Source: Streptomyces sp. APSN-46.1 (lineage in GTDB: Bacteria > Actinomycetota > Actinomycetes > Streptomycetales > Streptomycetaceae). Taken from it: a DNA stretch of 64,000 nucleotides. The notes below the pieces were generated by a model. That model was not told the origin of the DNA, ran no database searches, and worked only from the letters and a program-made list of their open reading frames with translations. Below are positions 1 through 64,000 of this stretch, one piece after another (position 1 is the stretch's first letter; every line of letters starts with the position of its first letter). Location: NCBI RefSeq assembly GCF_022815725.1, contig NZ_JALGRF010000003.1, positions 310,001 through 374,000 on the forward strand. Direction: 5' to 3'. The position numbers were made by a program, and so were the translations under genes.

Positions 1-357
1 CACGGCCTCGGCGCCGCCGTTGGTGAAGAAGATCTTGTCGAGGTCGCCGGGGGTGCGCTCGGCGATGAGGCGCGCGGCCTCGGAGCGGACGTCCACGGCG
101 AAGCCGGGGGCCAGGGTGCAGAGCGTGGCCGCCTGCTCCTGGATGGCGGCGACGACCTTGGGGTGCTGGTGCCCGATGTTGGTGTTCACCAGCTGGGAGG
201 AGAAGTCGAGGAAGCGGCTCCCGTCGTAGTCCCAGAAGTACGAGCCCTCGGCCCCGGCCACGGCGAGCGGGTCGATCAGGGCCTGGGCGGACCAGGAGTG
301 GAAGACGTGAGCGCGGTCGGCGGCCTTGACGGTCGCGCCGGTGACATGAGGGGTCAT
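1..357 (-). CDS. class III aminotransferase, N-terminal part (runs off the left edge)
   Basis: The first 119 codons of a PLP-dependent class III aminotransferase (aspartate aminotransferase family) lie on the minus strand; the rest is outside the window. The protein starts MTPHVTGATVK, then shows HSWSAQ, the GSYFWDYDG-FLDFSSQ segment typical of the family N-terminus, NIGHQHPKV and TNGGAEAV just before the edge, the cofactor-phosphate binding region. The active-site lysine is not in view. The ATG at 357 is the first in-frame start and matches the usual length before the FHSW motif. Substrate cannot be told from this part. It is transcribed away from the DJ-1/MarR pair across a 265-bp spacer. 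Confidence 0.85.
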   Translation of the reverse strand, partial: MTPHVTGATVKAADRAHVFHSWSAQALIDPLAVAGAEGSYFWDYDGSRFLDFSSQLVNTNIGHQHPKVVAAIQEQAATLCTLAPGFAVDVRSEAARLIAERTPGDLDKIFFTNGGAEAV

Positions 358-482
358 GCCGTCACGCTAAAAGTGCGCAGGTGGAGAGGGATATCGGCGG
401 ACTGTATGGGGGTCGGGCACCGCCCTCGGCACTCTGTCTGCGCGACGCACTCCCTGAGGGACATTGACAGCATCCTGCCCAC

Positions 483-500
483 ATGACAGCCTTCTGTCAT
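483..500. promoter_or_regulatory. perfect 7-bp inverted repeat, candidate operator
   Basis: ATGACAG and CTGTCAT are separated by CCTT. The palindrome sits in the divergent region between the aminotransferase and the DJ-1 gene, 14 to 19 bp after a TTGACA hexamer (464-469). Its symmetry and place suit a dimeric repressor site; which protein binds is unknown. The MarR-family gene at 1255 is one candidate. Confidence 0.4.
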
Positions 501-508
501 ACCGGCGA

Positions 509-596
509 TCTGCCGACCTGCCGATCTGCCGACCTGCCGATCTGCCGACCTGCCGACCTGCCGACCTGCCGACCTGCCGATCTGCCGACCTGCTGA
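509..596. repeat. 11 tandem copies of an 8-bp unit
   Basis: The unit YCTGCCGA (Y = T or C) repeats 11 times without interruption; the last copy has one change (CCTGCTGA). It lies between the palindrome at 483-500 and the DJ-1 start, ending 26 bp before the ATG at 623. Being 8 bp long and not coding, copy number could vary freely. No function is visible. Confidence 0.9.
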
Positions 597-622
597 TCTG
601 ACGCTCTGGAGGCGAGCACCCC

Positions 623-1255
623 ATGAGGAGCGAGACCCCGCGCAAGCCCGTCCACCTCGCGGTCTACGACACGTACGCGGACTGGGAGACCGGCCACACC
701 ACCGCCCACCTGACCCAGCGCGGCCACACCGTCCGTACGGTCGGCTTCGCCGCCGGAGCGCCGGTCACCACCATGGGCGGCGTCCGCATCCAGCCCGACC
801 TGGCCCTCGCGGAGCTGCGGCCGGAGGACTCGTCCCTGCTGATCCTGACGGGCGCCTCGCTGTGGGACACGAGCGAGGAGCTGGCGCCGTTCGCGGCGAA
901 GGCGAGGGAGTTCCTGGCGGCCGGGGTGCCGGTGGCGGCGATCTGCGGAGCCACGGCCGGACTGGCCCGCGAGGGCCTGCTGGACGACCGCCGGCACACC
1001 AGCGCGGCCTCCTTCTACCTCGCGGAGCAGCCCGGCTACGGGGGCGCCGAGCGGTATGTCGAGGCCGACGCGGTCACCGACGGCGACCTGATCACGGCGG
1101 GCCCGACCGAACCGGTGGCGTTCGCGCGCGAGGTCTTCGCCCGCCTCGGCGTCTACAAGCCGGACGTCCTGGACGCCTGGTACCGCCTCTTCCACGACTC
1201 GGACGCGAGCGCGTACCCGGTGCTGATGGCGGCGTCGGAATCCGGCGACGCCTGA
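623..1255 (+). CDS. DJ-1/PfpI family protein (type 1 glutamine amidotransferase-like)
   Basis: A 210-residue DJ-1/PfpI superfamily protein. The nucleophile elbow AICGATAGLA carries Cys108, the position of the reactive cysteine in the family; an acidic residue usually paired with it may be Asp16 or Asp20 in VYDTYADWE. Family members include glyoxalase III/deglycases, chaperone-like proteins and regulators, so the reaction is not assigned. It starts at ATG 623 after GGAGGCGAG. The next gene, a MarR regulator, begins inside the stop codon (TGATG at 1253-1257), so the two are translationally coupled and probably form an oxidant- or electrophile-response unit. Confidence 0.85.
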   Translation: MRSETPRKPVHLAVYDTYADWETGHTTAHLTQRGHTVRTVGFAAGAPVTTMGGVRIQPDLALAELRPEDSSLLILTGASLWDTSEELAPFAAKAREFLAAGVPVAAICGATAGLAREGLLDDRRHTSAASFYLAEQPGYGGAERYVEADAVTDGDLITAGPTEPVAFAREVFARLGVYKPDVLDAWYRLFHDSDASAYPVLMAASESGDA

Positions 1256-1749
1256 TGCCTGAGCCGTTGTCCCTGAGGGAAAAGCAGGACCTGCTCAGCC
1301 GGACGGCCCTCGGGGTGTTCCGGCTGAACGGCCAGTTCCTCGCCGTCTCCGAGGAACTGGCCAAACCGGCCGGGCTGACCGCGGCCCGCTGGCAGGTGCT
1401 GGGCGCGGTACTGCGGGAGCCGCTGCCCGTCGCGGGGATCGCCCGGGCCATGGGCATCACCCGCCAGAGCGTCCAGCGCATCGCCGACCTGCTGGCCGCG
1501 CAGGGACTCGCCGAGTACGTCCCGAACCCGGCCCACCGGCGCGCGAAACTCCTCCGCCCGACGGACGCGGGCCGCGCCGCGATCGCCCGCATCACCCCGG
1601 GCCACGCCACCCTGGCCACCCGCCTGGCGGCAGAACTCGGCGACACGGCCTTCAGGGAAGCCACCCGCGCCCTGGAACGCCTGTCCGCCGCCCTGGACAC
1701 CTTGTCGCAACCACCCGCACCCCCACCCCCCAGCCCCGCCGGCGCTTGA
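1255..1749 (+). CDS. MarR family transcriptional regulator
   Basis: A 164-residue winged-helix regulator. Residues ~30-100 hold the MarR fold: GLTAARWQVLGAVL, then the recognition region GITRQSVQRIADLLAAQGL and the wing YVPNPAHRRAKLLRPTDAG. The flanking helices should form the dimer. The start overlaps the DJ-1 stop by one base, so it likely controls that gene and its own; the palindrome at 483-500 is a candidate site. The proline-rich tail (PPPPSPAGA) and stop codon are made by the first copy of an extragenic repeat (1731-1752), suggesting the 3' end was remodelled by the repeat. Confidence 0.9.
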   Translation: MPEPLSLREKQDLLSRTALGVFRLNGQFLAVSEELAKPAGLTAARWQVLGAVLREPLPVAGIARAMGITRQSVQRIADLLAAQGLAEYVPNPAHRRAKLLRPTDAGRAAIARITPGHATLATRLAAELGDTAFREATRALERLSAALDTLSQPPAPPPPSPAGA

Positions 1750-1816
1750 GGCACGGATCTTTCAGCCCCGCCGGCGTTTGAGGCGCCGATCTTTCAGCCC
1801 CGCCGGCGTTTGAGGC
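1731..1816. repeat. three copies of a Streptomyces-type extragenic repeat
   Basis: Three copies of a 22-bp sequence, consensus CAGCCCCGCCGGCGYTTGAG followed by GC, begin at 1731, 1763 and 1795, exactly 32 bp apart, separated by a short GATCTTT-containing spacer. The first overlaps the end of the MarR gene. The third continues into a GGGGC-rich palindrome (to about 1840). The same family recurs at 37282-37511 and 53023-53077. All lie at gene ends. Confidence 0.85.
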
Positions 1817-1966
1817 GCGGGGCGCGGGGCGGAGCCCCGGAGGCGCGCCCGCAGGACACGCACCCGGCCCAGCCATATCGGGATGGCCGAGACCCGCTCA
1901 ACCGTCCACCCCCGCCACCCGTCTTCCCCCGCGGAGCAACCCGCCCTCCGAGGGGGAGGACCCGCC

Positions 1967-2242
1967 ATGGAACCACCGCACCCCGACCCCGACCCCGGCC
2001 CCGGCCCGGGAAACGGCCACCCCCACCCCGCCACCACCGCGTTCCTCCTCGCCGTCGCCCTGATCGTCGCCATCGCCGCCTGCGGCTCCGTCTACGCCGT
2101 GATGACCGGCGAGCGGCACGACCCCCGCACACCCCCTCCCACCCCACCCCCCACCCCGTTTGTGTCGAAGTCAATAAGCCTGCAAGCAAAGCTTGTTGAG
2201 CCACGCACCCCCATCGCACACTGCGGCACATGGAGCCGTTGA
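1967..2242 (+). CDS. small proline-rich single-span membrane protein, function unknown
   Basis: A 91-residue protein: a Pro/Asp/Gly-rich N-terminus, one transmembrane helix (about residues 24-45, AFLLAVALIVAIAACGSVYA) and a short basic/proline tail. ATG 1967 is chosen over an upstream ATG (1883) because AGGGGGAGGA lies 6 bp before it. The last part is weak: it runs over a spacer and overlaps the next start (2230), so the natural stop may have been lost. The sequence CAAGC-AAA-GCTTG at 2183-2195, inside this tail, looks more like a regulatory site of the next gene than code. No family recognised. Confidence 0.5.
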   Translation: MEPPHPDPDPGPGPGNGHPHPATTAFLLAVALIVAIAACGSVYAVMTGERHDPRTPPPTPPPTPFVSKSISLQAKLVEPRTPIAHCGTWSR

Positions 2243-2619
2243 ACGTAGTGGCACGACTGTGGGAGCGGATCGAGGCACGCGACTGGGACGGCGTGGCCAA
2301 GCTCATCGCCGAGGACGCGGTCATCGAATGGCCGGTGAGCGGCGAGCGCATCGTCGGACGCGCCAACTTCATCGCCGTGAACAGCGACGACTGTTACACG
2401 GACGAAAGACCCGTCGAACTGCTCCGCATCCTCGCGGACGGGGATCACGTCGTCACCGAGGTGGAGATACCCCGGGACCACGTGGTCTACCGGGCCGTCT
2501 CCCTCTGGACCGTGCGCGAGGGGGAGGTCGTAGGGGCCAGGGAGTACTGGACCAGCCCGGGCCAGGACCCGGCTCCCCGGTGGCGTGCGGGCTACGTCGA
2601 GCCCCTGGTGGCAGACTGA
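2230..2619 (+). CDS. SnoaL-like / nuclear transport factor 2 family protein
   Basis: A 129-residue NTF2-fold protein. The opening LWERIEARDWDGVAKLIAEDAVIEWPVSGERIVG is typical of SnoaL-like domains, a helix pair followed by the first strand of the cone-shaped barrel; later strands include VVTEVEIP and REGEVVGAREYW. These domains form small-ligand pockets and may be cyclases, isomerases or binding proteins; nothing here fixes a substrate. It overlaps the preceding small gene and is followed 5 bp later by a LysE-type exporter, so the two may be co-transcribed. Confidence 0.8.
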   Translation: MEPLNVVARLWERIEARDWDGVAKLIAEDAVIEWPVSGERIVGRANFIAVNSDDCYTDERPVELLRILADGDHVVTEVEIPRDHVVYRAVSLWTVREGEVVGAREYWTSPGQDPAPRWRAGYVEPLVAD

Positions 2620-2624
2620 GCCGC

Positions 2625-3251
2625 GTGCTCACGCAACTCATCACCGCGACGGGGATATTGGCCCTTCTGACCCTCGTCCCGGGTCCGGACATGGCGATCG
2701 TGACGAAGCGCGCCGTCTCGCGCGGCCGCGCCGACGGTCTGCGCACGGTCGGCGGGATCGGCCTCGGCCTGCTGCTCTGGGGCACCCTCACCGTGGCCGG
2801 ACTGGCGGCGCTGCTCGCCGCCTCGGCCGAGGTGTACCTCGTGGTGAAGCTCGCGGGAGCGGCGTACCTCGGCTGGCTCGGCATCCAGGCCCTGCGAGAG
2901 GCGGGCGCGGACGCGCCCCCCACCGACTCCGGCACCAGCGCAAAGACCGGCGCAGACGGCAACGCCTGGCGTACCGGCCTCGTCGCCAACGCCCTCAACC
3001 CCAAGATCGCCGTCTTCTACACCGGCCTGCTGCCCACCCTCGCCCCGTCCGGCCTCCGCCCGGCGGCGGGCATGGCCCTCCTCGTACTGGTCCACGTACT
3101 GCTGACCCTGGTCTGGCTCGGCTCGTACGTGTACGTCCTCTCGCGCGCCCGGCACTTCTTCGCGCGCCCGCGCGTTCGCCGGACCCTGGACCGGGTGACG
3201 GGCGTGGTCCTGATCGGCTTCGGCATCCGCGTGGCGACGGCGGCCTCGTAG
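2625..3251 (+). CDS. LysE/RhtB family amino-acid exporter
   Basis: A 208-residue integral membrane protein with about six hydrophobic segments. The signature VPGPDMAIVTKRAVSRGRADG follows the first helix and is diagnostic of the LysE/RhtB family; KLAGAAYLGWLGIQAL and NPKIAVFYTGLLP are further conserved blocks. These proteins export amino acids or analogues by proton exchange; the substrate is not predictable. The GTG at 2625 is the only start near the N-terminus and lies 5 bp after the SnoaL stop; no clear ribosome site is visible, so coupling is likely. Confidence 0.88.
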   Translation: MLTQLITATGILALLTLVPGPDMAIVTKRAVSRGRADGLRTVGGIGLGLLLWGTLTVAGLAALLAASAEVYLVVKLAGAAYLGWLGIQALREAGADAPPTDSGTSAKTGADGNAWRTGLVANALNPKIAVFYTGLLPTLAPSGLRPAAGMALLVLVHVLLTLVWLGSYVYVLSRARHFFARPRVRRTLDRVTGVVLIGFGIRVATAAS

Positions 3252-3277
3252 CGGCGGCGGCCTCGTAACCGCGGCGT

Positions 3278-3757
3278 TCAGCCGGCCAGGGCGTCGAGCT
3301 CCTCCCCGATGGCCGCCCGCACGGCGTCGTGGCGGGGGCTCAGCGCGTGCCGGTCGCCACGCCAGTACTCCACCTCCTCGTACCGCCAGACCGGCAGCCG
3401 GACGAGGTCGGCGGGCTCCCAGTCGTAGCGGGGCCAGATATGGGCGTGGAGATACGGGTCGGTGTTGCCCAGGATCTCGATGTTCACCCGGCGGAAGGCC
3501 GGGTCGAGCCGCGCGCAGGCCCGCTCGACGGCCTCGGCCAGCCGCTCCATGTCGGAGAGGTACGCGACCCTGCGCGGCCGGGGCAGCTCCGACAGCCGGG
3601 TGACGGCGGGATCCCCCGTCAGCAGCACCGAGTACCCCGGCAGGAACTGCCGGTCCCCGATCACCGCGAATCCGGAGCCGAGGCGGCGCATCACGGTCGG
3701 GTTCTCCCCGCGGTGCGCACTGCCGATGCGGTCGCGACGCCAGTCGGTATCACTCAT
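3278..3757 (-). CDS. HIT-like domain protein
   Basis: A 159-residue protein of the HIT (histidine triad) superfamily. The core strand is NIEILGNTDPYLHAHIWPRYDWEP: His104 and His106 keep two of the histidines, but the third position of the canonical HxHxH is Trp108, so catalysis may differ from classic AMP-hydrolases (this is seen in Ap4A-hydrolase-like HIT branches). An upstream strand, FAVIGDRQFLPGYSVLL, contacts the nucleotide in known members. It faces the LysE gene and is followed upstream by the PASTA lipoprotein gene on the same strand. Confidence 0.8.
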   Translation of the reverse strand: MSDTDWRRDRIGSAHRGENPTVMRRLGSGFAVIGDRQFLPGYSVLLTGDPAVTRLSELPRPRRVAYLSDMERLAEAVERACARLDPAFRRVNIEILGNTDPYLHAHIWPRYDWEPADLVRLPVWRYEEVEYWRGDRHALSPRHDAVRAAIGEELDALAG

Positions 3758-3783
3758 CCCGGGACCGTAACCGACGGCGGCGG

Positions 3784-4251
3784 TCAGGGGCAGGTCTCAC
3801 CGACCTTGACCGTGTTGAACACGAGCTTGCTGCTGGGGTCAGCCTTCGTGCCGGCGGCCGGAGTCTGCGAGCACACCTTCCAGTTCCGGTCCAGAACCTG
3901 CATGCGGCTCTGGCCGGTGGCGTCGGTGGAGCCGAGGAGGTAGAAGCCGGCGGCCTGCGCTTCGTCCTGGGCGGTCTGGAGGATCTTGCCGACCATGTTG
4001 GGCACGGTGGCCTGGGCGGCGGGGACCGGGGCGGCGGGGACCGGGGCGGCCGGGCTCGCGGGTGCGGGCGCGGCGGGGGCCTTGCTCGCCGGGGCGGGGG
4101 CTGCGGAGGACGGAGCGGCAGGCTGGGTGCTGGGGGTAATGGGGGTGATGGGCGCGGGCTGGCCGGTGCTGTTGCCGGCCTGCGGGTTGCAGGCGGTGAG
4201 GGTGAGGATGCCCGCTGCGGTGAGGAGGGTGACGGTGCGGTGTGTGCGCAT
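3784..4251 (-). CDS. secreted lipoprotein with a C-terminal PASTA domain
   Basis: A 155-residue lipoprotein. The N-terminus ends in the lipobox LTAC (Cys21). A ~60-residue Ala/Pro/Ser linker that would span the wall follows, with imperfect repeats such as APVPAAPVPAA. From residue ~86 comes one PASTA domain: TVPNMVGKILQTAQDEAQAAGFYL, then a terminal strand with Cys residues near 128 and 154 that may form a disulphide. PASTA domains bind peptidoglycan fragments in kinases and penicillin-binding proteins; here the domain stands alone as a surface protein. The 26-bp gap to the HIT gene suggests co-transcription. Confidence 0.85.
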   Translation of the reverse strand: MRTHRTVTLLTAAGILTLTACNPQAGNSTGQPAPITPITPSTQPAAPSSAAPAPASKAPAAPAPASPAAPVPAAPVPAAQATVPNMVGKILQTAQDEAQAAGFYLLGSTDATGQSRMQVLDRNWKVCSQTPAAGTKADPSSKLVFNTVKVGETCP

Positions 4252-4370
4252 CGCGCCACTGTGCCGGGGCGGGGAGGGTTGCGTGGTGCCAGTGACCTAC
4301 CTGTGACGCGCGAAAGCCCCGCGCGGTGGCGGCGGTTGCGGCGAACCGGCCACGAACAGGCCGACCCTGA

Positions 4371-4400
4371 CTCTCAGGTAACCCCTGTCATACCTGAGAG
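4371..4400. promoter_or_regulatory. 10-bp perfect inverted repeat upstream of the hydrolase/acyltransferase/TCS operon
   Basis: CTCTCAGGTA and TACCTGAGAG are separated by ten bases. The right arm is nearly repeated as TACTTGAGAG at 8711-8720, at the same distance before the second two-component operon. The region between the right arm and the coding start also aligns (see 8705-8780). The position suits an autoregulatory site of the NarL-type regulator encoded downstream. Confidence 0.55.
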
Positions 4401-4509
4401 CTACAGGGAAAGGCGGCTCCCCAGCGTGACGCCGACGATGGGCGGTGATCCCTAACTTCGGTACCAGAGACGAACACCCGAGCACCCCTCCGGACCGAAG
4501 GAACACACC

Positions 4510-5493
4510 ATGCCCCGTGCCCGCCTGCGCCGCACCCTGCTGGCCGGTCTCGTCGCCGCAGCCGTCGTGTTCCCCGTGTCCGCCGCCTCCTCCTCGCCCA
4601 ACACCCCTTCCCCCGAACCCGTTTCCTTCGGCGCGCACACCCCGCCCCAGGCCCGGTACGCCGAGAACCTCGCCAACCTCGGCGAGGCGGCCCGCATGGC
4701 GCAGGACGCCGGCCGCACCCGCCGGGCCGCGAAGCTGCGCGCGATGGCGGCGGGTACTCCCGGCGCCCCGGAGTCGGGCGGGCCGACGCCGCGATTCCTC
4801 GCCATCGACGGCCGCGGGAAGGGCCGCGCCATAGAGGTGTTCGGCGATCTCGACACCGCCGACCGGGTCACCGTCCTGGTCCCCGGCTCCGACACCACGC
4901 TGGACACCTACCAAAGGTTCCGTGCCGGGGCTGTCGCCCTTCAGCAGCGCCTCCAGGCCGAGCATGCGCGCTCCGCCGTGGTCGCCTGGCTCGGGTACGA
5001 CACCCCCGGCACGGTCAGTACGACCGTCCTGACCACCGGTCGCGCCGATGGCGCCGCCTCCGAACTGTCCCCGTTCCTCGCGTGGCTGGGGAAGGTCACC
5101 CCGCCCGAGGCCCACCTCTCCCTCCTCTGCCACTCCTACGGTTCTGTCGTCTGCGCCCGGACCGGGACCGGCCCCAAGGTCACCGACGTGGTCCTGTTCG
5201 GGAGCCCGGGCACCGGGGCCGCCGACGCCCGTGCGCTGCGGACGGGCGCCCGCGTGTGGGCCGGGCGGGGCAGCGCCGACTGGATCGGGCGCGTCCCGCA
5301 TGTCCGGGTCGCCGGCATCGGCTTCGGTACCGACCCCGTCGATCCCGCCTTCGGGGCACGGAAGTTCGCCGCCGGCAGCGCCGGGCACAGCGACTACCTC
5401 AAGCCCGGCACCGCGTCCCTCGACAGCCTGGCCCGCATCGTCCTCGGCACCGCCGCAGCGACCACCCCCGCACAGGAGGCCTCTCATGCGTAA
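4510..5493 (+). CDS. secreted alpha/beta hydrolase (DUF1023 family)
   Basis: A 327-residue exported hydrolase. Residues 1-26 form a signal peptide with an SAA cleavage region; the mature part begins with a helical segment, then the DUF1023 fold: VTVLVPGSDTTLDTY, VVAWLGYDTPGTVS and the nucleophile elbow LLCHSYGS (Ser209). A likely acid (Asp) and the histidine in GHSDYLKPG complete the triad. Family substrates are unknown. It is the first gene of a four-gene operon: the acyltransferase start lies inside its end (8-bp overlap), and a histidine kinase and response regulator follow, so its expression is probably set by that system. Confidence 0.88.
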   Translation: MPRARLRRTLLAGLVAAAVVFPVSAASSSPNTPSPEPVSFGAHTPPQARYAENLANLGEAARMAQDAGRTRRAAKLRAMAAGTPGAPESGGPTPRFLAIDGRGKGRAIEVFGDLDTADRVTVLVPGSDTTLDTYQRFRAGAVALQQRLQAEHARSAVVAWLGYDTPGTVSTTVLTTGRADGAASELSPFLAWLGKVTPPEAHLSLLCHSYGSVVCARTGTGPKVTDVVLFGSPGTGAADARALRTGARVWAGRGSADWIGRVPHVRVAGIGFGTDPVDPAFGARKFAAGSAGHSDYLKPGTASLDSLARIVLGTAAATTPAQEASHA

Positions 5494-6688
5494 GCTCCGC
5501 GCCCGCTGGTCCGCCCTCGCGGATCGCATGGACGCCGCCACTCCGGCGGAGCGGGACCGCTCGGTGGACGCGCTGCGGGCCCTGGCGATTCTCGGGGTGG
5601 TGCTGGGCCACTGGCTGGTCACCGCGCTGACCACCGCCAACGGCGGTCTGAGCGCCACCAGTCCGCTGGCGTCCATGAGCTGGCTGGCGCCGGTCTCGTG
5701 GGTGTTCCAGACCCTGGCCGTCTTCTTCCTCGTCGGTGGCCATGTCGGGACCCGGAGCCACGAGTGCGCGCGGGCGCGCGGGGTCTCGTACGGCGCCTGG
5801 GTCCGGCAGCGGCTGAGCCGGCTGTTCCGTCCGGTCGCCGCGGTGCTCGCCCTGTGGGCCGTCGCGACGGTCGGGATGCTGCTCGGTGGCGTGGAGCTGG
5901 ACACGGTCCGGACCCTGCTCAAGCTCGTCCTCTCCCCGCTGTGGTTCCTGCTGGTGTTCGCGGCGCTGACCGCGGCCACTCCGCTGGTGGCGCGCCTGCA
6001 TCCGGTGTGGCCGCTGGCGGTGGTGGCGGGTGTGGACGCGTGGCGGTACGGCTTCGGCGGGCCCGAGTGGATCGGCTGGGTCAATGTGGCGGCCGGCTGG
6101 CTCGTCCCCTACACCCTGGGGGCTGCCTGGTCGCGCGGGGCGTTCACCCGGCGGGCCCCGGCCGCGCTGCTGCTCGGCGGGGGCACTGTCGCCACCGCCG
6201 CGCTGGTCCTCTGGGGCGGATACCCGGCGTCCATGGTGGGTGTGCCCGGGGAGCCGATATCGAACCTGAACCCTCCGACGCTGGCCGCGGTCGCGTTCGG
6301 CCTGGCCCAGTGCGGGCTGGCCCTGCTGGTGCGCGAGCCGCTGGCCCGGGCCGTGCGCCGGCCGAGGGCCTGGGCGAAGGTGGCCCTGCTGAACCTGTCT
6401 GCCATGACGGTCTTCCTGTGGCACCAGACCGCGATGATGGCCGTCACCGCCCTCGGACTGCTGGCCTCCTTCGACCTTCCCGGACTGCACACCGTGCCCG
6501 GCGGTCCGGAGTGGATAGCCGCCCGGCTGGTGTGGCTGCCGGTGTTCGCCGCCGCCCTGGCGGTCTGCTGGGCCGCGTTCCGCGCGTACGAGCGGGGCAG
6601 CCGCCCGAAGCAGGAAGGCGCCACCCGCATCGTCACCGGCTCCCACCACCGGGCGCCCGCCCCCGCCGAGGAGATCACCCATGCCTAG
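5486..6688 (+). CDS. acyltransferase family 3 membrane protein
   Basis: A 400-residue integral membrane acyltransferase (acyltransferase_3/OafA type) with about ten hydrophobic segments. The entry motif RDRSVDALRALAILGVVLGHWLV is characteristic: the Arg and the His of the first helix are the catalytic candidates. FFLVGGHV and LFRPVAAVLALW follow. Such enzymes move acyl groups across the membrane onto sugars or lipids. ATG 5486 is preceded by AGGAGG (5475-5480). The gene overlaps the hydrolase before it and the kinase after it, so a surface modification balanced by the secreted hydrolase and sensed by the kinase is a reasonable, unproven idea. Confidence 0.85.
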   Translation: MRKLRARWSALADRMDAATPAERDRSVDALRALAILGVVLGHWLVTALTTANGGLSATSPLASMSWLAPVSWVFQTLAVFFLVGGHVGTRSHECARARGVSYGAWVRQRLSRLFRPVAAVLALWAVATVGMLLGGVELDTVRTLLKLVLSPLWFLLVFAALTAATPLVARLHPVWPLAVVAGVDAWRYGFGGPEWIGWVNVAAGWLVPYTLGAAWSRGAFTRRAPAALLLGGGTVATAALVLWGGYPASMVGVPGEPISNLNPPTLAAVAFGLAQCGLALLVREPLARAVRRPRAWAKVALLNLSAMTVFLWHQTAMMAVTALGLLASFDLPGLHTVPGGPEWIAARLVWLPVFAAALAVCWAAFRAYERGSRPKQEGATRIVTGSHHRAPAPAEEITHA

Positions 6689-8024
6689 GCTGGAGGCCGT
6701 GAACGAACAGAGCGACTCCCCGGTTACCGCGCTGCGCGGCCTGGCCCGGGAGCTGGTCAGCCTGGAGCGGGATCCGCTCCCCCGGATGTCGCGGCCGCGC
6801 TGGCTGGCCTGGCTGCCGCATGTGGCCGTCGGCTACGCAGCGGTACTGTCCTGCGCCCTCACGGCCGAGCAGCTCGGGGACCACTACGACATCACGGGCG
6901 GCCCGGTCGCGGCACTGGCGGTCCTCACCGGTGTGTCCATTGTGCTGGGGTTGTTCCGGCCGCTCGCCGGCTGGTGGCTCGGCCTCATCGCCGCGGCCCT
7001 GGTCGCGTGGACCATCCACGGCCACGTCGGCCAGGGGCAGTCCTGGCCGTGGACACCCGCCGGGGCCTTCACGTTCGCACCACTGATCCTGCTGGTAGCC
7101 CTGCGGGTGCCGCCCCGGGTGACGGTCGGGGTCGTCGGCATCTCGATCGTCTACTCCGGGCTGACCGAGGCCTCGTTCAGCCCACCGGGCAGCCAGACGG
7201 TGTTCGCGGGCGTGGCCCTCCTCTTCGGCTTCGTCGGCCTCCTCGGTTACGCGCTCCGCGCGACCCGTCTGGCCCGCGGCAAGCTCGTCGAGCAGGAGTC
7301 CCTCACCGAGGAGGAGCGCGCCCGTCGGACCCTGCTGGAGGAGCGCAGCCGGATCGCCCGCGAGCTGCACGACGTGGTCGCCCACCACATGTCGGTGATC
7401 TCCATTCAGGCGCAGGTCGCCCCGCACCTCGTGGAGAACCCGTCCGAGGAGCTCAAGGAGAACCTGGCCGGCATCCGGGAGAACGCGCTGGAGGCCCTGA
7501 CCGAGCTGCGCCGCGTCCTGGGCGTGCTGCGCTCCGAGAACCCCGACGATCCGGCGAACCCCCACCACCCCCAGCCCACCCTCGCCGAGCTGGACGGCCT
7601 CGTCGACAACGTGCGCGGGGCCGGGCTGGAGGTCACCACCGAGATCGCGGGCATCCGGCGGCCTCTGACCCCGGGCGTCGAGCTCACCGCGTACCGGATC
7701 GTGCAGGAGGCGCTGAGCAACTGCTTGCGCCACGCACCGGGTTCGCGGGTGGAGGTCGGCATCGCGTACGGGCCGCGCGAGCTGCACCTGTGCGTCGCCA
7801 ACAGCGCGCCGACCCGGCCGGCCCCGCCGTCGCCCGGAGCGGGGCACGGGCTGCTGGGGATGCGCGAGCGGGCGGGCATGCTGGGGGGCGAGCTGGCGGC
7901 CGGCCCGCGCCCCGACGGCGGTTACGAGGTGAGCGCCGTCCTCCCGATAGATCCGCAGGGGACCACCTCACCCGCCGCGGGCCCGGGTTCAGGCCCCTCC
8001 CCCGAAACGAAGAAGGACACATGA
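6681..8024 (+). CDS. NarL-type sensor histidine kinase (first system)
   Basis: A 447-residue sensor kinase. About five transmembrane segments occupy residues 45-195 with very short outside loops, so it may sense the membrane itself. The HisKA_3 dimerisation/phosphoacceptor box is SRIARELHDVVAHHMSVISI with His230; the HATPase domain follows, with EALSNCLRHAPGS (N box) and GHGLLGMRERAGML (G box). The ATG at 6681 overlaps the acyltransferase end, and the regulator start overlaps its own stop (ATGA). The C-terminal ~25 residues are a disordered Pro/Gly tail. It is a paralogue of the kinase at 8781. Confidence 0.93.
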   Translation: MPRLEAVNEQSDSPVTALRGLARELVSLERDPLPRMSRPRWLAWLPHVAVGYAAVLSCALTAEQLGDHYDITGGPVAALAVLTGVSIVLGLFRPLAGWWLGLIAAALVAWTIHGHVGQGQSWPWTPAGAFTFAPLILLVALRVPPRVTVGVVGISIVYSGLTEASFSPPGSQTVFAGVALLFGFVGLLGYALRATRLARGKLVEQESLTEEERARRTLLEERSRIARELHDVVAHHMSVISIQAQVAPHLVENPSEELKENLAGIRENALEALTELRRVLGVLRSENPDDPANPHHPQPTLAELDGLVDNVRGAGLEVTTEIAGIRRPLTPGVELTAYRIVQEALSNCLRHAPGSRVEVGIAYGPRELHLCVANSAPTRPAPPSPGAGHGLLGMRERAGMLGGELAAGPRPDGGYEVSAVLPIDPQGTTSPAAGPGSGPSPETKKDT

Positions 8025-8692
8025 GCACCCCGATCAAGGTGATGATCGCCGACGACCAGATGATGGTCCGGCAGGGCTTCACCGTGCTCCTCAACACGCA
8101 GCCCGACATCGAGGTGGTCGGCCAGGCCGTGGACGGGGCCGACGCCGTGGCCAAGGTCGCCGAACTCTGCCCCGATGTGGTCCTGATGGACATCCGCATG
8201 CCCGGCATGGGCGGTATCGAGGCCACCTCCGTCATCACCGGCGTCCCGGCCTCCACCGTGAAGGTGCTGGTGCTGACCACCTTCGACCTCGACGAGTACG
8301 TGTACGAGGCGCTGCGCGCCGGGGCGTCCGGGTTCCTGCTCAAGGACGCGTCGGCCGAACAGCTCGCGGAGGCGGTACGGGTGGTCGCGGCCGGTGAGGC
8401 GCTGCTGTCGCCGAACATCACCAAGCGGCTTATCACGGAGTTCTCCCGGATGGGCGCTCCCCGGGGCCCGTCGAAGGCGCGGCTCGGCGAGCTGACGGAG
8501 CGGGAGACGGAGGTGCTGTCGCTGATCGCCCAGGGCCTGTCCAACGCGGAGATCGCGGGGCATCTGATCGTGGCCGAGCAGACGGTCAAGACCCATGTGG
8601 GCCGGATCCTGGTGAAGCTGGGCCTGCGGGACCGCACGCAGGCGGCGGTGTTCGCGTACGAGACGGGGCTGGTCCGTCCGACGGGCTACTGA
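8021..8692 (+). CDS. NarL/FixJ-type response regulator (first system)
   Basis: A 223-residue regulator. The receiver domain (1-120) has the acidic pair DD at 11-12, phosphoacceptor Asp57 in VVLMDIRMPG, Thr in LTTFD and Lys in LLKDAS. The LuxR-type helix-turn-helix is LTERETEVLSLIAQGLSNAEIA with VKTHVGRILVKLGLRDR as recognition region. It is translationally coupled to the kinase (ATGA). The sequence is very close to the regulator at 10118, so the pairs arose by duplication. Likely target sites are the related promoters at 4371-4460 and 8705-8780. Confidence 0.95.
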   Translation: MSTPIKVMIADDQMMVRQGFTVLLNTQPDIEVVGQAVDGADAVAKVAELCPDVVLMDIRMPGMGGIEATSVITGVPASTVKVLVLTTFDLDEYVYEALRAGASGFLLKDASAEQLAEAVRVVAAGEALLSPNITKRLITEFSRMGAPRGPSKARLGELTERETEVLSLIAQGLSNAEIAGHLIVAEQTVKTHVGRILVKLGLRDRTQAAVFAYETGLVRPTGY

Positions 8693-8704
8693 CTGGCCCT
8701 CGTA

Positions 8705-8780
8705 GTACTTGAGAGGGATGCGGGGAAATCCCCATCAGCGGCGACGCGGATGACGGGGCGGCGGACCTACGGTTCTGTAT
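8705..8780 (+). promoter_or_regulatory. promoter region of the second two-component operon, homologous to the first
   Basis: From TACTTGAGAG (8711-8720) to the GTG start, this stretch aligns with 4391-4460 upstream of the first operon. Shared blocks are TGAGAG, GGGAAA, CCCCA, GACGC, GGGCGG and a final CCTA-x-x-x-TTC-x-GTA. The near-palindrome GGGGAAATCCCC (8726-8737) lies in the middle. The conservation between two non-coding stretches points to a common regulator. Confidence 0.5.
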
Positions 8781-10121
8781 GTGAGCGAGACGACCACCGG
8801 GGGGACAGCCCGGACACCGGAATTCAGAATGGCCTCGGGATTGATTCAGACCCTGCGCCATGACCTCATCGACGATGCCTTCGCCTATCGGCCGCTGCCG
8901 CCCTCGGAGGGCGAGGGCCGACTGGCCCGGCTGCTCCCCAAGGGGATACGCCGACATGCCATATGGCGCGGTCATGCCGCGGTGGTGGCGCTGGCCGCCT
9001 TCGTCGTGATGTTCACGGGGGCCACGCAGTACACCTTCATCGGTCCGGTGGGCCGGCTCGCCACGGGGCTGGTGGCGGCGGCCCCGATTCTGATGACCTT
9101 GGTCCGGCCGATCGCCGCGTGGTGGGCGGCGGTGGCGATGACGCTGCTGCTGGCCATTCTGAACGGCCCGTCGATGACCTGGCCGTGGACTCCGGGCAGC
9201 TTCGTCTCCTATATCGCGGTGACGGTCCTCGTGACCCTGCGGACCGGGCCGAGGGTGGCGGCATGGATGTGGTCGCTCACCTTGGTGATCGGCCTCGGAT
9301 TCTGGGTGCTGTTCGGCGACAGCTACGGCGTCAACTTCGCGCAGATGTCAGTGGCCTCGGCGTTCGCCCTGGCCATCGCGAGCAGCATCCAGATACGGCG
9401 GCACGCGAAGGCGGAGGTCTCCGCGCAGCAGGAGGTCACGGCCGTCGAGCGGGACCGGCGGACGCTGCTGGAGGAGCGGACGACGATCGCCCGGGAGCTG
9501 CACGATGTGGTGGCGCACCACATGTCGGTGGTGGCGATCCAGGCGGAGGCCGCGCCGTACCGGGTGAAGAACCCGCCGCCGGAGCTGGAGGCGGCATTCG
9601 TCACCATCCGGGAGAACGCGGTGGCGGCCCTGACGGAGTTGCGGCGGGTCCTGGGCGTGGTGCGCTCCTCGGACTATGAGGCGCCGGACGCCCCGCAGCC
9701 GACGCTGGCCTCGCTGGACGGGCTGCTGGCCAACGTGCGGGAGGCCGGGCTGAGTGTGGAGAAGACGGTGACGGGCGCGGTGCGGGAGCTGCCGCAGGGC
9801 GTGGAGCTGTCGGCGTACCGGATCATCCAGGAGGCCCTGAGCAACACGCTGCGGCACGCGCCGGGCGCGGCGGCCGAGGTGGAGGTGTCGTATGTGCTGG
9901 GCGGCCTGGGGATACGGGTCGTCAACGGCGCGGCGACGGGGGATGTGCGGCCCTCGCCGGGCGCGGGGCACGGGCTCACCGGGATGCGGGAGCGGGTGGC
10001 CATGCTGGAGGGGGAGATGACAGCCGGGGAGACGGCGGCGGGAGGATATGAGGTCGCGGTGTTCATACCCGTCCGCAATCGGCCCGAGCAGAGGGACGAG
10101 CCGGCGGAGGGGGCGGAATGA
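8781..10121 (+). CDS. NarL-type sensor histidine kinase (second system)
   Basis: A 446-residue kinase and paralogue of that at 6681. The cytoplasmic N-terminus (~60 residues) is longer; five or so membrane helices span ~65-205, again with short loops. The HisKA_3 box TTIARELHDVVAHHMSVVAI has His241, and the ATP domain has EALSNTLRHAPGA and GHGLTGMRERVAML. The GTG at 8781 begins MSETTTGG and lies just after the promoter region similar to the first system. The regulator follows with an ATGA overlap. No partner genes for an input are linked here, unlike the first system. Confidence 0.93.
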   Translation: MSETTTGGTARTPEFRMASGLIQTLRHDLIDDAFAYRPLPPSEGEGRLARLLPKGIRRHAIWRGHAAVVALAAFVVMFTGATQYTFIGPVGRLATGLVAAAPILMTLVRPIAAWWAAVAMTLLLAILNGPSMTWPWTPGSFVSYIAVTVLVTLRTGPRVAAWMWSLTLVIGLGFWVLFGDSYGVNFAQMSVASAFALAIASSIQIRRHAKAEVSAQQEVTAVERDRRTLLEERTTIARELHDVVAHHMSVVAIQAEAAPYRVKNPPPELEAAFVTIRENAVAALTELRRVLGVVRSSDYEAPDAPQPTLASLDGLLANVREAGLSVEKTVTGAVRELPQGVELSAYRIIQEALSNTLRHAPGAAAEVEVSYVLGGLGIRVVNGAATGDVRPSPGAGHGLTGMRERVAMLEGEMTAGETAAGGYEVAVFIPVRNRPEQRDEPAEGAE

Positions 10122-10777
10122 CGATCAGGGTACTGATCGTCGACGACCAGATGATGGTCCGCGAGGGCTTCTCGGTACTGCTGAACGCGATGGACGGCAT
10201 CGAGGTGGCGGGCGAGGCGGTGGACGGCCGGCAGGCCATCGCGCAGGTCGCGGCCCTGAAGCCGGATGTGGTGCTGATGGACATCCGGATGCCGGAGATG
10301 AACGGGCTGGAGGCGACGCGGGAGATCGTGGCCGCCGACACGGACGCGAAGGTGCTGGTCCTGACGACCTTCGACCTCGACGAGTACGTGTACCAGGCGC
10401 TGCGCGCCGGGGCCTCCGGGTTCCTGCTGAAGGACGCATCGGCCCGCCAACTGGCCGAGGGGGTACGGGTGGTGGCTTCCGGCGAGGCGCTGCTGGCTCC
10501 CTCGGTAACCAAGCGGCTGATCTCCGAGTTCTCGAAGCTGTCGGAGTCGCCGAAGCTCGCGGACCCGGCGTCCGTGGGGGAACTGACCGAGCGGGAGACG
10601 GAGGTGCTGGTGCTGATAGCGCAGGGATTGTCCAACGCGGAGATAGCGGACCGGCTCATCGTCGCGGAGTCCACGATCAAGACGCACGTGAGCCGGATCC
10701 TGGTGAAGCTGGGCCTGCGGGACCGCACGCAGGCGGCGGTGTTCGCCTACGAGACCCGGCTGGTGACGCCGGCTTGA
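10118..10777 (+). CDS. NarL/FixJ-type response regulator (second system)
   Basis: A 219-residue regulator: receiver with DD at 9-10, phosphoacceptor Asp55 in VVLMDIRMPE, and switch residues in VLVLTTFDLDEYVYQALRAG. The output domain is LTERETEVLVLIAQGLSNAEIADRLIVAESTIKTHVSRIL. The recognition helix is nearly the same as in the first regulator (TVKTHVGRIL versus TIKTHVSRIL), so both probably read similar DNA and could cross-regulate. It is coupled to its kinase by ATGA. Confidence 0.95.
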   Translation: MTIRVLIVDDQMMVREGFSVLLNAMDGIEVAGEAVDGRQAIAQVAALKPDVVLMDIRMPEMNGLEATREIVAADTDAKVLVLTTFDLDEYVYQALRAGASGFLLKDASARQLAEGVRVVASGEALLAPSVTKRLISEFSKLSESPKLADPASVGELTERETEVLVLIAQGLSNAEIADRLIVAESTIKTHVSRILVKLGLRDRTQAAVFAYETRLVTPA

Positions 10778-10839
10778 CCAAGGAGGGCGCGGTGGGGGCC
10801 TGACCGGCTGGGGGCCGCCTGGACCCTTAAGGTGCCGGG

Positions 10840-12042
10840 ATGGGCTTTGATCCGTGGGATGCCGAGTTCGTAGCCGATCCGTACCCCGCCTACCGGGAGT
10901 TGCGGGAGCAGGGGCGAGCCGTATGGTCGGAGGCGACCGGCCAGTGGCTGGTGCCGCACTACGCCGACGTGAGCGCGCTGCTGCGCGACCGCCGGCTCGG
11001 GCGGACGTACCTGCACCGCTTCACCCACGAGGAGTTCGGGCGGGAGGCGCCGCCGCCCGAGCACGAGCCGTTCCACGTGCTCAACGGGAACGGGCTGCTG
11101 GACCTGGAGGACCCGGCGCACGCGCGGGTGCGGCGGCTGGTGGCGAAGGCGTTCACCCCGCGCACGGTGGAGCGGCTCGTGCCCGCCGTGGAGCGGATGG
11201 CCCGGGAGCTGGTGGCGCGGCTGGTGGCGGACGGGGGCGGGGATCTGCTGACCGCCGTCGCCGAACCGCTGCCGGTGGCGGTGATCGCGGAGCTGCTGGG
11301 GGTGCCGGAGGCGGACCGGAAGCTGCTGCGGCCCTGGTCGGCGGACATCTGCGGGATGTTCGAGCTCCGGCCGGACGAGGAGACCGCGCGCCGGGCCGTA
11401 CGGGCGAGCGTGGAGTTCAGCGACTATCTGCGCGGGCTGATCGCCGAGCGGCGGGGACGGCCGGGCTCCGATTTGATCTCCGGTCTGATCGCCGCCCACG
11501 ATGAGGGGGGCCGGCTCAGCGAGCAGGAGATGATCTCCACCTGCGTGCTCCTGCTGAACGCCGGGCACGAGGCCACGGTCAATACGACCGTCAACGGATG
11601 GTGGGCGCTGTTCCGCCATCCCGGCCAGCTGGCGGACCTCCGGCGGAATCCCGAAAAGTTGTCCACAGCTGTGGATGAACTCATGCGCTACGACACACCG
11701 CTCCAGATGTTCGAGCGCTGGGTGCTCGACGACATCGAGATCGGGGACACCGCGATCCCGCGCGGGGCCGAGGTGGCGCTGCTGTTCGGCTCGGCCAACC
11801 GGGACCCGGCGCGCTTCGCGGACCCCGACGTTCTGGACCTCGCACGGGCCGACAATCCGCACCTGGCCTTCGGGGCCGGTATCCACTACTGCCTGGGCGC
11901 ACCGCTGGCACGGCGGGAGCTGGAGGCCTCGTTCGGCGCCCTGCTGGCAGACGGAGTCCCGCCACCGCGGCTCGTTCGCGAGCCGCGGTGGCGGGACGGG
12001 TACGTCATCCGGGGGCTGGAGGAACTGCTCGTGGAGTTCTGA
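10840..12042 (+). CDS. cytochrome P450
   Basis: A 400-residue class I (CYP105/107-like) monooxygenase. The heme loop FGAGIHYCLGAPLARRELE has the thiolate ligand Cys351; the ExxR motif is E280-LM-R283; the I-helix reads LNAGHEATVN (241-248), with Ala in place of the first of the usual two threonines. The N-terminus FDPWDAEFVADPYPAYRELR is typical of soluble bacterial forms. No ferredoxin is adjacent, so redox partners must come from elsewhere. The downstream genes are convergent, so it stands alone. Substrate is not predictable. Confidence 0.93.
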   Translation: MGFDPWDAEFVADPYPAYRELREQGRAVWSEATGQWLVPHYADVSALLRDRRLGRTYLHRFTHEEFGREAPPPEHEPFHVLNGNGLLDLEDPAHARVRRLVAKAFTPRTVERLVPAVERMARELVARLVADGGGDLLTAVAEPLPVAVIAELLGVPEADRKLLRPWSADICGMFELRPDEETARRAVRASVEFSDYLRGLIAERRGRPGSDLISGLIAAHDEGGRLSEQEMISTCVLLLNAGHEATVNTTVNGWWALFRHPGQLADLRRNPEKLSTAVDELMRYDTPLQMFERWVLDDIEIGDTAIPRGAEVALLFGSANRDPARFADPDVLDLARADNPHLAFGAGIHYCLGAPLARRELEASFGALLADGVPPPRLVREPRWRDGYVIRGLEELLVEF

Positions 12043-12079
12043 GCGCCGCCTCGGGCCGTGTCGCCCGCTACCCCGCCCG

Positions 12080-13687
12080 CTACGTCGCCAGGTCCCGGCG
12101 GCGCAGCGCGGCCAGGCCGGCCGCCAGCAGGGCCGCCGCCAGGGCGGTCAGTGCCGCCGCCGGGGGCCAGGACAGGGCCTCCGCGCCCGGCAGTTTGGGC
12201 AGGTGGGCGAAGGGCGACAGGTCCATGACCGCCTGCGGGAGTTCCAGCGCCGGGCCGACCCAGCCCAGGGCCAGCGAGACCCCCGCCACCGCCCAGGCGA
12301 CGGGGGCGAACCTCGGGGCCGCGCCGTGCAGGAGGGCCGCGAGGGCGCCGATCACCCACACCGCCGGGAGCTGGGCGAGCGTCGCGCCCACCGCCCCGGC
12401 CGCGCCCGCGGCGGACCCGCCGTGTCCGGCGCCCAGGCCGAGTCCCGCCAGCAGCAGGATCAGCGCCGAGCCGCCGTAGGCGACGGCCAGATGACCGCCG
12501 GCCCAGCGCAGTCGGCCGACCGCGTTCGCGAGCAGCGGTTCGGCGCGCTGCTCCGACTCCTCGCCGCTCAGCCGGAGCACCGCCGAGACGATGTACAGGG
12601 CGGCGACCAGGCCGAACATCCCGGCCATCGTGGCGAGGAAGGCGTCGGCGAGCCCGCCCTGCCCGCCCTGCCCGCCCATGCGCTCGATGATCTCGCGGGT
12701 CTTCTCGTTGTCGCCGACCAGCTCGGTCGCACCGTCCGTCATCCCGCCGAACACCACGCCCGCGACAAGGAATCCGAGGCTCCAGCCGGTCAGGCTGCCG
12801 CGCTGGAGCCGCCAGGCGAGCGCCCCGGCCGAGCCGAGCCGGCCCTGCGCCGGGCCCGGCCGGGCCGGGAGGAAGCTCATGCCCACGTCGCGGCGGGCGG
12901 CCAGCGCGTACGCGGCCGCGGCCTGCGCCGTCACGGCCGCGGCGAACAGCGCGAGCACCCACCAGCGTTCGGCCGCGAAGGCCCGTACGTGCTCCAGCCA
13001 GCCCAGCGGCGAGATCCAGGTCAGCGCCGAGGCTCCGTCGGGCGTGCCCGCGTCCCCGGCGGCCCGCAGCACGAACGCCGCGCCGATGAACGCTCCCGTG
13101 AGCCCCTTCGCGAGCCGGGCGCTCTCGGTGAGCTGCGCGGCCAGGGCGGCCAGCGCGGCGAACAGCATGCCGGTGGCGCCGATGCCGAGCCCGAGGGCGA
13201 GCGCACCGCCCGTGCCGCGCCCGGCGAGGCCGGTGGTGACGAGGAGGGCGACCAGCGCGTTGGCGGTGAGGGCGGTGAGGAGGGCGGCGGTCAGCGGGGC
13301 GCGGCGGCCCACCATGGCGGCGGAGAGCAGTTCCTGACGGCCCGACTCCTCCTCCTCGCGGGTGTGCCGGACCACGATGACCAGGCTCATGATCCCGGCG
13401 AGCAGGCCGGCGAAGAGTCCGCCCCGCCATGCGGTCAGGGCGCCGATCGAGTCGCCGAAGACCGGCCCGTACAGGGCGCGGAGCGAGCCGTTGGTGGTCA
13501 TCGTGGCCAGCAGGCGGGCCCGTTCGGCGGGCGTCCCGTACACCGATTCGAGTGAACCGGGCAGGCTGAGCACCGTCATCGACACGACCAGGATCCAGAC
13601 CGGCATGATGACGCGGTCGCGGCGCAGCGCGAGGCGCAGCAGGGCGCCGGTGCCGGCCAGTTGGTTCGACGTCACGCGGTTCCTCAT
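12080..13687 (-). CDS. ABC exporter permease
   Basis: A 535-residue membrane protein with about twelve hydrophobic helices, arranged as two ABC-2-type halves fused in one chain, as in actinobacterial 'polyketide antibiotic' exporter permeases. Recognisable parts are the N-terminus [37 protein letters not shown] after the second helix and the matching [23 protein letters not shown] in the second half. The start overlaps the stop of the ATPase gene (ATGA), so the two form one transporter. The regulator upstream of the ATPase (14681) probably controls the set. Confidence 0.88.
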
Positions 13688-14616
13688 CGCGACGCGCCCG
13701 CCTTCGCGGTCGTGTCGGCGGCGGCGGCGTCCGCGTCGTCGGCGTAATGGCGCAGGAAGAGTTCTTCGAGGGTGGGCGGGGTCGAGGTCAGCGACCGTAC
13801 GCCCGACTCGGTGAGGGAGCGCAGTACGGCGTCCAGCTTGTCGGTGTCGGCCTGGAGGCGGATCTTGTGGCCGCGCACGTCCACGTCGTACACGCCCGGC
13901 AGGTGGGCGATCCCGTTCGGCGGGCCGGCGAGTTCGGCGCTGATCGACGTACGGGTGAGGTGGCGCAGATCGGCGAGGGTGCCGGTCTCCACGGTGCTGC
14001 CCTTGCGGATGATGCTGACCCGGTCACAGAGGGCCTCGACCTCGCTGAGGATGTGCGAGCTCAGGAGGACGGTGCGGCCGGCGGCGCGGGCCTCGACCAC
14101 GCAGCTCCGGAAGACCTCCTCCATGAGCGGGTCGAGGCCCGAGGTGGGCTCGTCGAGGATGAGCAGCTCGACGTCGGAGGCGAAGGCCGCGACGAGGGCG
14201 ACTTTCTGCCGGTTGCCCTTGGAGTACGTACGGCCCTTCTTGGTCGGGTCGAGTTCGAACCGCTCGATCAGCTCGGCCCGGCGGGCGCGGTCGAGGCCGC
14301 CGCGCAGCCGACCGTAGAGGTCGATGACCTCGCCGCCGGAGAGGTTGCGCCACAGCGTGACGTCCCCGGGGACGTAGGCGACGCGGCGGTGGAGCGCGAC
14401 GGCGTCGGCCCAGGGGTCGCCGCCGAGGAGTTCGGCGGTACCGGAGTCGGCGCGCATCAGACCCAGCAGGACGCGGATCGTCGTGGACTTGCCGGCGCCG
14501 TTGGGGCCGAGGAACCCGTGGACCTCGCCGGTGGCGACCGAGAGGTCGAGGCCGTCCAGTGCGTGGGTGCGGCCGAATGCCTTGTGGAGGCCGGCAACGC
14601 TGATTGCCTTCATCAT
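13684..14616 (-). CDS. ABC exporter ATP-binding protein
   Basis: A 310-residue ATPase of the drug-export (DrrA/ABC-2) type. Walker [10 protein letters not shown] is at 37-45; the signature is [14 protein letters not shown], a form with SKGNRQ instead of SGGQ that is common in this branch; Walker B is [13 protein letters not shown] with the D-loop. A C-terminal regulatory region (~220-310) follows. It is coupled to the permease. The divergent GbsR-type gene is 65 bp away with a palindrome at 14637-14652 between them. Substrate unknown; drugs, lipids or peptides are possible. Confidence 0.92.
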
Positions 14617-14636
14617 GTTTCTGAACGTACGTTAGT

Positions 14637-14652
14637 TTCATAAATTTGTGAA
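14637..14652. promoter_or_regulatory. 16-bp palindromic operator candidate between regulator and exporter
   Basis: TTCATAAATTTGTGAA reads the same on both strands apart from one transition pair, in a strikingly AT-rich island within GC-rich DNA. It lies 20 bp upstream of the ABC ATPase start and 28 bp upstream of the regulator start, so a bound dimer could repress both. A second hairpin, CCCCGTA-AAG-TACGGGG (14662-14678), sits over the regulator's translation start region. Confidence 0.6.
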
Positions 14653-14680
14653 GCTTGGAAACCCCGTAAAGTACGGGGGT

Positions 14681-15187
14681 ATGGATGTGGGTATGGACGT
14701 GGACGTGGACGTGGAGCGGAACGAGGAAGCGGTCTCACGCTTCGTGGAGCGGTTCGCCGCGCAGCTGACCGAGGCGGGCATGCAGCGCATGGCGGCCCGC
14801 GTCTTCGCGCAGCTCCTCGCCAGCGACGGCGGCGCGATGACCTCGGCGGAGCTCGGCGAGGCACTGCGGATCAGCCCGGCGGCGGTCTCGGGGGCGGTCT
14901 CGTACCTGACGCAGGTCAGCATGGTCAGCCGGGAGCGGGAGCCGGGCTCGCGGCGGGACCGCTACGTCCTGCACAACGAGCTCTGGTACGAGACCTTCAC
15001 CCGGCGGGACCAGATCCTCACTCAGTGGGAGAAGACCCTCCGGGAGGGCGCGGCCGGGCTGGGTACGAACACCCCGGCGGGAGCGCGCGTCGCGGAGACG
15101 GCGGCGTTCTTCGAGTTCATGCAGGGCGAGATGCTGCGCATGATGGACCGCTGGAAGGAACACAAGGCGACGCTCGACCTCGGGTAG
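14681..15187 (+). CDS. GbsR/MarR family transcriptional regulator
   Basis: A winged-helix regulator of about 168 residues. The body begins EEAVSRFVERFAAQLTEAGMQRMAARVFAQLL, the helix typical of the GbsR branch, then SAELGEALRISPAAVSGAVSYLTQVSMVSRERE (helix-turn-helix) and the wing RRDRYVLHNELWYETF. The start is uncertain: GTG 14648, ATG 14681 and ATG 14693 are in frame; none has a good ribosome site and GGGGG lies right before 14681. It is divergent from the exporter genes and, as is usual for this pairing, probably represses them until a ligand binds. Confidence 0.85.
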   Translation: MDVGMDVDVDVERNEEAVSRFVERFAAQLTEAGMQRMAARVFAQLLASDGGAMTSAELGEALRISPAAVSGAVSYLTQVSMVSREREPGSRRDRYVLHNELWYETFTRRDQILTQWEKTLREGAAGLGTNTPAGARVAETAAFFEFMQGEMLRMMDRWKEHKATLDLG

Positions 15188-15215
15188 ACCGCACGGGGCC
15201 GGGGGCCAGGGGCCG

Positions 15216-15327
15216 GAGAGGCCGGGGACCGGAGAGGCCGGGGACCGGAGAGGCCGGGGACCGGAGAGGCCGGGGGCCGGAGAGGCCGGGGACGGGAGAG
15301 GCCGGGGACGGGAGAGGCCGGGGGCCG
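15216..15327. repeat. seven tandem 16-bp units between convergent genes
   Basis: The unit GAGAGGCCGGGGACCG repeats seven times with minor changes (GGGGGCCG, GGGGACGG). It fills the space between the GbsR-type gene and the diacylglycerol-kinase-like gene, which converge here. Purine and G-run density on one strand could give stable structures, including G-quadruplexes, and slow transcription. No promoter or terminator hairpin is apparent beside it. Confidence 0.85.
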
Positions 15328-15398
15328 GAGGGGCCGGAGCCCTGGAAGCCCAAGCCCCGGGAAACCCCCTGCCCCTGCCCCGGCCCCCGGCCCGGGCG

Positions 15399-16211
15399 TC
15401 AGCGGGGCAGGGTCAGGCTCCAGGCCGCCGGGCGCAGCGTCCAGGTACGCCGCCGGATGGGCCCCGTCTGCGCGTGGTCCGCGCGGTAGCGGAAGTCCGA
15501 GCCCGACACCGTCACCGTGGCCGCCCGCCGCGTCACCCGGCGGGCGCCGGACAGGCGGATCACCACCTCCGCCGGCGCGCCCGGCTCCCGCGTCGTCACC
15601 GAGACGTCCTCCACCTCGTGGTCCACGTCCGCCAGGACCGCCCCGTCCGCCTCCACCCGCAGCCGGTGCGCCATCCGCACGGTGGCACCCCCGGCGGGCG
15701 ACAGCAGGGTGCGCAGCAGCGACCGACGTACCGTCCTCGGCCCCAGCGGCGGGATGAGCAGTCCGCCCAGGACCACCCCGTCGCTGTCGTCCACCAGCAG
15801 GTCCCGCGCGTGCACCGCGCCGTCCAGGGCCGCCCGCGCCGCCATGACCGCCGACAGCGGGACGCCCAGGGACCGGGCCAGGCCGAGCGAGCCCACCGGG
15901 CCGACGGGGATCAGGGAGAGCGCCTCCTCCCCCGACAGGTCCCGGGACCGGTGCAGCAGGGTCACCGCCCGCACGAGCGCCCCGTCGTCCCCCACGATCA
16001 CCGGCCTGCGATGACCCCGGCGGGCGAGCGCCCGCGCAAATTCCTCCGGCGAGTCGGGCAGGCAAATCTTCGCCGCCGCCCCGGCTGACAACACATCTTT
16101 CGCGATCCGCACAGACTCGCCGTCCAAACGGCGGGCGACCGGGTCGACGAGCACGAGCAGGCCGCCGACCGGCGCGCCCGCATGGCTCATGGTGGGCTCT
16201 GGAGCCGACAC
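15399..16211 (-). CDS. diacylglycerol kinase-like protein
   Basis: A 270-residue protein resembling the diacylglycerol kinase/sphingosine kinase catalytic fold. The N-terminal domain has VDPVARRLDG, VIVGDDGALVRAVTLLHR (a degenerate version of the GGDGT nucleotide loop) and the block SLIPVGPVGSLGLARSLGVP, the counterpart of PxGTxNDFAR. The GGDGT and N-D residues are altered, so activity is doubtful. GTG 16211 is chosen because GAGGAAGG lies 6-8 bp before it; ATG 16190 has no ribosome site. It is divergent from purA. Confidence 0.75.
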   Translation of the reverse strand: MSAPEPTMSHAGAPVGGLLVLVDPVARRLDGESVRIAKDVLSAGAAAKICLPDSPEEFARALARRGHRRPVIVGDDGALVRAVTLLHRSRDLSGEEALSLIPVGPVGSLGLARSLGVPLSAVMAARAALDGAVHARDLLVDDSDGVVLGGLLIPPLGPRTVRRSLLRTLLSPAGGATVRMAHRLRVEADGAVLADVDHEVEDVSVTTREPGAPAEVVIRLSGARRVTRRAATVTVSGSDFRYRADHAQTGPIRRRTWTLRPAAWSLTLPR

Positions 16212-16245
16212 CTCGGTCCTTCCTCGGGTAGCATCTTTGTGCAAG

Positions 16246-16273
16246 AGGCCCTTGCGCTATTGCGCCAGGGCCT
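16246..16273. other. hairpin in the leader between the kinase-like gene and purA
   Basis: AGGCCCTTGCGC and GCGCCAGGGCCT flank TATT with one mismatch in the stem. It lies ~100 bp before the purA GTG, on the purA-sense strand. It could be a leader structure or the terminator of a transcript reading in from the left. No purine riboswitch fold was recognised. Confidence 0.4.
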
Positions 16274-16374
16274 TCGTCTATTCCGGGGTACCGGTCCGAC
16301 GGCTCAGCCTGCGGTGTACATCGTCGTACGCCCCCTGACCTTGGACATGCCCCATCCGGAAGAGGTGTACGCCT

Positions 16375-17658
16375 GTGCCCGCTCTTGTGCTGCTCGGAGC
16401 TCAGTGGGGTGACGAGGGCAAGGGAAAGGCCACCGACCTGCTCGGTGGATCCGTTGACTATGTAGTGCGCTATCAGGGCGGCAACAACGCCGGCCACACG
16501 GTTGTCGTAGGCGACCAGAAGTACGCACTGCACCTTCTCCCTTCCGGCATCCTCTCCCCCGGATGCACCCCGGTCATCGGTAACGGTGTCGTGGTCGACC
16601 CGTCCGTACTGCTCTCCGAGCTGCGCGGTCTGAACGAGCGCGGAATCGACACCTCCAAGCTGCTCATCAGCGGCAACGCGCACCTCATTACGCCGTACAA
16701 CGTGACGCTGGACAAGGTCGGCGAGCGTTTCCTCGGCAAGCGGAAGATCGGGACCACTGGTCGCGGCATCGGCCCGACCTACGCGGACAAGATCAACCGC
16801 ATCGGTATCCGCGTCCAGGACCTCTACGACGAGTCGATCCTCACCCAGAAGGTCGAAGCGGCGCTCGAAGGCAAGAACCAGCTGCTCGCGAAGCTGTACA
16901 ACCGCCGCTCGATCGACGCCGCGCAGATCGTCGAGGAGATGCTCCAGTACGCGGAGCAGATCAAGCCGTACGTCGCCGACACCACCCTGATCCTCAACAA
17001 CGCGCTGGACGAGGACAAGGTCGTGCTCTTCGAGGGCGGCCAGGGCACCCTGCTCGACGTCGACCATGGCACGTACCCCTTCGTCACCTCCTCGAACCCG
17101 ACCGCCGGCGGCGCCTGCACCGGTACGGGCGTCGGCCCGACGAAGATCAGCCGCGTCATCGGCATCCTGAAGGCCTACACCACGCGTGTGGGTGCGGGTC
17201 CGTTCCCGACCGAGCTGTTCGACCAGGACGGCGAGGACCTGCGCCGCATCGGCCACGAGCGCGGCGTGACCACCGGCCGCGACCGCCGCTGCGGCTGGTT
17301 CGACGCGCCGATCGCCCGCTACGCGACCCGCGTGAACGGCCTGACGGACTTCTTCCTCACCAAGCTGGACGTGCTCACCGGCTGGGAGGAGATCCCGGTC
17401 TGCGTCGCGTACGAGATCGACGGCAAGCGCGTCGAGGAGCTCCCGTACTCGCAGACGGACTTCCACCACGCGAAGCCGATCTACGAAAACCTCCCCGGCT
17501 GGTCCGAGGACATCACGAAGGCCAAGACGTTCTCGGACCTCCCGACGAACGCCCAGGCGTACGTGAAGGCCCTGGAGGAGATGTCGGGCGCCCCGATCTC
17601 GGCGATCGGCGTCGGCCCCGGCCGCACCGAGACGATCGAGATCAACTCGTTCCTCTAG
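16375..17658 (+). CDS. purA: adenylosuccinate synthetase
   Basis: A 427-residue enzyme that joins IMP and aspartate using GTP, the first committed step to AMP. The P-loop-like [16 protein letters not shown] at the N-terminus, NNAGHTVVV with the catalytic histidine (His41), [13 protein letters not shown], the [24 protein letters not shown] block and [12 protein letters not shown] are all present, and the length is normal for bacteria. GTG 16375 places GDEGKGK at the usual distance from the N-terminus. It stands alone, with a strong terminator after it. Confidence 0.98.
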
Positions 17659-17677
17659 GCGCGGTTGCAGGACCCTG

Positions 17678-17709
17678 AAGGGGTGAGGCGCGGAAGCGCC
17701 TCACCCCTT
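17678..17709 (+). terminator. purA terminator
   Basis: AAGGGGTGAGGCGC pairs perfectly with GCGCCTCACCCCTT around GGAA, 20 bp after the purA stop. A T-rich stretch (CCTTTTTTGG at 17729-17738) lies 20 bp further on. Confidence 0.85.
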
Positions 17710-18003
17710 CGTCGTACCTGGTCACAGGCCTTTTTTGGCTGTTGCAGTGTGGTGACACAGCAGCGATGGTTCCAAGATCGACGGTGGGCGAGGATAAGCA
17801 CATCGCAGCGGCCCGGGGGGAAGAAAAACACCGGCCGGGAACGACACACCGCACCACACCGCACCACATCGCACCGCCCGGCCCGGCGCTCTGCCGAGGC
17901 CACGCCTTCTCCGCCTTTCGGCACCTTCTCCGTCTTTCTTTCTTTCTCGGCCTGCTGCCCCGCCCGCCGCACGCCCTTGTTGATTCCTTGGGGGGAGTCC
18001 ACC
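17710..18003. other. gene-free leader of the surface-protein gene
   Basis: No gene is seen here. The stretch holds TGTG-GTGA-CACA (17749-17760) within a wider interrupted inverted repeat (GCTGT...ACAGC), and short imperfect repeats of GCACCACACC (17850-17880). The long distance between the purA terminator and the next start leaves room for a promoter plus a ~200-nt leader, but no clear -10/-35 pair was found. Confidence 0.4.
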
Positions 18004-19314
18004 ATGTCCGCTCGCATCGCCAACCGCCGTCACCTTCGCTCCGCGGCCGCCACCGCCGTCGTCGCCGCCGTCGCCGGTACCGTCCTGATGCCGCTGTCGG
18101 CCTACGCAGCGTCGGTGGAGGACTCCAGGCCCGTGCTGCGGATCGCGCTGGGCGCCCCCGTCCCGAGCGGCCCGCTGACCCGCGGCGGTGCGACCGAGAC
18201 CTTCGACCTCACGGTCTCGAACCCCACCGCCAAGGCCGCCCCGTTCCACCCGTGGCTCCTGGGCAACGTGGGCAGCCCGATCTCGCTCAAGAAGAGCGAC
18301 GTCGTCTTCAAGGTCGAAGAGGTCAACGCGCCGGACACCGAGTCCTTCATCGGGCAGCAGGACGGCGGCTGGCAGGGTCTGTTCTTCCCGGCGGGCAAGG
18401 AGATCTCCGAGGGCTTCGAGGTCCCGGCGAACTCCAAGCTGACGTGGAAGGTCACCATCGGGCTCGGCGAGAGCTACCCGACCAACAGCAACGCGTTCGA
18501 GCTGCGCGCCGCCACCACCTCCCGAGAGATCGCGCCGGGCGGCGGCGCCTCCCTCACCTTCAAGGCCACCCCCTCGGCCAAGCCGGCCGAGCCGGCCACG
18601 CTGAAGACCCACTTCGAGAACAACGGCTCCTGCGACGGCACGAACGACGAGAGCCTCTGCAAGCAGCTGACCCTCTGGTACAAGCACGAGGGCGGCCCGT
18701 TCACCTCCGACCTCGTCACCCGCCTGACGGTGAAGGTCCCGAGCGACGTCAAGCACCCCGACACCCAGGTACGCGTCATGATCGACGGCAAGTGGACCGA
18801 CGTACGGCCGGACCGCAACGGCGACTTCATGCTGCCCCTCATGCCGAAGGACTTCCAGGGGATGCCGGGCGACCTGTTCGCCCTCCAGGTCAAGCTCGGC
18901 CCCAAGACGCAGATCACGAAGCCCACCCTCGTCACCCTGCAAGCCGGCGTCGCGCTGGACGAGAACAAGCCCGGCCTCATCTCGACCACCACCACCGACT
19001 TCAAGCTCGCCCCGGCCAAGCCGGCCACCACCAAGCCCGCCAACCCGACCGCCCAGCCGTCCGCGACCGCCTCGCCGACGAAGACGTCCGCGTCCTCATC
19101 CTCGTCCGCTTCCTCGTCCTCTTCCTCGTCCATCACCCCGGTGACCGCGCCCGCCGGCAACACCCCCAAGGCCACGGGCTCCCTCGCGCACACCGGCTCC
19201 GACTCCCGCACCGGCCTCTACTCCGGCCTGGCCGCCGCCCTCATCGCCCTCGGCGCGGGCATCGCCTGGCTCGGCGCCCGCCGCCGCGCCAGCAGCACCC
19301 GCGCCCGCGTCTGA
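18004..19314 (+). CDS. sortase-anchored cell-surface protein (LAHTG motif)
   Basis: A 436-residue exported wall protein. Residues 1-36 are a Tat-like or long Sec signal (RRHLRSAAATAVVAAVAG...SAYA). The folded part (~40-330) has beta-rich segments with no family I recognise and two cysteines in NNGSCDGTNDESLCKQLTLW that may form a disulphide. A Pro/Thr/Ser linker with a run of serines follows. The C-terminus has the sorting signal SLAHTG, a hydrophobic helix and an Arg-rich tail: LAxTG is the class E sortase motif of Streptomyces. ATG 18004 is preceded by GGGGGGAG. No sortase gene is linked here. Confidence 0.85.
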   Translation: MSARIANRRHLRSAAATAVVAAVAGTVLMPLSAYAASVEDSRPVLRIALGAPVPSGPLTRGGATETFDLTVSNPTAKAAPFHPWLLGNVGSPISLKKSDVVFKVEEVNAPDTESFIGQQDGGWQGLFFPAGKEISEGFEVPANSKLTWKVTIGLGESYPTNSNAFELRAATTSREIAPGGGASLTFKATPSAKPAEPATLKTHFENNGSCDGTNDESLCKQLTLWYKHEGGPFTSDLVTRLTVKVPSDVKHPDTQVRVMIDGKWTDVRPDRNGDFMLPLMPKDFQGMPGDLFALQVKLGPKTQITKPTLVTLQAGVALDENKPGLISTTTTDFKLAPAKPATTKPANPTAQPSATASPTKTSASSSSSASSSSSSSITPVTAPAGNTPKATGSLAHTGSDSRTGLYSGLAAALIALGAGIAWLGARRRASSTRARV

Positions 19315-19346
19315 CCCTGACCCGAGCCGACGCGGGCCCTCCGACA

Positions 19347-19388
19347 CGCCTCTGCCCCGCCGAGCTGACGCCCGGCAGGGCAGAGGCG
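19347..19388 (+). terminator. terminator of the surface-protein gene
   Basis: CGCCTCTGCCC pairs with GGGCAGAGGCG around a 20-nt loop, 33 bp after the stop. It can also serve the convergent gene ending at 19428. No T-run follows, as is common in Streptomyces. Confidence 0.75.
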
Positions 19389-19427
19389 TGAGGTGCGTGC
19401 GGTGTCAGTTGCCTACGGCGTCCGGGG

Positions 19428-20183
19428 TCAGGTTCCGCAGTACGACATGGTCCGGACGTATCCGCCGAGGTTCTCGTCGTCGGAGCCGAGGACGGCCTCG
19501 GCGGACCCGGGCAGACACTCCACCGCCTCGATCTTGTACTGCGGGAAGGTCCCGAGCACGGTCGCGGGCGCCGCGAGGGTGACCCGTACCCGGCCCGCCG
19601 CCGACACGTTCACCCGGCCCGCGTCGCTCACCGCGGAGTCGAACGGGCCGTCGTCGCCGGCGTCCGCCGCCGAAGTCACGATGATCCGGCCGGAGTCGGT
19701 CACCGAAATCTCGGAGATGTGCCGCGCGCCGTCGTCGGTGGGGTAGGGCGCCCGGTAGGCCCGGCGCGTCACAGCGCCGAACAGCGGCTGCCCCCACGAG
19801 GCGAACGTCAGGGGCGCCGCGTAGAGCGTGGCGGGACGGTCCGCGCCCGCTCCCCGGTCCGCCCACAGGGCAGCGAGTTTCCCGTTCTGGGCGACGAGCG
19901 CGAAGCTCTCGAAGTCGTCCCCCTCGCCGATCGCCGGCAGCGGCGTGTAGTCGACGACCGTGGCCGTGCCGCCGGTGACCTTCAGGCGGTAGACGATGCC
20001 GCGTCCGGTGAGCGCCAGGTACTCCCCCGGCATCCCGGGGATGGCCTCGATGGCCTCCAGGTCAACGGGCTCCGCGCCGTCCCAGGTGATCGGGGAGATG
20101 CCGTCGGAGCCCTCCCAGTGGGTGATCCGCGACAGACGCTGCTGCCCGGTCCGCTTGTTGTCGTGCACGACCAGCACGTGCAC
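19428..20183 (-). CDS. secreted beta-propeller-like protein, probably missing its 5' end
   Basis: A 251-residue reading frame from GTG 20183. Repeated strand-like units (SRITHWEGSDG, GEYLALTGRGIVYRLKVTGG, HISEISVTDSGRIIVTSAAD) suggest a beta-propeller or 'esterase-like' fold; two late cysteines (ECLPG, SYCGT) fit an exported protein. The frame stays open upstream to about 20308 and still reads like protein (DVAAYGLAHRGGLAYEGRTG), but that part has no start codon and ends at a TGA, and there is no signal peptide. The gene is therefore likely truncated or frameshifted at its 5' end, next to the repeat-rich island to the right. Confidence 0.6.
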   Translation of the reverse strand: MHVLVVHDNKRTGQQRLSRITHWEGSDGISPITWDGAEPVDLEAIEAIPGMPGEYLALTGRGIVYRLKVTGGTATVVDYTPLPAIGEGDDFESFALVAQNGKLAALWADRGAGADRPATLYAAPLTFASWGQPLFGAVTRRAYRAPYPTDDGARHISEISVTDSGRIIVTSAADAGDDGPFDSAVSDAGRVNVSAAGRVRVTLAAPATVLGTFPQYKIEAVECLPGSAEAVLGSDDENLGGYVRTMSYCGT

Positions 20184-20430
20184 CCCGGCTCCGTCTCCGG
20201 TACGGCCCTCGTACGCGAGGCCGCCGCGGTGAGCGAGGCCATACGCTGCAACATCGGGAGTTCCACTGGGGTCGCTCGCCTTCTCTTGCCGGCAGACGCG
20301 AGGTCACGCGCCGGCGCCAGGCTATTGATCATGCTGAGCGCGCCCCTACCCCCGCTTAGCCCATCCGGCGGAGCGCACAGTCGCACTCGGCGAACACGCG
20401 CGCACGGCGCAACGCGGCACAACACCCGTC

Positions 20431-20473
<43 letters not shown>

Positions 20474-20648
20474 GGGAGGTCCGTGCGGCCCAGCCGCTCC
20501 GGGCGGGCCGGTACGTCCCCTTTACTGGCCCCTGGATTCATTGGGCCGGGCGGGTTCGAAGGGCGGGGTTCCATCCGAACGGAAGCAAAAGGCTGAGGTG
20601 TTGGGGCCGCCCGCCAGTCAAGGGTGTTCACCGGTCCGCCCCGTCCCG

Positions 20649-20877
20649 TCAAGGGCGCTCGCTGCGCTCGCGTCGCTTCGCGATGGCCTTCGGCCACCCT
20701 TGACCGGCCGCGCCGGCCCGGCAGGCATAAACGCCTGGCGGGCAGCCCCAACAAAGGACGCCCAGGGGGGACCTGTTCCCGCGTCCGGCGTCGCGTCATG
20801 CCAACCCCCCGCTGGGCCGCCCCAGATCGCTACCCGCCTGCGACCAGCTTGGCGGCTGCAGCCCGTCTGGGGGTGGG
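20649..20877 (+). repeat. repeat element A (inverted partner at 24552-24787)
   Basis: Two conserved boxes lie ~115 bp apart. Box 1 (20649-20704) starts TCAAGGGCGCTC and ends CCACCCTTGACC, so its ends form an inverted repeat around internal GC hairpins. Box 2 (20817-20877) holds CCCCAGATCGCTACCCGCCTG and CAGCTTGGCGGCTGCAGCCC. Both recur in the same order on the other strand at 24552-24787, while the DNA between the boxes differs. No code is evident. Confidence 0.8.
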
Positions 20878-20970
20878 CGAGGGCGCCGAAGTTTTTTTCC
20901 TGCTCGCGGTCACACTTCCGTGCGGCCATCCGTCAGTGCTGTGAGGACCACAACCTGAGGGAGAGCAGCC

Positions 20971-21459
20971 ATGACGAACACCACCACCCCCCGCATGCCG
21001 AACCCCATCGACCTCGTCCCCGAGCTCGCTGATGTCAGCGCCAGCCTCTTCCGGGCCACCGGCAACCGCTCGGTGCCGCGCGCCACGATCAGCCTTCTCC
21101 AGCTGCGCGCCGGCCAGATCGTCGGGAACACGTACCTGACCGTCCTGCACTCCAGCTTCCTCCGCAAGGCCGGCGAGTCCGAGGAGCGCATCACCGCCGT
21201 CGCCTCCTGGCAGGACGCCCCCTACTTCACCGAGGCGGAGCGCGCCGCGCTCGCCCTCACCGAGGCCGTCCTCCAGCCCGCCCCGCACGGCACCGAGCGC
21301 GTCACCGACGAGCTCTACGCCGAGGCCGCCAAGCACTACGACGACAAGGCGCTCGCCACCCTCACCATCGCGATCGGCCAGGTCAACTTCTTCATCGCCC
21401 TCGCCGTCATCGGCAAGCCCACCCCGGTCAGCTCCCTCGCCGACCAGCAGTGGGACTGA
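20971..21459 (+). CDS. carboxymuconolactone decarboxylase/AhpD-fold protein without the catalytic cysteines
   Basis: A 162-residue AhpD-like protein (CMD family). It has the family shape, including LRAGQIVGNTYLTVLHSSFLRKAGESEERI and a second repeat in ATLTIAIGQVNFFIALAV. In active members the first segment reads GCxxCxxxH; here the positions are Asn and Leu (GNTYLTVLH), while the His is kept. It therefore cannot do CxxC peroxidase or thiol-disulphide chemistry and may bind a ligand or act differently. ATG 20971 follows GAGGGAGAG. It sits inside the island bounded by elements A and B; a strong terminator follows. Confidence 0.85.
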   Translation: MTNTTTPRMPNPIDLVPELADVSASLFRATGNRSVPRATISLLQLRAGQIVGNTYLTVLHSSFLRKAGESEERITAVASWQDAPYFTEAERAALALTEAVLQPAPHGTERVTDELYAEAAKHYDDKALATLTIAIGQVNFFIALAVIGKPTPVSSLADQQWD

Positions 21460-21467
21460 GGCGTAGG

Positions 21468-21502
21468 ACACCGCCCCGGCCGCTTCACGGCCGGGGCGGT
21501 GT
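21468..21502 (+). terminator. bidirectional terminator after the CMD-family gene
   Basis: ACACCGCCCCGGCCG pairs perfectly with CGGCCGGGGCGGTGT around CTTCA, 8 bp after the stop. The minus-strand secreted-protein fragment ends 8 bp beyond it, so both can use it. Confidence 0.88.
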
Positions 21503-21509
21503 GTGCGGG

Positions 21510-21716
21510 TCAGTGGACCCCGACGACCTGGAAGTCCCAGTTGCTCGTGGTGTCGATCCAGGCGGTGCGGGTGGAGATGCGACCGCCACCACAGTTGTTG
21601 TAGCTGTACGCGGTCACCTGGACGGAGTTCTTCCACCACCAGCCACCCAGCGGCGTGGACGAGTCCGGAGTCACGTTGAAGCAGTGCCCCACGGTGACGC
21701 CGTTCTGGTTGGACCG
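21510..21716 (-). pseudogene. C-terminal fragment of a small secreted protein, cut by the IS607 element
   Basis: About 68 codons with no proper start, beginning at the insertion point and running SNQNGVTVGHCFNV, GGWWWKNSVQVTAYSYNNC, then DFQVVGVH and a stop. Two cysteines, many Trp/Tyr/Asn and alternating strands point to an exported, disulphide-linked beta protein; the family is not recognised. Joining across the element (21711-21715 to 23995-23999) keeps the frame open (GVGHYW before SNQNG) back to an ATG at 24053, but no signal peptide appears there, so the 5' end is also lost or altered. Confidence 0.65.
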
Positions 21717-21900
21717 TTCCTAGTCAGTGATCAGGAGTGAGTCTTGGACCCACTGCCCGGCACTGCGCGCATCCCGAACGGTTTTGGATGCACTGGTCGC
21801 CCGCGTTCTCTGAGTTGTCCCCGTTCGGGCACGTGCATCGTGTGCACGCTCCGTGACGGGGTGGCGGGTTCCCTCACGCCCTCGGGTACCCGGTCCGGCC
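21716..21900 (-). ncRNA. predicted omega RNA region of the IS607 element
   Basis: In IS200/605 and IS607 elements the guide-scaffold RNA of TnpB overlaps the 3' end of tnpB and runs out through the element end. Here that places it on the minus strand over the last ~180 bp. Hairpin-forming sequence is present (around 21773-21835, CCCGAACGG and CCGTTCGGG). The limits are inferred from the family, not seen directly. Confidence 0.35.
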
Positions 21901-23364
21901 TGGACGGTCCGATGCCCACGACGATCGCTCTGGTCGTCGCGGGGCGGTGCCGTCCGTCGCCGGATCGGGTGCCCGAGGGCACGTCTGCCAATCGCGACCG
22001 AGGCCGCGTCATGGCGAGTCATCTTGCGAGTCTTGGTGGTGAGGGGCTTGCGCCAGTGCTCGTCGCCCCACATCGACGTGTATGCCGGGTCCACGGCGAC
22101 AATGCTGAGGCCGGCCTCGGCGGCCATGGAGACGAGTCGGGCCTTGAGCTTGCCGGTGGGGATGCCGGAGATGATCTGCCGGAACCGCTTCTTGCGGCCG
22201 TGCTTCTCGCGGGTCTTCTCGGCGGTGAAGTCAAGGTCCTCGATCGCGATCGCGGCGACGCCGACCCGCTTGGCCCAGTGCACTACCTGGGCGATGGCAT
22301 GCCGGATCTGCGCGTCGCGGTGGTCAGCGGTACCGGACAGGTCGTAGAAGAAACGTCGGGGTTCGCCCATCGGGTTGCCGTGGGCATCGAGTGGCGAAGT
22401 GGTCGGCGTTCGTATCGACACCGATCATGCCCTTGGTCCGCGCCGTCTCCAGCGGGAGCGTCTGGACCACGGGACGCTGCCAGGATGCGGTCAGGTACCA
22501 GCGCCCGCGCGGGGCGTCGTAGTGGACGCGGTAGGCGACAGCCCGGTTGGCGTCGATACGGTCCCGCCATTCCTGGCCCCGGTGCTGGAATCGCACCTTG
22601 GAGGCGAGGATGTACCGGCCGTGCCCGCTGTTGGCCAGGTGCGCCAGTGGCGCGGGGAGCTTGATGGAGACTTCCCCGTCCGGGGTGACGCGGATCGTCT
22701 CGTTCCCGTACCGCTTGCCCGACTCGCCGTCGGCGGCGAGGAACCAGCGTTCGGCCTCCCAGCGTTCCCGCCATTCGGTCTCGGTGAGCTGCGCTTCGGC
22801 CAGGTTGTGCCGGGTGTTGAGCAGGCGTCGGCCACCGCGCACGACGTGCACGACGCCGTTCTCCCGGTCAGTACGAGCGACGTCGAGACGGTGCTCCAGA
22901 GTGTGCAGGCGACGCGACTTGTGGAACCACTCGCCCTTCGACCGGTATCCGCCCGGAGCCCGCTTGCTGCCCTTCTCCCCGATCGGCCGAGACAGCCGCT
23001 GCTTCAGCGTGCGGACACCGGCCTCAAGGTTTTGGATGTACGCGAGCTGACAACGGCGGGAGAGCGCCCACTGATCGTGGCTGGCCTTCGTGATCGACCC
23101 GGCCCAGCGCGACGACGATGCGGCGGTCAGGCCCTGCTTACGGGCAGCCCACCTCTGCGCCTCATGGTCGTTGCCATCCGCGCAGCGGACCGCCAGGTCG
23201 AGGGACGCCAGGTGTCCAAGGTGCTCACCCACAAGCCGCAACACCTTCTCGTCCTGGGGCGTGAGGTGCCCCAGGCGGTCGCGGATCGCCACCCCGGATG
23301 GGCCGAGGGCCACGAACGGCGCGTCGATGGTGCGGAGCTGCTTCTTCTTCGGCTGCTCAGTCAT
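21720..23364 (-). pseudogene. tnpB: tnpB (RuvC-like RNA-guided nuclease of the IS607 element), frameshifted
   Basis: The first part (to about 22400) reads MTEQPKKKQLRTID ... IGVDTNADHFA; the second part continues in another frame from LDAHGNPMGEPRRFFYDLSG. The break lies near 22390-22405. All three RuvC acids can be placed: Asp in IGVDTNAD, Glu in AIAIEDLDF, Asp in TRHDAASVAIGRRALGH. The usual zinc ribbon (CxxC...CxxC) before the last acid is absent; VDPAYTSMWGDEHWRK stands there, a form known from actinobacterial IS607 elements. The start overlaps the tnpA stop by 8 bp. Confidence 0.8.
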
Positions 23365-23936
23365 CGGCAGCCGCCGCTTCCAGAGCCTTCTTCGCCCGGT
23401 TCTTCGCAGAGCGGCGGCCGTACAGGCGGGCACAGAAGGAGGTCAGTACCTCAACCATGTCCCGTACCAGGTCGTCTTCGGCTTCGCCCTCGTTCAGGAC
23501 CACCAGGCGGCGGCCGGTCGCGGACAGGGCGGCTTCGACGAGTTCGACGTTCATCCGGCCCGAGGCGGTCCTTGTGCTCCACCACCACAGTGGTCACCGC
23601 GGGGTCGGCCAGCAGACGACGCGCCTTTGCCCGGCTGCCGTTCATGCCCGAGGCGATCTCGGATTCGACCCGCACCACCCGGTGCCCGGCCTTCGCCGCC
23701 CACTCGGTCAGCCGGGCAACCTGACGTTCCAGATCCTGCTTCTGATCGTGGGAGGAAACGCGGGCATACAGGCCTACGCCACCCGTCACGGCCGGTGACG
23801 AGTTCGCCTCGACGTTGACCAGGATCGTGCGCGGCCCCACTCGTTCCGCAGGGACCGGCAACGCGCCCTCACGGAACCAGCGATACGCGGTCTGCGGATG
23901 CACACCCTGCGCCTTCGCCCACTCCTTGAGGTTCAT
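23357..23936 (-). pseudogene. tnpA: tnpA (IS607 serine recombinase), frameshifted
   Basis: The N-terminus MNLKEWAKAQGVHPQTAYRW is the MerR-like DNA-binding head; GVGLYARVSSHDQKQDLERQ holds the catalytic serine region of small serine recombinases. After VVVEHKDRLG the frame is lost at a G/C run (about 23556-23562); one extra base separates it from the continuation MNVELVEAALSATGRRLVV ... DDLVRDMVEVLTSFCARLYG, which is the expected remainder. A programmed shift is possible but a disabling indel is simpler. ATG 23936 gives the family-typical N-terminus. Confidence 0.8.
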
Positions 23937-24068
23937 GCACCCGACCGTAACGACACTCACACAAATGCACTATCACTCACACGAGCGAACCAAAGGACCA
24001 ATAGTGCCCAACCCCTTGATGTAGACCGACTGGGTGCCCATGCCCGTGGGCGAGCATCGAGGGGGATC

Positions 24069-24486
24069 ATGAGACGGATCTGGGTGCTGGTCGCCGTACT
24101 GGCACTGCCGCTGGCGTTCGCAGGCTGGGTGGCCTGGAAGTTCATCACCGGCATGACGGACGGCACCCCAACCCGGCGATCGGTCGCGTGCGCGGAGGCC
24201 ATGCTCTACGCGGACCAGAGCCAGTTGCCGACCGGTGCGCACGACGCCACATGTGAGGTCATGACCTGGCTGGACACGACCTACGACGTCACCTTCCGGA
24301 TCAACCGCACCGACCTCGACACCTGGCTGGCTTCGGCCTTTCCCGGCACGGAGCTGACTTCCGACTTCTGTCATCCCGACGCCGTTGACGCCGCCCGCAG
24401 AGGGTGGCGCGGAGGCGATCGACATCACCGTGGCGTACGAGGAAGGGGACACCGCCTTCGTGCACTTCCGGCCCTTCGACGTATGA
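24069..24486 (+). pseudogene. small membrane-anchored secreted protein, frameshifted
   Basis: ATG 24069 (after CGAGGGGGA) starts RRIWVLVAVLALPLAFAGWVAWKF, a signal anchor, then an extracellular part with cysteines (SVACAEAMLYAD, DATCEVMTWLD, SDFCHPDAVD). Near 24395-24410 the frame should change: the sensible C-terminus GAEAIDITVAYEEGDTAFVHF ends at a TGA (24484-24486) in the +1 frame, whereas the original frame drifts into an Arg-rich tail to 24563. One base has therefore been gained or lost. Family not recognised. Confidence 0.6.
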
Positions 24487-24551
24487 AGCCCCACGGACGG
24501 GCGGCGGACGCCGATTGGCGGGGAGCACGTAGCGATCGTGGGCGGCTTATG

Positions 24552-24787
24552 CCCAGCCCCTGACGGGCTGCAGCCGCCAAGCTGCTAGCAGGCGGGTAGC
24601 GATCTGGGGCGCCGCGACACAAAGGGTGCGGGAGGGGACGGCGGACGGTACAGGCGGTCGTGTCGCCCTGCCCGCTCCCCCCTCCCCCCGGGGGACCGGA
24701 CAGTCTGTGGCATTCCGGGGCGGTGGTCGGGGTCAAGGGTGGCCGAAGGCCATCGCGTAGCGACGCGACCGGAGGGAGCGCCCTTGA
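24552..24787 (-). repeat. repeat element B (inverted copy of element A)
   Basis: Read on the minus strand, 24787-24730 matches box 1 of element A (TCAAGGGCGCTC ... ATGGCCTTCGGCCACCC) and 24612-24552 matches box 2 (CCCCAGATCGCTACCCGCC, CAGCTTGGCGGCTGCAGCCC). The ~120 bp between boxes is different sequence. A and B face each other around 3.7 kb holding the CMD gene, the IS607 element and a broken gene. The stretch 24487-24950 has no supported gene. Confidence 0.8.
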
Positions 24788-24950
24788 GGCCGGCCGCCGA
24801 CACGGGAGGACACTCGGACTGACCGGGCGTCCGGGGGGTCCTGTGCGACCCCGGGTCCTGGGACCCCGTTCTCTACCCCGAACAGCCGGGCGTGCGGCTC
24901 GCGTGCGACGCCCCGAGTGCCTCGCGCGCCGTGGTGGGCCTCCGCCGGTC

Positions 24951-25820
24951 GTGTCCTCGACCGGGCCACGATCAGTCGGTCGGACCTGCCGCCGAGCGCT
25001 TGGGAGCCCCGCGCACTGTCAACTCCTCTCCGCCTCCCCGATCAAGAGACGTGCCGGACTGCTGGCAGCACTCGCCGCCCTGCTGGCGGCTCCGCCGGCC
25101 GTCGCGGGGCAGTCTCGGGCGCAGACCCGGGCCCGGGTCCTGGAGGGTGAGGAGGTCCGCCTCCTTCCCACCGAGCAGCGCGTCGTCGCCCTCACGTTCA
25201 ACGCCGCCTGGAACGAGGACGGCCTCGACAGCGTCCTGACCGTACTGCGCGGCCATCGCGCCCCGGCGACGTTCTTCGTCACCGGCCGGTTCGCCGAAGC
25301 CCACCCCCAGGCGCTCCGCGCCATCACCGCCGCCGGGCACGGGATCGGCAACCACTCCCACAGCCACCCCGACTTCCGGGAGATCACCCGTCGGGAGGCC
25401 GAGCAGGAGATGGACCGCGCCGATCAGGCCATCCGCGTCGCGAGCGGCTCCACCCCCGCGCCGTTCTTCCGCTTCCCGTACAGCGAGACCACCGAGCAGG
25501 GCATCGCCGCCGCCAATGCCCGTGGCTGGACCAACGTGGAGTTCACCACCGACACCCGCGGCTACGTCGGCACCGAGGGCGGCATGACCACGGCCGAGGC
25601 CGTCACCCGCGTGGCCGACACCTTGACCCCGGGCCAGATCGTGCAGATGCACGTGGGCACGCCGGAAGGACGCGGCGACGTCATCGACGCCCTTGCCCTG
25701 CCGGGCATCATCGACCTCGTCCGCTCACGCGGCTACGAGATCACGGATCTCCGGACCGCGTTGGCCTCGCCGCCGGGGCCCCTCGAAAGGGGCCCCGGCC
25801 GGCGAGCCGAAACGGCTTAG
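24951..25820 (+). CDS. secreted polysaccharide deacetylase (NodB domain), start uncertain
   Basis: The reliable part is a signal-like helix (KRRAGLLAALAALLAAPPAVAG) followed by a NodB domain: VVALTFNAAWNEDG (motif 1, with TFN instead of TFDD but Asp of NED kept), GNHSHSHPDF (metal-binding His pair), FFRFPYSE (motif 3) and late GQIVQMHVG. It would remove acetyl groups from wall or extracellular polysaccharide. No ATG/GTG precedes the signal closely; GTG 24951 is the nearest in-frame start and leaves an odd 30-residue leader, so the 5' end may have been altered when element B and its flank arrived. It ends in a terminator hairpin. Confidence 0.72.
   Translation: MSSTGPRSVGRTCRRALGSPAHCQLLSASPIKRRAGLLAALAALLAAPPAVAGQSRAQTRARVLEGEEVRLLPTEQRVVALTFNAAWNEDGLDSVLTVLRGHRAPATFFVTGRFAEAHPQALRAITAAGHGIGNHSHSHPDFREITRREAEQEMDRADQAIRVASGSTPAPFFRFPYSETTEQGIAAANARGWTNVEFTTDTRGYVGTEGGMTTAEAVTRVADTLTPGQIVQMHVGTPEGRGDVIDALALPGIIDLVRSRGYEITDLRTALASPPGPLERGPGRRAETA
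25773..25798. terminator. bidirectional terminator at the deacetylase end
   Basis: CCGGGGCCCCT pairs with AGGGGCCCCGG around CGAA. It overlaps the last codons of the deacetylase gene and lies just beyond the end of the convergent DUF11 gene. Confidence 0.8.
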
Positions 25821-27151
25821 TCGCTGTCACCCGGCTTGACGTCGGTGAAGGCGGTGTCCGTGTTGTTGTCCTCGTTCGGGTCCGCGTCGTCGCCGAACAC
25901 CTTGGCGGTGTTCTTCACGGTGGTGGGCTCCAGAACGTTGGCCGCAGTGCCGGTCACTTCGATCTCCACGCGGTCGCCCTTCTCCAGCGGACCACCCGTG
26001 CAGGAGAGGAGGCCGTCGGTGATCTGGCACCCTTCGGTCGGCGTGGTGGGCGACAGGATCTTCGCCGGCAGGTCGTCGATCAGCGACCAGCCGGAGGAGC
26101 GGACCTTCCCGTCGTTCTTCCCGTCGTTCTTCCCGTCGTTCTTCCCGTCGTTCTTCCCGTCGTTCTTCCCGTCGTTCTTCCCGTCGTTCTTCACGGTGAT
26201 GCGGTAGGTGACTGCGCCGCCCACCTCGACACTCTTGGTGCCCTCCTTGCGCACCGCCAGGTCGGCGGACGAGTCGAGGAAGCAGGAGGTGGCGTCGAGG
26301 TTCGTCGCCGGGGTCGTGGTCTGCGTCGAGAGCACGATGAACCGCGGGTTGGAACCGGTCGCATTCTTCACGTGTACCCGGATGAGCTGTCCGGAATTGC
26401 GGAAGAATCCGAGATCGCCATTCCCGTACGTGAAGACGCCGCCGAAGTCCTCACCTCCCGGAAGAACACCCGGGAAGAAGTCCACGCTCTCATTGGCGAT
26501 GTCGATCCGCGTGATGGCGCCGTCATCGGTCGAGCCCCACAGGAATCCGTCACGGAACGCGATGTCGAAGACGTCGAGTTCCGGGTCGGCCAGCTCCGGG
26601 ACGTTGATGACATCCGTGACCGAGCGGGAGTTGACGTCGATCTGATAGATCTCCCCCGTATCGTCGGCCAGGACGTAGTAGTTGCCCTCGTCGTCGAACG
26701 TTCCCGAGATGTAGAGGGCGAGCGGCAGACCGGCAATGGCACCAAGGTTGGTGAAGTCTCCATTGCCGTCGAAGCGAACCAGGTCGTTGTTCGCGTTGCC
26801 GAACGTGGTCCCGTAGAGGAAGCGATCGCGCGGGTTCACTCCGATGGCGTTGTAGAGGAACGGTGTGGGGTCGCCCAGTGGCGTGAACTGGACCGTTCCG
26901 GGCCCTCTGCCGGCGGTGTAGAGCTGGTTCGGGTCACCGAACGAGACGTAGACCTGCCCGTCGCACGCAACCCCGTTCCCGTCGGGGTGCTTCTGCGCGA
27001 CAGCCGCCGCAGGGGCCGGGACGGCACCGGCCGGTGACGCCGGCAGGCTGGAAGCGAGCCCTGCGACGATACCCACCGCGCCCAGCGCGGAAAGCGCGCG
27101 CAGCCGCCGCTTTCCGTGGTTCGGCCTCTTTGTTCCTCGAATCACGAACAT
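25817..27151 (-). CDS. secreted propeller/DUF11 surface protein with (NDGK)7 insert
   Basis: A 444-residue exported protein. A long signal peptide (to about residue 44, ASPAGA) is followed by a propeller-like N-terminal region with repeats such as RFLYGTTFGNANNDLVRFDGNG and EIYQIDVNSRSVTDVI (~60-290, DUF6923-like). A DUF11 (CARDB-like) domain follows: ADLAVRKEGTKSVEVGGAVTYRITVKN ... GDDADPNEDNNTDTAF. A run of seven NDGK units is inserted in the DUF11 domain at the place where homologues usually have a short loop. No membrane anchor follows, so it may be released or bound to other surface parts. It converges on the deacetylase. Confidence 0.82.
   Translation of the reverse strand: MFVIRGTKRPNHGKRRLRALSALGAVGIVAGLASSLPASPAGAVPAPAAAVAQKHPDGNGVACDGQVYVSFGDPNQLYTAGRGPGTVQFTPLGDPTPFLYNAIGVNPRDRFLYGTTFGNANNDLVRFDGNGDFTNLGAIAGLPLALYISGTFDDEGNYYVLADDTGEIYQIDVNSRSVTDVINVPELADPELDVFDIAFRDGFLWGSTDDGAITRIDIANESVDFFPGVLPGGEDFGGVFTYGNGDLGFFRNSGQLIRVHVKNATGSNPRFIVLSTQTTTPATNLDATSCFLDSSADLAVRKEGTKSVEVGGAVTYRITVKNDGKNDGKNDGKNDGKNDGKNDGKNDGKVRSSGWSLIDDLPAKILSPTTPTEGCQITDGLLSCTGGPLEKGDRVEIEVTGTAANVLEPTTVKNTAKVFGDDADPNEDNNTDTAFTDVKPGDSD
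26111..26182. repeat. 12-bp in-frame coding repeat (NDGK)
   Basis: GTCGTTCTTCCC occurs six times in exact tandem, with partial copies on both sides, inside the DUF11 gene. On the coding strand it gives Asn-Asp-Gly-Lys seven times. The unit is a multiple of three, so length changes keep the frame. Confidence 0.95.
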
Positions 27152-27415
27152 GCACCTTTCACGCTCAAGGCGGACAGGGCCCCATGACGGAGCCCCTCAG
27201 TGTGTGCCGGATGTGACGGACAAAGATCAGCACAAGGGTTGTCGGGTCGGATATCACGGCTCGGGCCTTGGAATGGATTTCGCCCCAATGCACGCAGGAC
27301 ACAGCCTGCGCCATTTCTTTCAGATCATCAGAAAGTTGGCCCGGTCGTGCCCATGCCAGTGCATGACCGCGCGTCGAGCGGGCTGAACGGGCCGCCAGCG
27401 ATAGGTTCAGGCGCC

Positions 27416-27802
27416 ATGGCTGAACCCATTTATTACGTTGACCGCTCGGACATCCGCGAGGGCGAGCTCGCGGAGGTCAAGAGCGGGATGCGCGACCTGG
27501 CCGCGTTCGTCGAGGGGCGCGAGCCACAGCTGATCGCCTACCGCTTCTACATCGACGAGTCCGAGTCCACGATGACGACCGTGGCCGTACATCCCGACTC
27601 GGCGTCGATGGAGCTCCACATGACGCTCGGTGGACCCAAGTTCCGCGCGTTCGGTGCGCTCATCCGCATGCGATCCATCGACGTGTACGGCCAGCCGGAC
27701 CCAGTGGTCGTGGACCAGCTCCGCCAGAAGGCCGCGATGCTCGGCGGAGGCACCGTCACCCTCCACACCTTGCAGGCGGGCTTCAGCCGGAGCGTCGGCT
27801 GA
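27416..27802 (+). CDS. conserved hypothetical protein, possible dimeric alpha/beta barrel
   Basis: A 128-residue protein without signal peptide or membrane helix. Strand-helix pattern: AEPIYYVDRSDIREG, LAAFVEGREPQLIAYRFYIDESESTMTTVAVHPDSASMELHM, then a helical C-terminus. The middle resembles ferredoxin-like folds of the antibiotic-biosynthesis monooxygenase type, but no firm family is recognised. ATG 27416 is the first good start; the ribosome site is weak (AGGTTCAG). It converges on the DUF397 gene with a 20-bp overlap of the ends. Confidence 0.65.
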   Translation: MAEPIYYVDRSDIREGELAEVKSGMRDLAAFVEGREPQLIAYRFYIDESESTMTTVAVHPDSASMELHMTLGGPKFRAFGALIRMRSIDVYGQPDPVVVDQLRQKAAMLGGGTVTLHTLQAGFSRSVG

Positions 27803-28037
27803 GACCCGCCCAGCCGGCGAAGTCCGCCCAGGCGGTGGGGGCCACCGCGAAGGCCGGGCCGAGGTTCTTGGAGTCCCGCACGTGCACGGCGTGCGGGCAC
27901 TCCGCCACCTCTACGCACTGGCCACCGCTGCTGTCGCTGTAGCTCGACTTCCGCCAGGCGTACGCCACCTCGACACAGGCTCCTCCGGCGTCGGTGCTGT
28001 AGTTCGACTTGAACCACCGCAGGGTGTTCGTGCTCAT
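27783..28037 (-). CDS. double DUF397 protein
   Basis: An 84-residue protein with two DUF397 units: the first begins LRWFKSNYSTDAGGACVEVA, the second AWRKSSYSDSSGGQCVEVAE and ends VHVRDSKNLGP. DUF397 proteins are small and accompany WhiJ-like helix-turn-helix regulators in Streptomyces, where the pair behaves much like an antitoxin-type control module. The gene follows its regulator directly (one-base spacing), so co-expression is certain in practice. The tail of the gene overlaps the convergent gene ending at 27802. Confidence 0.88.
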   Translation of the reverse strand: MSTNTLRWFKSNYSTDAGGACVEVAYAWRKSSYSDSSGGQCVEVAECPHAVHVRDSKNLGPAFAVAPTAWADFAGWAGLSRRSG

Positions 28038-28871
28038 CTACGCTCTCCTAATCAACTGCTCGATGAAGTCCAGTGATTCACGAGGCCCCAAGGCCTGTGC
28101 GCGGATCTTCGCATACCGCTGCGAGTAGAGGTTTACCTTCGCCGGGTCGCTGATCAGCATGCTCTCGTCCTGTTGCTCCATGTAGACGAGCCGCTGATGG
28201 TGAGGGGTTTCGACGAGAGTCAACCCTCCGCCCGTGCCCGCATGCTCACCGGCCAATCCGCAGTCGAGCCGCAGAACCTGAACGGTGACATTACGCCGTC
28301 GTGCCAGCTGCGCCAGGTGGGCGAGTTGGTCGCGCATGATGGCCTTACTACCGATGTCGCGGATCAGCACCGACTCGTCGACGATGAACTCGATGAGCGC
28401 CATCGGGTCGCGGTCGAAGAGCGCTCTCCGTGCCATGCGCCCCTCAACGAGCTCTTCGATCCGCTGCTCTGAAAGAACGGGGAAACCACCGGCAAACAGC
28501 GCACGAGCGTAGTCCTCAGTCTGGAACAACCCGTTGATCACCCGCGACTCGAACAAGTACAGGATGAGGGCCTGCTGTTCCAGGTCGAAGAAGTCCTGGA
28601 AGTGGGGTGGGAACTTGTCCTTCTGGACGAGCTCCCGAGCCACCTCGAAGAGTCCCATCCCACCGCCGATCACCGCCTCCAGCTTGATCAGCATCTCGTC
28701 ACTCGCAGGCTGCGCACACGTCTCCACCGCGCTGATGGCGGCAGCCGAGTACCCGAGCATCGCGCCGAGTTCCTTCTGCGTCAGCCTCTCCCGCTCCCGG
28801 AACGCCCTCACCAGGTGCGCGACCAGACGGGTCGCTCCCCCCGCCGTCGCCTTGTTGGCTGCCTTGGCCAT
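28038..28871 (-). CDS. WhiJ-like helix-turn-helix regulator (DUF5753 / Scr1-type)
   Basis: A 277-residue regulator from ATG 28871. The N-terminal helix-turn-helix (~15-70) reads AFRERERLTQKELGAMLGYSAAAISAVE; the rest is the DUF5753 domain, recognised from FFDLEQQALILYLFESRVINGLFQTEDYARAL, FIVDESVL and the end MLISDPAKVNLYSQRYAKI. Such proteins pair with DUF397 partners and control development or local genes. A TTG 21 bp further upstream (28892) could also start it. The inverted repeat at 28930-28973 is the likely operator shared with the divergent gene. Confidence 0.85.
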   Translation of the reverse strand: MAKAANKATAGGATRLVAHLVRAFRERERLTQKELGAMLGYSAAAISAVETCAQPASDEMLIKLEAVIGGGMGLFEVARELVQKDKFPPHFQDFFDLEQQALILYLFESRVINGLFQTEDYARALFAGGFPVLSEQRIEELVEGRMARRALFDRDPMALIEFIVDESVLIRDIGSKAIMRDQLAHLAQLARRRNVTVQVLRLDCGLAGEHAGTGGGLTLVETPHHQRLVYMEQQDESMLISDPAKVNLYSQRYAKIRAQALGPRESLDFIEQLIRRA

Positions 28872-28929
28872 GCAGGACACCACCCCACTCAACCGGACTC
28901 AACCGAACACAACCAGCGCAGCCCGAATT

Positions 28930-28973
28930 TCTACCGTTTCGGCGGTCGAGTCAGCGCTCTGGAAAACGGTAGA
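28930..28973. promoter_or_regulatory. long-range inverted repeat in the WhiJ-like divergent promoter
   Basis: TCTACCGTTT (28930-28939) and AAACGGTAGA (28964-28973) are perfect complements 24 bp apart, about two turns of DNA between the arms and centred in the divergent spacer. Two further GACTCAACCG repeats lie at 28888-28905. The arms fit a dimer or tetramer of the adjacent regulator. Confidence 0.6.
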
Positions 28974-28995
28974 CCTGACCCATCAACCTGATCTC

Positions 28996-29511
28996 ATGAA
29001 CACCGAAAGTGACGCCCCCCACACCCCCAGCTGGCTCCCCACCACCGGTATCGGAATCCGCAAGGCAGGAGTGCTGTTCGACGCGCTACGCGTGGACGGT
29101 GACACCGGACGGAACCTCGCCGATCTCCTCGTCACGCTCACCGGCGGTGATCCCGGGCCGATCCTCACCCAGAGCAACGGCCGGCGGCCCGTCTACTTCC
29201 TGATTCCCGTCGGCAGCGCCGCGTACCGGATCTGGCCGCCCGGGTTCACCCGGCTCACCTCTGGGCCGCGTCGGGCCACGTACATCCCCGTACCCGCCCT
29301 CGACGGGGCCTGGCCCCTGGCCTGGCGCTGCGCGCCCACCGCCGAGGACCGGTTCGTGCACGCCCTGCTCCTGCACCGCGCCGCCGGGCTCTACCAGGCC
29401 AGTTGCGAGATCTCCTCGCAGACCACCGCGCACGCGTCCGCCGCCGGGTCGATCAGCGGGAAGTGGCCCACCCCGTCCAGCAGCGTCAGCCCGACCAGCT
29501 CGCCCGCCTGA
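28996..29511 (+). CDS. conserved hypothetical protein of the WhiJ-like locus
   Basis: A reading frame of 171 codons starting NTESDAPHTPSWLPTTGIG. Residues 1-135 look real (GDTGRNLADLLVTLTGGDPG, VYFLIPVGSAAYRIWPPGFTRL, TYIPVPALDGAWPLAWR) and resemble the small proteins encoded beside other regulators of this type that start like bifunctional primase/polymerase leaders. The last ~40 codons are antisense to the hydrolase gene at 29391 and are Ser/Thr-rich, so the natural stop was probably lost or shifted. No ribosome site is visible (TGATCTC). Function unknown. Confidence 0.6.
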   Translation: MNTESDAPHTPSWLPTTGIGIRKAGVLFDALRVDGDTGRNLADLLVTLTGGDPGPILTQSNGRRPVYFLIPVGSAAYRIWPPGFTRLTSGPRRATYIPVPALDGAWPLAWRCAPTAEDRFVHALLLHRAAGLYQASCEISSQTTAHASAAGSISGKWPTPSSSVSPTSSPA

Positions 29512-30287
29512 GCCGCCGCGCCGACGTACGCCTCCGCCACCTGTTCCGGGACCACGATGTCCTCCCGTCCCTGCACGATGGCCGTGGCGATCCCCGTCGG
29601 CAGCAGCGCCGCCGGATCGGCGTACGGCAGCCGCCCGGCGAAGTACTCCTTCCCGCCCAGCAGTTGCCCGGACGCCCCGCCGCAGACGCCCAGATCCTCC
29701 GCCACCGTGAAGTCCGCGATGGGGGCCAGCGCCACCACGCCGCGCAGCCGCGGCGGGGAAGGCAGCCTCCAGCCGGCCGGAGCGTCGGGCGGCAGGAGGT
29801 GCCGGGCCGCCGCCCACAGCGCGAGGTGGCCGCCCGCCGAGTGGCCCGTGACGACGACCCTGCGTACATCGGCCTGCGGCAGCGCGCTCCCCGCCAGCCC
29901 GGGAAGGGCGTCCATCGCCGCGGCCACGTCGTCGAAGGTCTCGGGCCACCGCCCGGCGATCGGGCCCTCCGCCGCCTCCGCCCCCTGGCGCGGTACGGAA
30001 GAACTCCCCCGGCGGTACTCCACATTGGCGACGGCGAAACCCCGCCGGGCCAGGAAGTCCGCGAAGGGGGTGACGTGCTGCCGGTCGTACGGGGCGCGCC
30101 ACGCGCCGCCGTGCAGCAGGACCACCAGCGGGACGGCGGCCGCGTGGGAGGGGCCGCGCGGGGCGTAGAAGTCGACGACCTGGTCGGGGTGTTCCCCGTA
30201 CGCGGCGCTCACGTCGGGCTCGACCGGCGGATGGGAGAAGGCCGAGGCGGCCTCGGCGGCGTCCCGTTCGACTGCGGGGTCCGTCAT
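29391..30287 (-). CDS. alpha/beta hydrolase, probable kynurenine formamidase
   Basis: A 298-residue hydrolase. VVLLHGGAWRAPYDRQ carries the HGGxW motif (59-63) that marks kynurenine formamidases of this fold; GHSAGG has the nucleophile Ser150, and GREDIVVP and GVGHFPLIDP give Asp and His. It lies 237 bp downstream of kynU and kynA on the same strand, so it very likely hydrolyses N-formylkynurenine, the middle step. Other esterases share the fold, so the assignment rests on motif plus context. An inverted repeat (30345-30382) lies in its own upstream region. Confidence 0.8.
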   Translation of the reverse strand: MTDPAVERDAAEAASAFSHPPVEPDVSAAYGEHPDQVVDFYAPRGPSHAAAVPLVVLLHGGAWRAPYDRQHVTPFADFLARRGFAVANVEYRRGSSSVPRQGAEAAEGPIAGRWPETFDDVAAAMDALPGLAGSALPQADVRRVVVTGHSAGGHLALWAAARHLLPPDAPAGWRLPSPPRLRGVVALAPIADFTVAEDLGVCGGASGQLLGGKEYFAGRLPYADPAALLPTGIATAIVQGREDIVVPEQVAEAYVGAAAQAGELVGLTLLDGVGHFPLIDPAADACAVVCEEISQLAW

Positions 30288-30344
30288 CGGCTCAACCTCT
30301 CGGTAACGCGTGGGACAGGGGGTACCGCAGGGACACTTGTTCCG

Positions 30345-30382
30345 GTGTTCCGGCAGAGCGGGACCGTATCAGGCCGGAACAC
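30345..30382. promoter_or_regulatory. inverted repeat upstream of the formamidase gene
   Basis: GTGTTCCGGC and GCCGGAACAC are perfect 10-bp complements 18 bp apart, about 60 bp upstream of the formamidase ATG. A related half (GTTCCGG at 30339) overlaps the left arm. It may be an operator letting this gene be controlled apart from kynA-kynU, or the terminator of those genes. Confidence 0.45.
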
Positions 30383-30524
30383 GCCGTTCCGTGGCGGGCC
30401 GGGCGGGTTCGCGGGCCCGACGGGGGGCGCGGACGGGCCCGGACGGACGCGGGCGGAGCCCGTAGGCCCCGCCCGCGCCGGTATCACTCCGCATCACCCC
30501 GTGAGGTGACGTTTCGCCGCTACG

Positions 30525-31733
30525 TCACCCGAAAATGTGACCCAGTGTCCGGGCGGCACGCTCCGCATCGGCGAAACCGACGTAGAGCGGGGTGAAGCCG
30601 AAGCGCAGGATGTCCGGGGCGCGGAAGTCCCCGACGACGCCGCGCGCGATGAGCTCGGCCATGATCTCGCGGGCGTTCTCGGTGCGCAGCGAGACCTGAC
30701 TGCCGCGCCGGCCGTGCTCGGCCGGGGTGACCGACTCGACCTTGCCCTCCGGGACGTACGCCGCGACGCACTCCAGGAAGAAGTCCGTCAGCGCGAGGGA
30801 CTTGGCCCGGACGGCCTCGACCGACACGCCGTCCCAGGCGTCGAGCGCGGCCTCCAGGGCGAGCATGGACAGGATGTCGGGGGTACCGACCCGGGCGCGG
30901 ACCGCGCCGTCGGCCGGGGTGTAGCCCGTGGTCATCGCGAACGGGTCCGCGTGGCCGTTCCAGCCGGGGAGCGGGGAGTCGAAGGCGGCCTGGTGGCGGG
31001 CGGCGATGTAGAGGTACGCCGGGGAGCCGGGTCCGCCGTTCAGGTACTTGTACGTACAGCCGACCGCGAGGTCCACGGAGTGGGCGTCGAGGCCGACCGG
31101 GAGGGCGCCCGCGCTGTGGCAGAGGTCCCAGACGATGATGGCGCCGGTCGCCCGGGCCGCCTTGGTGAGGGCGGGGAGGTCGTGGAGCCGGCCGGTGCGG
31201 TAGTCGACGTGGTTGAGGAGGACGACGGCGGTGTCGTCGTCCATCTCCTCCGCCGCGGCGGAGGGGTCCACGGGGACGACGCGCAGGCCCGTCATCCTGG
31301 CGGCCGACGCGGCGATGTAGCCGTCGGTGGGGAAGGTGTTCCCGTCGACCAGCATCCGGGTGCGGCCGGGCGGCGCGAGGCGGGCGGCGCCGACGAGGGC
31401 CTTGAAGAGGTTGACGCTGGTGGAGTCGCCGACGACCACCTGGCCGGGGGCCGCGCCGATGAGGGGGGCGAGCTTGTCGCCTATCCGCTCGGGGGCGGTC
31501 CACCAGGCGGACTCGTCCCAGGAGCGGATGAGGAGTTCGCCCCACTGGCGGTGTACGACGTCGGCCGTGGCCGCCGCGACGCCGGCCGGGAGGGCTCCGA
31601 GGGAGTTGCCGTCCAGGTAGACGATGCCGTCGGGGAGGGTGAAGCGGTCGCGGAGTTTGGCGAGGTCGTCGGTGGCGTCGAGGTGCGCGGCCCGCGCCTG
31701 GAGCCCCTGGAGCCCGGAGGTCGTGTCAGACAT
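30525..31733 (-). CDS. kynU: kynureninase
   Basis: A 402-residue PLP enzyme that cleaves kynurenine to anthranilate and alanine. Characteristic parts are YLDGNSLGALP near the N-terminus, GDSTSVNLFKAL, DLCHSAGALPV with the cofactor-binding Asp, and GCTYKYLNGGPGSPAYLYI with the Schiff-base Lys229. WNGHADPFAM and the C-terminal FGFTPLYVGFADAERA complete the family pattern. It overlaps the kynA end by 8 bp, so the two are coupled. The anthranilate can feed tryptophan recycling or antibiotic precursors. Confidence 0.97.
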   Translation of the reverse strand: MSDTTSGLQGLQARAAHLDATDDLAKLRDRFTLPDGIVYLDGNSLGALPAGVAAATADVVHRQWGELLIRSWDESAWWTAPERIGDKLAPLIGAAPGQVVVGDSTSVNLFKALVGAARLAPPGRTRMLVDGNTFPTDGYIAASAARMTGLRVVPVDPSAAAEEMDDDTAVVLLNHVDYRTGRLHDLPALTKAARATGAIIVWDLCHSAGALPVGLDAHSVDLAVGCTYKYLNGGPGSPAYLYIAARHQAAFDSPLPGWNGHADPFAMTTGYTPADGAVRARVGTPDILSMLALEAALDAWDGVSVEAVRAKSLALTDFFLECVAAYVPEGKVESVTPAEHGRRGSQVSLRTENAREIMAELIARGVVGDFRAPDILRFGFTPLYVGFADAERAARTLGHIFG

Positions 31734-32571
31734 GGCTGCGCGCCGTCCAGAGCTCGGGGAAGACGTTCTTCTGGGCGCGCTTCTCCAGCCACGTCACGCC
31801 CGCCGAGCCGCCCGTGCCCGTCTTCGCGCCCATCGCGCGGCGGGTCGCGACCAGGTGGTCGTTGCGCCAGCGCCAGATGAGCTCCGCGACGTCCGTGAGG
31901 ACCTCGCCCAGGCGGTGCAGGTCGTGCTGCGCGTCCGGGTCCGCGTACAGGGCGGTCCAGGCGGCCTCGACCTGCGGCGACGGCTCGTAGCGCTGGGAGA
32001 GGTCGCGGTCCAGGACCTCCGCGGGGATCGAGAAGCCGCGGCGGGCGAGGAGGCGCAGGACCTCGTCGTAGAGGCTGGGCTCCTGGAGGGCCTTCTCCAG
32101 TTCCGCGTGGACGCGGGGCGCGCCCCGGTGCGGGACCAGCATCGAGGCGGACTTCTCGCCGAGCAGGAACTCCATCCGGCGGTACATCGCCGACTGGAAA
32201 CCGGAACCCTCGCCGAGGGCCGCGCGGTACTGGTTGAACTGGCCCGGGGTGAGCTGGGCGAGCGGGCGCCACGAGGCGTTCAGGGCTTCCAGTTCCCGGA
32301 GGGAACGTTTCAGCGCATCCATCGCCACCTGCACGCGGTCCTCGCGCAGCGCCTTGGCGGCGGTCTCCCATTCGTGGACGATGACCGTGAACCACAGCTC
32401 CATGACCTGGGTCGTCACCAGGAAGACCATCTCGCCCGGGTCGTCCGAGCGGAGGTGCTGGAGGTGGGTGAGGACATCCGCCTGGACGTAGTCCTCGTAC
32501 GGGGTCGTGCCATCGAAGTCGAGGTTCGGGGTTTCCGAACCGGCTCCGGAGGCATCAAGGTTTTGCGACAT
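31726..32571 (-). CDS. kynA: tryptophan 2,3-dioxygenase
   Basis: A 281-residue heme dioxygenase opening the indole ring of tryptophan to N-formylkynurenine. LDFDGTTPYEDYVQADVLTHLQ and FLVTTQVMELWFTVIVHEWE are diagnostic (substrate-contacting His66 region), as are SGFQSAMYRRMEFLLG and WRWRNDHLVATRRAMG; a C-terminal GTGGSAGVTWLEK loop covers the active site, the axial heme His lying in the WRNDHL block. First gene of the kyn set. The region upstream has no evident operator beyond a GTGCTTCCGGGTAGCGG stretch. Confidence 0.97.
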   Translation of the reverse strand: MSQNLDASGAGSETPNLDFDGTTPYEDYVQADVLTHLQHLRSDDPGEMVFLVTTQVMELWFTVIVHEWETAAKALREDRVQVAMDALKRSLRELEALNASWRPLAQLTPGQFNQYRAALGEGSGFQSAMYRRMEFLLGEKSASMLVPHRGAPRVHAELEKALQEPSLYDEVLRLLARRGFSIPAEVLDRDLSQRYEPSPQVEAAWTALYADPDAQHDLHRLGEVLTDVAELIWRWRNDHLVATRRAMGAKTGTGGSAGVTWLEKRAQKNVFPELWTARSHV

Positions 32572-32774
32572 CGCTGTCTCCTCGACACGTGCTTCCGGGT
32601 AGCGGTCCGCTCCTTCCGGTTGGGTAAGTGGAGCCCCGGTCCCCTGCCCGCATCATAAACACGACAAGGCGGAGCCCTCTAGAGCACCGGGCTGGAGCAC
32701 CTGGCTGGAGCGCCGGACTGGAGACCGGGCTGGAGACCGGGCCTGGGCGAACGGCCCAATGGCAGACTGGCGCC

Positions 32775-33203
32775 ATGAACAGTCACAGGAACCTGCTGGG
32801 CGGACCGGACCCGACGTACCTTCAGGAGAACGAGGCGGCGTACGCCCTCTTCCAGGAGAAGACCGGCGCGCCGGCCGAGGTCGCCGCCGCCTTCCCCACC
32901 TTCTCCCTCGCCTGGGCCGCGCTGGCCGAGGAGGCCTTCGAGGCCGGCCGTGTGATCGAGTCGTACGCCTACGCCCGTACCGGCTACCACCGCGGGCTGG
33001 ACTCGCTGCGCCGGGCAGGCTGGAAGGGCCACGGCCCGGTGCCGTGGGAGCACGAGGCCAACCGCGGGTTCCTGCGCTGCCTGGCCGCCCTCGCCCGCGC
33101 GGCCGGCGCGATCAAGGAGACCGAGGAGGAGGAGCGCTGCTGGCAGTTCCTCAAGGACAGCAGCGAAGAGGCTTACACGGAGCTCAAGGGCGTCCAGGGC
33201 TAA
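32775..33203 (+). CDS. DUF3151 family protein
   Basis: A 142-residue soluble protein that matches the actinobacterial DUF3151 family: NLLGGPDPTYLQENEAAY, FPTFSLAWAALAEEAFEAGRVIESYAYARTGYHRGLDSLRRAGWKG and WEHEANRGFLRCLAALARAA. It is alpha-helical, resembling TPR-like helical pairs. The function is unknown. A short imperfect 12-bp repeat (CTGGAGACCGGG) precedes it at 32685-32745. ATG 32775 has no strong ribosome site. It converges on the TetR fragment. Confidence 0.85.
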   Translation: MNSHRNLLGGPDPTYLQENEAAYALFQEKTGAPAEVAAAFPTFSLAWAALAEEAFEAGRVIESYAYARTGYHRGLDSLRRAGWKGHGPVPWEHEANRGFLRCLAALARAAGAIKETEEEERCWQFLKDSSEEAYTELKGVQG

Positions 33204-33603
33204 CCAGTCCTTCGGTCCCCTTCCGGTCCCCTTCGCCTCCCCGGTCGGCGCCGGCCGGGGAGTTGGGTGAGTCCGTCAGGTTTCGCGTACCGCGGGGTGT
33301 GTGCGGCGCACCACCCCGCGGGGGGACGGCGGTGTCCAGCCGGATCGCCACGGCCGGGACCACGATGTTGGGCATCACATGCGTGTACAGCGCCGCGACC
33401 TGCTCGTCCAGGTCCAGATCGAGCACCTGGGACATCATGTTCAGCCCCGCGTACGCCCCGACGATCATGCGCGACGGCACCACCGGGTCCACGTTCGGCA
33501 GCAGCTCGCCGCGTGCCTTTGCCTCCGACAGCACGGCGACGTGCAGGTCGATCCACGCCTGGTACGGGCCCACGTGGTCCAGGGTCGCCCGCCCGGCCTT
33601 CTC
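33184..33603 (-). pseudogene. C-terminal fragment of a TetR/gamma-butyrolactone-receptor-like regulator
   Basis: The frame starts directly after a TAA (33604-33606) with no start or DNA-binding domain: EKAGRATLDHVGPYQAWIDL, then LLPNVDPVVPSRMIVGAYAGLNMMSQVLDLDLDEQVAALYTHVMPNIVVPAVAIRL. This is the ligand-binding half of ScbR/ArpA-like receptors (the phrase GELLP-VDP and the ending MPNIVVPAV are typical). About 100 N-terminal residues are gone. The C-terminal 45 residues are low-complexity. A remnant, unlikely to be expressed as a regulator. Confidence 0.65.
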
Positions 33604-33619
33604 TTAGCAGGACACGGCA

Positions 33620-33658
33620 AAGAGGCCCGCAGGTCCGTGACGGACCTGCGGGCCTCTT
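33620..33658 (-). terminator. fba terminator
   Basis: AAGAGGCCCGCAGGTCC pairs with GGACCTGCGGGCCTCTT around five bases: a 17-bp perfect stem 14 bp beyond the fba stop. Confidence 0.9.
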
Positions 33659-33671
33659 CGGGCAGCGGCTC

Positions 33672-34694
33672 TTACTTCAGCTTGGTGCCGGTGGAGCGCA
33701 GGTCGGCGCAGGCCACGGTGACGCGCGCGGCCATGCCCGCCTCGGCGGACTTGCCCCAGGTACGGGGGTCGTACTTCGACTTGGTGCCGACCTCGCCGTC
33801 GACCTTCAGGACGCCGTCGTAGTTGCGGAACATGTGGTCCGCGACCGGGCGGGTGAAGGCGTACTGGGTGTCGGTGTCGAGGTTCATCTTCACGACGCCG
33901 TTCTCCAGCGCGGTGGCGATCTCCTCGGCCGTGGAGCCCGAGCCGCCGTGGAAGACGAAGTCGAACGGGGACGCCTTGCCGTACTTCTCGGCGACACCGG
34001 CCTGGAGGTCCTTGAGGAGCTCGGGGCGCAGGACGACGTTGCCCGGCTTGTAGACGCCGTGCACGTTGCCGAAGGAGGCGGCCAGCAGGTAGCGGCCCTT
34101 CTCGCCCAGGCCCAGGGCCTCGGCGGTGCGGATCGCGTCGTCGACGGTGGTGTACAGCTCGTCGTTGATCTCGTGGCTGACGCCGTCCTCCTCGCCGCCG
34201 GTCGGGGTGATCTCGACCTCAAGGATGATCTTCGCCGCGACGGCCTTGGCGAGCAGTTCCTGGCCGATGGCCAGGTTGTCGGCCAGGGTCTCGGCGGAGC
34301 CGTCCCACATGTGCGACTGGAAGAGCGGGTTCAGGCCGCGGGCCACGCGCTCGGCGGAGATGTCGAGCAGCGGACGGACGTAGCCGTCCAGCTTGTCCTT
34401 GGGGCAGTGGTCCGTGTGCAGGGCGACCGTGATGTCGTACTTGGCGGCCACGACGTGGGCGAACTCGGCCAGGGCGACGGCGCCGGTGACCATGTCCTTC
34501 TTGTACTGGCCACCCAGGAACTCCGCACCACCGGTGGAGATCTGGATGATGCCGTCGCTCTCGGCCTCCGCGAAGCCGCGCAGCGCAGCGTGCAGGGTCT
34601 GGGACGAGGTCACGTTGATGGCCGGGTAGGCGAACTTGCCTGCCTTCGCCCGGTCGAGCATCTCGTTGTAGACCTCGGGGGTTGCGATGGGCAT
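33672..34694 (-). CDS. fba: class II fructose-bisphosphate aldolase
   Basis: A 340-residue zinc aldolase of glycolysis and gluconeogenesis. MPIATPEVYNEMLDRAKAG is the family N-terminus, so ATG 34694 is the start although the frame is open further up. Metal and substrate motifs: VALHTDHCPKDKLDGYV (zinc His), EVEITPTGGEEDGV, LAASFGNVHGVYKPGNV, FDFVFHGGSGSTAEEI and VVKMNLDTDTQYAF. The upstream 130 bp contain the parS hairpin. It stands alone with its own terminator. Confidence 0.97.
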   Translation of the reverse strand: MPIATPEVYNEMLDRAKAGKFAYPAINVTSSQTLHAALRGFAEAESDGIIQISTGGAEFLGGQYKKDMVTGAVALAEFAHVVAAKYDITVALHTDHCPKDKLDGYVRPLLDISAERVARGLNPLFQSHMWDGSAETLADNLAIGQELLAKAVAAKIILEVEITPTGGEEDGVSHEINDELYTTVDDAIRTAEALGLGEKGRYLLAASFGNVHGVYKPGNVVLRPELLKDLQAGVAEKYGKASPFDFVFHGGSGSTAEEIATALENGVVKMNLDTDTQYAFTRPVADHMFRNYDGVLKVDGEVGTKSKYDPRTWGKSAEAGMAARVTVACADLRSTGTKLK

Positions 34695-34827
34695 CTGTCC
34701 GCTCCTTGGATGTGCGGGGAGTGTGCTTATTGCGGGCCCTGACCTGGGGGCGACGTCACCGTCGCGCCCATCTTTCCAGACTCCGCCCGACACTCCACCC
34801 CCGTCTGCGCCCCGGATGGCGTGAACC

Positions 34828-34859
34828 GGGCGGAGCGTTTCACGTGAAACACTCCGCCC
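34828..34859. promoter_or_regulatory. parS: parS site (ParB binding) nested in a hairpin
   Basis: GTTTCACGTGAAAC (34837-34850) is the exact 14-bp ParB consensus of actinomycetes. It is flanked by GGGCGGAG and CTCCGCCC, so the whole 32-bp block is an inverted repeat with one mismatched pair. It lies between pyrE (stop at 34965) and fba (start 34694). The flanking stem would act as the pyrE terminator in RNA. The presence of parS fits a position within a few hundred kb of oriC. Confidence 0.9.
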
Positions 34860-34964
34860 GCCCATAAAAGCGCAGGTCAGGGCCGACTCAGGGAGGTCCG
34901 GGACCTTCGCCGCCAGTTGGTTCGGACCATGTCCGAGGGCCGGACACCCCGCCCGGCGGGGGGC

Positions 34965-35504
34965 TCAGGAGAGGCCCAGGTCCTGGAGGTGGTAGCCCGT
35001 GAGGTACGGCAGACCGGCCTCGGCGATGGCGTCGGACGCCCCGCGGTCCACGATCGTGGCGACGGCGACGACCTCGCCGCCGGCCTCCCGGACCGCCTCG
35101 ACGGCGGTCAGCGGGGAACCGCCGGTGGTGGAGGTGTCCTCGACGACCAGGCAGCGCTTGCCCTTCACGTCGGTGCCCTCGATCCGGCGCTGCATACCGT
35201 GCGCCTTCTGCGCCTTGCGGACGACGAAGGCGTCCATGCGCTCCCCGCGTGCGGCGGCGGCGTGCAGCATGGAGGTCGCGACCGGGTCGGCGCCCAGGGT
35301 CAGGCCGCCGACGCAGTCGTAGTCGAGGTCGGCGGTCAGGTCGAGCATGACCTGGCCGACGAGCGGGGCCGCCTCGCCGTCGAGGGTGATCCGACGGAGG
35401 TCGATGTAGTAGTCGGCCTCCCGGCCGGAGGAGAGGATCACCTTGCCGTGCACGACGGCCTTGTCCTTGATCTGCTGCAGAAGCGCATCGCGTACATCAC
35501 TCAT
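34965..35504 (-). CDS. pyrE: orotate phosphoribosyltransferase
   Basis: A 179-residue enzyme of pyrimidine synthesis that makes orotidine 5'-phosphate from orotate and PRPP. KVILSSGREADYYIDLRRITLDG is the family block near the N-terminus; KRCLVVEDTSTTGGS (117-130) is the PRPP-binding loop; VVRKAQKAHG holds the catalytic lysines. The length is usual for the short type. It is the last gene of a minus-strand run after the epimerase gene, with 21 bp between them. Confidence 0.96.
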   Translation of the reverse strand: MSDVRDALLQQIKDKAVVHGKVILSSGREADYYIDLRRITLDGEAAPLVGQVMLDLTADLDYDCVGGLTLGADPVATSMLHAAAARGERMDAFVVRKAQKAHGMQRRIEGTDVKGKRCLVVEDTSTTGGSPLTAVEAVREAGGEVVAVATIVDRGASDAIAEAGLPYLTGYHLQDLGLS

Positions 35505-35525
35505 GGTCCTGAGCTTAATTGCGCG

Positions 35526-36311
35526 CTAGCCGAGCCGTCGCCAGGTCCACGTCGTGGAGATCTCCAGGGGATCGACGGGGGTGACCAGGCGCGGGTGGGT
35601 GTTCAGCCCGTTCGGCGGGCCGGACTGCGGCTCCACGCAGAGGGCCTCGGGCTGCTCGTCGTAGATCACCACCCATTCCTCGCGGCTGGTGATCTTCAGT
35701 TCCAGCGCGCCGGGCCAGGTGAGAGTGACGTCGACGCCGTCGGGCATGCCGAAGCAGTCGTCCCAGGGGCCGGGCTTGGGGTCGATGCGGTGGCCGGTGG
35801 GGAGGTGGTCCGCGCCGCGCTCCTCCTGCCACGCGGGCTCGAAGTCGAGCCGCGCGTCCTCGCCGGTGCCGAGGTTGCGGCGGAACCAGGGGTGCCAGCC
35901 GGCCTGAGCCGGGAAGGAGTCGCCGTACGTCTCGACGGCCATGGAGAGCGTCAGTCCGTCGGCGGTCAGCTCGAAGCTCTGGGTGACCCGGCCGGTCCAC
36001 GGCCAGGGGTCGGTGAGGTCGAAGAAGAAGGCGGCCTCGGTGTCCGTGAGCCGGGCCCGGCGCCAGGCGGTGTCGCGGCCGAAGCCGTGGATGGCGTGCG
36101 GGGGGTGGTTGACCGGGAGCTGGTGGACGACCGCGCCGTCAAGGAACCGCCCGTTCGCGGTGCGTCCGCACCAGGGGACCATCGGGAAGACCCCGAAGTG
36201 CGGGCCGCGGCGCAGCAGCTCGGTCCCGTCGACGCGCAGACTGCTGATCCGGCAGCCGTTGTCCTGGTCGATCCTCAGCTCGGCCCCGCCGGCCCTCAGT
36301 TGCGTACTCAT
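35526..36311 (-). CDS. aldose 1-epimerase family protein
   Basis: A 261-residue galactose-mutarotase-fold protein. RTANGRFLDG and HPPHAIHGFGRDTAWR carry the Arg and His of the sugar site; QAGWHPWFRRNL contains the second His; a Glu near PEALCVEPQSGPPNGLNTHP acts as base in active members. The substrate sugar is not fixed by sequence. It lies directly before pyrE on the same strand. Confidence 0.88.
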   Translation of the reverse strand: MSTQLRAGGAELRIDQDNGCRISSLRVDGTELLRRGPHFGVFPMVPWCGRTANGRFLDGAVVHQLPVNHPPHAIHGFGRDTAWRRARLTDTEAAFFFDLTDPWPWTGRVTQSFELTADGLTLSMAVETYGDSFPAQAGWHPWFRRNLGTGEDARLDFEPAWQEERGADHLPTGHRIDPKPGPWDDCFGMPDGVDVTLTWPGALELKITSREEWVVIYDEQPEALCVEPQSGPPNGLNTHPRLVTPVDPLEISTTWTWRRLG

Positions 36312-36380
36312 GTGATCGAGATTAGGCCAGCGGGCGGCCGGCTCGGCCGGACAGGGCCTGAGCGGCCTCGGGGAGACCGC

Positions 36381-37178
36381 TCAGTGGCGGCGGCGTAGGG
36401 CGCGGCCCAGGACGACCGCCGAGGCGATCGCCAGGGCGGCGGCCGGGGCGATCCAGCGCAGGTTCTGGCCGGCGGTGGTGGCGCTGGGCGCGGGGACCGG
36501 GGCGTAGCGGCCGCGCGGGGGTGCGTGGTCCACCTCCTCGGCGCTGCGGCCGATCATGGTGCGGCGGGCGTGGGCGGCCTCGGCCGGGGGGCGCGGGGTG
36601 CCGCCGAGCTCGTCGAAATCGCCCTCCAGGAAGGGGTCCAGGGACGGGGGCGGCACCTCGGTCTCGAACACGGAGGCGATGATCTCGTCGGTGTCCTCGG
36701 CGTCGGTGTCCTCGGCGTCGGCCGCCTCCGCCTCGGCGACGGGGTCCGGCGCGGCCGCGGCGGCCAGATGGGCGGCGGCCCGGTCCAGGAGGCGGCGTAC
36801 GGCGGTCTCGGTGGCCCCCGGCTCGAAGGCGGCGGCCCGCCCGTCGGCGGTGGCCCCGGCGGTGATGGCCAGCCGGGTCCCGTGCCCCTCCGGGGTCAGC
36901 CGCAGGGTGAGCGCGAGCTTGACCGTCCCGCTGCCCCGGATCTCCGTCCCCTCGCCGTCGACGGCGAACCGGTCCGGGTCCCGCTCGGTGACGGCCAGCG
37001 CCCCCCGGTAGGTCACGGTGTGCCCGCCGACCCGCAGCTTCAGCCGGCCCGACAGGGGTCCGGACGCGGCGTCGGCGTCCTGCTGGAGTCCCGGCACGCA
37101 GCGGGCCACCCGGGCGGGGTCGCGCAGCACGGCGCGGAGGCTGTCGACCGGTACCGGAACGAACACCTGATGCTCCAT
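36381..37178 (-). CDS. SRPBCC/CoxG-like protein with a C-terminal membrane anchor
   Basis: A 265-residue protein. Residues 1-140 are a START/CoxG-type fold: MEHQVFVPVPVDSLRAVLRDPARVARCVPGL then LKLRVGGHTVTYRGALAV and GTRLAITAGATADGRAAAF. An acidic linker with repeats of DAEDTD follows, then a Pro-rich part and a terminal helix (LRWIAPAAALAIASAVVLGR) with an RRRH tail. CoxG-like domains bind hydrophobic ligands or recruit enzymes to the membrane; no carbon-monoxide dehydrogenase genes are near. ATG 37178 fits the family start. Confidence 0.8.
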   Translation of the reverse strand: MEHQVFVPVPVDSLRAVLRDPARVARCVPGLQQDADAASGPLSGRLKLRVGGHTVTYRGALAVTERDPDRFAVDGEGTEIRGSGTVKLALTLRLTPEGHGTRLAITAGATADGRAAAFEPGATETAVRRLLDRAAAHLAAAAAPDPVAEAEAADAEDTDAEDTDEIIASVFETEVPPPSLDPFLEGDFDELGGTPRPPAEAAHARRTMIGRSAEEVDHAPPRGRYAPVPAPSATTAGQNLRWIAPAAALAIASAVVLGRALRRRH

Positions 37179-37281
37179 GCGGCCGAGCCTACCGACGAGT
37201 CGTGCTCCCGCGCCCGGTCCGGCGCGAACCACTTCGCTCCGGGCCCGGCGCCACTGCTGGGGCTCCGCCCCGGACCCCGCG

Positions 37282-37511
37282 CCTCAAACGCCGGCGGGGC
37301 TGGATGTGGCTGGCGTCGGCCCAGAAGTGCGCGCAGCGCAACCCTGGGCCCGGCAGGCTGGATGCGCGCCGCGCAATTTCCAGCCTCGCCGGCGTTTGAG
37401 GCGTGGGGGTCCCCCCGGACGGAGTCTGGGGGAGGTAGCTGGGGGAGAAACCCGGCTCCGCCGGGCACCGGGCTCCGCCCGGACCCGCGCCTCAAACGCC
37501 GGCGAGGCTGG
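37282..37511. repeat. three extragenic repeat copies with alternating orientation
   Basis: CCTCAAACGCCGGCGGGGCTG (37283-37303, minus), CAGCCTCGCCGGCGTTTGAG (37381-37400, plus) and CCTCAAACGCCGGCGAGGCTG (37491-37511, minus) fill a 363-bp gene-free spacer. The plus copy continues with a GGGGGTCCCCCCGGACGGAG tail that recurs at 53023-53077. Opposed copies can fold into long hairpins, which may end transcription of the genes on the right. Nothing else is seen in 37179-37541. Confidence 0.85.
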
Positions 37512-37541
37512 ATGTGGCGACGAGGAGGCTGGATGTGGGGC

Positions 37542-39185
37542 TCAGGAGTATCGCGGGTGCGGCAGTGTGGATGGGGGGAGGTCCGGGACTCTGGTCCGTT
37601 CCGCGTCGCGGGCCGCGTCTCGTAGGGATCCCGTGGACAGCGAGCGCAGCGCGGGGGTGTCTCGGTCCACGCGCAGTTCCGGGACCCGGCCGCGGGCGGC
37701 CAGGACGAAGCCCCAGTCCCGCGGCGGCACGGTGCCGGAGCCCTGCGCCCGGTCGGGTCCGGCGGCGAAGCCCGAGAGGCGGCCGCCCGCGCTGTACGGG
37801 GCGGTCCGCAGCCCGGCGGCGCGCAGCGTCGACTCGACCGTCCAGTACGTCTGCGGCCGGGTCGCCAGGGGCCCCGCGTGCACCGCGAGCCGCCCGCCCG
37901 GGCTCAGGGCGCGCGCGGCCAGCCCGTAGAACTCCTGCGAGTACAGCTTCGTGCTCGGCGTGATGCCCGGGTCGGGGAGGTCGGAGACGATGACGTCGAA
38001 GCGGTCCCGCGCGGCCGGCCCCCGCAGCCAGCGGAACGCGTCCTGCGTGACGACCCCGAGGCGCGGGTCCTCGTACACCCGGCCGTTGAGCGCCGACAGC
38101 ATCGGGTCCGTGCGGGCGAGCTCCACCACGCCGGGGTCGAGCTCGACGACGGTGACGGAGGCGACGTCCCGGTAGCGCAGCACCTCGCGCGCGGCGAGCC
38201 CGTCGCCGCCGCCGAGGACCAGGACCCGGGCGTGCGGGCCGGTCATGGCGGGGTGGACGAGGGCCTCGTGGTAGCGGTACTCGTCGTATCCGCTGACCCG
38301 CAGCCGCCCGTCGAGGAACAGGTCGAGCGAGCGCGGGGAGCCGGTGGAGGGCCCGGTGAGCACCAGTTCCTGCACCCCGCTCTGGACGGCGACCCGCACC
38401 TCCCCGCCGTAGACGGCGCGGCGGGCGACCCGCTCGAAGTCGTCGGCGAGGACGGTGGCCGAGCAGAGCACGGCCAGCACGGTCAGGTTCGCGGAGATCA
38501 GCAGCCAGCGGCAGCGCCGGCTCAGGTCGCGGCGGAACAGCCACAGGACGAGTCCGCCGCCGACGACCACGTTGACGCCGCCGGTGAGCATGGCGCCGGT
38601 CAGCTGGCCGAGCACCGGCAGCAGCAGGAACGGAAAGGCCAGCCCGCCGACCAGCGCGCCCACGTAGTCGGCGGCGAAGAGGTCGGCGACGGCGCCGCCC
38701 GCGTCCTGCCGGCGGATCCGCTGGATGAGGACCATCAGCAGCGGGATCTCCGCGCCGATGAGCACTCCGATGGCGAAGGAGAAGGCGACGAGGGCGGGCC
38801 GGGACTCCCCCAGCCAGGCAAAACTCGCGTACAGCGCCATGGCGGAGAGCCCGCCGACCAGCGCGAGCCCGGCCTCGATGGCGCCGAAGCCGAAGGCGGG
38901 CCGGTGTCTGAGCCGTTTGGCGAGCAGGGAGCCGACGCCCATGGCGAAGACCATGACGGACAGCACGACGGACGCCTGGGTGACGGAGTCACCGATGAGG
39001 TACGAGCCGAGGGCGAGCAGCTCCAGTTCGTATACGAGCCCGCAGGCGGCGCAGACGAACACGGTGGCCAGGACGAGGAGTCGGCCGGTCCGGGGCCGTA
39101 CGGGCAGGGCGGCGGCCGGGACGGTCGCCACGCCCCGCGGCTCCGGTGCCGGGAGCACCCCGCCGGGGGCGGAACGGTCGATCAT
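37542..39185 (-). CDS. membrane-bound spermidine synthase-like protein
   Basis: A 547-residue fusion. Residues ~35-245 hold about seven membrane helices ([31 protein letters not shown] is the first); from ~260 follows a polyamine-aminopropyltransferase/methyltransferase domain: [61 protein letters not shown] (nucleotide site) and [12 protein letters not shown]. The key Asp of the transfer site (SDLPD) is kept. Products in this membrane-fused class are not firmly known. It is transcribed alone, ending in the repeat-rich spacer. Confidence 0.88.
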
Positions 39186-39307
39186 GAGGGGAACCGTACG
39201 TCACCGCCCACCCGCACCCCGTCACCCACATGGGTGCAAGTGGCTTGCCGTTTCGGCCAGTTGGCGTATCAATGACCGGCCCGCGCGCCCCTCCCGAACC
39301 CGGGCGG

Positions 39308-39850
39308 TTACAGCGCCGCGGACTCCAGGGCCTCGGCCTGGGCGCCCATCCGTACGCCCACCCGGGTGCGGGTGGCGACCAGTTGACCCTCCTGCGGATA
39401 CGCGTGCCAGGTCCGCCAGCGCACCTGCCCCTCGTAACGCTGCGCGAGCATGGCGGTGAAGGCGTGCGGGCTGCCCGGAAAGGTTCCGGCGAGCCCGTTC
39501 GGGTGATCCGCGACGAGCGCGAGCAACTCCTGCGCCCGCCCGGCGAAGGAGCCGCGCGACAGGTTCTCGACCCGCGCGGCGAACTCGTACTCCCAGCCGC
39601 CCAGCCGCTTGGCCACGCCGAGCGGCAGCGGCGTACTGCTGCCGGGCATGCAGGCGACCGTCTCCGAGCAGAGCACCTCGCCCTCCTCCAGGAGTACCTG
39701 ATGGGAGGCTCCGAGCAGGCGCAATTCCACCTTGGCGCCGGACAGTTCGAGGTTCAGCACGGCCAGGGCGGGCAGCGGCTCCCGTCCCAGGGCCCAGGCG
39801 AGATCGGCGGCACGCGTGTCGGTGTAGGTGGTCTGGAGGGTCGTGAGCAT
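39308..39850 (-). CDS. DUF2617 family protein
   Basis: A 180-residue soluble protein. MLTTLQTTYTDTRAADLAWALG starts the family; LNLELSGAKVELRLLGASHQVLL, GWEYEFAARVENL and FTAMLAQRYEGQVRWRTWHAYPQEGQLVATRTRV are conserved strands and an HxYPQ-type segment. It resembles CYTH-like or START-like folds but the function is unknown. ATG 39850 gives the family N-terminus. It is divergent from the next genes across a 300-bp spacer. Confidence 0.82.
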   Translation of the reverse strand: MLTTLQTTYTDTRAADLAWALGREPLPALAVLNLELSGAKVELRLLGASHQVLLEEGEVLCSETVACMPGSSTPLPLGVAKRLGGWEYEFAARVENLSRGSFAGRAQELLALVADHPNGLAGTFPGSPHAFTAMLAQRYEGQVRWRTWHAYPQEGQLVATRTRVGVRMGAQAEALESAAL

Positions 39851-40159
39851 GAGTCGGCTCCGCAAACGCGCGAGGGAGATGGGCCGGGGCCCGCCAGCGG
39901 TAGTCAACGGGTGGGGGGAACCCGGCACGGGTCCACAGGAAGTCCAGGAAGGTCCGAGGACTGGTCTACTCAACCGAGGGAATCATGAAAGGCACGGCAC
40001 TCACAGCGTTTTTACCCAACTTGACGGGGTTTACATCCCCCCGGGGGCTCCTCGGTTCACGTGTTCAACAACATCCGAATTGGGGTCCGAACAAGAAGAC
40101 GCCCGACGGAAGTTGTGCCCGCCGGGCGCCTTCCCTACGCGGTTCCGGGCTGCCCCGTG
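39851..40159. other. 309-bp spacer with a terminator-like hairpin
   Basis: No gene is supported. GACGCCCG (40098-40105) and CGGGCGCC (40123-40130) can pair, 30 bp past the stop of the Cys-rich small protein on the minus strand, likely its terminator. A GTTCACGTGTTCAAC sequence at 40056-40070 shares only the core with parS. Confidence 0.5.
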
Positions 40160-40417
40160 TCAGCTGGAACCGCAGCCCCCGCCGCCACCGCACGAAGACG
40201 ATCCCCCGCAGGACGAGGAGGATCCGCAGGAGGGCGATGAGGAGGACCCGCAGGAGGAGGACGAGGAACCGCCGTCCGACCACCAGCTGCCGCCGCGCCG
40301 TCCGCTCCGTCCGCTCGAACCGGACCGGCGGCCGGACGAACCGCCGCTCCTGGAGCCGACGGCCAGCAGGCAGACGAGAACCACCACACTCACGAAGATC
40401 ACGATGGCCAGGATCAT
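40160..40417 (-). CDS. small membrane protein with a Ser/Gly/Cys-repeat tail
   Basis: An 85-residue protein: an N-terminal membrane helix (MILAIVIFVSVVVLVCLLAV), an Arg/Ser/Gly linker with Trp-Trp, then a tail of about seven CGSSSS/CGG units ending CGGGGGCGSS. Similar Gly/Cys-rich tails occur at the end of TIGR04222-type membrane proteins; here the tail stands with a single helix. ATG 40417 is preceded by AGGGGGCGAGG on the minus strand. The cysteines outside the membrane could bind metal, cross-link or take lipid. Function unknown. Confidence 0.7.
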   Translation of the reverse strand: MILAIVIFVSVVVLVCLLAVGSRSGGSSGRRSGSSGRSGRRGGSWWSDGGSSSSSCGSSSSPSCGSSSSCGGSSSCGGGGGCGSS

Positions 40418-40554
40418 GTCCTCGCCCCCTCTCTCACACCCCGGTCCCCCGGGGAGCGGGATCCCCGCGTCCCGCGTGATGGGGGGATGCCCCCGGGCCA
40501 TCCGCGCCAAAGCACACTTGAGCAACTCCAGAGGTTCGGCACAGGATGGCGCCC

Positions 40555-41733
40555 ATGAGCGCACCCGCGGGCAACAGCCGCCCCTTCCTCAACCGCCGCC
40601 TCGCCGCATTCGGTACGACGATCTTCGCGGAGATGTCGGCGCTGGCCGCCCGCACCGGGTCGATCAACCTCGGCCAGGGCTTCCCTGACACCGACGGCCC
40701 GGCCGAGATCGCCGAGGCCGCCTCCCGCGCGGTCCTCTCCGGCCTCGGCAACCAGTACCCGCCCGGCCCCGGCATCCCGGAGCTGCGCACCGCGATCGCC
40801 GCCCACCAGCAGCGGTTCTACGGCCTCCGCTACGACCCGGACACCGAGGTGCTCGTCACGGCCGGCGCCACGGAGGCCATCGCCGCCGCGCTCCTGGCCC
40901 TCCTCGAACCGGGCGACGAGGTCATCGCCCTCGAACCCTTCTACGACTCGTACGCGGCCTGCATCGCCATGGCCGGCGCGGTCCGCGTCCCCCTCACCCT
41001 GCGCGCCCCCGACTTCCGCCCAGACATCGACGCCCTGAGCGATGCCATCACCCCGCGCACCCGCCTGCTGCTGCTGAACACCCCGCACAACCCGACCGGC
41101 ACGGTGCTGACCCCCGCCGAGCTCGCGGCGATCGCGGAACTGGCCGTCCGCCACGACCTCCTGGTCATCACCGACGAGGTCTACGAACACCTGGTCTTCG
41201 AGGGCTCCCACACCCCGCTGGCCTCGCTGCCCGGCATGCGCGAGCGGACCGTGACCATCTCCAGCGCCGGCAAGACCTACTCGTTCACCGGCTGGAAGGT
41301 CGGCTGGATCACCGCCCCGCCGGAGCTCGTGGCGGCCGTCCGCTCGGTGAAGCAGTTCCTCACGTTCGTCTCGTCCGGCCCGTTCCAGTACGCCGTCGCC
41401 GAGGCCCTCGCCCTCCCCGACACCTACTACGAGGGCCTGCGCGCCGGCCTCGCCGCCAAGCGCGACCTCCTCGCCGACGGGCTCGCGGCGGCCGGCTTCC
41501 GCGTCTTCCGCCCCCAGGGCACGTACTTCATCACCACCGACATCGCGCCCCTCGGCGAGAAGGACGGCCTCGCCTTCTGCCGCGCCCTCCCCGAGCGCTG
41601 CGGGGTCGTCGCCATCCCGAACCAGGTCTTCTACGACGACGAGTCCGCCGGGGCCACCCAGGTGCGCTGGGCCTTCTGCAAGAAGACGGACGTCCTGCAC
41701 GAGGCCGTCGAACGCCTCCAGCGGCTGACATGA
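40555..41733 (+). CDS. class I/II aminotransferase
   Basis: A 392-residue fold-type I PLP enzyme. SINLGQGFPDTDGPAEI, NQYPPGPGIPELRTAI, NTPHNPTGTVL and SAGKTYSFTGWKVGW (Schiff-base Lys about residue 240) match the branch that includes kynurenine/glutamine transaminases and N-succinyl-diaminopimelate aminotransferase. ATG 40555 is preferred over ATG 40546 because AGGATGG lies 5 bp before it. The 3' end overlaps the next gene by 4 bp. With kynU-kynA 8 kb away a kynurenine role is possible but not supported by linkage. Confidence 0.9.
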   Translation: MSAPAGNSRPFLNRRLAAFGTTIFAEMSALAARTGSINLGQGFPDTDGPAEIAEAASRAVLSGLGNQYPPGPGIPELRTAIAAHQQRFYGLRYDPDTEVLVTAGATEAIAAALLALLEPGDEVIALEPFYDSYAACIAMAGAVRVPLTLRAPDFRPDIDALSDAITPRTRLLLLNTPHNPTGTVLTPAELAAIAELAVRHDLLVITDEVYEHLVFEGSHTPLASLPGMRERTVTISSAGKTYSFTGWKVGWITAPPELVAAVRSVKQFLTFVSSGPFQYAVAEALALPDTYYEGLRAGLAAKRDLLADGLAAAGFRVFRPQGTYFITTDIAPLGEKDGLAFCRALPERCGVVAIPNQVFYDDESAGATQVRWAFCKKTDVLHEAVERLQRLT

Positions 41734-42857
41734 CCACTGTTTCCGTACGGGCGGTCGGCACGGCCACGCCCGCGGCCGTCGTCGCCCTCGGGGTGTTCTC
41801 CGCCGTGCGCGGCGCCGGGGTGCTGGTGCTCGCCGTCAGCGCGTGGTGGGCCGGGAAGAGCCCGGTCAAAGTGCTCGGCGCGTCGTGGGACTCCGTCTGG
41901 TACCTGCACATCGCCGCCCACGGCTACGGGCGCACCCAGATGTGGTCCGCCACCGGGTCCGTGCAGAGCGACTACGCCTTCTTCCCGCTCTACCCGTACC
42001 TGGTGGGGCTGGCCGGCGGCACCCCCGCCGCCGCGCTGCTGATCGCCTGGGCGGCCGCCGCGCTGGCGGCCGTGGGGGTGTACCGGGTCGGGGAGCGGCT
42101 GCTCGGGCAGCGGGCCGGGCTGCTGCTGGTGGCGCTGTGGGCGGTGCTGCCGCACTCGGTGGTGCTGACCCTCGGCTACACGGAGGCGCTGCTGGCCGCG
42201 TGCGCCGCCTGGAGCTTGTACGCCCTGCTGACCGGGCGCTGGCTGTGGGCGGCGGGGCTCGCGGTGCTGGCCGGGCTGACCCGGCCGACGGGGATCGCGG
42301 TGGCCGCCGCCGTCTGCGTCATGGCCCTGCGCGAGGTGGTCGTACGAAGATCCCGCGCGCCCGAGGTGTGGGCGGCCGGGCTGCTCGCCCCGGCGGGCTG
42401 GGCCGCGTACGTCGTGGCGGTCGGCGTGCGCGTCGGGGACCCGCTGGGCGGCTACTTCGAGGTACAGCGCCGCTGGGGCTCCCGCTTCGACTTCGGGGGC
42501 GGGGCGCTGCGCTCGGCGGAGAAGGTGGTCACCGGCGGGAGCGTGCCACTGGCCACCACGGTGACCGTGGCCGTACTGGCTGCGGCGGGGCTGCTGGCGG
42601 TGCTGCTGGCCCTGGACCGCATGCCGCTGGCCGTGCTCGTGTACACGGGGGTGCTGATGGTGATCACCTACGGCGGGGCCGGGTTCTTCGACTCCAAGCC
42701 GCGCTTCCTGGTCCCCGCGTTCCCGCTGCTGCTGCCGGTGGCCGCCGTCATGGCGAGAGCCCGGCACGGCACCGCGGTCGTACTGACCGCGGGGCTGGCC
42801 GGGCTCTCCTACGGCTACGGGGTGTACTTGCTCCTCGTGGCCAAAGTGCCGTTGTGA
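41730..42857 (+). CDS. PIG-V-like mannosyltransferase family membrane protein
   Basis: A 375-residue integral membrane protein with about nine helices. SWDSVWYLHIAAHGYG near the N-terminus (Asp-Ser-x-W-Y) and SDYAFFPLYPYLVG match the PIG-V/GT-C glycosyltransferase pattern, where the first-loop Asp acts in catalysis with a lipid-linked sugar; GYTEALLAACAAWSLY and GLTRPTGIAV are also family-like. Acceptors are unknown. It is translationally coupled to the aminotransferase (ATGA). Confidence 0.82.
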   Translation: MTTVSVRAVGTATPAAVVALGVFSAVRGAGVLVLAVSAWWAGKSPVKVLGASWDSVWYLHIAAHGYGRTQMWSATGSVQSDYAFFPLYPYLVGLAGGTPAAALLIAWAAAALAAVGVYRVGERLLGQRAGLLLVALWAVLPHSVVLTLGYTEALLAACAAWSLYALLTGRWLWAAGLAVLAGLTRPTGIAVAAAVCVMALREVVVRRSRAPEVWAAGLLAPAGWAAYVVAVGVRVGDPLGGYFEVQRRWGSRFDFGGGALRSAEKVVTGGSVPLATTVTVAVLAAAGLLAVLLALDRMPLAVLVYTGVLMVITYGGAGFFDSKPRFLVPAFPLLLPVAAVMARARHGTAVVLTAGLAGLSYGYGVYLLLVAKVPL

Positions 42858-42897
42858 CGCCTGTGACGTCTGTGACGTCTGTGACGTCTGTGACGCC
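42853..42897. repeat. five tandem 9-bp units over a stop codon
   Basis: TGTGACGYC repeats five times. The stop of the PIG-V-like gene is the TGA in the first unit; the last base of the repeat touches the stop of the convergent YbjN gene. In either frame each unit offers a further TGA. Confidence 0.9.
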
Positions 42898-43448
42898 TAG
42901 TTGGTCGCGTCGCCTTCGTCGTCACCCGTGTCGTCGCCGTCGGTGGAGTCGATCTCCTGCTCCAGGCCGAGCTGCTCCACGAGCCACTTGTCGAACTCGA
43001 TGGACGCGCGGACCCAGCTGACCGTGGAGGAGACGAAGTGCTCCAGGCTGACGCCGGTGCCGATCAGCATCTGCGCCTCGCCGATCAGGCGGACGGATCC
43101 GTCGTCGTGCGTGTGGCTGTAGACCTTGGGCCACAGGGTGCGGCGGTTCCAGTCGTCGATCGACTCAAGGAGCTGGGGCTTCTCGTCGATCTTGTGCGGA
43201 CGGTCGTAGAAGGTCCGCACGGAGAAGACCTGCTGCTCGTCTTCGCCGCGGAACATGAAGTACGTGCGGAAATCCTCCCACGGCGCCGCGAGGTCGCCCT
43301 CGTCGTCGACGACGTACTTGAGCTCCATCTGGTCCAGCAGCTGCTTGACCAGCTCCTGGTCGGGGACGACGGGGCCCGCCGGTCCTGTGGCCTGCGGATC
43401 GGGCTGCTGCCCTCCGAAGTTCGGAATCGAGGCCGGGTCGATGCTCAC
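42897..43448 (-). CDS. YbjN domain protein
   Basis: A 183-residue soluble protein with a YbjN fold (type III secretion chaperone-like): LVKQLLDQMELKYVVDDEGDLAAPWEDFRTYFMFRG, VRTFYDRPHKIDEKPQLL, DWNRRTLWPKVYSHTHDDGSVRLIGEAQMLIGTGVS. In actinobacteria such proteins are common and uncharacterised. The C-terminus is acidic. It is followed by clpB upstream on the same strand, 128 bp apart. Confidence 0.85.
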   Translation of the reverse strand: MSIDPASIPNFGGQQPDPQATGPAGPVVPDQELVKQLLDQMELKYVVDDEGDLAAPWEDFRTYFMFRGEDEQQVFSVRTFYDRPHKIDEKPQLLESIDDWNRRTLWPKVYSHTHDDGSVRLIGEAQMLIGTGVSLEHFVSSTVSWVRASIEFDKWLVEQLGLEQEIDSTDGDDTGDDEGDATN

Positions 43449-43576
43449 CGTGTACTTCCCTTCGTGCGGATTCCTTCATCCTCCCCCATCGCGCCTACCC
43501 CGTGTCCACCCCCGCACGTGCGATCCGCTGCGGGCGGACACACGCAAGGAGCCGGTAGGAGCCGGATGAGCCGCAC

Positions 43577-46162
<2,586 letters not shown>

Positions 46163-46250
46163 GTGCGACTACTCCTCTCCCTGCGGTTCATACGTCTGTC
46201 CTGCACAACATGCGTCCTGCACACACTCTGATATCGGCAACCTGCACAAA

Positions 46251-46271
46251 GTTGAGTCTATTCCACTCAAG
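46251..46271. promoter_or_regulatory. HAIR operator of clpB
   Basis: TTGAGT-N7-ACTCAAG matches the HspR operator (CTTGAGT-N7-ACTCAAG) except for the first base. It is placed between clpB and the divergent oxidase-like gene, 89 bp from the clpB start and 24 bp from the other start, so both could be affected. Confidence 0.88.
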
Positions 46272-46294
46272 GCAGCCCGCCGTACGCTTCGGCC

Positions 46295-46726
46295 ATGCGT
46301 GTTTCGAACCCAGGCCATGACGTACTCAACCCGACGCCCGAGTACCTCGCCTTCTGGCGGGAGCGGCACATCTGCACCCTGACCACGCCGCGCCCCGACG
46401 GGAGCCCGCACGTGGTGCCGGTGGGAGTGACGTACGACCCGGAGGCCGGACTCGCGCGGGTGATCAGCAACAAGCACAGCAAGAAGATCCGCAACGTCCT
46501 GGCGGCGCAGGGGACCGAGCCGGACGGCTCGGCGCGGGTTGCGGTCTGCCAGATGGAGGGACGCCGCTGGGCGACGCTGGAGGGGCGCGCGGTGGTCCGT
46601 ACGGACGAGGCCTCGGTCGCCGAGGCGGTGGCGCGCTACGCGGAGCGGTACGGGCGGATGCCGTCGCCGAACCCGGACCGGGTGGTCCTGGAGATCACCC
46701 TGGACCGGGCGCTGGGGCGGGCGTAA
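46295..46726 (+). CDS. pyridoxamine 5'-phosphate oxidase-like (F420/FMN-binding) protein
   Basis: A 143-residue split-barrel flavin-fold protein. [51 protein letters not shown] is the family core; later strands are [20 protein letters not shown]. Actinobacterial members of this group often bind F420 rather than FMN. The substrate is unknown. It is divergent from clpB and shares the HAIR region, so heat control is possible. Confidence 0.85.
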
Positions 46727-46797
46727 GAGACCGGCAGGCGCAAGAGGGCGTAAGAGACCCGCAGTAATTGTCCGGTTCAACCACTGGACGCGGACAT

Positions 46798-46841
46798 CAC
46801 AGCGGCGCCATCGTGGTCAGGTCCACGATGGCGCCGCTGTG
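46798..46841. terminator. 19-bp perfect stem, bidirectional terminator
   Basis: CACAGCGGCGCCATCGTGG and CCACGATGGCGCCGCTGTG are perfect complements around a 6-nt loop. It separates the oxidase-like gene from the convergent Rieske-like gene, 43 bp before the latter's stop. Confidence 0.93.
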
Positions 46842-46884
46842 TGGGGGAAGCGCCTGAGCGATCTGCAACGACGGGGGAATCGCG

Positions 46885-47199
46885 TCAGGCACTGCGGGGG
46901 GTGGCGGTGGTGATATCGGGTTCGAAGAGCTGGTGGTCGCGCTGATCGAGATTGACGAAGACCATGCCGTACCGCACCTCACAGCGGACGGGCTGCGGCG
47001 CGCCGCGGGGGCGGCGCAGACAGCGGTAGGCGCGGACGTCCTCGTCTTCCTCGCGCACGACGACGATGGGCTGACCGAACAGGGTGACCATCAGCGAATC
47101 GCCCGTGTGGGGAATCGCCGTGGCGAGGTCGATGAACTGCCATCCGGACCGGTACGCCGAGGCCATTTCGCGCCGGAAGTCACGGTCGTCGGGGGTCAT
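46885..47199 (-). CDS. miniature Rieske-like protein lacking the iron-sulphur ligands
   Basis: A 104-residue protein. FRREMASAYRSGWQFIDLATAIPHTGDSLMVTLFGQPIVVVREEDEDVRAY matches the N-terminal part of ring-hydroxylating oxygenase alpha subunits, and RYGMVFVNLDQ matches their block after the Rieske centre. The ~50 residues between, which hold CxH and CxxH, are missing; only YRCLRRPRGA remains, with Arg where the histidine should be. The catalytic domain is absent as well. It has two cysteines (60, 73). The start shares a base with the stop of the repeat-peptide gene (TGATG), so the two are made together. Function unknown. Confidence 0.7.
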   Translation of the reverse strand: MTPDDRDFRREMASAYRSGWQFIDLATAIPHTGDSLMVTLFGQPIVVVREEDEDVRAYRCLRRPRGAPQPVRCEVRYGMVFVNLDQRDHQLFEPDITTATPRSA

Positions 47200-47453
47200 C
47201 AGACGGCCTTCAGGGGCGCGGCGTTCCAACCACTGTCCGCCTCGCCTGCCGGCGTGGCGTTCCAACCACTGTCCGACTCTCCCGTCGGCGCGGTGTTCCA
47301 CCCACTGTCCGACTCCCCTGCCGGCGTGGTGTTCCAACCGCTGTCACTGGCCAGAGCCCTCCCCGCATCACCATTGACGACGCTGACTGCCCCAAAGACC
47401 GCGACAGCGGAGAAAACAACGGCAAGCGCCGAGCGAAGCATTCTCTTGTACAT
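47199..47453 (-). CDS. secreted precursor of four 12-residue DSGWN repeats
   Basis: An 84-residue precursor. A signal peptide (KRMLRSALAVVFSAVAVFGA) ends with ALA at 33-35, an ideal signal-peptidase site, and the very next residue opens the first repeat. The mature part is four units: SDSGWNTTPAGE, SDSGWNTAPTGE, SDSGWNATPAGE and ADSGWNAAPLKAV. No cysteine occurs. DSGWN is invariant; changes fall in the Thr/Ala/Pro part. ATG 47453 is preceded by GTGAGGACG. The Rieske-like gene is coupled downstream and a large regulator is divergent. A peptide signal or a modified (RiPP-like) product are the main ideas; neither is shown. Confidence 0.75.
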   Translation of the reverse strand: MYKRMLRSALAVVFSAVAVFGAVSVVNGDAGRALASDSGWNTTPAGESDSGWNTAPTGESDSGWNATPAGEADSGWNAAPLKAV

Positions 47454-47540
47454 GGTCGGCTTCGTCCTCACTTGATGGAATCTTCTCCCCCGCACGTCAG
47501 ACCATGGCTCATTCAGGCACGTTACGGCCACAGGGACGAT

Positions 47541-47561
47541 GCATCATGTTCTTGCATGTTC
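47541..47561. promoter_or_regulatory. direct repeats in the peptide/regulator divergent spacer
   Basis: GCATCATGTTC (47541-47551) and GCATGTTC (47554-47561) are imperfect direct repeats in a more AT-rich part of the 129-bp spacer between the repeat-peptide gene and the regulator. They are candidate binding sites for the divergent regulator. Confidence 0.35.
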
Positions 47562-47582
47562 AGGACCCTGGGGGGTGGAGAT

Positions 47583-48584
47583 TTGCCAATAAACAACACA
47601 AACCCGACACATCCCCACCTCGTCACGGCCATGTGCGACGAGGGGGCGCGCCTGTACGCGGCGGCGCTGAGCACGGGCCGGGTGCCACGGGGAGAAGTGG
47701 CGAACGCCCCCTGCCTGCTCGAATTCGGTCTGCTGCGACCCGACCCGGATGACGCGAACCAGCTCCGGGCGGTTCCCCCGTCCGTCGCTCTGGCCCAACG
47801 GCTTCATCCGCTCGAACGCGAGATCCAGGACCGCAGGCGCACGGCCATCGATCTCACCGATGCATTCGAGCCTTTCCTCGCCATCAGCGCCCAGAGCTCG
47901 GCGAACACCCACTCCATCACCGTGCTGGAGGGGTTCGACCAGATCAACGCCGCCCTGGACCTCGCCACCGCCGCGTGCCACACGGAGATGCTGACCGTCC
48001 AGCCGGGCGGCGCCCGGCCGTCTTTCGTCCTCAGCGAGGCCCTGGAGCGCGACGCGCCGCTGATCGACCGCGGCGTGAGCATCCGGACCCTCTACCAGCA
48101 CACCGCCCGGCACAGCCAGGGCACGCTCGCCTACGTGGACCGCATCTCCACGGGGAAGGTGGAGATCCGCACGCTGGAAGAGCTGATCGAGCGCCTCATC
48201 ATCTTCGACCGGACGGTGGCCTTCATCCCCGTCAGCGAAGACCGGCGGGTGGCGCTGGAGCTGCGGCATCCGGGGCTCGTGCAGTACCTCATCAAGGTGT
48301 TCGAGCAACTCTGGCGCCGTGCCGTGCCGTTGCGCGACGAGGTGACGTACACGCACATGCCCGAGGGCATCTCCGGCGTGCAGCGCTCCATCGCCCAGCT
48401 CCTCATCGAGGGGCATGTGGACGAGGCGATCGCGCGCCGGCTGGGGATGAACGTACGGACCTGCCGCGCGCACATCGCGAAGCTGGCCACCGCCCTGGGC
48501 AGCGGGAGCCGGGCCCAGCTCGGCTATCTCATCGCCCAGTCGGGGATCCTGCACGGGGACCCGTCACAGCTGCCGAAGTGCTGA
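47583..48584 (+). CDS. TrmB/LuxR-type transcriptional regulator, divergent from the repeat peptide
   Basis: About 333 residues. The middle (DQINAALDLATAACHTEMLTVQPGG ... GVSIRTLYQHTARHSQGTLAYVDRI ... DRTVAFIPVSEDRRVALELRHPGLVQYLIKVFEQLWRRA) is the PLD-like ligand-sensing domain of TrmB-like regulators; the C-terminus (SIAQLLIEGHVDEAIARRLG, VRTCRAHIAKLATALG) is a LuxR-type DNA-binding domain. In Streptomyces such proteins commonly control neighbouring small genes. The start is uncertain: TTG 47583 with GGTGG 4 bp before, or ATG 47631. It probably controls the repeat-peptide pair. Confidence 0.8.
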   Translation: MPINNTNPTHPHLVTAMCDEGARLYAAALSTGRVPRGEVANAPCLLEFGLLRPDPDDANQLRAVPPSVALAQRLHPLEREIQDRRRTAIDLTDAFEPFLAISAQSSANTHSITVLEGFDQINAALDLATAACHTEMLTVQPGGARPSFVLSEALERDAPLIDRGVSIRTLYQHTARHSQGTLAYVDRISTGKVEIRTLEELIERLIIFDRTVAFIPVSEDRRVALELRHPGLVQYLIKVFEQLWRRAVPLRDEVTYTHMPEGISGVQRSIAQLLIEGHVDEAIARRLGMNVRTCRAHIAKLATALGSGSRAQLGYLIAQSGILHGDPSQLPKC

Positions 48585-48605
48585 CGTACGGCGGTACGGC
48601 GTACG

Positions 48606-48653
48606 ACGAAGGCCCCGCCCGGGGATGCTTGGGATCCGGGGCGGGGCCTTCGT
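48606..48653. terminator. shared terminator of the regulator and hspR
   Basis: ACGAAGGCCCCGCCC pairs perfectly with GGGCGGGGCCTTCGT around an 18-nt loop between two convergent genes. Confidence 0.9.
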
Positions 48654-48675
48654 CACGCGTGCTCGCGGGCGGGCG

Positions 48676-49122
48676 TCAGTCCGCCTGGCGCTTGGGGCGC
48701 CAGACGACCAGGGCGTTGCCCGGCACCGGCGGCTGGTACGGGACCAGGTCCCGGCGGTACGAGGCGTGCACCTGGGCCTCGCGGGCCCGGAGGGTGGCCG
48801 CGGCCCCGTCCACGGCGGCCGAGAGCTCGGCCACGCGCTGTTGGAGCGCGGCGACCTGGTTCTCCAGTTCGATGATGCGCTTGATGCCCGCCAGGTTGAT
48901 GCCCTCGTCCTGGGACAGCGCCTGCACCGTGCGGAGCAGCTCGATGTCACGGGCCGAGTAGCGCCGGCCGCGGCCGGCCGTACGGTCCGGGGAGACCAGG
49001 CCGAGGCGGTCGTACTGGCGGAGGGTCTGCGGATGCAGACCCGAGAGCTGGGCGGCCACCGAGATCACGTAGACCGGGGTCTCGTCGGTGAGCTGGTAAG
49101 GATTCCTGCGGCGGCCGTCCAT
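48676..49122 (-). CDS. hspR: heat-shock repressor HspR
   Basis: A 148-residue MerR-family repressor. The DNA-binding head is VYVISVAAQLSGLHPQTLRQYDRLGLVSPDRT, with the wing RYSARDIELLRTVQALSQDEGINLAGIKRIIELE; a coiled coil (NQVAALQQRVAELSAAVDG) and a basic tail follow. HspR binds HAIR sites with DnaK as co-repressor, so loss of free DnaK on heat shock induces the operon. It is the last gene of dnaK-grpE-dnaJ-hspR (1 bp after dnaJ), and HAIR sites before dnaK and clpB are its targets. ATG 49122 gives the family start. Confidence 0.95.
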   Translation of the reverse strand: MDGRRRNPYQLTDETPVYVISVAAQLSGLHPQTLRQYDRLGLVSPDRTAGRGRRYSARDIELLRTVQALSQDEGINLAGIKRIIELENQVAALQQRVAELSAAVDGAAATLRAREAQVHASYRRDLVPYQPPVPGNALVVWRPKRQAD

Positions 49123-49123
49123 G

Positions 49124-50299
49124 TCATGCTCCCTTCGCGGACTCGAACAGCGCGGCGCGCGGGTCTTCCGACTCGGTTGCGACGCGGTACATCTCCAGCG
49201 CCTCACGTGCCTTGTCCGACAGCTCCGCCGGAACGGCCACCTCCACCGTCACCAGCAGGTCGCCGCGGGTGCCGTCCTTGCGGACCGCGCCCTTGCCGCG
49301 GGCCCGCATCGTACGGCCGTTGGGGGTGCCCGGCGGCAGCTTCAGCGTCACCGCCGGGCCGTTCAGGGTCGGGACCCTGACCTCGGCGCCGAGGGCCGCT
49401 TCGGCGAAGGTCACCGGGACCGTCACCGTGAGGTTGTCGCCCTTGCGGCCGAACACGGGGTGGCTGTCGACGTGGACGACGACGTACAGGTCGCCCGACG
49501 GGCCGCCGCGCTCGCCCGGCGTGCCCTTGCCGCGCAGCCGGATCCGCTGGCCGTCGGAGACGCCGGCCGGGATCCGGACCTGCATGGTGCGGGAGCTGAG
49601 CGCCCGGCCGCTGCCCTTGCAGACCTCGCAGGGGTTCTCCGCGATCAGGCCGCGGCCCTTGCAGTCCGCGCAGGGGTCGGTCAGGGAGAAGCCGCCGCCG
49701 CTGCCCCGCGACACCTGGCCGGTGCCGACGCAGGTCGGGCACACCCGGGGGGTGCCGTTCTTGTCGCCGGTACCGGAACAGGCCTTGCAGGGTGCCTGCG
49801 AGGACATCCGGAGCGGGACGGTCGCCCCGTCCACCGCCTCCGTGAAGGACAGCGTGACCTCGGACTCGATGTCCTGGCCGCGGCGCGGCTGGATACGGGT
49901 TCCCGCACCGGCGCCGCCGCGGTTGAACAGGCCGCCGAACACATCGCCCAGGCCGCCGCCGAAGCCGCCGCCCGCGCCGCCCGGCTGCGTACCCCCGAAG
50001 AGGTCGCCGAGGTCGAAGTTGAACGAACCGCCCCCGCCCGGCCCGGGGCGGAAGCCACCGTTGCCGAACAGGGCGCGCGCCTCGTCGTACTCCTTGCGCT
50101 TCTTCGGGTCGCCGAGGATGTCGTTCGCCTCGGAGATCTCCTTGAACCGCGCCTCCGCCGAGGCGTCGCCCTTGTTGGCGTCCGGGTGGAACTCGCGCGC
50201 GAGCTTCCGGTACGCCTTCTTGATCTCGGCCTCGGTGGCGTCCTTCGGGACACCGAGGACCTTGTAATAGTCCTTCTCGACGAAGTCCTTTGTGCTCAT
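49124..50299 (-). CDS. dnaJ: co-chaperone DnaJ
   Basis: A 391-residue type I J-protein. The J domain (9-75) has the HPD motif in LAREFHPDANKG; a Gly/Phe-rich region (80-135) follows; four zinc CxxCxGxG units start at CKACSGTG, CPTCVGTG, CADCKGRG and CEVCKGSG; the C-terminal substrate domains run to VESEDPR-like tail. It delivers substrates to DnaK and stimulates ATP hydrolysis. It belongs to the heat-shock operon, 60 bp after grpE. Confidence 0.97.
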   Translation of the reverse strand: MSTKDFVEKDYYKVLGVPKDATEAEIKKAYRKLAREFHPDANKGDASAEARFKEISEANDILGDPKKRKEYDEARALFGNGGFRPGPGGGGSFNFDLGDLFGGTQPGGAGGGFGGGLGDVFGGLFNRGGAGAGTRIQPRRGQDIESEVTLSFTEAVDGATVPLRMSSQAPCKACSGTGDKNGTPRVCPTCVGTGQVSRGSGGGFSLTDPCADCKGRGLIAENPCEVCKGSGRALSSRTMQVRIPAGVSDGQRIRLRGKGTPGERGGPSGDLYVVVHVDSHPVFGRKGDNLTVTVPVTFAEAALGAEVRVPTLNGPAVTLKLPPGTPNGRTMRARGKGAVRKDGTRGDLLVTVEVAVPAELSDKAREALEMYRVATESEDPRAALFESAKGA

Positions 50300-50359
50300 C
50301 CTCGGCGACCCTCCTCTCGTTCCTCTGCTGGTACGTCTACTCGTACCTCAGGTACTGCG

Positions 50360-51045
50360 TCAGCCCTCTTCGGGAGCATCCGTTTCCTTGTCGGACGGCG
50401 TGTCGCCCTCCGAGGACTCGGACTTCGCGGCGGGGGCCGCACCCGGCTGGGGCTCGGCCACCGCGACCCGCGCGGGGCGGATCGTACGCTCGCCGATCCG
50501 GTACCCCGGCTGCAGGATCGCCACGCAGGTCGTCTCGGTGACGTCCGGCGCGTACGAGTGCATCAGGGCCTCGTGGATCGTCGGGTCGAAGGGCTCGCCC
50601 TCCTTGCCGAACTGCTGGAGGCCCATCTTGGCCGCGGCCGTCTCCAGCGATTCGGCCACCGACTTGAAGCCGCCGACCAGCTCGCCATGATCCCGCGCCC
50701 GGCCGATGTCGTCCAGGGTCGGGAGGAGCTCCGTCAGGAGGGACGCGACCGCGATCTCCTTGACGGCGATCCGGTCCCGCTCCACACGACGGCGGTAGTT
50801 CTGGTACTCCGCCTGGAGCCGCTGGAGGTCCGCGGTGCGCTCGTTGAGCGCGGTACGGGTCTGGTCCAGCTGCGCCAGGAGAGCCGCGTCCGCCGCCGGG
50901 GCGGACTGTGCTGCTGCGGAGTCCCCGGCCGGGGCCGCGGCCTCCTCCTCGGAGGAAGCCGCGGCCGTCGGCTCGACGGCGTCGTCAGGCGTGGCGCCGG
51001 CGGGGACTTCGGGCTTCTCCTCGAAGCCCGGCGTCTCCTCGGACA

Positions 51046-51046
<1 letters not shown>
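50360..51046 (-). CDS. grpE: nucleotide exchange factor GrpE
   Basis: A 228-residue exchange factor. The N-terminal 55 residues are disordered and acidic. The long coiled coil (LLAQLDQTRTALNERTADLQRLQAEYQNYRRRVERDR) is followed by the four-helix bundle (LLTELLPTLDDIGRARDHGEL) and the small beta domain (EGEPFDPTIHEALMHS ... VAILQPGYRIGERTIRPARVAVA) that opens DnaK. The start shares a base with the dnaK stop (ATGA). The tail is again acidic and low-complexity. Confidence 0.97.
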
Positions 51047-52986
<1,940 letters not shown>

Positions 52987-53022
52987 TTATCGCGACCTTA
53001 CGCGCACCCCATGCATCCCATT

Positions 53023-53077
53023 CAGCCTCGCCGGCGCTTGAGGCGTGGGGGTCCCCCCGGACGGAGTCTGGGGGAGG
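53023..53077 (+). repeat. extragenic repeat with GGGGGTCCCCCC tail
   Basis: CAGCCTCGCCGGCGCTTGAG and the following ~34 bp match the copy at 37381-37435 with one difference in the first 22 bp. It sits between the dnaK promoter and the sugar transferase gene. A further GC hairpin (GGGGC...GCCCC) follows to 53092. Confidence 0.85.
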
Positions 53078-53175
53078 GTCTGGGGCGGAGCCCCAGCGGC
53101 GGCGCCGCACCCGAACGGGTCACCCCCGCCGCGCGCCACCCCAAGACCGCCGGAGGCGTACGGCACGGTGCTGGC

Positions 53176-53718
53176 ATGCCTCTGCTGCTGCACCAGCTGC
53201 CGCACCTCCCCGTCCCGCGGCCGGCCAGGCCACAGGCCAAGCGGGTGCTGGACCTCCTCGGGGCGCTCGCGCTGCTCGGAGCACTCGCCGCGCCGCTGCT
53301 GCTGATCGCCGGGCTGCTGTACGCGACCCAGGGCGGACGGGCCTTCGTCCGGGAGCCGGCGGTAGGGCGGGGCGGGCGGCCGTTCCGGACCTGGCGACTG
53401 CGGACGGACGCGGGGGCGGGGCGGCTCGGGACGGCGGTGGAGCGGTGCGCCCTGGACGCGCTACCGCAGCTGATCAACGTGGTCCGAGGTGAGATGTCCC
53501 TGGTCGGGCCGCGCCCGGGGCCCTGTACGGACCGCCCCGAGAGGCTCTTCGTAAGGCCTGGGATGACCGGCTTGTGGCAAGTGAGCGCGCGCTCCGATCT
53601 CCCATGGGAGGAGATGGCGCTTTTGGACCGACACTATGTGGAGAGCCACTGGCTGGGGATGGATCTCGCGATCCTGGCCCAGACCCCTCGGGCGGCCTAT
53701 CGGCATAGGCAAGCCTGA
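53176..53718 (+). CDS. short bacterial sugar transferase (phosphoglycosyl transferase)
   Basis: A 180-residue monotopic phosphoglycosyl transferase. KRVLDLLGALALLGALAAPLLLIAGLLYAT is the re-entrant membrane helix; FVREPAVGRGGRPF is the catalytic-loop region, but the family's R-x-G-x-x-G-x-x-F and Asp-Glu pair are only partly present; DALPQLINVVRGEMSLVGPRP and RPGMTGLWQVSARSDLPWEEMALLDRHYVESH are strongly conserved. It would load a sugar-phosphate on undecaprenyl phosphate. It is shorter than most and isolated from any polysaccharide cluster. ATG 53176 has a weak ribosome site. Confidence 0.8.
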   Translation: MPLLLHQLPHLPVPRPARPQAKRVLDLLGALALLGALAAPLLLIAGLLYATQGGRAFVREPAVGRGGRPFRTWRLRTDAGAGRLGTAVERCALDALPQLINVVRGEMSLVGPRPGPCTDRPERLFVRPGMTGLWQVSARSDLPWEEMALLDRHYVESHWLGMDLAILAQTPRAAYRHRQA

Positions 53719-53779
53719 GCGACACAGATCACCGCGCGCTCAGCTACATTGCGGCGTCGGGAGTGGGTAACCTCAAGCC

Positions 53780-53806
53780 TTGACTCAATAAGTTACCGCT
53801 TAGTAA
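53780..53806 (+). promoter_or_regulatory. promoter with a TTAC-N6-GTAA operator
   Basis: TTGACT (53780-53785) and TAGTAA (53801-53806) resemble -35/-10 with a short 15-bp spacer; the palindromic halves TTAC (53793-53796) and GTAA (53803-53806) lie over it. The pattern is typical of TetR-family repressors. It is 23 bp before the Fe-S protein ATG. Confidence 0.5.
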
Positions 53807-53828
53807 GTGCCGCCCGAGGAGCCCTCCC

Positions 53829-56393
53829 ATGCAACTCGCCGCGATCATCGTGTCGCTGGTCATCACGGTGGTAGCCGTCGCGCTGTTCGGCCGTGCCATC
53901 GCGCAGATCTACCACTTCGTGCGCCTCGGCCAGCCAGTGCCCGCGGGCACGCGCACCGGCGACCCCACGCAGCGCACCATCACGCTGGCCAAGGAGTTCC
54001 TCGGCCACACCCGCATGAACCGCTGGGGCATCGTCGGGGTGGCGCACTGGTTCGTGGCGGTGGGCTTCTTCTCGCTGCTGCTGACCATCGTCAACGCCTT
54101 CGGTCAGCTCTTCCAGGCCGACTGGCTGATCCCGATCATCGGTGACTGGCTGCCGTACGAGATCTTCACCGAGTTCCTCGGCCTGATGACCGTGCTCGGC
54201 ATCGGGACCCTGATCGTGATCCGGCAGCTGAGCCGGCCGGGCAAGGCGGGACGCAAGTCGCGCTTCGCGGGCTCCAAGACGGGCCAGGCGTACTTCGTCG
54301 AGGCCGTCATCCTGATCGTCGGCGTATGCATCATGACGCTGCGCGCGCTGGAGGGGGCCCAGCACGGCGTCGACGGCTGGGAGCCCAGCTTCTTCGCCTC
54401 GTACCCGCTGATCGCCGCCTTCGACGGGCTGAGCCTGAGCACGCTGCAGCACCTCACCTACTTCTTCGCGGCGCTCAAGATCGTCACGTCCTTCACCTGG
54501 ATGATCACGGTCTCGCTCAACACCAACATGGGTGTCGCCTGGCACCGCTTCCTCGGCTTCCCGAACATCTGGTTCAAGCGCAACGCGGACGGCGCGGTCG
54601 CGCTCGGCGCGCTCCAGCCGATGACCAGCGGCGGCAAGGTGATCGACTTCGAGGATCCGGGCGAGGACGACGTCTTCGGCGTCTCCCAGGTCGAGCAGTT
54701 CTCCTGGAAGGGCATCCTCGACTTCTCCACCTGCACCGAGTGCGGTCGCTGCCAGTCGCAGTGCCCGGCCTGGAACACGGGCAAGCCGCTGTCGCCGAAG
54801 CTGCTGATCATGTCGCTGCGCGACCACGCGCACGCCAAGGCCCCGTACCTGCTGGCCGGTGGCGGCAAGGACATGGAGGGCAACGAGAAGGCGACAGCGG
54901 AGCAGCTCGCGGACGTCCCGGCGGCCGCCCTGGCCGAGGCCGAGCGCCCGCTGATCGGCACCGTCGAGGAGAACGGCGTCATCGACCCGGACGTGCTGTG
55001 GTCCTGCACGACCTGCGGTGCGTGTGTCGAGCAGTGCCCGGTGGACATCGAGCACATCGACCACATCGTCGACATGCGGCGCTACCAGGTGATGATCGAG
55101 AGCGCGTTCCCGTCCGAGGCGGGCACGATGCTCAAGAACCTGGAGAAGAAGGGCAACCCCTGGGGCCTCGCCAAGAAGCAGCGCGTGGAGTGGACGAAGG
55201 AGGTCGACTTCGAGGTCCCGATCATCGGGAAGGACGCGGAGGACCTCTCCGAGTTCGACTACCTGTACTGGGTCGGCTGCGCGGGCGCCTTGGAGGACCG
55301 GGCCAAGAAGACCACGAAGGCCTTCGCGGAGCTGCTGCACATGGCGGGCGTGAAGTTCGCGATCATGGGCGGCGACGAGAAGTGCACGGGCGACTCGCCG
55401 CGCCGCCTCGGCAATGAGCCGCTGTTCCAGCAGCTGGGCCAGGAGAACGTGGCCATGCTGAACATGGCGTTCGGCGAGGACGACGACGACCCGTCGACGA
55501 AGAAGCCGAAGTCGGCGAAGCGGATCGTCTCGACCTGCCCGCACTGCTTCAACACCATCGCGAACGAGTACCCGCAGCTGGGCGGCGAGTACGAGGTCAT
55601 CCACCACACGCAGCTGCTCCAGCACCTGATCGACGAGGGCCGGCTGCTGCCGGTGACGCCGGTCGACGGGCTGATCACGTACCACGACCCGTGCTACCTG
55701 GGCCGGCACAACAAGGTCTACACGCCGCCGCGCGAGATCATGTCGGCCGTGCCGGGCCTGCGGCAGCAGGAGATGCACCGCCACAAGGAGCGGGGCTTCT
55801 GCTGTGGCGCGGGTGGCGCGCGGATGTGGATGGAGGAGCGGATCGGCAAGCGCATCAACAACGAGCGTGTCGATGAGGCGCTGTCCCTGAACCCGGACAT
55901 CGTGTCGACGGCGTGCCCGTTCTGCCTGGTGATGCTGACCGACTCGGTGAACGGCAAGAAGAACGAGGGCCAGGCCAAGGAACACGTCCAGGTCGTGGAC
56001 GTGGCGCAGCTGCTGCTGGAGTCGGTGAAGACCCCGGAGCCCACGGAGGCGGAGCTGGCGGCCGCCGCTGCTGCCGCAGAAGCGGAGGCGGCGGCGGCGG
56101 AGGCCGAGGCCGAGGCGGCGGCAGCTGCGGAGGCCAAGGCGAAGGCCGAGGCGGCGGAGGCGGAGGCCGTCGAGGCCGTCAAGGCCGAGCCTGAGGCGAA
56201 GACCGCGCCTGCGGCCGAGGCCGAGCCCGCGGTTGCGGCGGCGGAGCCCGCCGAGGCGGGGGCCGAGGCCAAGGCGGCACCTGCGGCCGAGCCGGAGGCG
56301 ACGGCTGACGCGGAGCCCGAGGCCACGGCGGCGGAGCCCGCCGAGGCGGAACCCGAGGCCAAGCCGGAGGCATCGGCCGGCAGCGCGAAGTAG
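53829..56393 (+). CDS. membrane-bound (Fe-S) oxidoreductase, HdrD/glycolate-oxidase-like, with long Ala/Glu tail
   Basis: An 854-residue membrane redox protein. Residues 1-240 hold about five helices of the nitrate-reductase gamma/HdrE type with His pairs for heme. Two 4Fe-4S ferredoxin motifs follow: CTECGRCQSQCP (~302) and CTTCGACVEQCP (~393). Two CCG domains come next (YWVGCAGALEDR ... CPHCFNTI; YHDPCYLGRHN ... GFCCGAGGARMW), as in heterodisulphide reductase and lactate/glycolate dehydrogenase subunits. The last ~120 residues are Ala/Glu/Pro repeats. It probably passes electrons from an acyl-CoA or hydroxy-acid dehydrogenase to menaquinone. Control may be by a TetR repressor at 53793. Confidence 0.88.
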   Translation: MQLAAIIVSLVITVVAVALFGRAIAQIYHFVRLGQPVPAGTRTGDPTQRTITLAKEFLGHTRMNRWGIVGVAHWFVAVGFFSLLLTIVNAFGQLFQADWLIPIIGDWLPYEIFTEFLGLMTVLGIGTLIVIRQLSRPGKAGRKSRFAGSKTGQAYFVEAVILIVGVCIMTLRALEGAQHGVDGWEPSFFASYPLIAAFDGLSLSTLQHLTYFFAALKIVTSFTWMITVSLNTNMGVAWHRFLGFPNIWFKRNADGAVALGALQPMTSGGKVIDFEDPGEDDVFGVSQVEQFSWKGILDFSTCTECGRCQSQCPAWNTGKPLSPKLLIMSLRDHAHAKAPYLLAGGGKDMEGNEKATAEQLADVPAAALAEAERPLIGTVEENGVIDPDVLWSCTTCGACVEQCPVDIEHIDHIVDMRRYQVMIESAFPSEAGTMLKNLEKKGNPWGLAKKQRVEWTKEVDFEVPIIGKDAEDLSEFDYLYWVGCAGALEDRAKKTTKAFAELLHMAGVKFAIMGGDEKCTGDSPRRLGNEPLFQQLGQENVAMLNMAFGEDDDDPSTKKPKSAKRIVSTCPHCFNTIANEYPQLGGEYEVIHHTQLLQHLIDEGRLLPVTPVDGLITYHDPCYLGRHNKVYTPPREIMSAVPGLRQQEMHRHKERGFCCGAGGARMWMEERIGKRINNERVDEALSLNPDIVSTACPFCLVMLTDSVNGKKNEGQAKEHVQVVDVAQLLLESVKTPEPTEAELAAAAAAAEAEAAAAEAEAEAAAAAEAKAKAEAAEAEAVEAVKAEPEAKTAPAAEAEPAVAAAEPAEAGAEAKAAPAAEPEATADAEPEATAAEPAEAEPEAKPEASAGSAK

Positions 56394-56406
56394 CCCGCAC
56401 CACGAC

Positions 56407-56445
56407 GGAACGGCCGGTACCCCGCCCAGGGGGACCGGCCGTTCC
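56407..56445 (+). terminator. terminator of the Fe-S oxidoreductase gene
   Basis: GGAACGGCCGGT pairs with ACCGGCCGTTCC around a 15-nt loop with its own small pairing, 13 bp after the stop. Confidence 0.88.
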
Positions 56446-56513
56446 GCGTTTACGGCTCCGCGTTACTGCTCCGCGCAGCGGCCCGGCAGCGGCCCGGCAG
56501 CGGCCCGGCGGGG

Positions 56514-57156
56514 TCAGGGGCGGGAGCGGCGGAGGAGGGCGAAGCCCAGCCCGGCCGCGCCGACCGCCGCCATGCCACCGCAGGCGGCCACCAGCACCGC
56601 GCGTCGTTCTTCGGCGCGACACCCTCCGCGCCGGCCTTCACGCCGCCCTGCGGGACGACCCGCTTCGCACCGTCGGCCACGGCAGCCGTCGGCGCGGCCT
56701 TCTTCTTCGGTGCCTCCGTGTACGTCTCGATCAGCTTGCCGCTGCCGAACTCGTACACCCAGCTGTCGCCGCCGATCTTCCCGTCGATGACGACGAACGT
56801 CACGCGCTTCCCGTCAGGTCGATCCTCGCGAGCACGTTGCCGTTCGAGCCGTCGATCAGCTTCGCGATGCGCCCGTCGGGCATGGTGATCCGGACCGAGG
56901 ACTCCGCCTCCAGCCACGAGGTCACGGTGCCGTTCGGCTGGCCGCCCTTCGCGACCGACCCGTCGGCCAGCTTCACGGCGGTGACGAAAGCCCGTACCAG
57001 TCCGATCGGCGGCGTGACCTGCGGGGTCGGGCCCGCCGACGTCGCGGGCGGAACGGTCGGAACCGTCGGGGAGTCGGCGAACGCGGACCCCACCGGGAGG
57101 GCGAGGACGGCGGCAGCGACCTTGGCGAAGCTACGCGTCTGATATCTCCGTATTCC
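56514..57156 (-). pseudogene. secreted, C-terminally anchored protein with several frameshifts
   Basis: Pieces of one protein lie in different frames. Piece 1: SFAKVAAAVLALPVGSAFADS (signal), then VTAVKLADGSVAKGGQPNGTVTSWL and DGRIAKLIDGSNGNVLARIDLTG. Piece 2: DGKRVTFVVIDGKIGGDSWVYEF then a Pro/Ala/Lys linker (APKKKAAPTAA). Piece 3: VLVAACGGMAAVGAAGLGFAL-LRRSRP and stop at 56514. The joins near 56815 and 56610 each need one base change, and the start frame (ATG 57156) also differs from the signal peptide frame. The intact form would be an exported protein with a membrane tail. Confidence 0.7.
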
Positions 57157-57333
57157 ATTGGCAAGGTAACGAACCCTCGCAGACTGCCCCGCAGCCGGGT
57201 AAACCCGACACCGCCCCGGAATGAGCGGTTCCCCCCTGCGGATCCCCTAGGGGATGTCACAGGTCAGCCGCAAAGGGCCCCGGTTCGGGCCGCCCGTCCA
57301 CCGGGTCCCGCCGGACCAGGTACTTTCGATCAC

Positions 57334-58248
57334 GTGGCTGGATTCAGGATCGGACGCGGCCGGGACAACAACCGCACCCCGCAACACCCCTCGCGGCAGC
57401 AGCCGTACGGTCAGCAGCAGCAACCGCCGCAGGCGCCGTACGGTCAGCAGCCCTACCCACCCGCCGGGTCTCCCCCGCAGCAGCAGTGGCCCCAGCAGGC
57501 CGCCGCCGGGGGGCACGGCGAGCCCGAGTACTTCGACCCGTACGGGCAGCAACCCCAGGCTCAGCCCCCGTACGGCCAGGGCAACGGCGGCGGCTCGTAC
57601 GCGGACAACCCCGGCTACACCCAGGCCTTCGCCATCGGCGAGGACCCGTACGGCCAGGCCGCGACGTACCACGCGGGCGCCGCCTCCGCCCCGGCCGGCC
57701 CGATCGGGCCCCGGCTGCGCTGGAAGGAGCTCCTGCGCGGCCTCGTGATGCGGCCCGGGCCGACCTTCCTCCAGATGCGCGACTACGCCGTCTGGGGTCC
57801 GGCGCTGACCGTCACCTTCCTCTACGGCATGCTCGCGGTCTTCGGCTTCGACAAGGCCCGCGAGGACGCCATCAAGGCGACCCTCGCCCAGGCCGTCCCG
57901 ATCGTCCTGTCCACCGGCGTGGCCTTCGTCATCTGCGGGCTGATCCTGGGCGCGGTCACGCACACCCTCGCCCGCCAGATGGGCGGAGACGGCTCGTGGC
58001 AGCCGACGGTCGGCCTGTCGATGCTGGTCATGTCCGTCACGGACGCGCCGCGGCTGCTCTTCGCGGTGTTCCTCGGCGGCGACAACATGGTCGTCCAGGT
58101 ACTCGGCTGGGCCACCTGGCTGGCCGCCGGCGCCCTCTTCACCTCGCTGATCAGCAAGTCGCACGACCTGCCGTGGCCGAAGGCGCTCGGCGCCTCCGCG
58201 ATCCAGCTGATCGCCCTGCTGTCGATCATCAAACTGGGCACCCTCTAG
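57334..58248 (+). CDS. Yip1-family membrane protein with a Gln/Pro-rich N-terminus
   Basis: A 304-residue protein. The first ~120 residues are disordered and full of QQPYGQ-type repeats; the rest is a Yip1 domain with five helices: LRGLVMRPGPTFLQMRDYAVWGPAL, LTVTFLYGMLAVFGF, VLSTGVAFVICGLILGAVTHTLARQMGG, LLFAVFLGGDNMVVQVLGWATW. Such bacterial Yip1 proteins are uncharacterised. GTG 57334 gives AGFRIGRGRDNN; it has no strong ribosome site. It is followed by a strong terminator. Confidence 0.82.
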   Translation: MAGFRIGRGRDNNRTPQHPSRQQPYGQQQQPPQAPYGQQPYPPAGSPPQQQWPQQAAAGGHGEPEYFDPYGQQPQAQPPYGQGNGGGSYADNPGYTQAFAIGEDPYGQAATYHAGAASAPAGPIGPRLRWKELLRGLVMRPGPTFLQMRDYAVWGPALTVTFLYGMLAVFGFDKAREDAIKATLAQAVPIVLSTGVAFVICGLILGAVTHTLARQMGGDGSWQPTVGLSMLVMSVTDAPRLLFAVFLGGDNMVVQVLGWATWLAAGALFTSLISKSHDLPWPKALGASAIQLIALLSIIKLGTL

Positions 58249-58286
58249 CACTGCGACGAGCCCCGCACGACACAAGCACGACACAA

Positions 58287-58325
58287 GAGGGGCCCACCAC
58301 GCGACATCCGCGCGGCGGGCCCCTC
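58287..58325. terminator. terminator between Yip1 and the phosphoribosyltransferase
   Basis: GAGGGGCCCACCACGCG can pair with CGCGCGGCGGGCCCCTC (one or two mismatches) around five bases, 38 bp after Yip1 and 28 bp beyond the convergent gene's stop. Confidence 0.85.
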
Positions 58326-58352
58326 CCTCACTTCTCGGCTCTCACGTCTCGG

Positions 58353-58850
58353 CTAGGCGTCGAGGACCTGACCCTCACGCTTCACCACGGGCGGCTCGAC
58401 CGACCAGGGGAAGTTGATCCACTCGTCGGTCTTCTTCCACACGTACTCGCACTTCACGAGCGAGTGCGACTTCTCGTAGATGACGGCCGAGCGCACCTCG
58501 GCGACGTGGCCCAGGCAGAAGTCGTGGACGAGCTTGAGCGTCTTGCCCGTGTCGGCCACGTCATCGGCGATGAGGACCTTCTTGTCGGTGAAGTCGATCG
58601 CCTCGGGCACGGGTGCCAGCATGACCGGCATCTCCAACGTGGTCCCGACGCCCGTGTAGAACTCCACGTTCACCAGGTGGATGTTCTTGCAGTCGAGCGC
58701 GTAGGCCAGACCGCCGGCCACGAACACGCCGCCCCGGGCGATGCTCAGGATGATGTCGGGCTCGTAGCCGTCGTCGGCGATGGTCTGGGCCAGCTCGCGC
58801 ACGGCGCGCCCGAAGCCCTGGTAGTCCAAGTTCTCGCGTACGTCGCTCAT
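58353..58850 (-). CDS. phosphoribosyltransferase (xanthine-guanine type)
   Basis: A 165-residue type I phosphoribosyltransferase. [44 protein letters not shown] and the PRPP loop [18 protein letters not shown] are clear; the C-terminus [10 protein letters not shown] is the base-binding hood region typical of the purine (Gpt-like) class. It salvages hypoxanthine, xanthine or guanine. The start overlaps the dcd stop (ATGA), so the two nucleotide-metabolism genes are coupled. Confidence 0.9.
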
Positions 58851-59434
58851 GCGTCGTGCCTCACCTGAGTACGGTGGAAGTTCTGGAAGGAGCGCGAGGC
58901 CGTCGGGCCGCGCTGGCCCTGGTACCGCGATCCGTACCGCTCGCTCCCGTACGGGAACTCCGCGGGCGAGCTGAGCCGGAACATGCACAGCTGCCCGATC
59001 TTCATGCCCGGCCAGAGCTTGATCGGCAGGGTGGCGAGGTTCGACAGCTCCAGGGTCACGTGACCGGAGAACCCGGGGTCGATGAACCCTGCGGTCGAGT
59101 GCGTCACCAGCCCCAGCCGGCCGAGGCTGGACTTCCCCTCCAGTCTGGAGGCGATGTCGTCGGGGAGCGAGATGACCTCGTACGTCGAGGCGAGCACGAA
59201 CTCACCCGGGTGGAGGATGAACGCCTCGTCGCCGTCCGGCTCGACCATGCGGGTCAGGTCCGCCTGCTCGATCGCGGGATCGATGTGGGCGTACCGGTGG
59301 TTCTCGAACACCCGGAAAAACCGGTCGAGACGTACATCGATGCTGGAGGGCTGCACCATCGAATCCTCGAACGGGTCGATGCGAACCCGTCCGCTGTCGA
59401 TCTCGGCCCGGATGTCTTTGTCAGAGAGAAGCAC
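58847..59434 (-). CDS. dcd: dCTP deaminase
   Basis: A 195-residue trimeric enzyme of the dUTPase fold. [22 protein letters not shown] starts the family; [53 protein letters not shown] (catalytic Glu and Arg region) and [15 protein letters not shown] are conserved. It converts dCTP to dUTP; some actinobacterial forms also make dUMP. It begins the two-gene unit with the phosphoribosyltransferase. Confidence 0.97.
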
Positions 59435-59512
59435 GCCCCGAGGATACGCAGAGCGCGCGAGCCACCCCCAATCGGAGCGGATCCCGCGCGCCTCGCCTCG
59501 CCTCGTCTCCGT

Positions 59513-59677
59513 CTACCGCTTCACGGCACCCACTGGCACGGCGTGCCGCAGCCGCGCGCAGCGCGGACAGCGCAGCAGCCGCCCCGGCCCGATCCGGCCG
59601 GCCCCGAGCCGCTGCAACGGAAACGAAGCGGTGCTGAATACGTGCCCCTCGGCACAACGGACGACGGTCTGCTCCAT
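59513..59677 (-). CDS. 54-residue zinc-ribbon-like protein
   Basis: A small protein: EQTVVRCAEGHVFSTASFPLQRLG, then GPGRLLRCPRCARLRHAVPVG. CxxxH and CxxC could hold one zinc. Similar tiny proteins are widespread in Streptomyces with no known role; a nucleic-acid or ribosome-associated task is only a guess. ATG 59677 follows AGGGGAAAGGGA on the minus strand. It lies before dcd, 78 bp away, on the same strand. Confidence 0.7.
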   Translation of the reverse strand: MEQTVVRCAEGHVFSTASFPLQRLGAGRIGPGRLLRCPRCARLRHAVPVGAVKR

Positions 59678-59835
59678 CGAGTCCCTTTCCCCTGCAAGCC
59701 GCACTACGACGAATCGCCACATTAGGGGATGATCAGGACCCACCCAAGCCGCCGCTCCGAAGCGGTACGTTACGCCCAACTCCCGCCCCCACGAGCCTTG
59801 CTGCACCCCACACACGACAACGACCCCGCGGTGAA

Positions 59836-59864
59836 TTCACCCGGGGTCGATCATGAGGTAGAGT
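59836..59864 (+). promoter_or_regulatory. tRNA promoter
   Basis: TTCACC (-35) and TAGAGT (-10) are 17 bp apart and end 36 bp before the tRNA. The -35 overlaps a GACCCCG/CGGGGTC hairpin. Confidence 0.65.
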
Positions 59865-59900
59865 ATGCAACGCTACGAATCCAGGAAACTGGAACGCTGC

Positions 59901-59974
59901 GCGGATGTAGTTTAATGGTAGAACATGAGCTTCCCAAGCTTATAGCGCGGGTTCGATTCCCGTCATCCGCTCCA
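59901..59974 (+). tRNA. tRNA-Gly (anticodon CCC)
   Basis: Cloverleaf: acceptor GCGGATG/CATCCGC, D arm with AATGGTAG, anticodon stem TGAGC/GCTTA with loop TTCCCAA (anticodon CCC), T arm GCGGG-TTCGATT-CCCGT, discriminator T and encoded CCA. It reads GGG codons. The 3' half is a common integrase target; an integrase C-terminus lies at the right edge. Confidence 0.97.
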
Positions 59975-59976
59975 TG

Positions 59977-60008
59977 ACAAAGCCCCAGGTCACAGACCTG
60001 GGGCTTGT
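59977..60008 (+). terminator. tRNA-Gly terminator
   Basis: ACAAAGCCCCAGGTC pairs with GACCTGGGGCTTGT around ACA, and a run of Ts follows: a classic intrinsic terminator, 3 bp after the tRNA. The next 250 bp hold no supported gene; on the minus strand the phrase LWHANDMRAQRDLDNKNKP resembles tails seen in some integrases but may be chance. Confidence 0.92.
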
Positions 60009-60265
60009 TTTTGTTGTCCAGATCTCTCTGGGCCCTCATGTCATTCGCGTGCCACAAGTGCCCTCGTGGGGAGTCAGGTTGAGCCCCGGGCGCTACTCGA
60101 TGTCGACTGGCTGCCGTCAGTCGCCTTTCACGGTGAGGCCGACGGGCGGGGTGGGGCGTCATCCGTGTGCCTCGCTTCGCAGTCGACATGATGCAGACCG
60201 TCGCTGTGCGTGTCAGCGTGATCCGAGAGGAATCCGTACCCCACGCATCAAGAGGAGTTGCCGTC

Positions 60266-60466
60266 ATGGACGGTAGGCAGGACAAGCGTCAGCAGCCGGG
60301 CAAGGGCCGCGAGGCGCAGGAACACCATCGCCCCGGAGACCCCGCGCAGCCCCAGCCGGGCAAGTCGTCCCGCGAGAAGGGACAGAAGCCCGGCCAGAAG
60401 GAAACCTCGCGCCGCCGCGAGGACGACCTGCTGCGCGAAGAGGACCTGCACGACGAGGGGCTCTGA
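60266..60466 (+). CDS. small, highly charged hydrophilic protein
   Basis: A 66-residue protein almost without hydrophobic residues: GRQDKRQQPGKGREAQEHH, then QPGKSSREKGQKPGQK and an acidic end (RREDDLLREEDLHDEGL). It should be disordered, like stress or desiccation-protective proteins, but no family is recognised. ATG 60266 follows AGAGGAG 8 bp before. It opens a run of small stress-type genes. Confidence 0.6.
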   Translation: MDGRQDKRQQPGKGREAQEHHRPGDPAQPQPGKSSREKGQKPGQKETSRRREDDLLREEDLHDEGL

Positions 60467-60607
60467 CCAGAGCACCACTCGCCCAGAGCCCGGCCGGTCC
60501 ACAGTCACTCCGGCCGGGCTCTGTTGCATCCCGCCCCATGCCGAAGGAGACCGGGCCGCCCGCCACGGTGGCACCGCGCTCTCGGCTCGGCCGCTGAGGA
60601 TTCGGGG

Positions 60608-61108
60608 TCAGCCTGCCGCATCGGCGGCGCTGTCCTCGGGTTCGGGTGTGGTCGCGATGAGGATCTGAGCGGCCTCGGTGATGTTGTCGGCGCGGACGGC
60701 GCGGGCCATAGCTTCGCGGGCGGCGTCGGCTGTGGTGTCCGGGGGAACCACCAGCAGGGCGAAGTGGTCGTTGTGGCCGCGGGTGATGAGGACGGTGTCG
60801 TCGCCGACCGGGTCGGAGTCGAGGTGCACGACCTGGTCGTCGATGACCAGGCGGGTGGGGAGGCCGTTCCAGGCGGATGCGTCCACGCCGACCCGGGTGA
60901 TGGGCCCGAGGTACTCGGTCAACGTGCTGATCAGCCCGGGCAGCTCGGTCTCGATGTCGCGCGTGCGGGGCCACCACGCGCCGTCCAGGAGCCCCTCCCG
61001 GGACTGCGTGGTCTCCAGCCGCAGCCAGGCTATGCCAGGTTTGAGCACCTGGTGGATCGCTTCCGGCAGGAGCAGTGGGGGCCTGTGGGGGGTGTCGGAG
61101 TCAGCCAT
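60608..61108 (-). CDS. DUF5994 family protein (minus-strand copy)
   Basis: A 166-residue protein. RLETTQSREGLLDGAWWPRTRDIETELPGLISTLTEYLGPITRVGVDASAWNG is the DUF5994 core, continuing VVHLDSDPVGDDTVLITRGHNDHFALLVVPPDT. The tail is acidic. It is a paralogue of the protein at 61402 and divergent from it. Streptomyces carry several DUF5994 genes, often beside osmotic-stress genes; no function is known. Confidence 0.82.
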   Translation of the reverse strand: MADSDTPHRPPLLLPEAIHQVLKPGIAWLRLETTQSREGLLDGAWWPRTRDIETELPGLISTLTEYLGPITRVGVDASAWNGLPTRLVIDDQVVHLDSDPVGDDTVLITRGHNDHFALLVVPPDTTADAAREAMARAVRADNITEAAQILIATTPEPEDSAADAAG

Positions 61109-61362
61109 GTGGGTCCGCCCGTCTACGGGGTGCGGCCGTGCCTCGCCGCAGGCCGGCACCGGTGCCGACCTGCGACGTACGCGAGCCCGCCGTCGTTTCA
61201 CGGTACTCCCGCCGCCCGCACCGCTGCTCTCCACAGCGCCTCCGCCGGAAAATACCTGGTCACACCGGTCATCGCCCATCGAACAGGCGTACAGTGAAAG
61301 CACCGGAAGTACTTCGCGCACCCGCTTTCACGCGGGTGTCATTTCCGGCGATCGCCTAAAAA

Positions 61363-61386
61363 CCGGACTGCCGACGGGCAGTCCGG
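61363..61386 (+). other. perfect hairpin in the leader of the second DUF5994 gene
   Basis: CCGGACTGCC and GGCAGTCCGG flank GACG, 15 bp before the ATG. It overlaps the approach to the ribosome site (GGGGGCAGG). A second hairpin, GCACCCGC/GCGGGTGTC, lies at 61317-61339. These may slow translation or fold in a leader. The rest of the 293-bp spacer shows no clear promoter. Confidence 0.5.
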
Positions 61387-61401
61387 GGGCAGGTCCGCAT
61401 C

Positions 61402-61977
61402 ATGACCACGACCCTCGGCCGGACCGCGCCCCGCGACCTCGCCGCAGAGCTCCCGGCACGCTTGTCCCTCACTCCGAAGACCACGCTCGTCGGCCGGCTG
61501 GACGGGGCCTGGTGGCCCTACTCCCGCGACCTCGAAGCCGAGCTCCCACCGCTCGCCGCCGCCCTGGAGGAACCCTGGGGCCGCGTCACCCGCGTCACCG
61601 TCAACCCCACCCGCTGGCCGGTCGTACCGCACACCGTGCCCGTGGACGGGCGCACGCTGCACGTGGGCTGGTTCACCGAGCAAGACCCCGACAAGCTGAT
61701 CCTGCTCTCCTACACCGTGGGGCGCTGGGATCTCCTCGTCATCCCGCCCGAGACCGAGCCCGCCGCCGCGGCCCGACTGATGGCCGCCGCCGCGATCCCC
61801 GGCAGCGTCCTCACCGCCGAAGTCCTGATGGCCAACGAAGCCGCCATCGGGCGCGGCATCCGCGACGCCATGCGCCGGGAAGACACCTGGGAGGGCGAAG
61901 GCGGGGCCTGCATGTCCCCCTTCGGGAACCCGATGGACCGAAGCGCCCTCCCGCTGCCCGGAAACGGCTGGAGGTGA
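61402..61977 (+). CDS. DUF5994 family protein (plus-strand copy)
   Basis: A 191-residue paralogue: RLSLTPKTTLVGRLDGAWWPYSRDLEAELPPLAAALEEPWGRVTRVTVNPTRWP, then LHVGWFTEQDPDKLILLSYTVGRWDLLVIPPETEP. The C-terminal ~35 residues (REDTWEGEGGACMSPFG) are specific to this copy. ATG 61402 follows GGGGGCAGG. The next gene starts 5 bp after the stop, so it heads a short operon of small proteins. Confidence 0.85.
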   Translation: MTTTLGRTAPRDLAAELPARLSLTPKTTLVGRLDGAWWPYSRDLEAELPPLAAALEEPWGRVTRVTVNPTRWPVVPHTVPVDGRTLHVGWFTEQDPDKLILLSYTVGRWDLLVIPPETEPAAAARLMAAAAIPGSVLTAEVLMANEAAIGRGIRDAMRREDTWEGEGGACMSPFGNPMDRSALPLPGNGWR

Positions 61978-61982
61978 GCTCC

Positions 61983-62171
61983 ATGGGGAGCCTCGTCCTC
62001 ATCGCGGTGATCGCCCTCGCGATCGGCATCGGAATGCGCCTGATCCACCTGCTCAACGCCCAGCACGACGCCCGGATCGCGGCCCACCACTTCAGCGACC
62101 CCCTGCCGAGACCTCCCGGCCTGCCGGACGACACCAGTCGTCGAGCCCACCACACGGATGCCGACCGGTGA
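61983..62171 (+). CDS. 62-residue single-span membrane protein
   Basis: GSLVLIAVIALAIGIGMRLIHLLN forms one membrane helix, followed by a His/Pro/Asp-rich cytoplasmic or outside tail (DDTSRRAHHTDADR). ATG 61983 follows GGAGGTGAG. It is directly after the DUF5994 gene and overlaps nothing. No family recognised. Confidence 0.6.
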   Translation: MGSLVLIAVIALAIGIGMRLIHLLNAQHDARIAAHHFSDPLPRPPGLPDDTSRRAHHTDADR

Positions 62172-62265
62172 GGAACAGACCTTCCTCCGACCGGGGGCAG
62201 CGGGCGGGGCGCCACGGCGCCCCCACCCGCCGGCTTCTCACCCACCCCGAAGGGAACACGCCCAC

Positions 62266-62532
62266 GTGAAGTACATCGAGACCCAGACACTGCCCTCGCT
62301 CGGACACGCCGAGGTGCGGATCATCGCGCACACGCCCGAAGCCGCCCGAGCGGTCGCGGAGGCGCTTCGCCACTGCTTCGCGGGCACGGAACAGCGCAGC
62401 TATCCCGGCCTCGACGGCGACACCCGCCTCCACCTCACCGTGGACACTGCAACACCCGCCGGCCCCGCTCGCTCCTGGCTGGCCGCCAGCAGGACGCCCG
62501 CTGGCACCGGCGCCCACTCCGACGAGACCTGA
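62266..62532 (+). CDS. small conserved hypothetical protein of the DUF5994 operon
   Basis: An 88-residue protein: KYIETQTLPSLGHAEVRIIAHTPEAARAVAEALRHCFAGTEQRSYP then DTRLHLTVDTA. One alpha/beta unit like those in small ferredoxin-fold proteins. GTG 62266 is preferred (AAGGGA 10 bp before) to ATG 62158 because the extra leader is Pro/Arg low-complexity. Function unknown. Confidence 0.6.
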   Translation: MKYIETQTLPSLGHAEVRIIAHTPEAARAVAEALRHCFAGTEQRSYPGLDGDTRLHLTVDTATPAGPARSWLAASRTPAGTGAHSDET

Positions 62533-62582
62533 GAGCCCCGACGGGCCCCGGAGCCCACTCCCGCACACGAGAGGACGCGGTC

Positions 62583-62855
62583 ATGGCGACACTGCACGAA
62601 CGCAAGACCTACCGCGAACAGGTGCTCCGTGTCCTGTACGAAGCCGTCGAAGGCAACCGGCTCCTCGGCATCACCGGAGCACAGCTGCGGCGCGACCTCC
62701 ACGTACCGGAACAGGACCTGGCCGCCGCCTGCACCTACCTGGCGGGCGAAGGCCTGATCACCGTCGACTGGGAACCGGGCAACACCCCCGCGATGGTCAC
62801 CCTCACCCACGCGGGAATCCGGCGCATGGAGGCCGAGGAGGAAGAGCACAGCTGA
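62583..62855 (+). CDS. small winged-helix protein
   Basis: A 90-residue protein: ERKTYREQVLRVLYEAVEGNRLLGITGAQLRRDLHVPEQDLAAACTYLAGEGLITVDWE, a three-helix winged-helix arrangement with a wing (TPAMVTLTHAG), then an acidic tail. It could be a DNA-binding regulator of the small-gene set. ATG 62583 follows AGAGGACG. No named family. Confidence 0.7.
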   Translation: MATLHERKTYREQVLRVLYEAVEGNRLLGITGAQLRRDLHVPEQDLAAACTYLAGEGLITVDWEPGNTPAMVTLTHAGIRRMEAEEEEHS

Positions 62856-63196
62856 AATCCCCTCGCACACGCGAACAGGGCCTGGCGCCTCCGTACCAGC
62901 GCTTCAGTTGCGCGCCCCCGGCACAGCAAGAAGGTTTCACGGCGTCATGCCGACGGGTGCGCGCCCCATCCGTGCCCTTGGGCGGAAGCGTCGCCACGGG
63001 CGCGCTACTGCCAGGGTTCTCACGGCGATAGGTGGCCTGTACCGCCGCGAAACACACTGGTGCCGGAGAAGCGCCAGGGGCATACCATGATGAATGGGTC
63101 GGTGCACTCTCACGTGCAGCGCCCGGAAGGGCGGCCCCGGCGTGTGAATGTGCCGGGGCCGTTGTATCACCCTCGTCGCGCCGCAGGGAGCGGGAC
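62856..63196. other. 341-bp spacer with a hairpin and an att-like repeat
   Basis: No gene is supported. GCCCCATCCGTGCCCTT (62963-62979) recurs exactly at 63784-63800. GGCCCCGGC (63133-63141) and GCCGGGGCC (63151-63159) form a hairpin, a candidate leader or terminator before the PRC-barrel gene. Confidence 0.5.
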
Positions 63197-63553
63197 ATGA
63201 TCCATTCAGCCGATATCCGCGAGTGGCGCGACTGCGACGTCGTCGACCCAAAAGGACACAGGATCGGCTCGCTGGAAGCGATCTACGTGCACACCGCTAC
63301 CGACGAACCGGCCATGGCCACGGTCCTCACCGGCTTGCCCACCCGCCGGCGCCTGGTCTTCGTTCCTCTCGACGAGGCGATCGTGGGACCCGGCTACGTC
63401 AAGGTCGCGCACGCCAAGGCAGTCGTGAAGAAGGCCCCGGCCATCGGCACTGATGACATCCTGCCCGCCGAGCAGGAAGAAGCGATCTTCAAGCACTACG
63501 AGATGGCCTACCAGCCCGGCGCCCACGGCGAACGGAAGCTCGCGCGCCGCTGA
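63197..63553 (+). CDS. PRC-barrel domain protein
   Basis: A 118-residue protein: DIREWRDCDVVDPKGHRIGSLEAIYVHTATDEPAMATVLTG is the PRC-barrel start, then FVPLDEAIVGPGYVKVAHAK and a helical C-terminus. PRC-barrels in Streptomyces stress genes bind RNA or partners; many are under SigB-like control, but no such promoter was seen here. ATG 63197 follows GGGAGCGGG. The small hydrophobic protein gene comes next, 35 bp downstream. Confidence 0.85.
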   Translation: MIHSADIREWRDCDVVDPKGHRIGSLEAIYVHTATDEPAMATVLTGLPTRRRLVFVPLDEAIVGPGYVKVAHAKAVVKKAPAIGTDDILPAEQEEAIFKHYEMAYQPGAHGERKLARR

Positions 63554-63588
63554 CCGCCCCGAGCCCCGTGCCAGAGGAGGTGTTCGCA

Positions 63589-63759
63589 ATGGCGATCTTC
63601 CTGTTCCTGCTTCTCGTGGCCGTCATCCTGGGACTCATCGGCGCGGTGGTGGAGGGCATGCTCTATCTCCTGATCATCGCCATCCTGCTGGTCGTGGCCG
63701 ACGTGGCCTTCATCGCCACACGACGGTTCCGACGCTCGCATCGCAGCCACCTTCGGTAG
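63589..63759 (+). CDS. 56-residue hydrophobic membrane protein
   Basis: Two hydrophobic segments (AIFLFLLLVAVILGLIGAVV, MLYLLIIAILLVVADVAFIA) and a basic tail (RRFRRSHRSH). Similar 'hydrophobic proteins' accompany stress genes in Streptomyces. ATG 63589 has AGAGGAGG 8 bp before. The last ~97 bp overlap the antisense integrase tail. Confidence 0.7.
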   Translation: MAIFLFLLLVAVILGLIGAVVEGMLYLLIIAILLVVADVAFIATRRFRRSHRSHLR

Positions 63760-64000
63760 TACTCGCAGGGGCCTTCCACCCGTGCCCCATCCGTGCCCTT
63801 CGGAGGGGTGAACAGCGGCCGACAGGGGTACAGAGGCACCCTCGCTCCGCTCGGTGCCGGCAGCCGTGGCACGAGCTGATGCACGGCCGCGACCGCAGTC
63901 CTCTCCGGACGCCGGTCCCCCTGGGCTCGCTGGCGGCGGACGTCGGCGTCGATGTTGTCGGCGAGCGTGCGCTGGTGCGCCTTGGTGGAGTGCTGATAGA
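63663..64000 (-). CDS. tyrosine-type integrase, C-terminus (runs off the right edge)
   Basis: From the edge the minus strand reads YQHSTKAHQRTLADNIDADVRRQRAQGDRRPERTAVA. The Tyr-x-His near the start is where the catalytic tyrosine of phage-type integrases lies (…IYxH…), followed by the usual charged C-terminal helix. The frame stays open with low-complexity sequence to 63663, overlapping the hydrophobic protein gene, so the true stop may have been altered by recombination at the repeat 63784-63800. The rest of the gene lies beyond the window. Confidence 0.6.
   Translation of the reverse strand, partial: YQHSTKAHQRTLADNIDADVRRQRAQGDRRPERTAVAAVHQLVPRLPAPSGARVPLYPCRPLFTPPKGTDGARVEGPCEYYRRWLRCERRNRRVAMKATSATTSRMAMIRR

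Follow-up and report, generated by a model that had tools for sequence, protein, structure and literature searches.

Architecture of the locus

Do a gene for a small repeat protein, a gene for a Rieske-like protein and a divergent regulator gene form one system and, if so, what does it do? The question is raised by positions 46885–48584 of a 64,000-nucleotide stretch of DNA (the window) from the 6.6 Mb genome of Streptomyces sp. APSN-46.1, whose nearest named locus by regulator identity is that of S. goshikiensis (98.6%). The trio lies between clpB/PPOX and hspR-dnaJ-grpE-dnaK and consists of two minus-strand genes and, divergent from them, one on the plus strand. An earlier reading made from this sequence alone had the coordinates and description right, and the architecture recurs in 80 of 80 loci, far above chance.

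The precursor gene runs on the minus strand from ATG 47453 to TGA 47199 and encodes 84 residues (90 from an alternative GTG start at 47471). It opens with a signal-peptide-like segment (47349..47453, minus strand; MYKRMLRSALAVVFSAVAVFGAVSVVNGDAGRALA), recognized by sequence and hydropathy, which ends in ALA (...GRALA|S). The sequence-only reading had the repeats begin exactly at this AxA-type site; the site is present, but the first DSGWN core starts one residue further on. Four such cores, with a 36-bp period, occupy residues 37–41, 49–53, 61–65 and 73–77 (47345–47331, 47309–47295, 47273–47259 and 47237–47223; span 47223..47345, minus strand), and TRF reports a tandem repeat of period 36 over 47215–47345 (3.6 copies, 85% matches). 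Units 1–3 of the four 12-residue units are near-identical, as described previously, whereas unit 4 (DSGWNAAPLKAV) retains little outside the core. We infer that the precursor is a Sec-type secreted protein. Its TGA overlaps the ATG of the Rieske-derived gene, here termed RSK (TGATG, 47201–47197), which bears out the proposed stop/start coupling of the two genes.

Two further features of the window were observed. PPOX and RSK are convergent, and the strong inverted repeat that lies between them (46808–46845) is probably a terminator for both. Short tandem arrays, perfect or near-perfect, are present at 26105–26192 (12 bp × 7.3) and 20431–20473 (CCGGTTA × 6), with others at 15204–15337 (16 bp × 8.4) and 506–608 (8 bp × 11).

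Conservation and surroundings of the trio

A scan of named genomes yielded 80 loci, all from Streptomyces except one deposited as 'Actinobacteria bacterium'. Every one of them has the same gene order, with RSK, a [DE]xxW-core precursor, a regulator of at least 55% identity, PPOX and clpB; precursor and regulator are divergent neighbours throughout (80/80), and hspR was seen in the fetched stretch at nearly all. Repeat genes standing without the Rieske-like and regulator genes, the pattern named earlier as speaking against a linked set, were not seen at these loci. RSK matches were found in 124 of 147 good-quality Streptomyces genomes (about 84%); among all RSK-matching genomes about nine have a weak match only, some to full-length oxygenases. 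The 16 other Streptomycetaceae genera sampled gave no RSK, bar one match to a full-length oxygenase frame. The regulator orthologue is likewise absent from the 27 tested genomes without a good RSK match, where the best matches (43% or less) are paralogues, so the regulator and RSK are kept or lost together.

The placement of the trio between HspR-controlled chaperone loci agrees with HAIR-like (HspR) sites upstream of clpB (46251–46271) and dnaK (52912–52932), each with one mismatch, where 0.04 would be expected by chance. No such site was found within the trio. The HspR-type sites flank the trio and stay outside it, so we rejected a heat-shock link, and the position itself looks incidental. 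A near-invariant element just upstream of the regulator start (47545..47567, no strand assigned; CATGTTCTTGCATGTTCAGGACC) is a candidate operator identified by conservation. The conserved block at this place (CATGTTCNTGCATGTTCAGGACC) is common to 81 intergenic regions and includes a direct repeat, and most relatives carry an inverted TCCTG/CAGGA within it. The window genome has no second copy at up to 3 mismatches, so searching with the element predicted no wider regulon. The element is the best candidate operator and would imply local autoregulation. A sigma-70 promoter scan gave no match, and PADLOC no meaningful match.

Some Streptomyces have two or three adjacent regulators of this family at the clpB-hspR site (SCO3664-3665-3666 type; L205:3209-6373, L145:5695-8669 and L147). 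Only one peptide gene was recognized at such multi-regulator sites.

Core sequences of the precursors

Comparison of the orthologous precursors corrects the 12-residue functional unit proposed earlier to a 5-residue core, [DE]xxWx, present in 1 to 9 copies per precursor (81 loci). Consensus cores at these 81 loci include DSGWN, DTGWT, DSGWR, DISWD, DLGWD, DPGWH, EPTWD and EPSWG, and one locus beyond the 81 (L149) has seven DLSWS cores. Core 5-mers are 97% identical inside one precursor vs 49% between loci, and the flanks, taken as five residues either side of the core, are 28% identical within precursors. Synonymous codons for identical core residues are equally scrambled within and between loci, differing in 36% and 38% of pairs, respectively. 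The cores are therefore mostly old copies kept alike by selection, and recent tandem duplication is ruled out as the source of their homogeneity. From the sequences, this is as would be expected if each core must fit one target.

A single core is common in relatives of the precursor, and these carry it at the extreme C-terminus (DTIWS, DSQWG, DPAWD). At L145, L146 and L147 a strongly diverged RSK (E about 1e-15) accompanies one C-terminal core (DPAWD or DPTWG) and no repeats.

Predicted structure of the regulator

The divergent regulator (47583..48584, plus strand, TTG start) is the SCO3664 orthologue. Pfam and NCBIfam gave only weak GerE/LuxR-type and DUF matches, the GerE match (residues 304–350) lying below the Pfam cut-off. 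We used AlphaFold2 to predict its fold (pLDDT 79, pTM 0.49), which comprises a TrmB-like winged helix (20–64), a long helix of coiled-coil type (67–105), a PLD/TrmB-like sensor domain (113–247) and a LuxR-type HTH (266–321). The best PDB matches of the model in Foldseek were TrmBL2 (E 4e-14) and TrmB (4e-8). The modelled sensor domain resembles the TrmB sugar-binding domain 2f5t (Z 14.6, rmsd 2.4 over 128) and also PLD-family nucleases, and the modelled HTH gave a structural Z of about 11 over 63–69 residues. Thus the TrmB/LuxR assignment with a ligand-sensing-type domain, made earlier from sequence, holds at the level of the predicted fold. The PLD catalytic motif HxK(x)4D was found in 0 of 42 aligned regulators, which makes ligand binding likelier than catalysis for the sensor. 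The regulator is predicted to be cytoplasmic.

Covariation of core and sensor

We took the species background from ClpB, HspR and PPOX distances and compared loci by partial Mantel tests (76 loci). The core and whole-regulator distances are correlated (partial r 0.63, p 0.001), those of core and RSK hardly (0.14, or -0.09 after the regulator). By domain, the correlation is 0.665 for the sensor, 0.55 for the N-terminal domain and 0.10 for the LuxR HTH, the last being limited by how little the HTH varies. The core–sensor correlation is 0.75 within P cores and 0.54 within non-P cores. Covariation with the sensor is just as strong for the signal segment (0.69) as for the core, so joint inheritance of precursor and regulator accounts for part of the covariation; with the signal segment also controlled, core against sensor stays at 0.53. 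At the sequence level, then, the core tracks the sensor domain beyond phylogeny, and hardly RSK or the DNA-binding domain.

Two sensor positions, numbered from base 47580, follow the core type. Residue 144, which adjoins an invariant QPG, is Ser in 21 of 21 E-type and two D-type loci and Gly in the remaining D-type loci. At residue 202, all loci with P cores have Ile and all those with non-P cores have Leu. The regulators fall in deep clades, so these matches represent few independent events and serve as leads only.

Paralogous peptide–regulator pairs

The window genome encodes five regulator paralogues above 100 bits (E below 1e-25), and each of the five adjoins a small ORF of signal type that carries a W core (DIGWN ×2, GIGWD ×2, a C-terminal FDWI, DDMSWQ and EDFSW). 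Cores beside paralogues in other Streptomyces include DPAWD, DPTWG, DTGWD, SIGWD, SLWD, NIWF and NYWG, and those in other actinobacterial families DTSWG ×2, DTGWR, DSSWPY, DTAWE ×2, DGAGWQ ×2 and GNTWPG ×4. A regulator homologue was found in 19 of 114 genera sampled. One non-Streptomyces precursor (L255:3338-3616), near a distant regulator homologue, has a near-exact GNTWPGAV repeat four times.

A signal-type W-core ORF lies within 1.5 kb at 32 of 61 paralogue loci vs 5 of 153 natural and 10 of 305 shuffled controls (Fisher p 3e-16 overall, an optimistic value since the 61 loci include some that are closely related or adjacent to one another). At the other 29 loci no W peptide was found under the rules used. 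For the non-Streptomyces loci the count is 11–12 of 26 (p about 1e-7). Part of the Streptomyces paralogues served to draw up the W rule, which was later slightly widened (W among the final 9 residues, or two [DEN]xxW), so both p-values are indicative and not strictly pre-registered; the last widening was made while the non-Streptomyces set was being read, and the controls were scored with the same final rule. Covariation and family-wide pairing together support, at the sequence level, the earlier suggestion that peptide and regulator act together.

RSK, a remnant of a Rieske oxygenase

RSK (46885..47199, minus strand) has 104 residues and matches Pfam Rieske below the cut-off (E 0.0049, residues 20–59). 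Against solved dioxygenase alpha subunits, residues 4–67 align up to the first cluster motif, and the alignment then jumps to the segment following the second. All four cluster ligands, CxH and CxxH, are therefore absent, and no CxH...CxxH pattern was found in RSK in these alignments or in the conserved columns. The RSK model (pLDDT 73) has its best structural matches, all weak, in the same oxygenase family, including GbcA, the glycine betaine monooxygenase. RSK thus aligns to the N-terminal Rieske part of the non-haem oxygenase alpha subunits (biphenyl and benzene dioxygenase, GbcA) and to the segment after it, but unlike them it has no [2Fe-2S] ligands, no second half of the Rieske domain and no catalytic domain. 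The earlier description of a Rieske-derived protein that has lost its metal part was accurate.

The mean column identity of RSK is 84%. That RSK is so conserved yet hardly covaries with the core suggests that it acts on something that does not vary; our guess would be an adaptor in the cytoplasm. The paralogous peptide–regulator pairs occur without RSK. Of the trio proposed as one system, the peptide and regulator stand, whereas RSK, absent from these pairs and hardly covarying, is not a defining partner. We infer a role as a conserved accessory of the SCO3664-type branch only.

Homologues in S. coelicolor

Genome G352 matches exactly both SCO2686 primers and two ArgR-site sequences published in PMC6585502 and PMC5839063, and is therefore S. 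coelicolor or very near. Encoded in its clpB-hspR interval are RSK, a peptide with DTIWS at its end, the 345-aa trio regulator (counted from the first listed start) and two further regulators, of 327 and 394 aa. These two lengths are exactly those given for the LuxR proteins SCO3665 and SCO3666, respectively (PMC3282765), and together with the gene order they point to SCO3664 as the trio regulator. SCO2686, a paralogue at 41%, lies next to a gene for a peptide that ends in DSQWG. In a published transposon study, SCO3664 and SCO2686 are actinorhodin downmodulators whose insertions raise actinorhodin, those in SCO3664 being among the ones that do so more than 50-fold, and complementation plasmids are listed for both (PMC6585502). 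ArgR sites are reported at SCO2686 (PMC5839063; our locus L199), and one regulator of the SCO3664/SCO2686 family may thus be tied to arginine control.

Proposed mechanism and alternatives

The architecture, its conservation, the homogeneous cores, the core–sensor covariation and the family-wide pairing, as read from the sequences, strengthen the peptide-signal reading made at the outset. We consider it probable that the locus is a peptide-signalling circuit, RRNPP-like in its working but with a different, unrelated receptor. Sec would export the precursor, peptidases would free short peptides built on the DSGWN core, and an oligopeptide permease would bring these back in. Once inside, the core would bind the cytoplasmic regulator at the PLD/TrmB-like sensor domain, and this would alter how the regulator binds DNA, in the divergent promoter region at a minimum. 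Having cores in tandem would increase the dose and the core sequence would determine strain specificity, while RSK would be an accessory of the SCO3664-type branch, perhaps as a cytoplasmic adaptor. In S. coelicolor the orthologue would restrain actinorhodin production, directly or indirectly.

The same sequence data would fit a secretion-coupled autoregulator, in which the peptide binds the regulator inside the producer before export, or export merely removes the peptide, with no cell-to-cell signal. The receptor is predicted to be cytoplasmic and the locus has no dedicated importer, both of which suit this arrangement. However, the single-core relatives carry the core at the extreme C-terminus, like exported and processed signals, and varying copy number with homogeneous cores fits the release of separate peptides. 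We regard this explanation as unlikely.

Slightly less likely still is that the precursor is a RiPP or secreted antimicrobial, with RSK as a processing or immunity factor and a regulator that switches the operon and senses something else. Multi-core precursors are known among RiPPs, and RSK is both translationally coupled to the precursor and highly conserved; but RSK has no cluster ligands, paralogous pairs do without it, and the core covaries with the sensor and hardly with RSK. Nor was a modifying enzyme found in the operon, in the clpB–hspR interval of the window or among the conserved neighbours, and the multi-core modified peptide of the sequence-only reading is set aside on these grounds. 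Least likely, the peptides are secreted factors with a structural, metal-binding or envelope role, controlled incidentally by regulators that sense sugars or stress. The sugar-binding homologous TrmB domain and the neighbouring chaperone loci with HspR-type sites are in line with this, but core residues track the sensor beyond phylogeny, which target-gene status alone does not predict, and other families show the pairing again with diverged cores.

Taking the family of peptide-signalling circuits as a whole, we lean modestly towards the view that these are widespread, undescribed pheromone circuits of actinobacteria, with xxxW-type (commonly DxxW) precursors and TrmB/PLD/LuxR receptors forming several private channels per genome (six here), at least two of which (SCO3664, SCO2686) would restrain S. 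coelicolor antibiotic production. The genome of each Streptomyces strain would then reveal several peptide signals encoded by genes, and these short linear peptides can be synthesized and added to cultures. Insertions in two receptor genes raise actinorhodin, so adding such peptides or deleting receptors could serve generally to switch on silent antibiotic clusters. A long-standing idea holds that Streptomyces peptide signals are taken up by permeases such as BldK, with a reported factor of 655 Da. The circuits would offer testable candidates for such imported signals; the two S. coelicolor cores found do not match this mass (DTIWS 620.3, SDTIWS 707.3, DSQWG 591.2, DDSQWG 706.3 Da).

Comparison with known systems

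We compared the proposed circuit to gamma-butyrolactone signalling, TrmB regulators, RiPPs and RRNPP systems. The gamma-butyrolactones of Streptomyces are enzyme-made small molecules with a TetR-type receptor controlling antibiotics. They share with the proposed circuit a diffusible signal and a cytoplasmic receptor regulator that controls antibiotics, whereas the signal proposed here is a gene-encoded peptide and its receptor is not of TetR type. The archaeal regulators TrmB and TrmBL2 (PDB 3qph, 2f5t, 5box) share the winged helix, coiled coil and PLD-like ligand domain, but the Streptomyces regulator adds a C-terminal LuxR-type HTH and its proposed ligand is a peptide, not a sugar. Multi-core RiPP precursors also hold tandem near-identical cores in one precursor; unlike them, the trio precursor has a Sec-type signal, a linked regulator and no modifying enzyme.

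Known actinobacterial signals are typically small molecules made by enzymes. Peptide signalling has been described mainly in Firmicutes (PMC10075063). No earlier description of such peptide–regulator pairs was found in the open-access papers searched. The closest parallel in working is RRNPP quorum sensing of Firmicutes (Rap-Phr, PlcR-PapR, Rgg-SHP, AimR-AimP; PMC10075063), which shares a small Sec-type propeptide adjoining a cytoplasmic receptor, a short, often C-terminal, lineage-variable core and several parallel pairs per genome. RRNPP receptors, as described in Firmicutes and the mobile elements of these bacteria, are built from TPR peptide-binding repeats, which are not present in the regulator; its predicted sensor is an alpha/beta PLD-like domain with TrmB and PLD as PDB matches, and the system is therefore not an RRNPP member. 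The trio precursors further differ in having up to 9 tandem cores (81 loci) and a constant W. On the most parsimonious reading, an RRNPP-like circuit was reached by convergence in Actinomycetota, with a receptor of TrmB/PLD/LuxR-like type.
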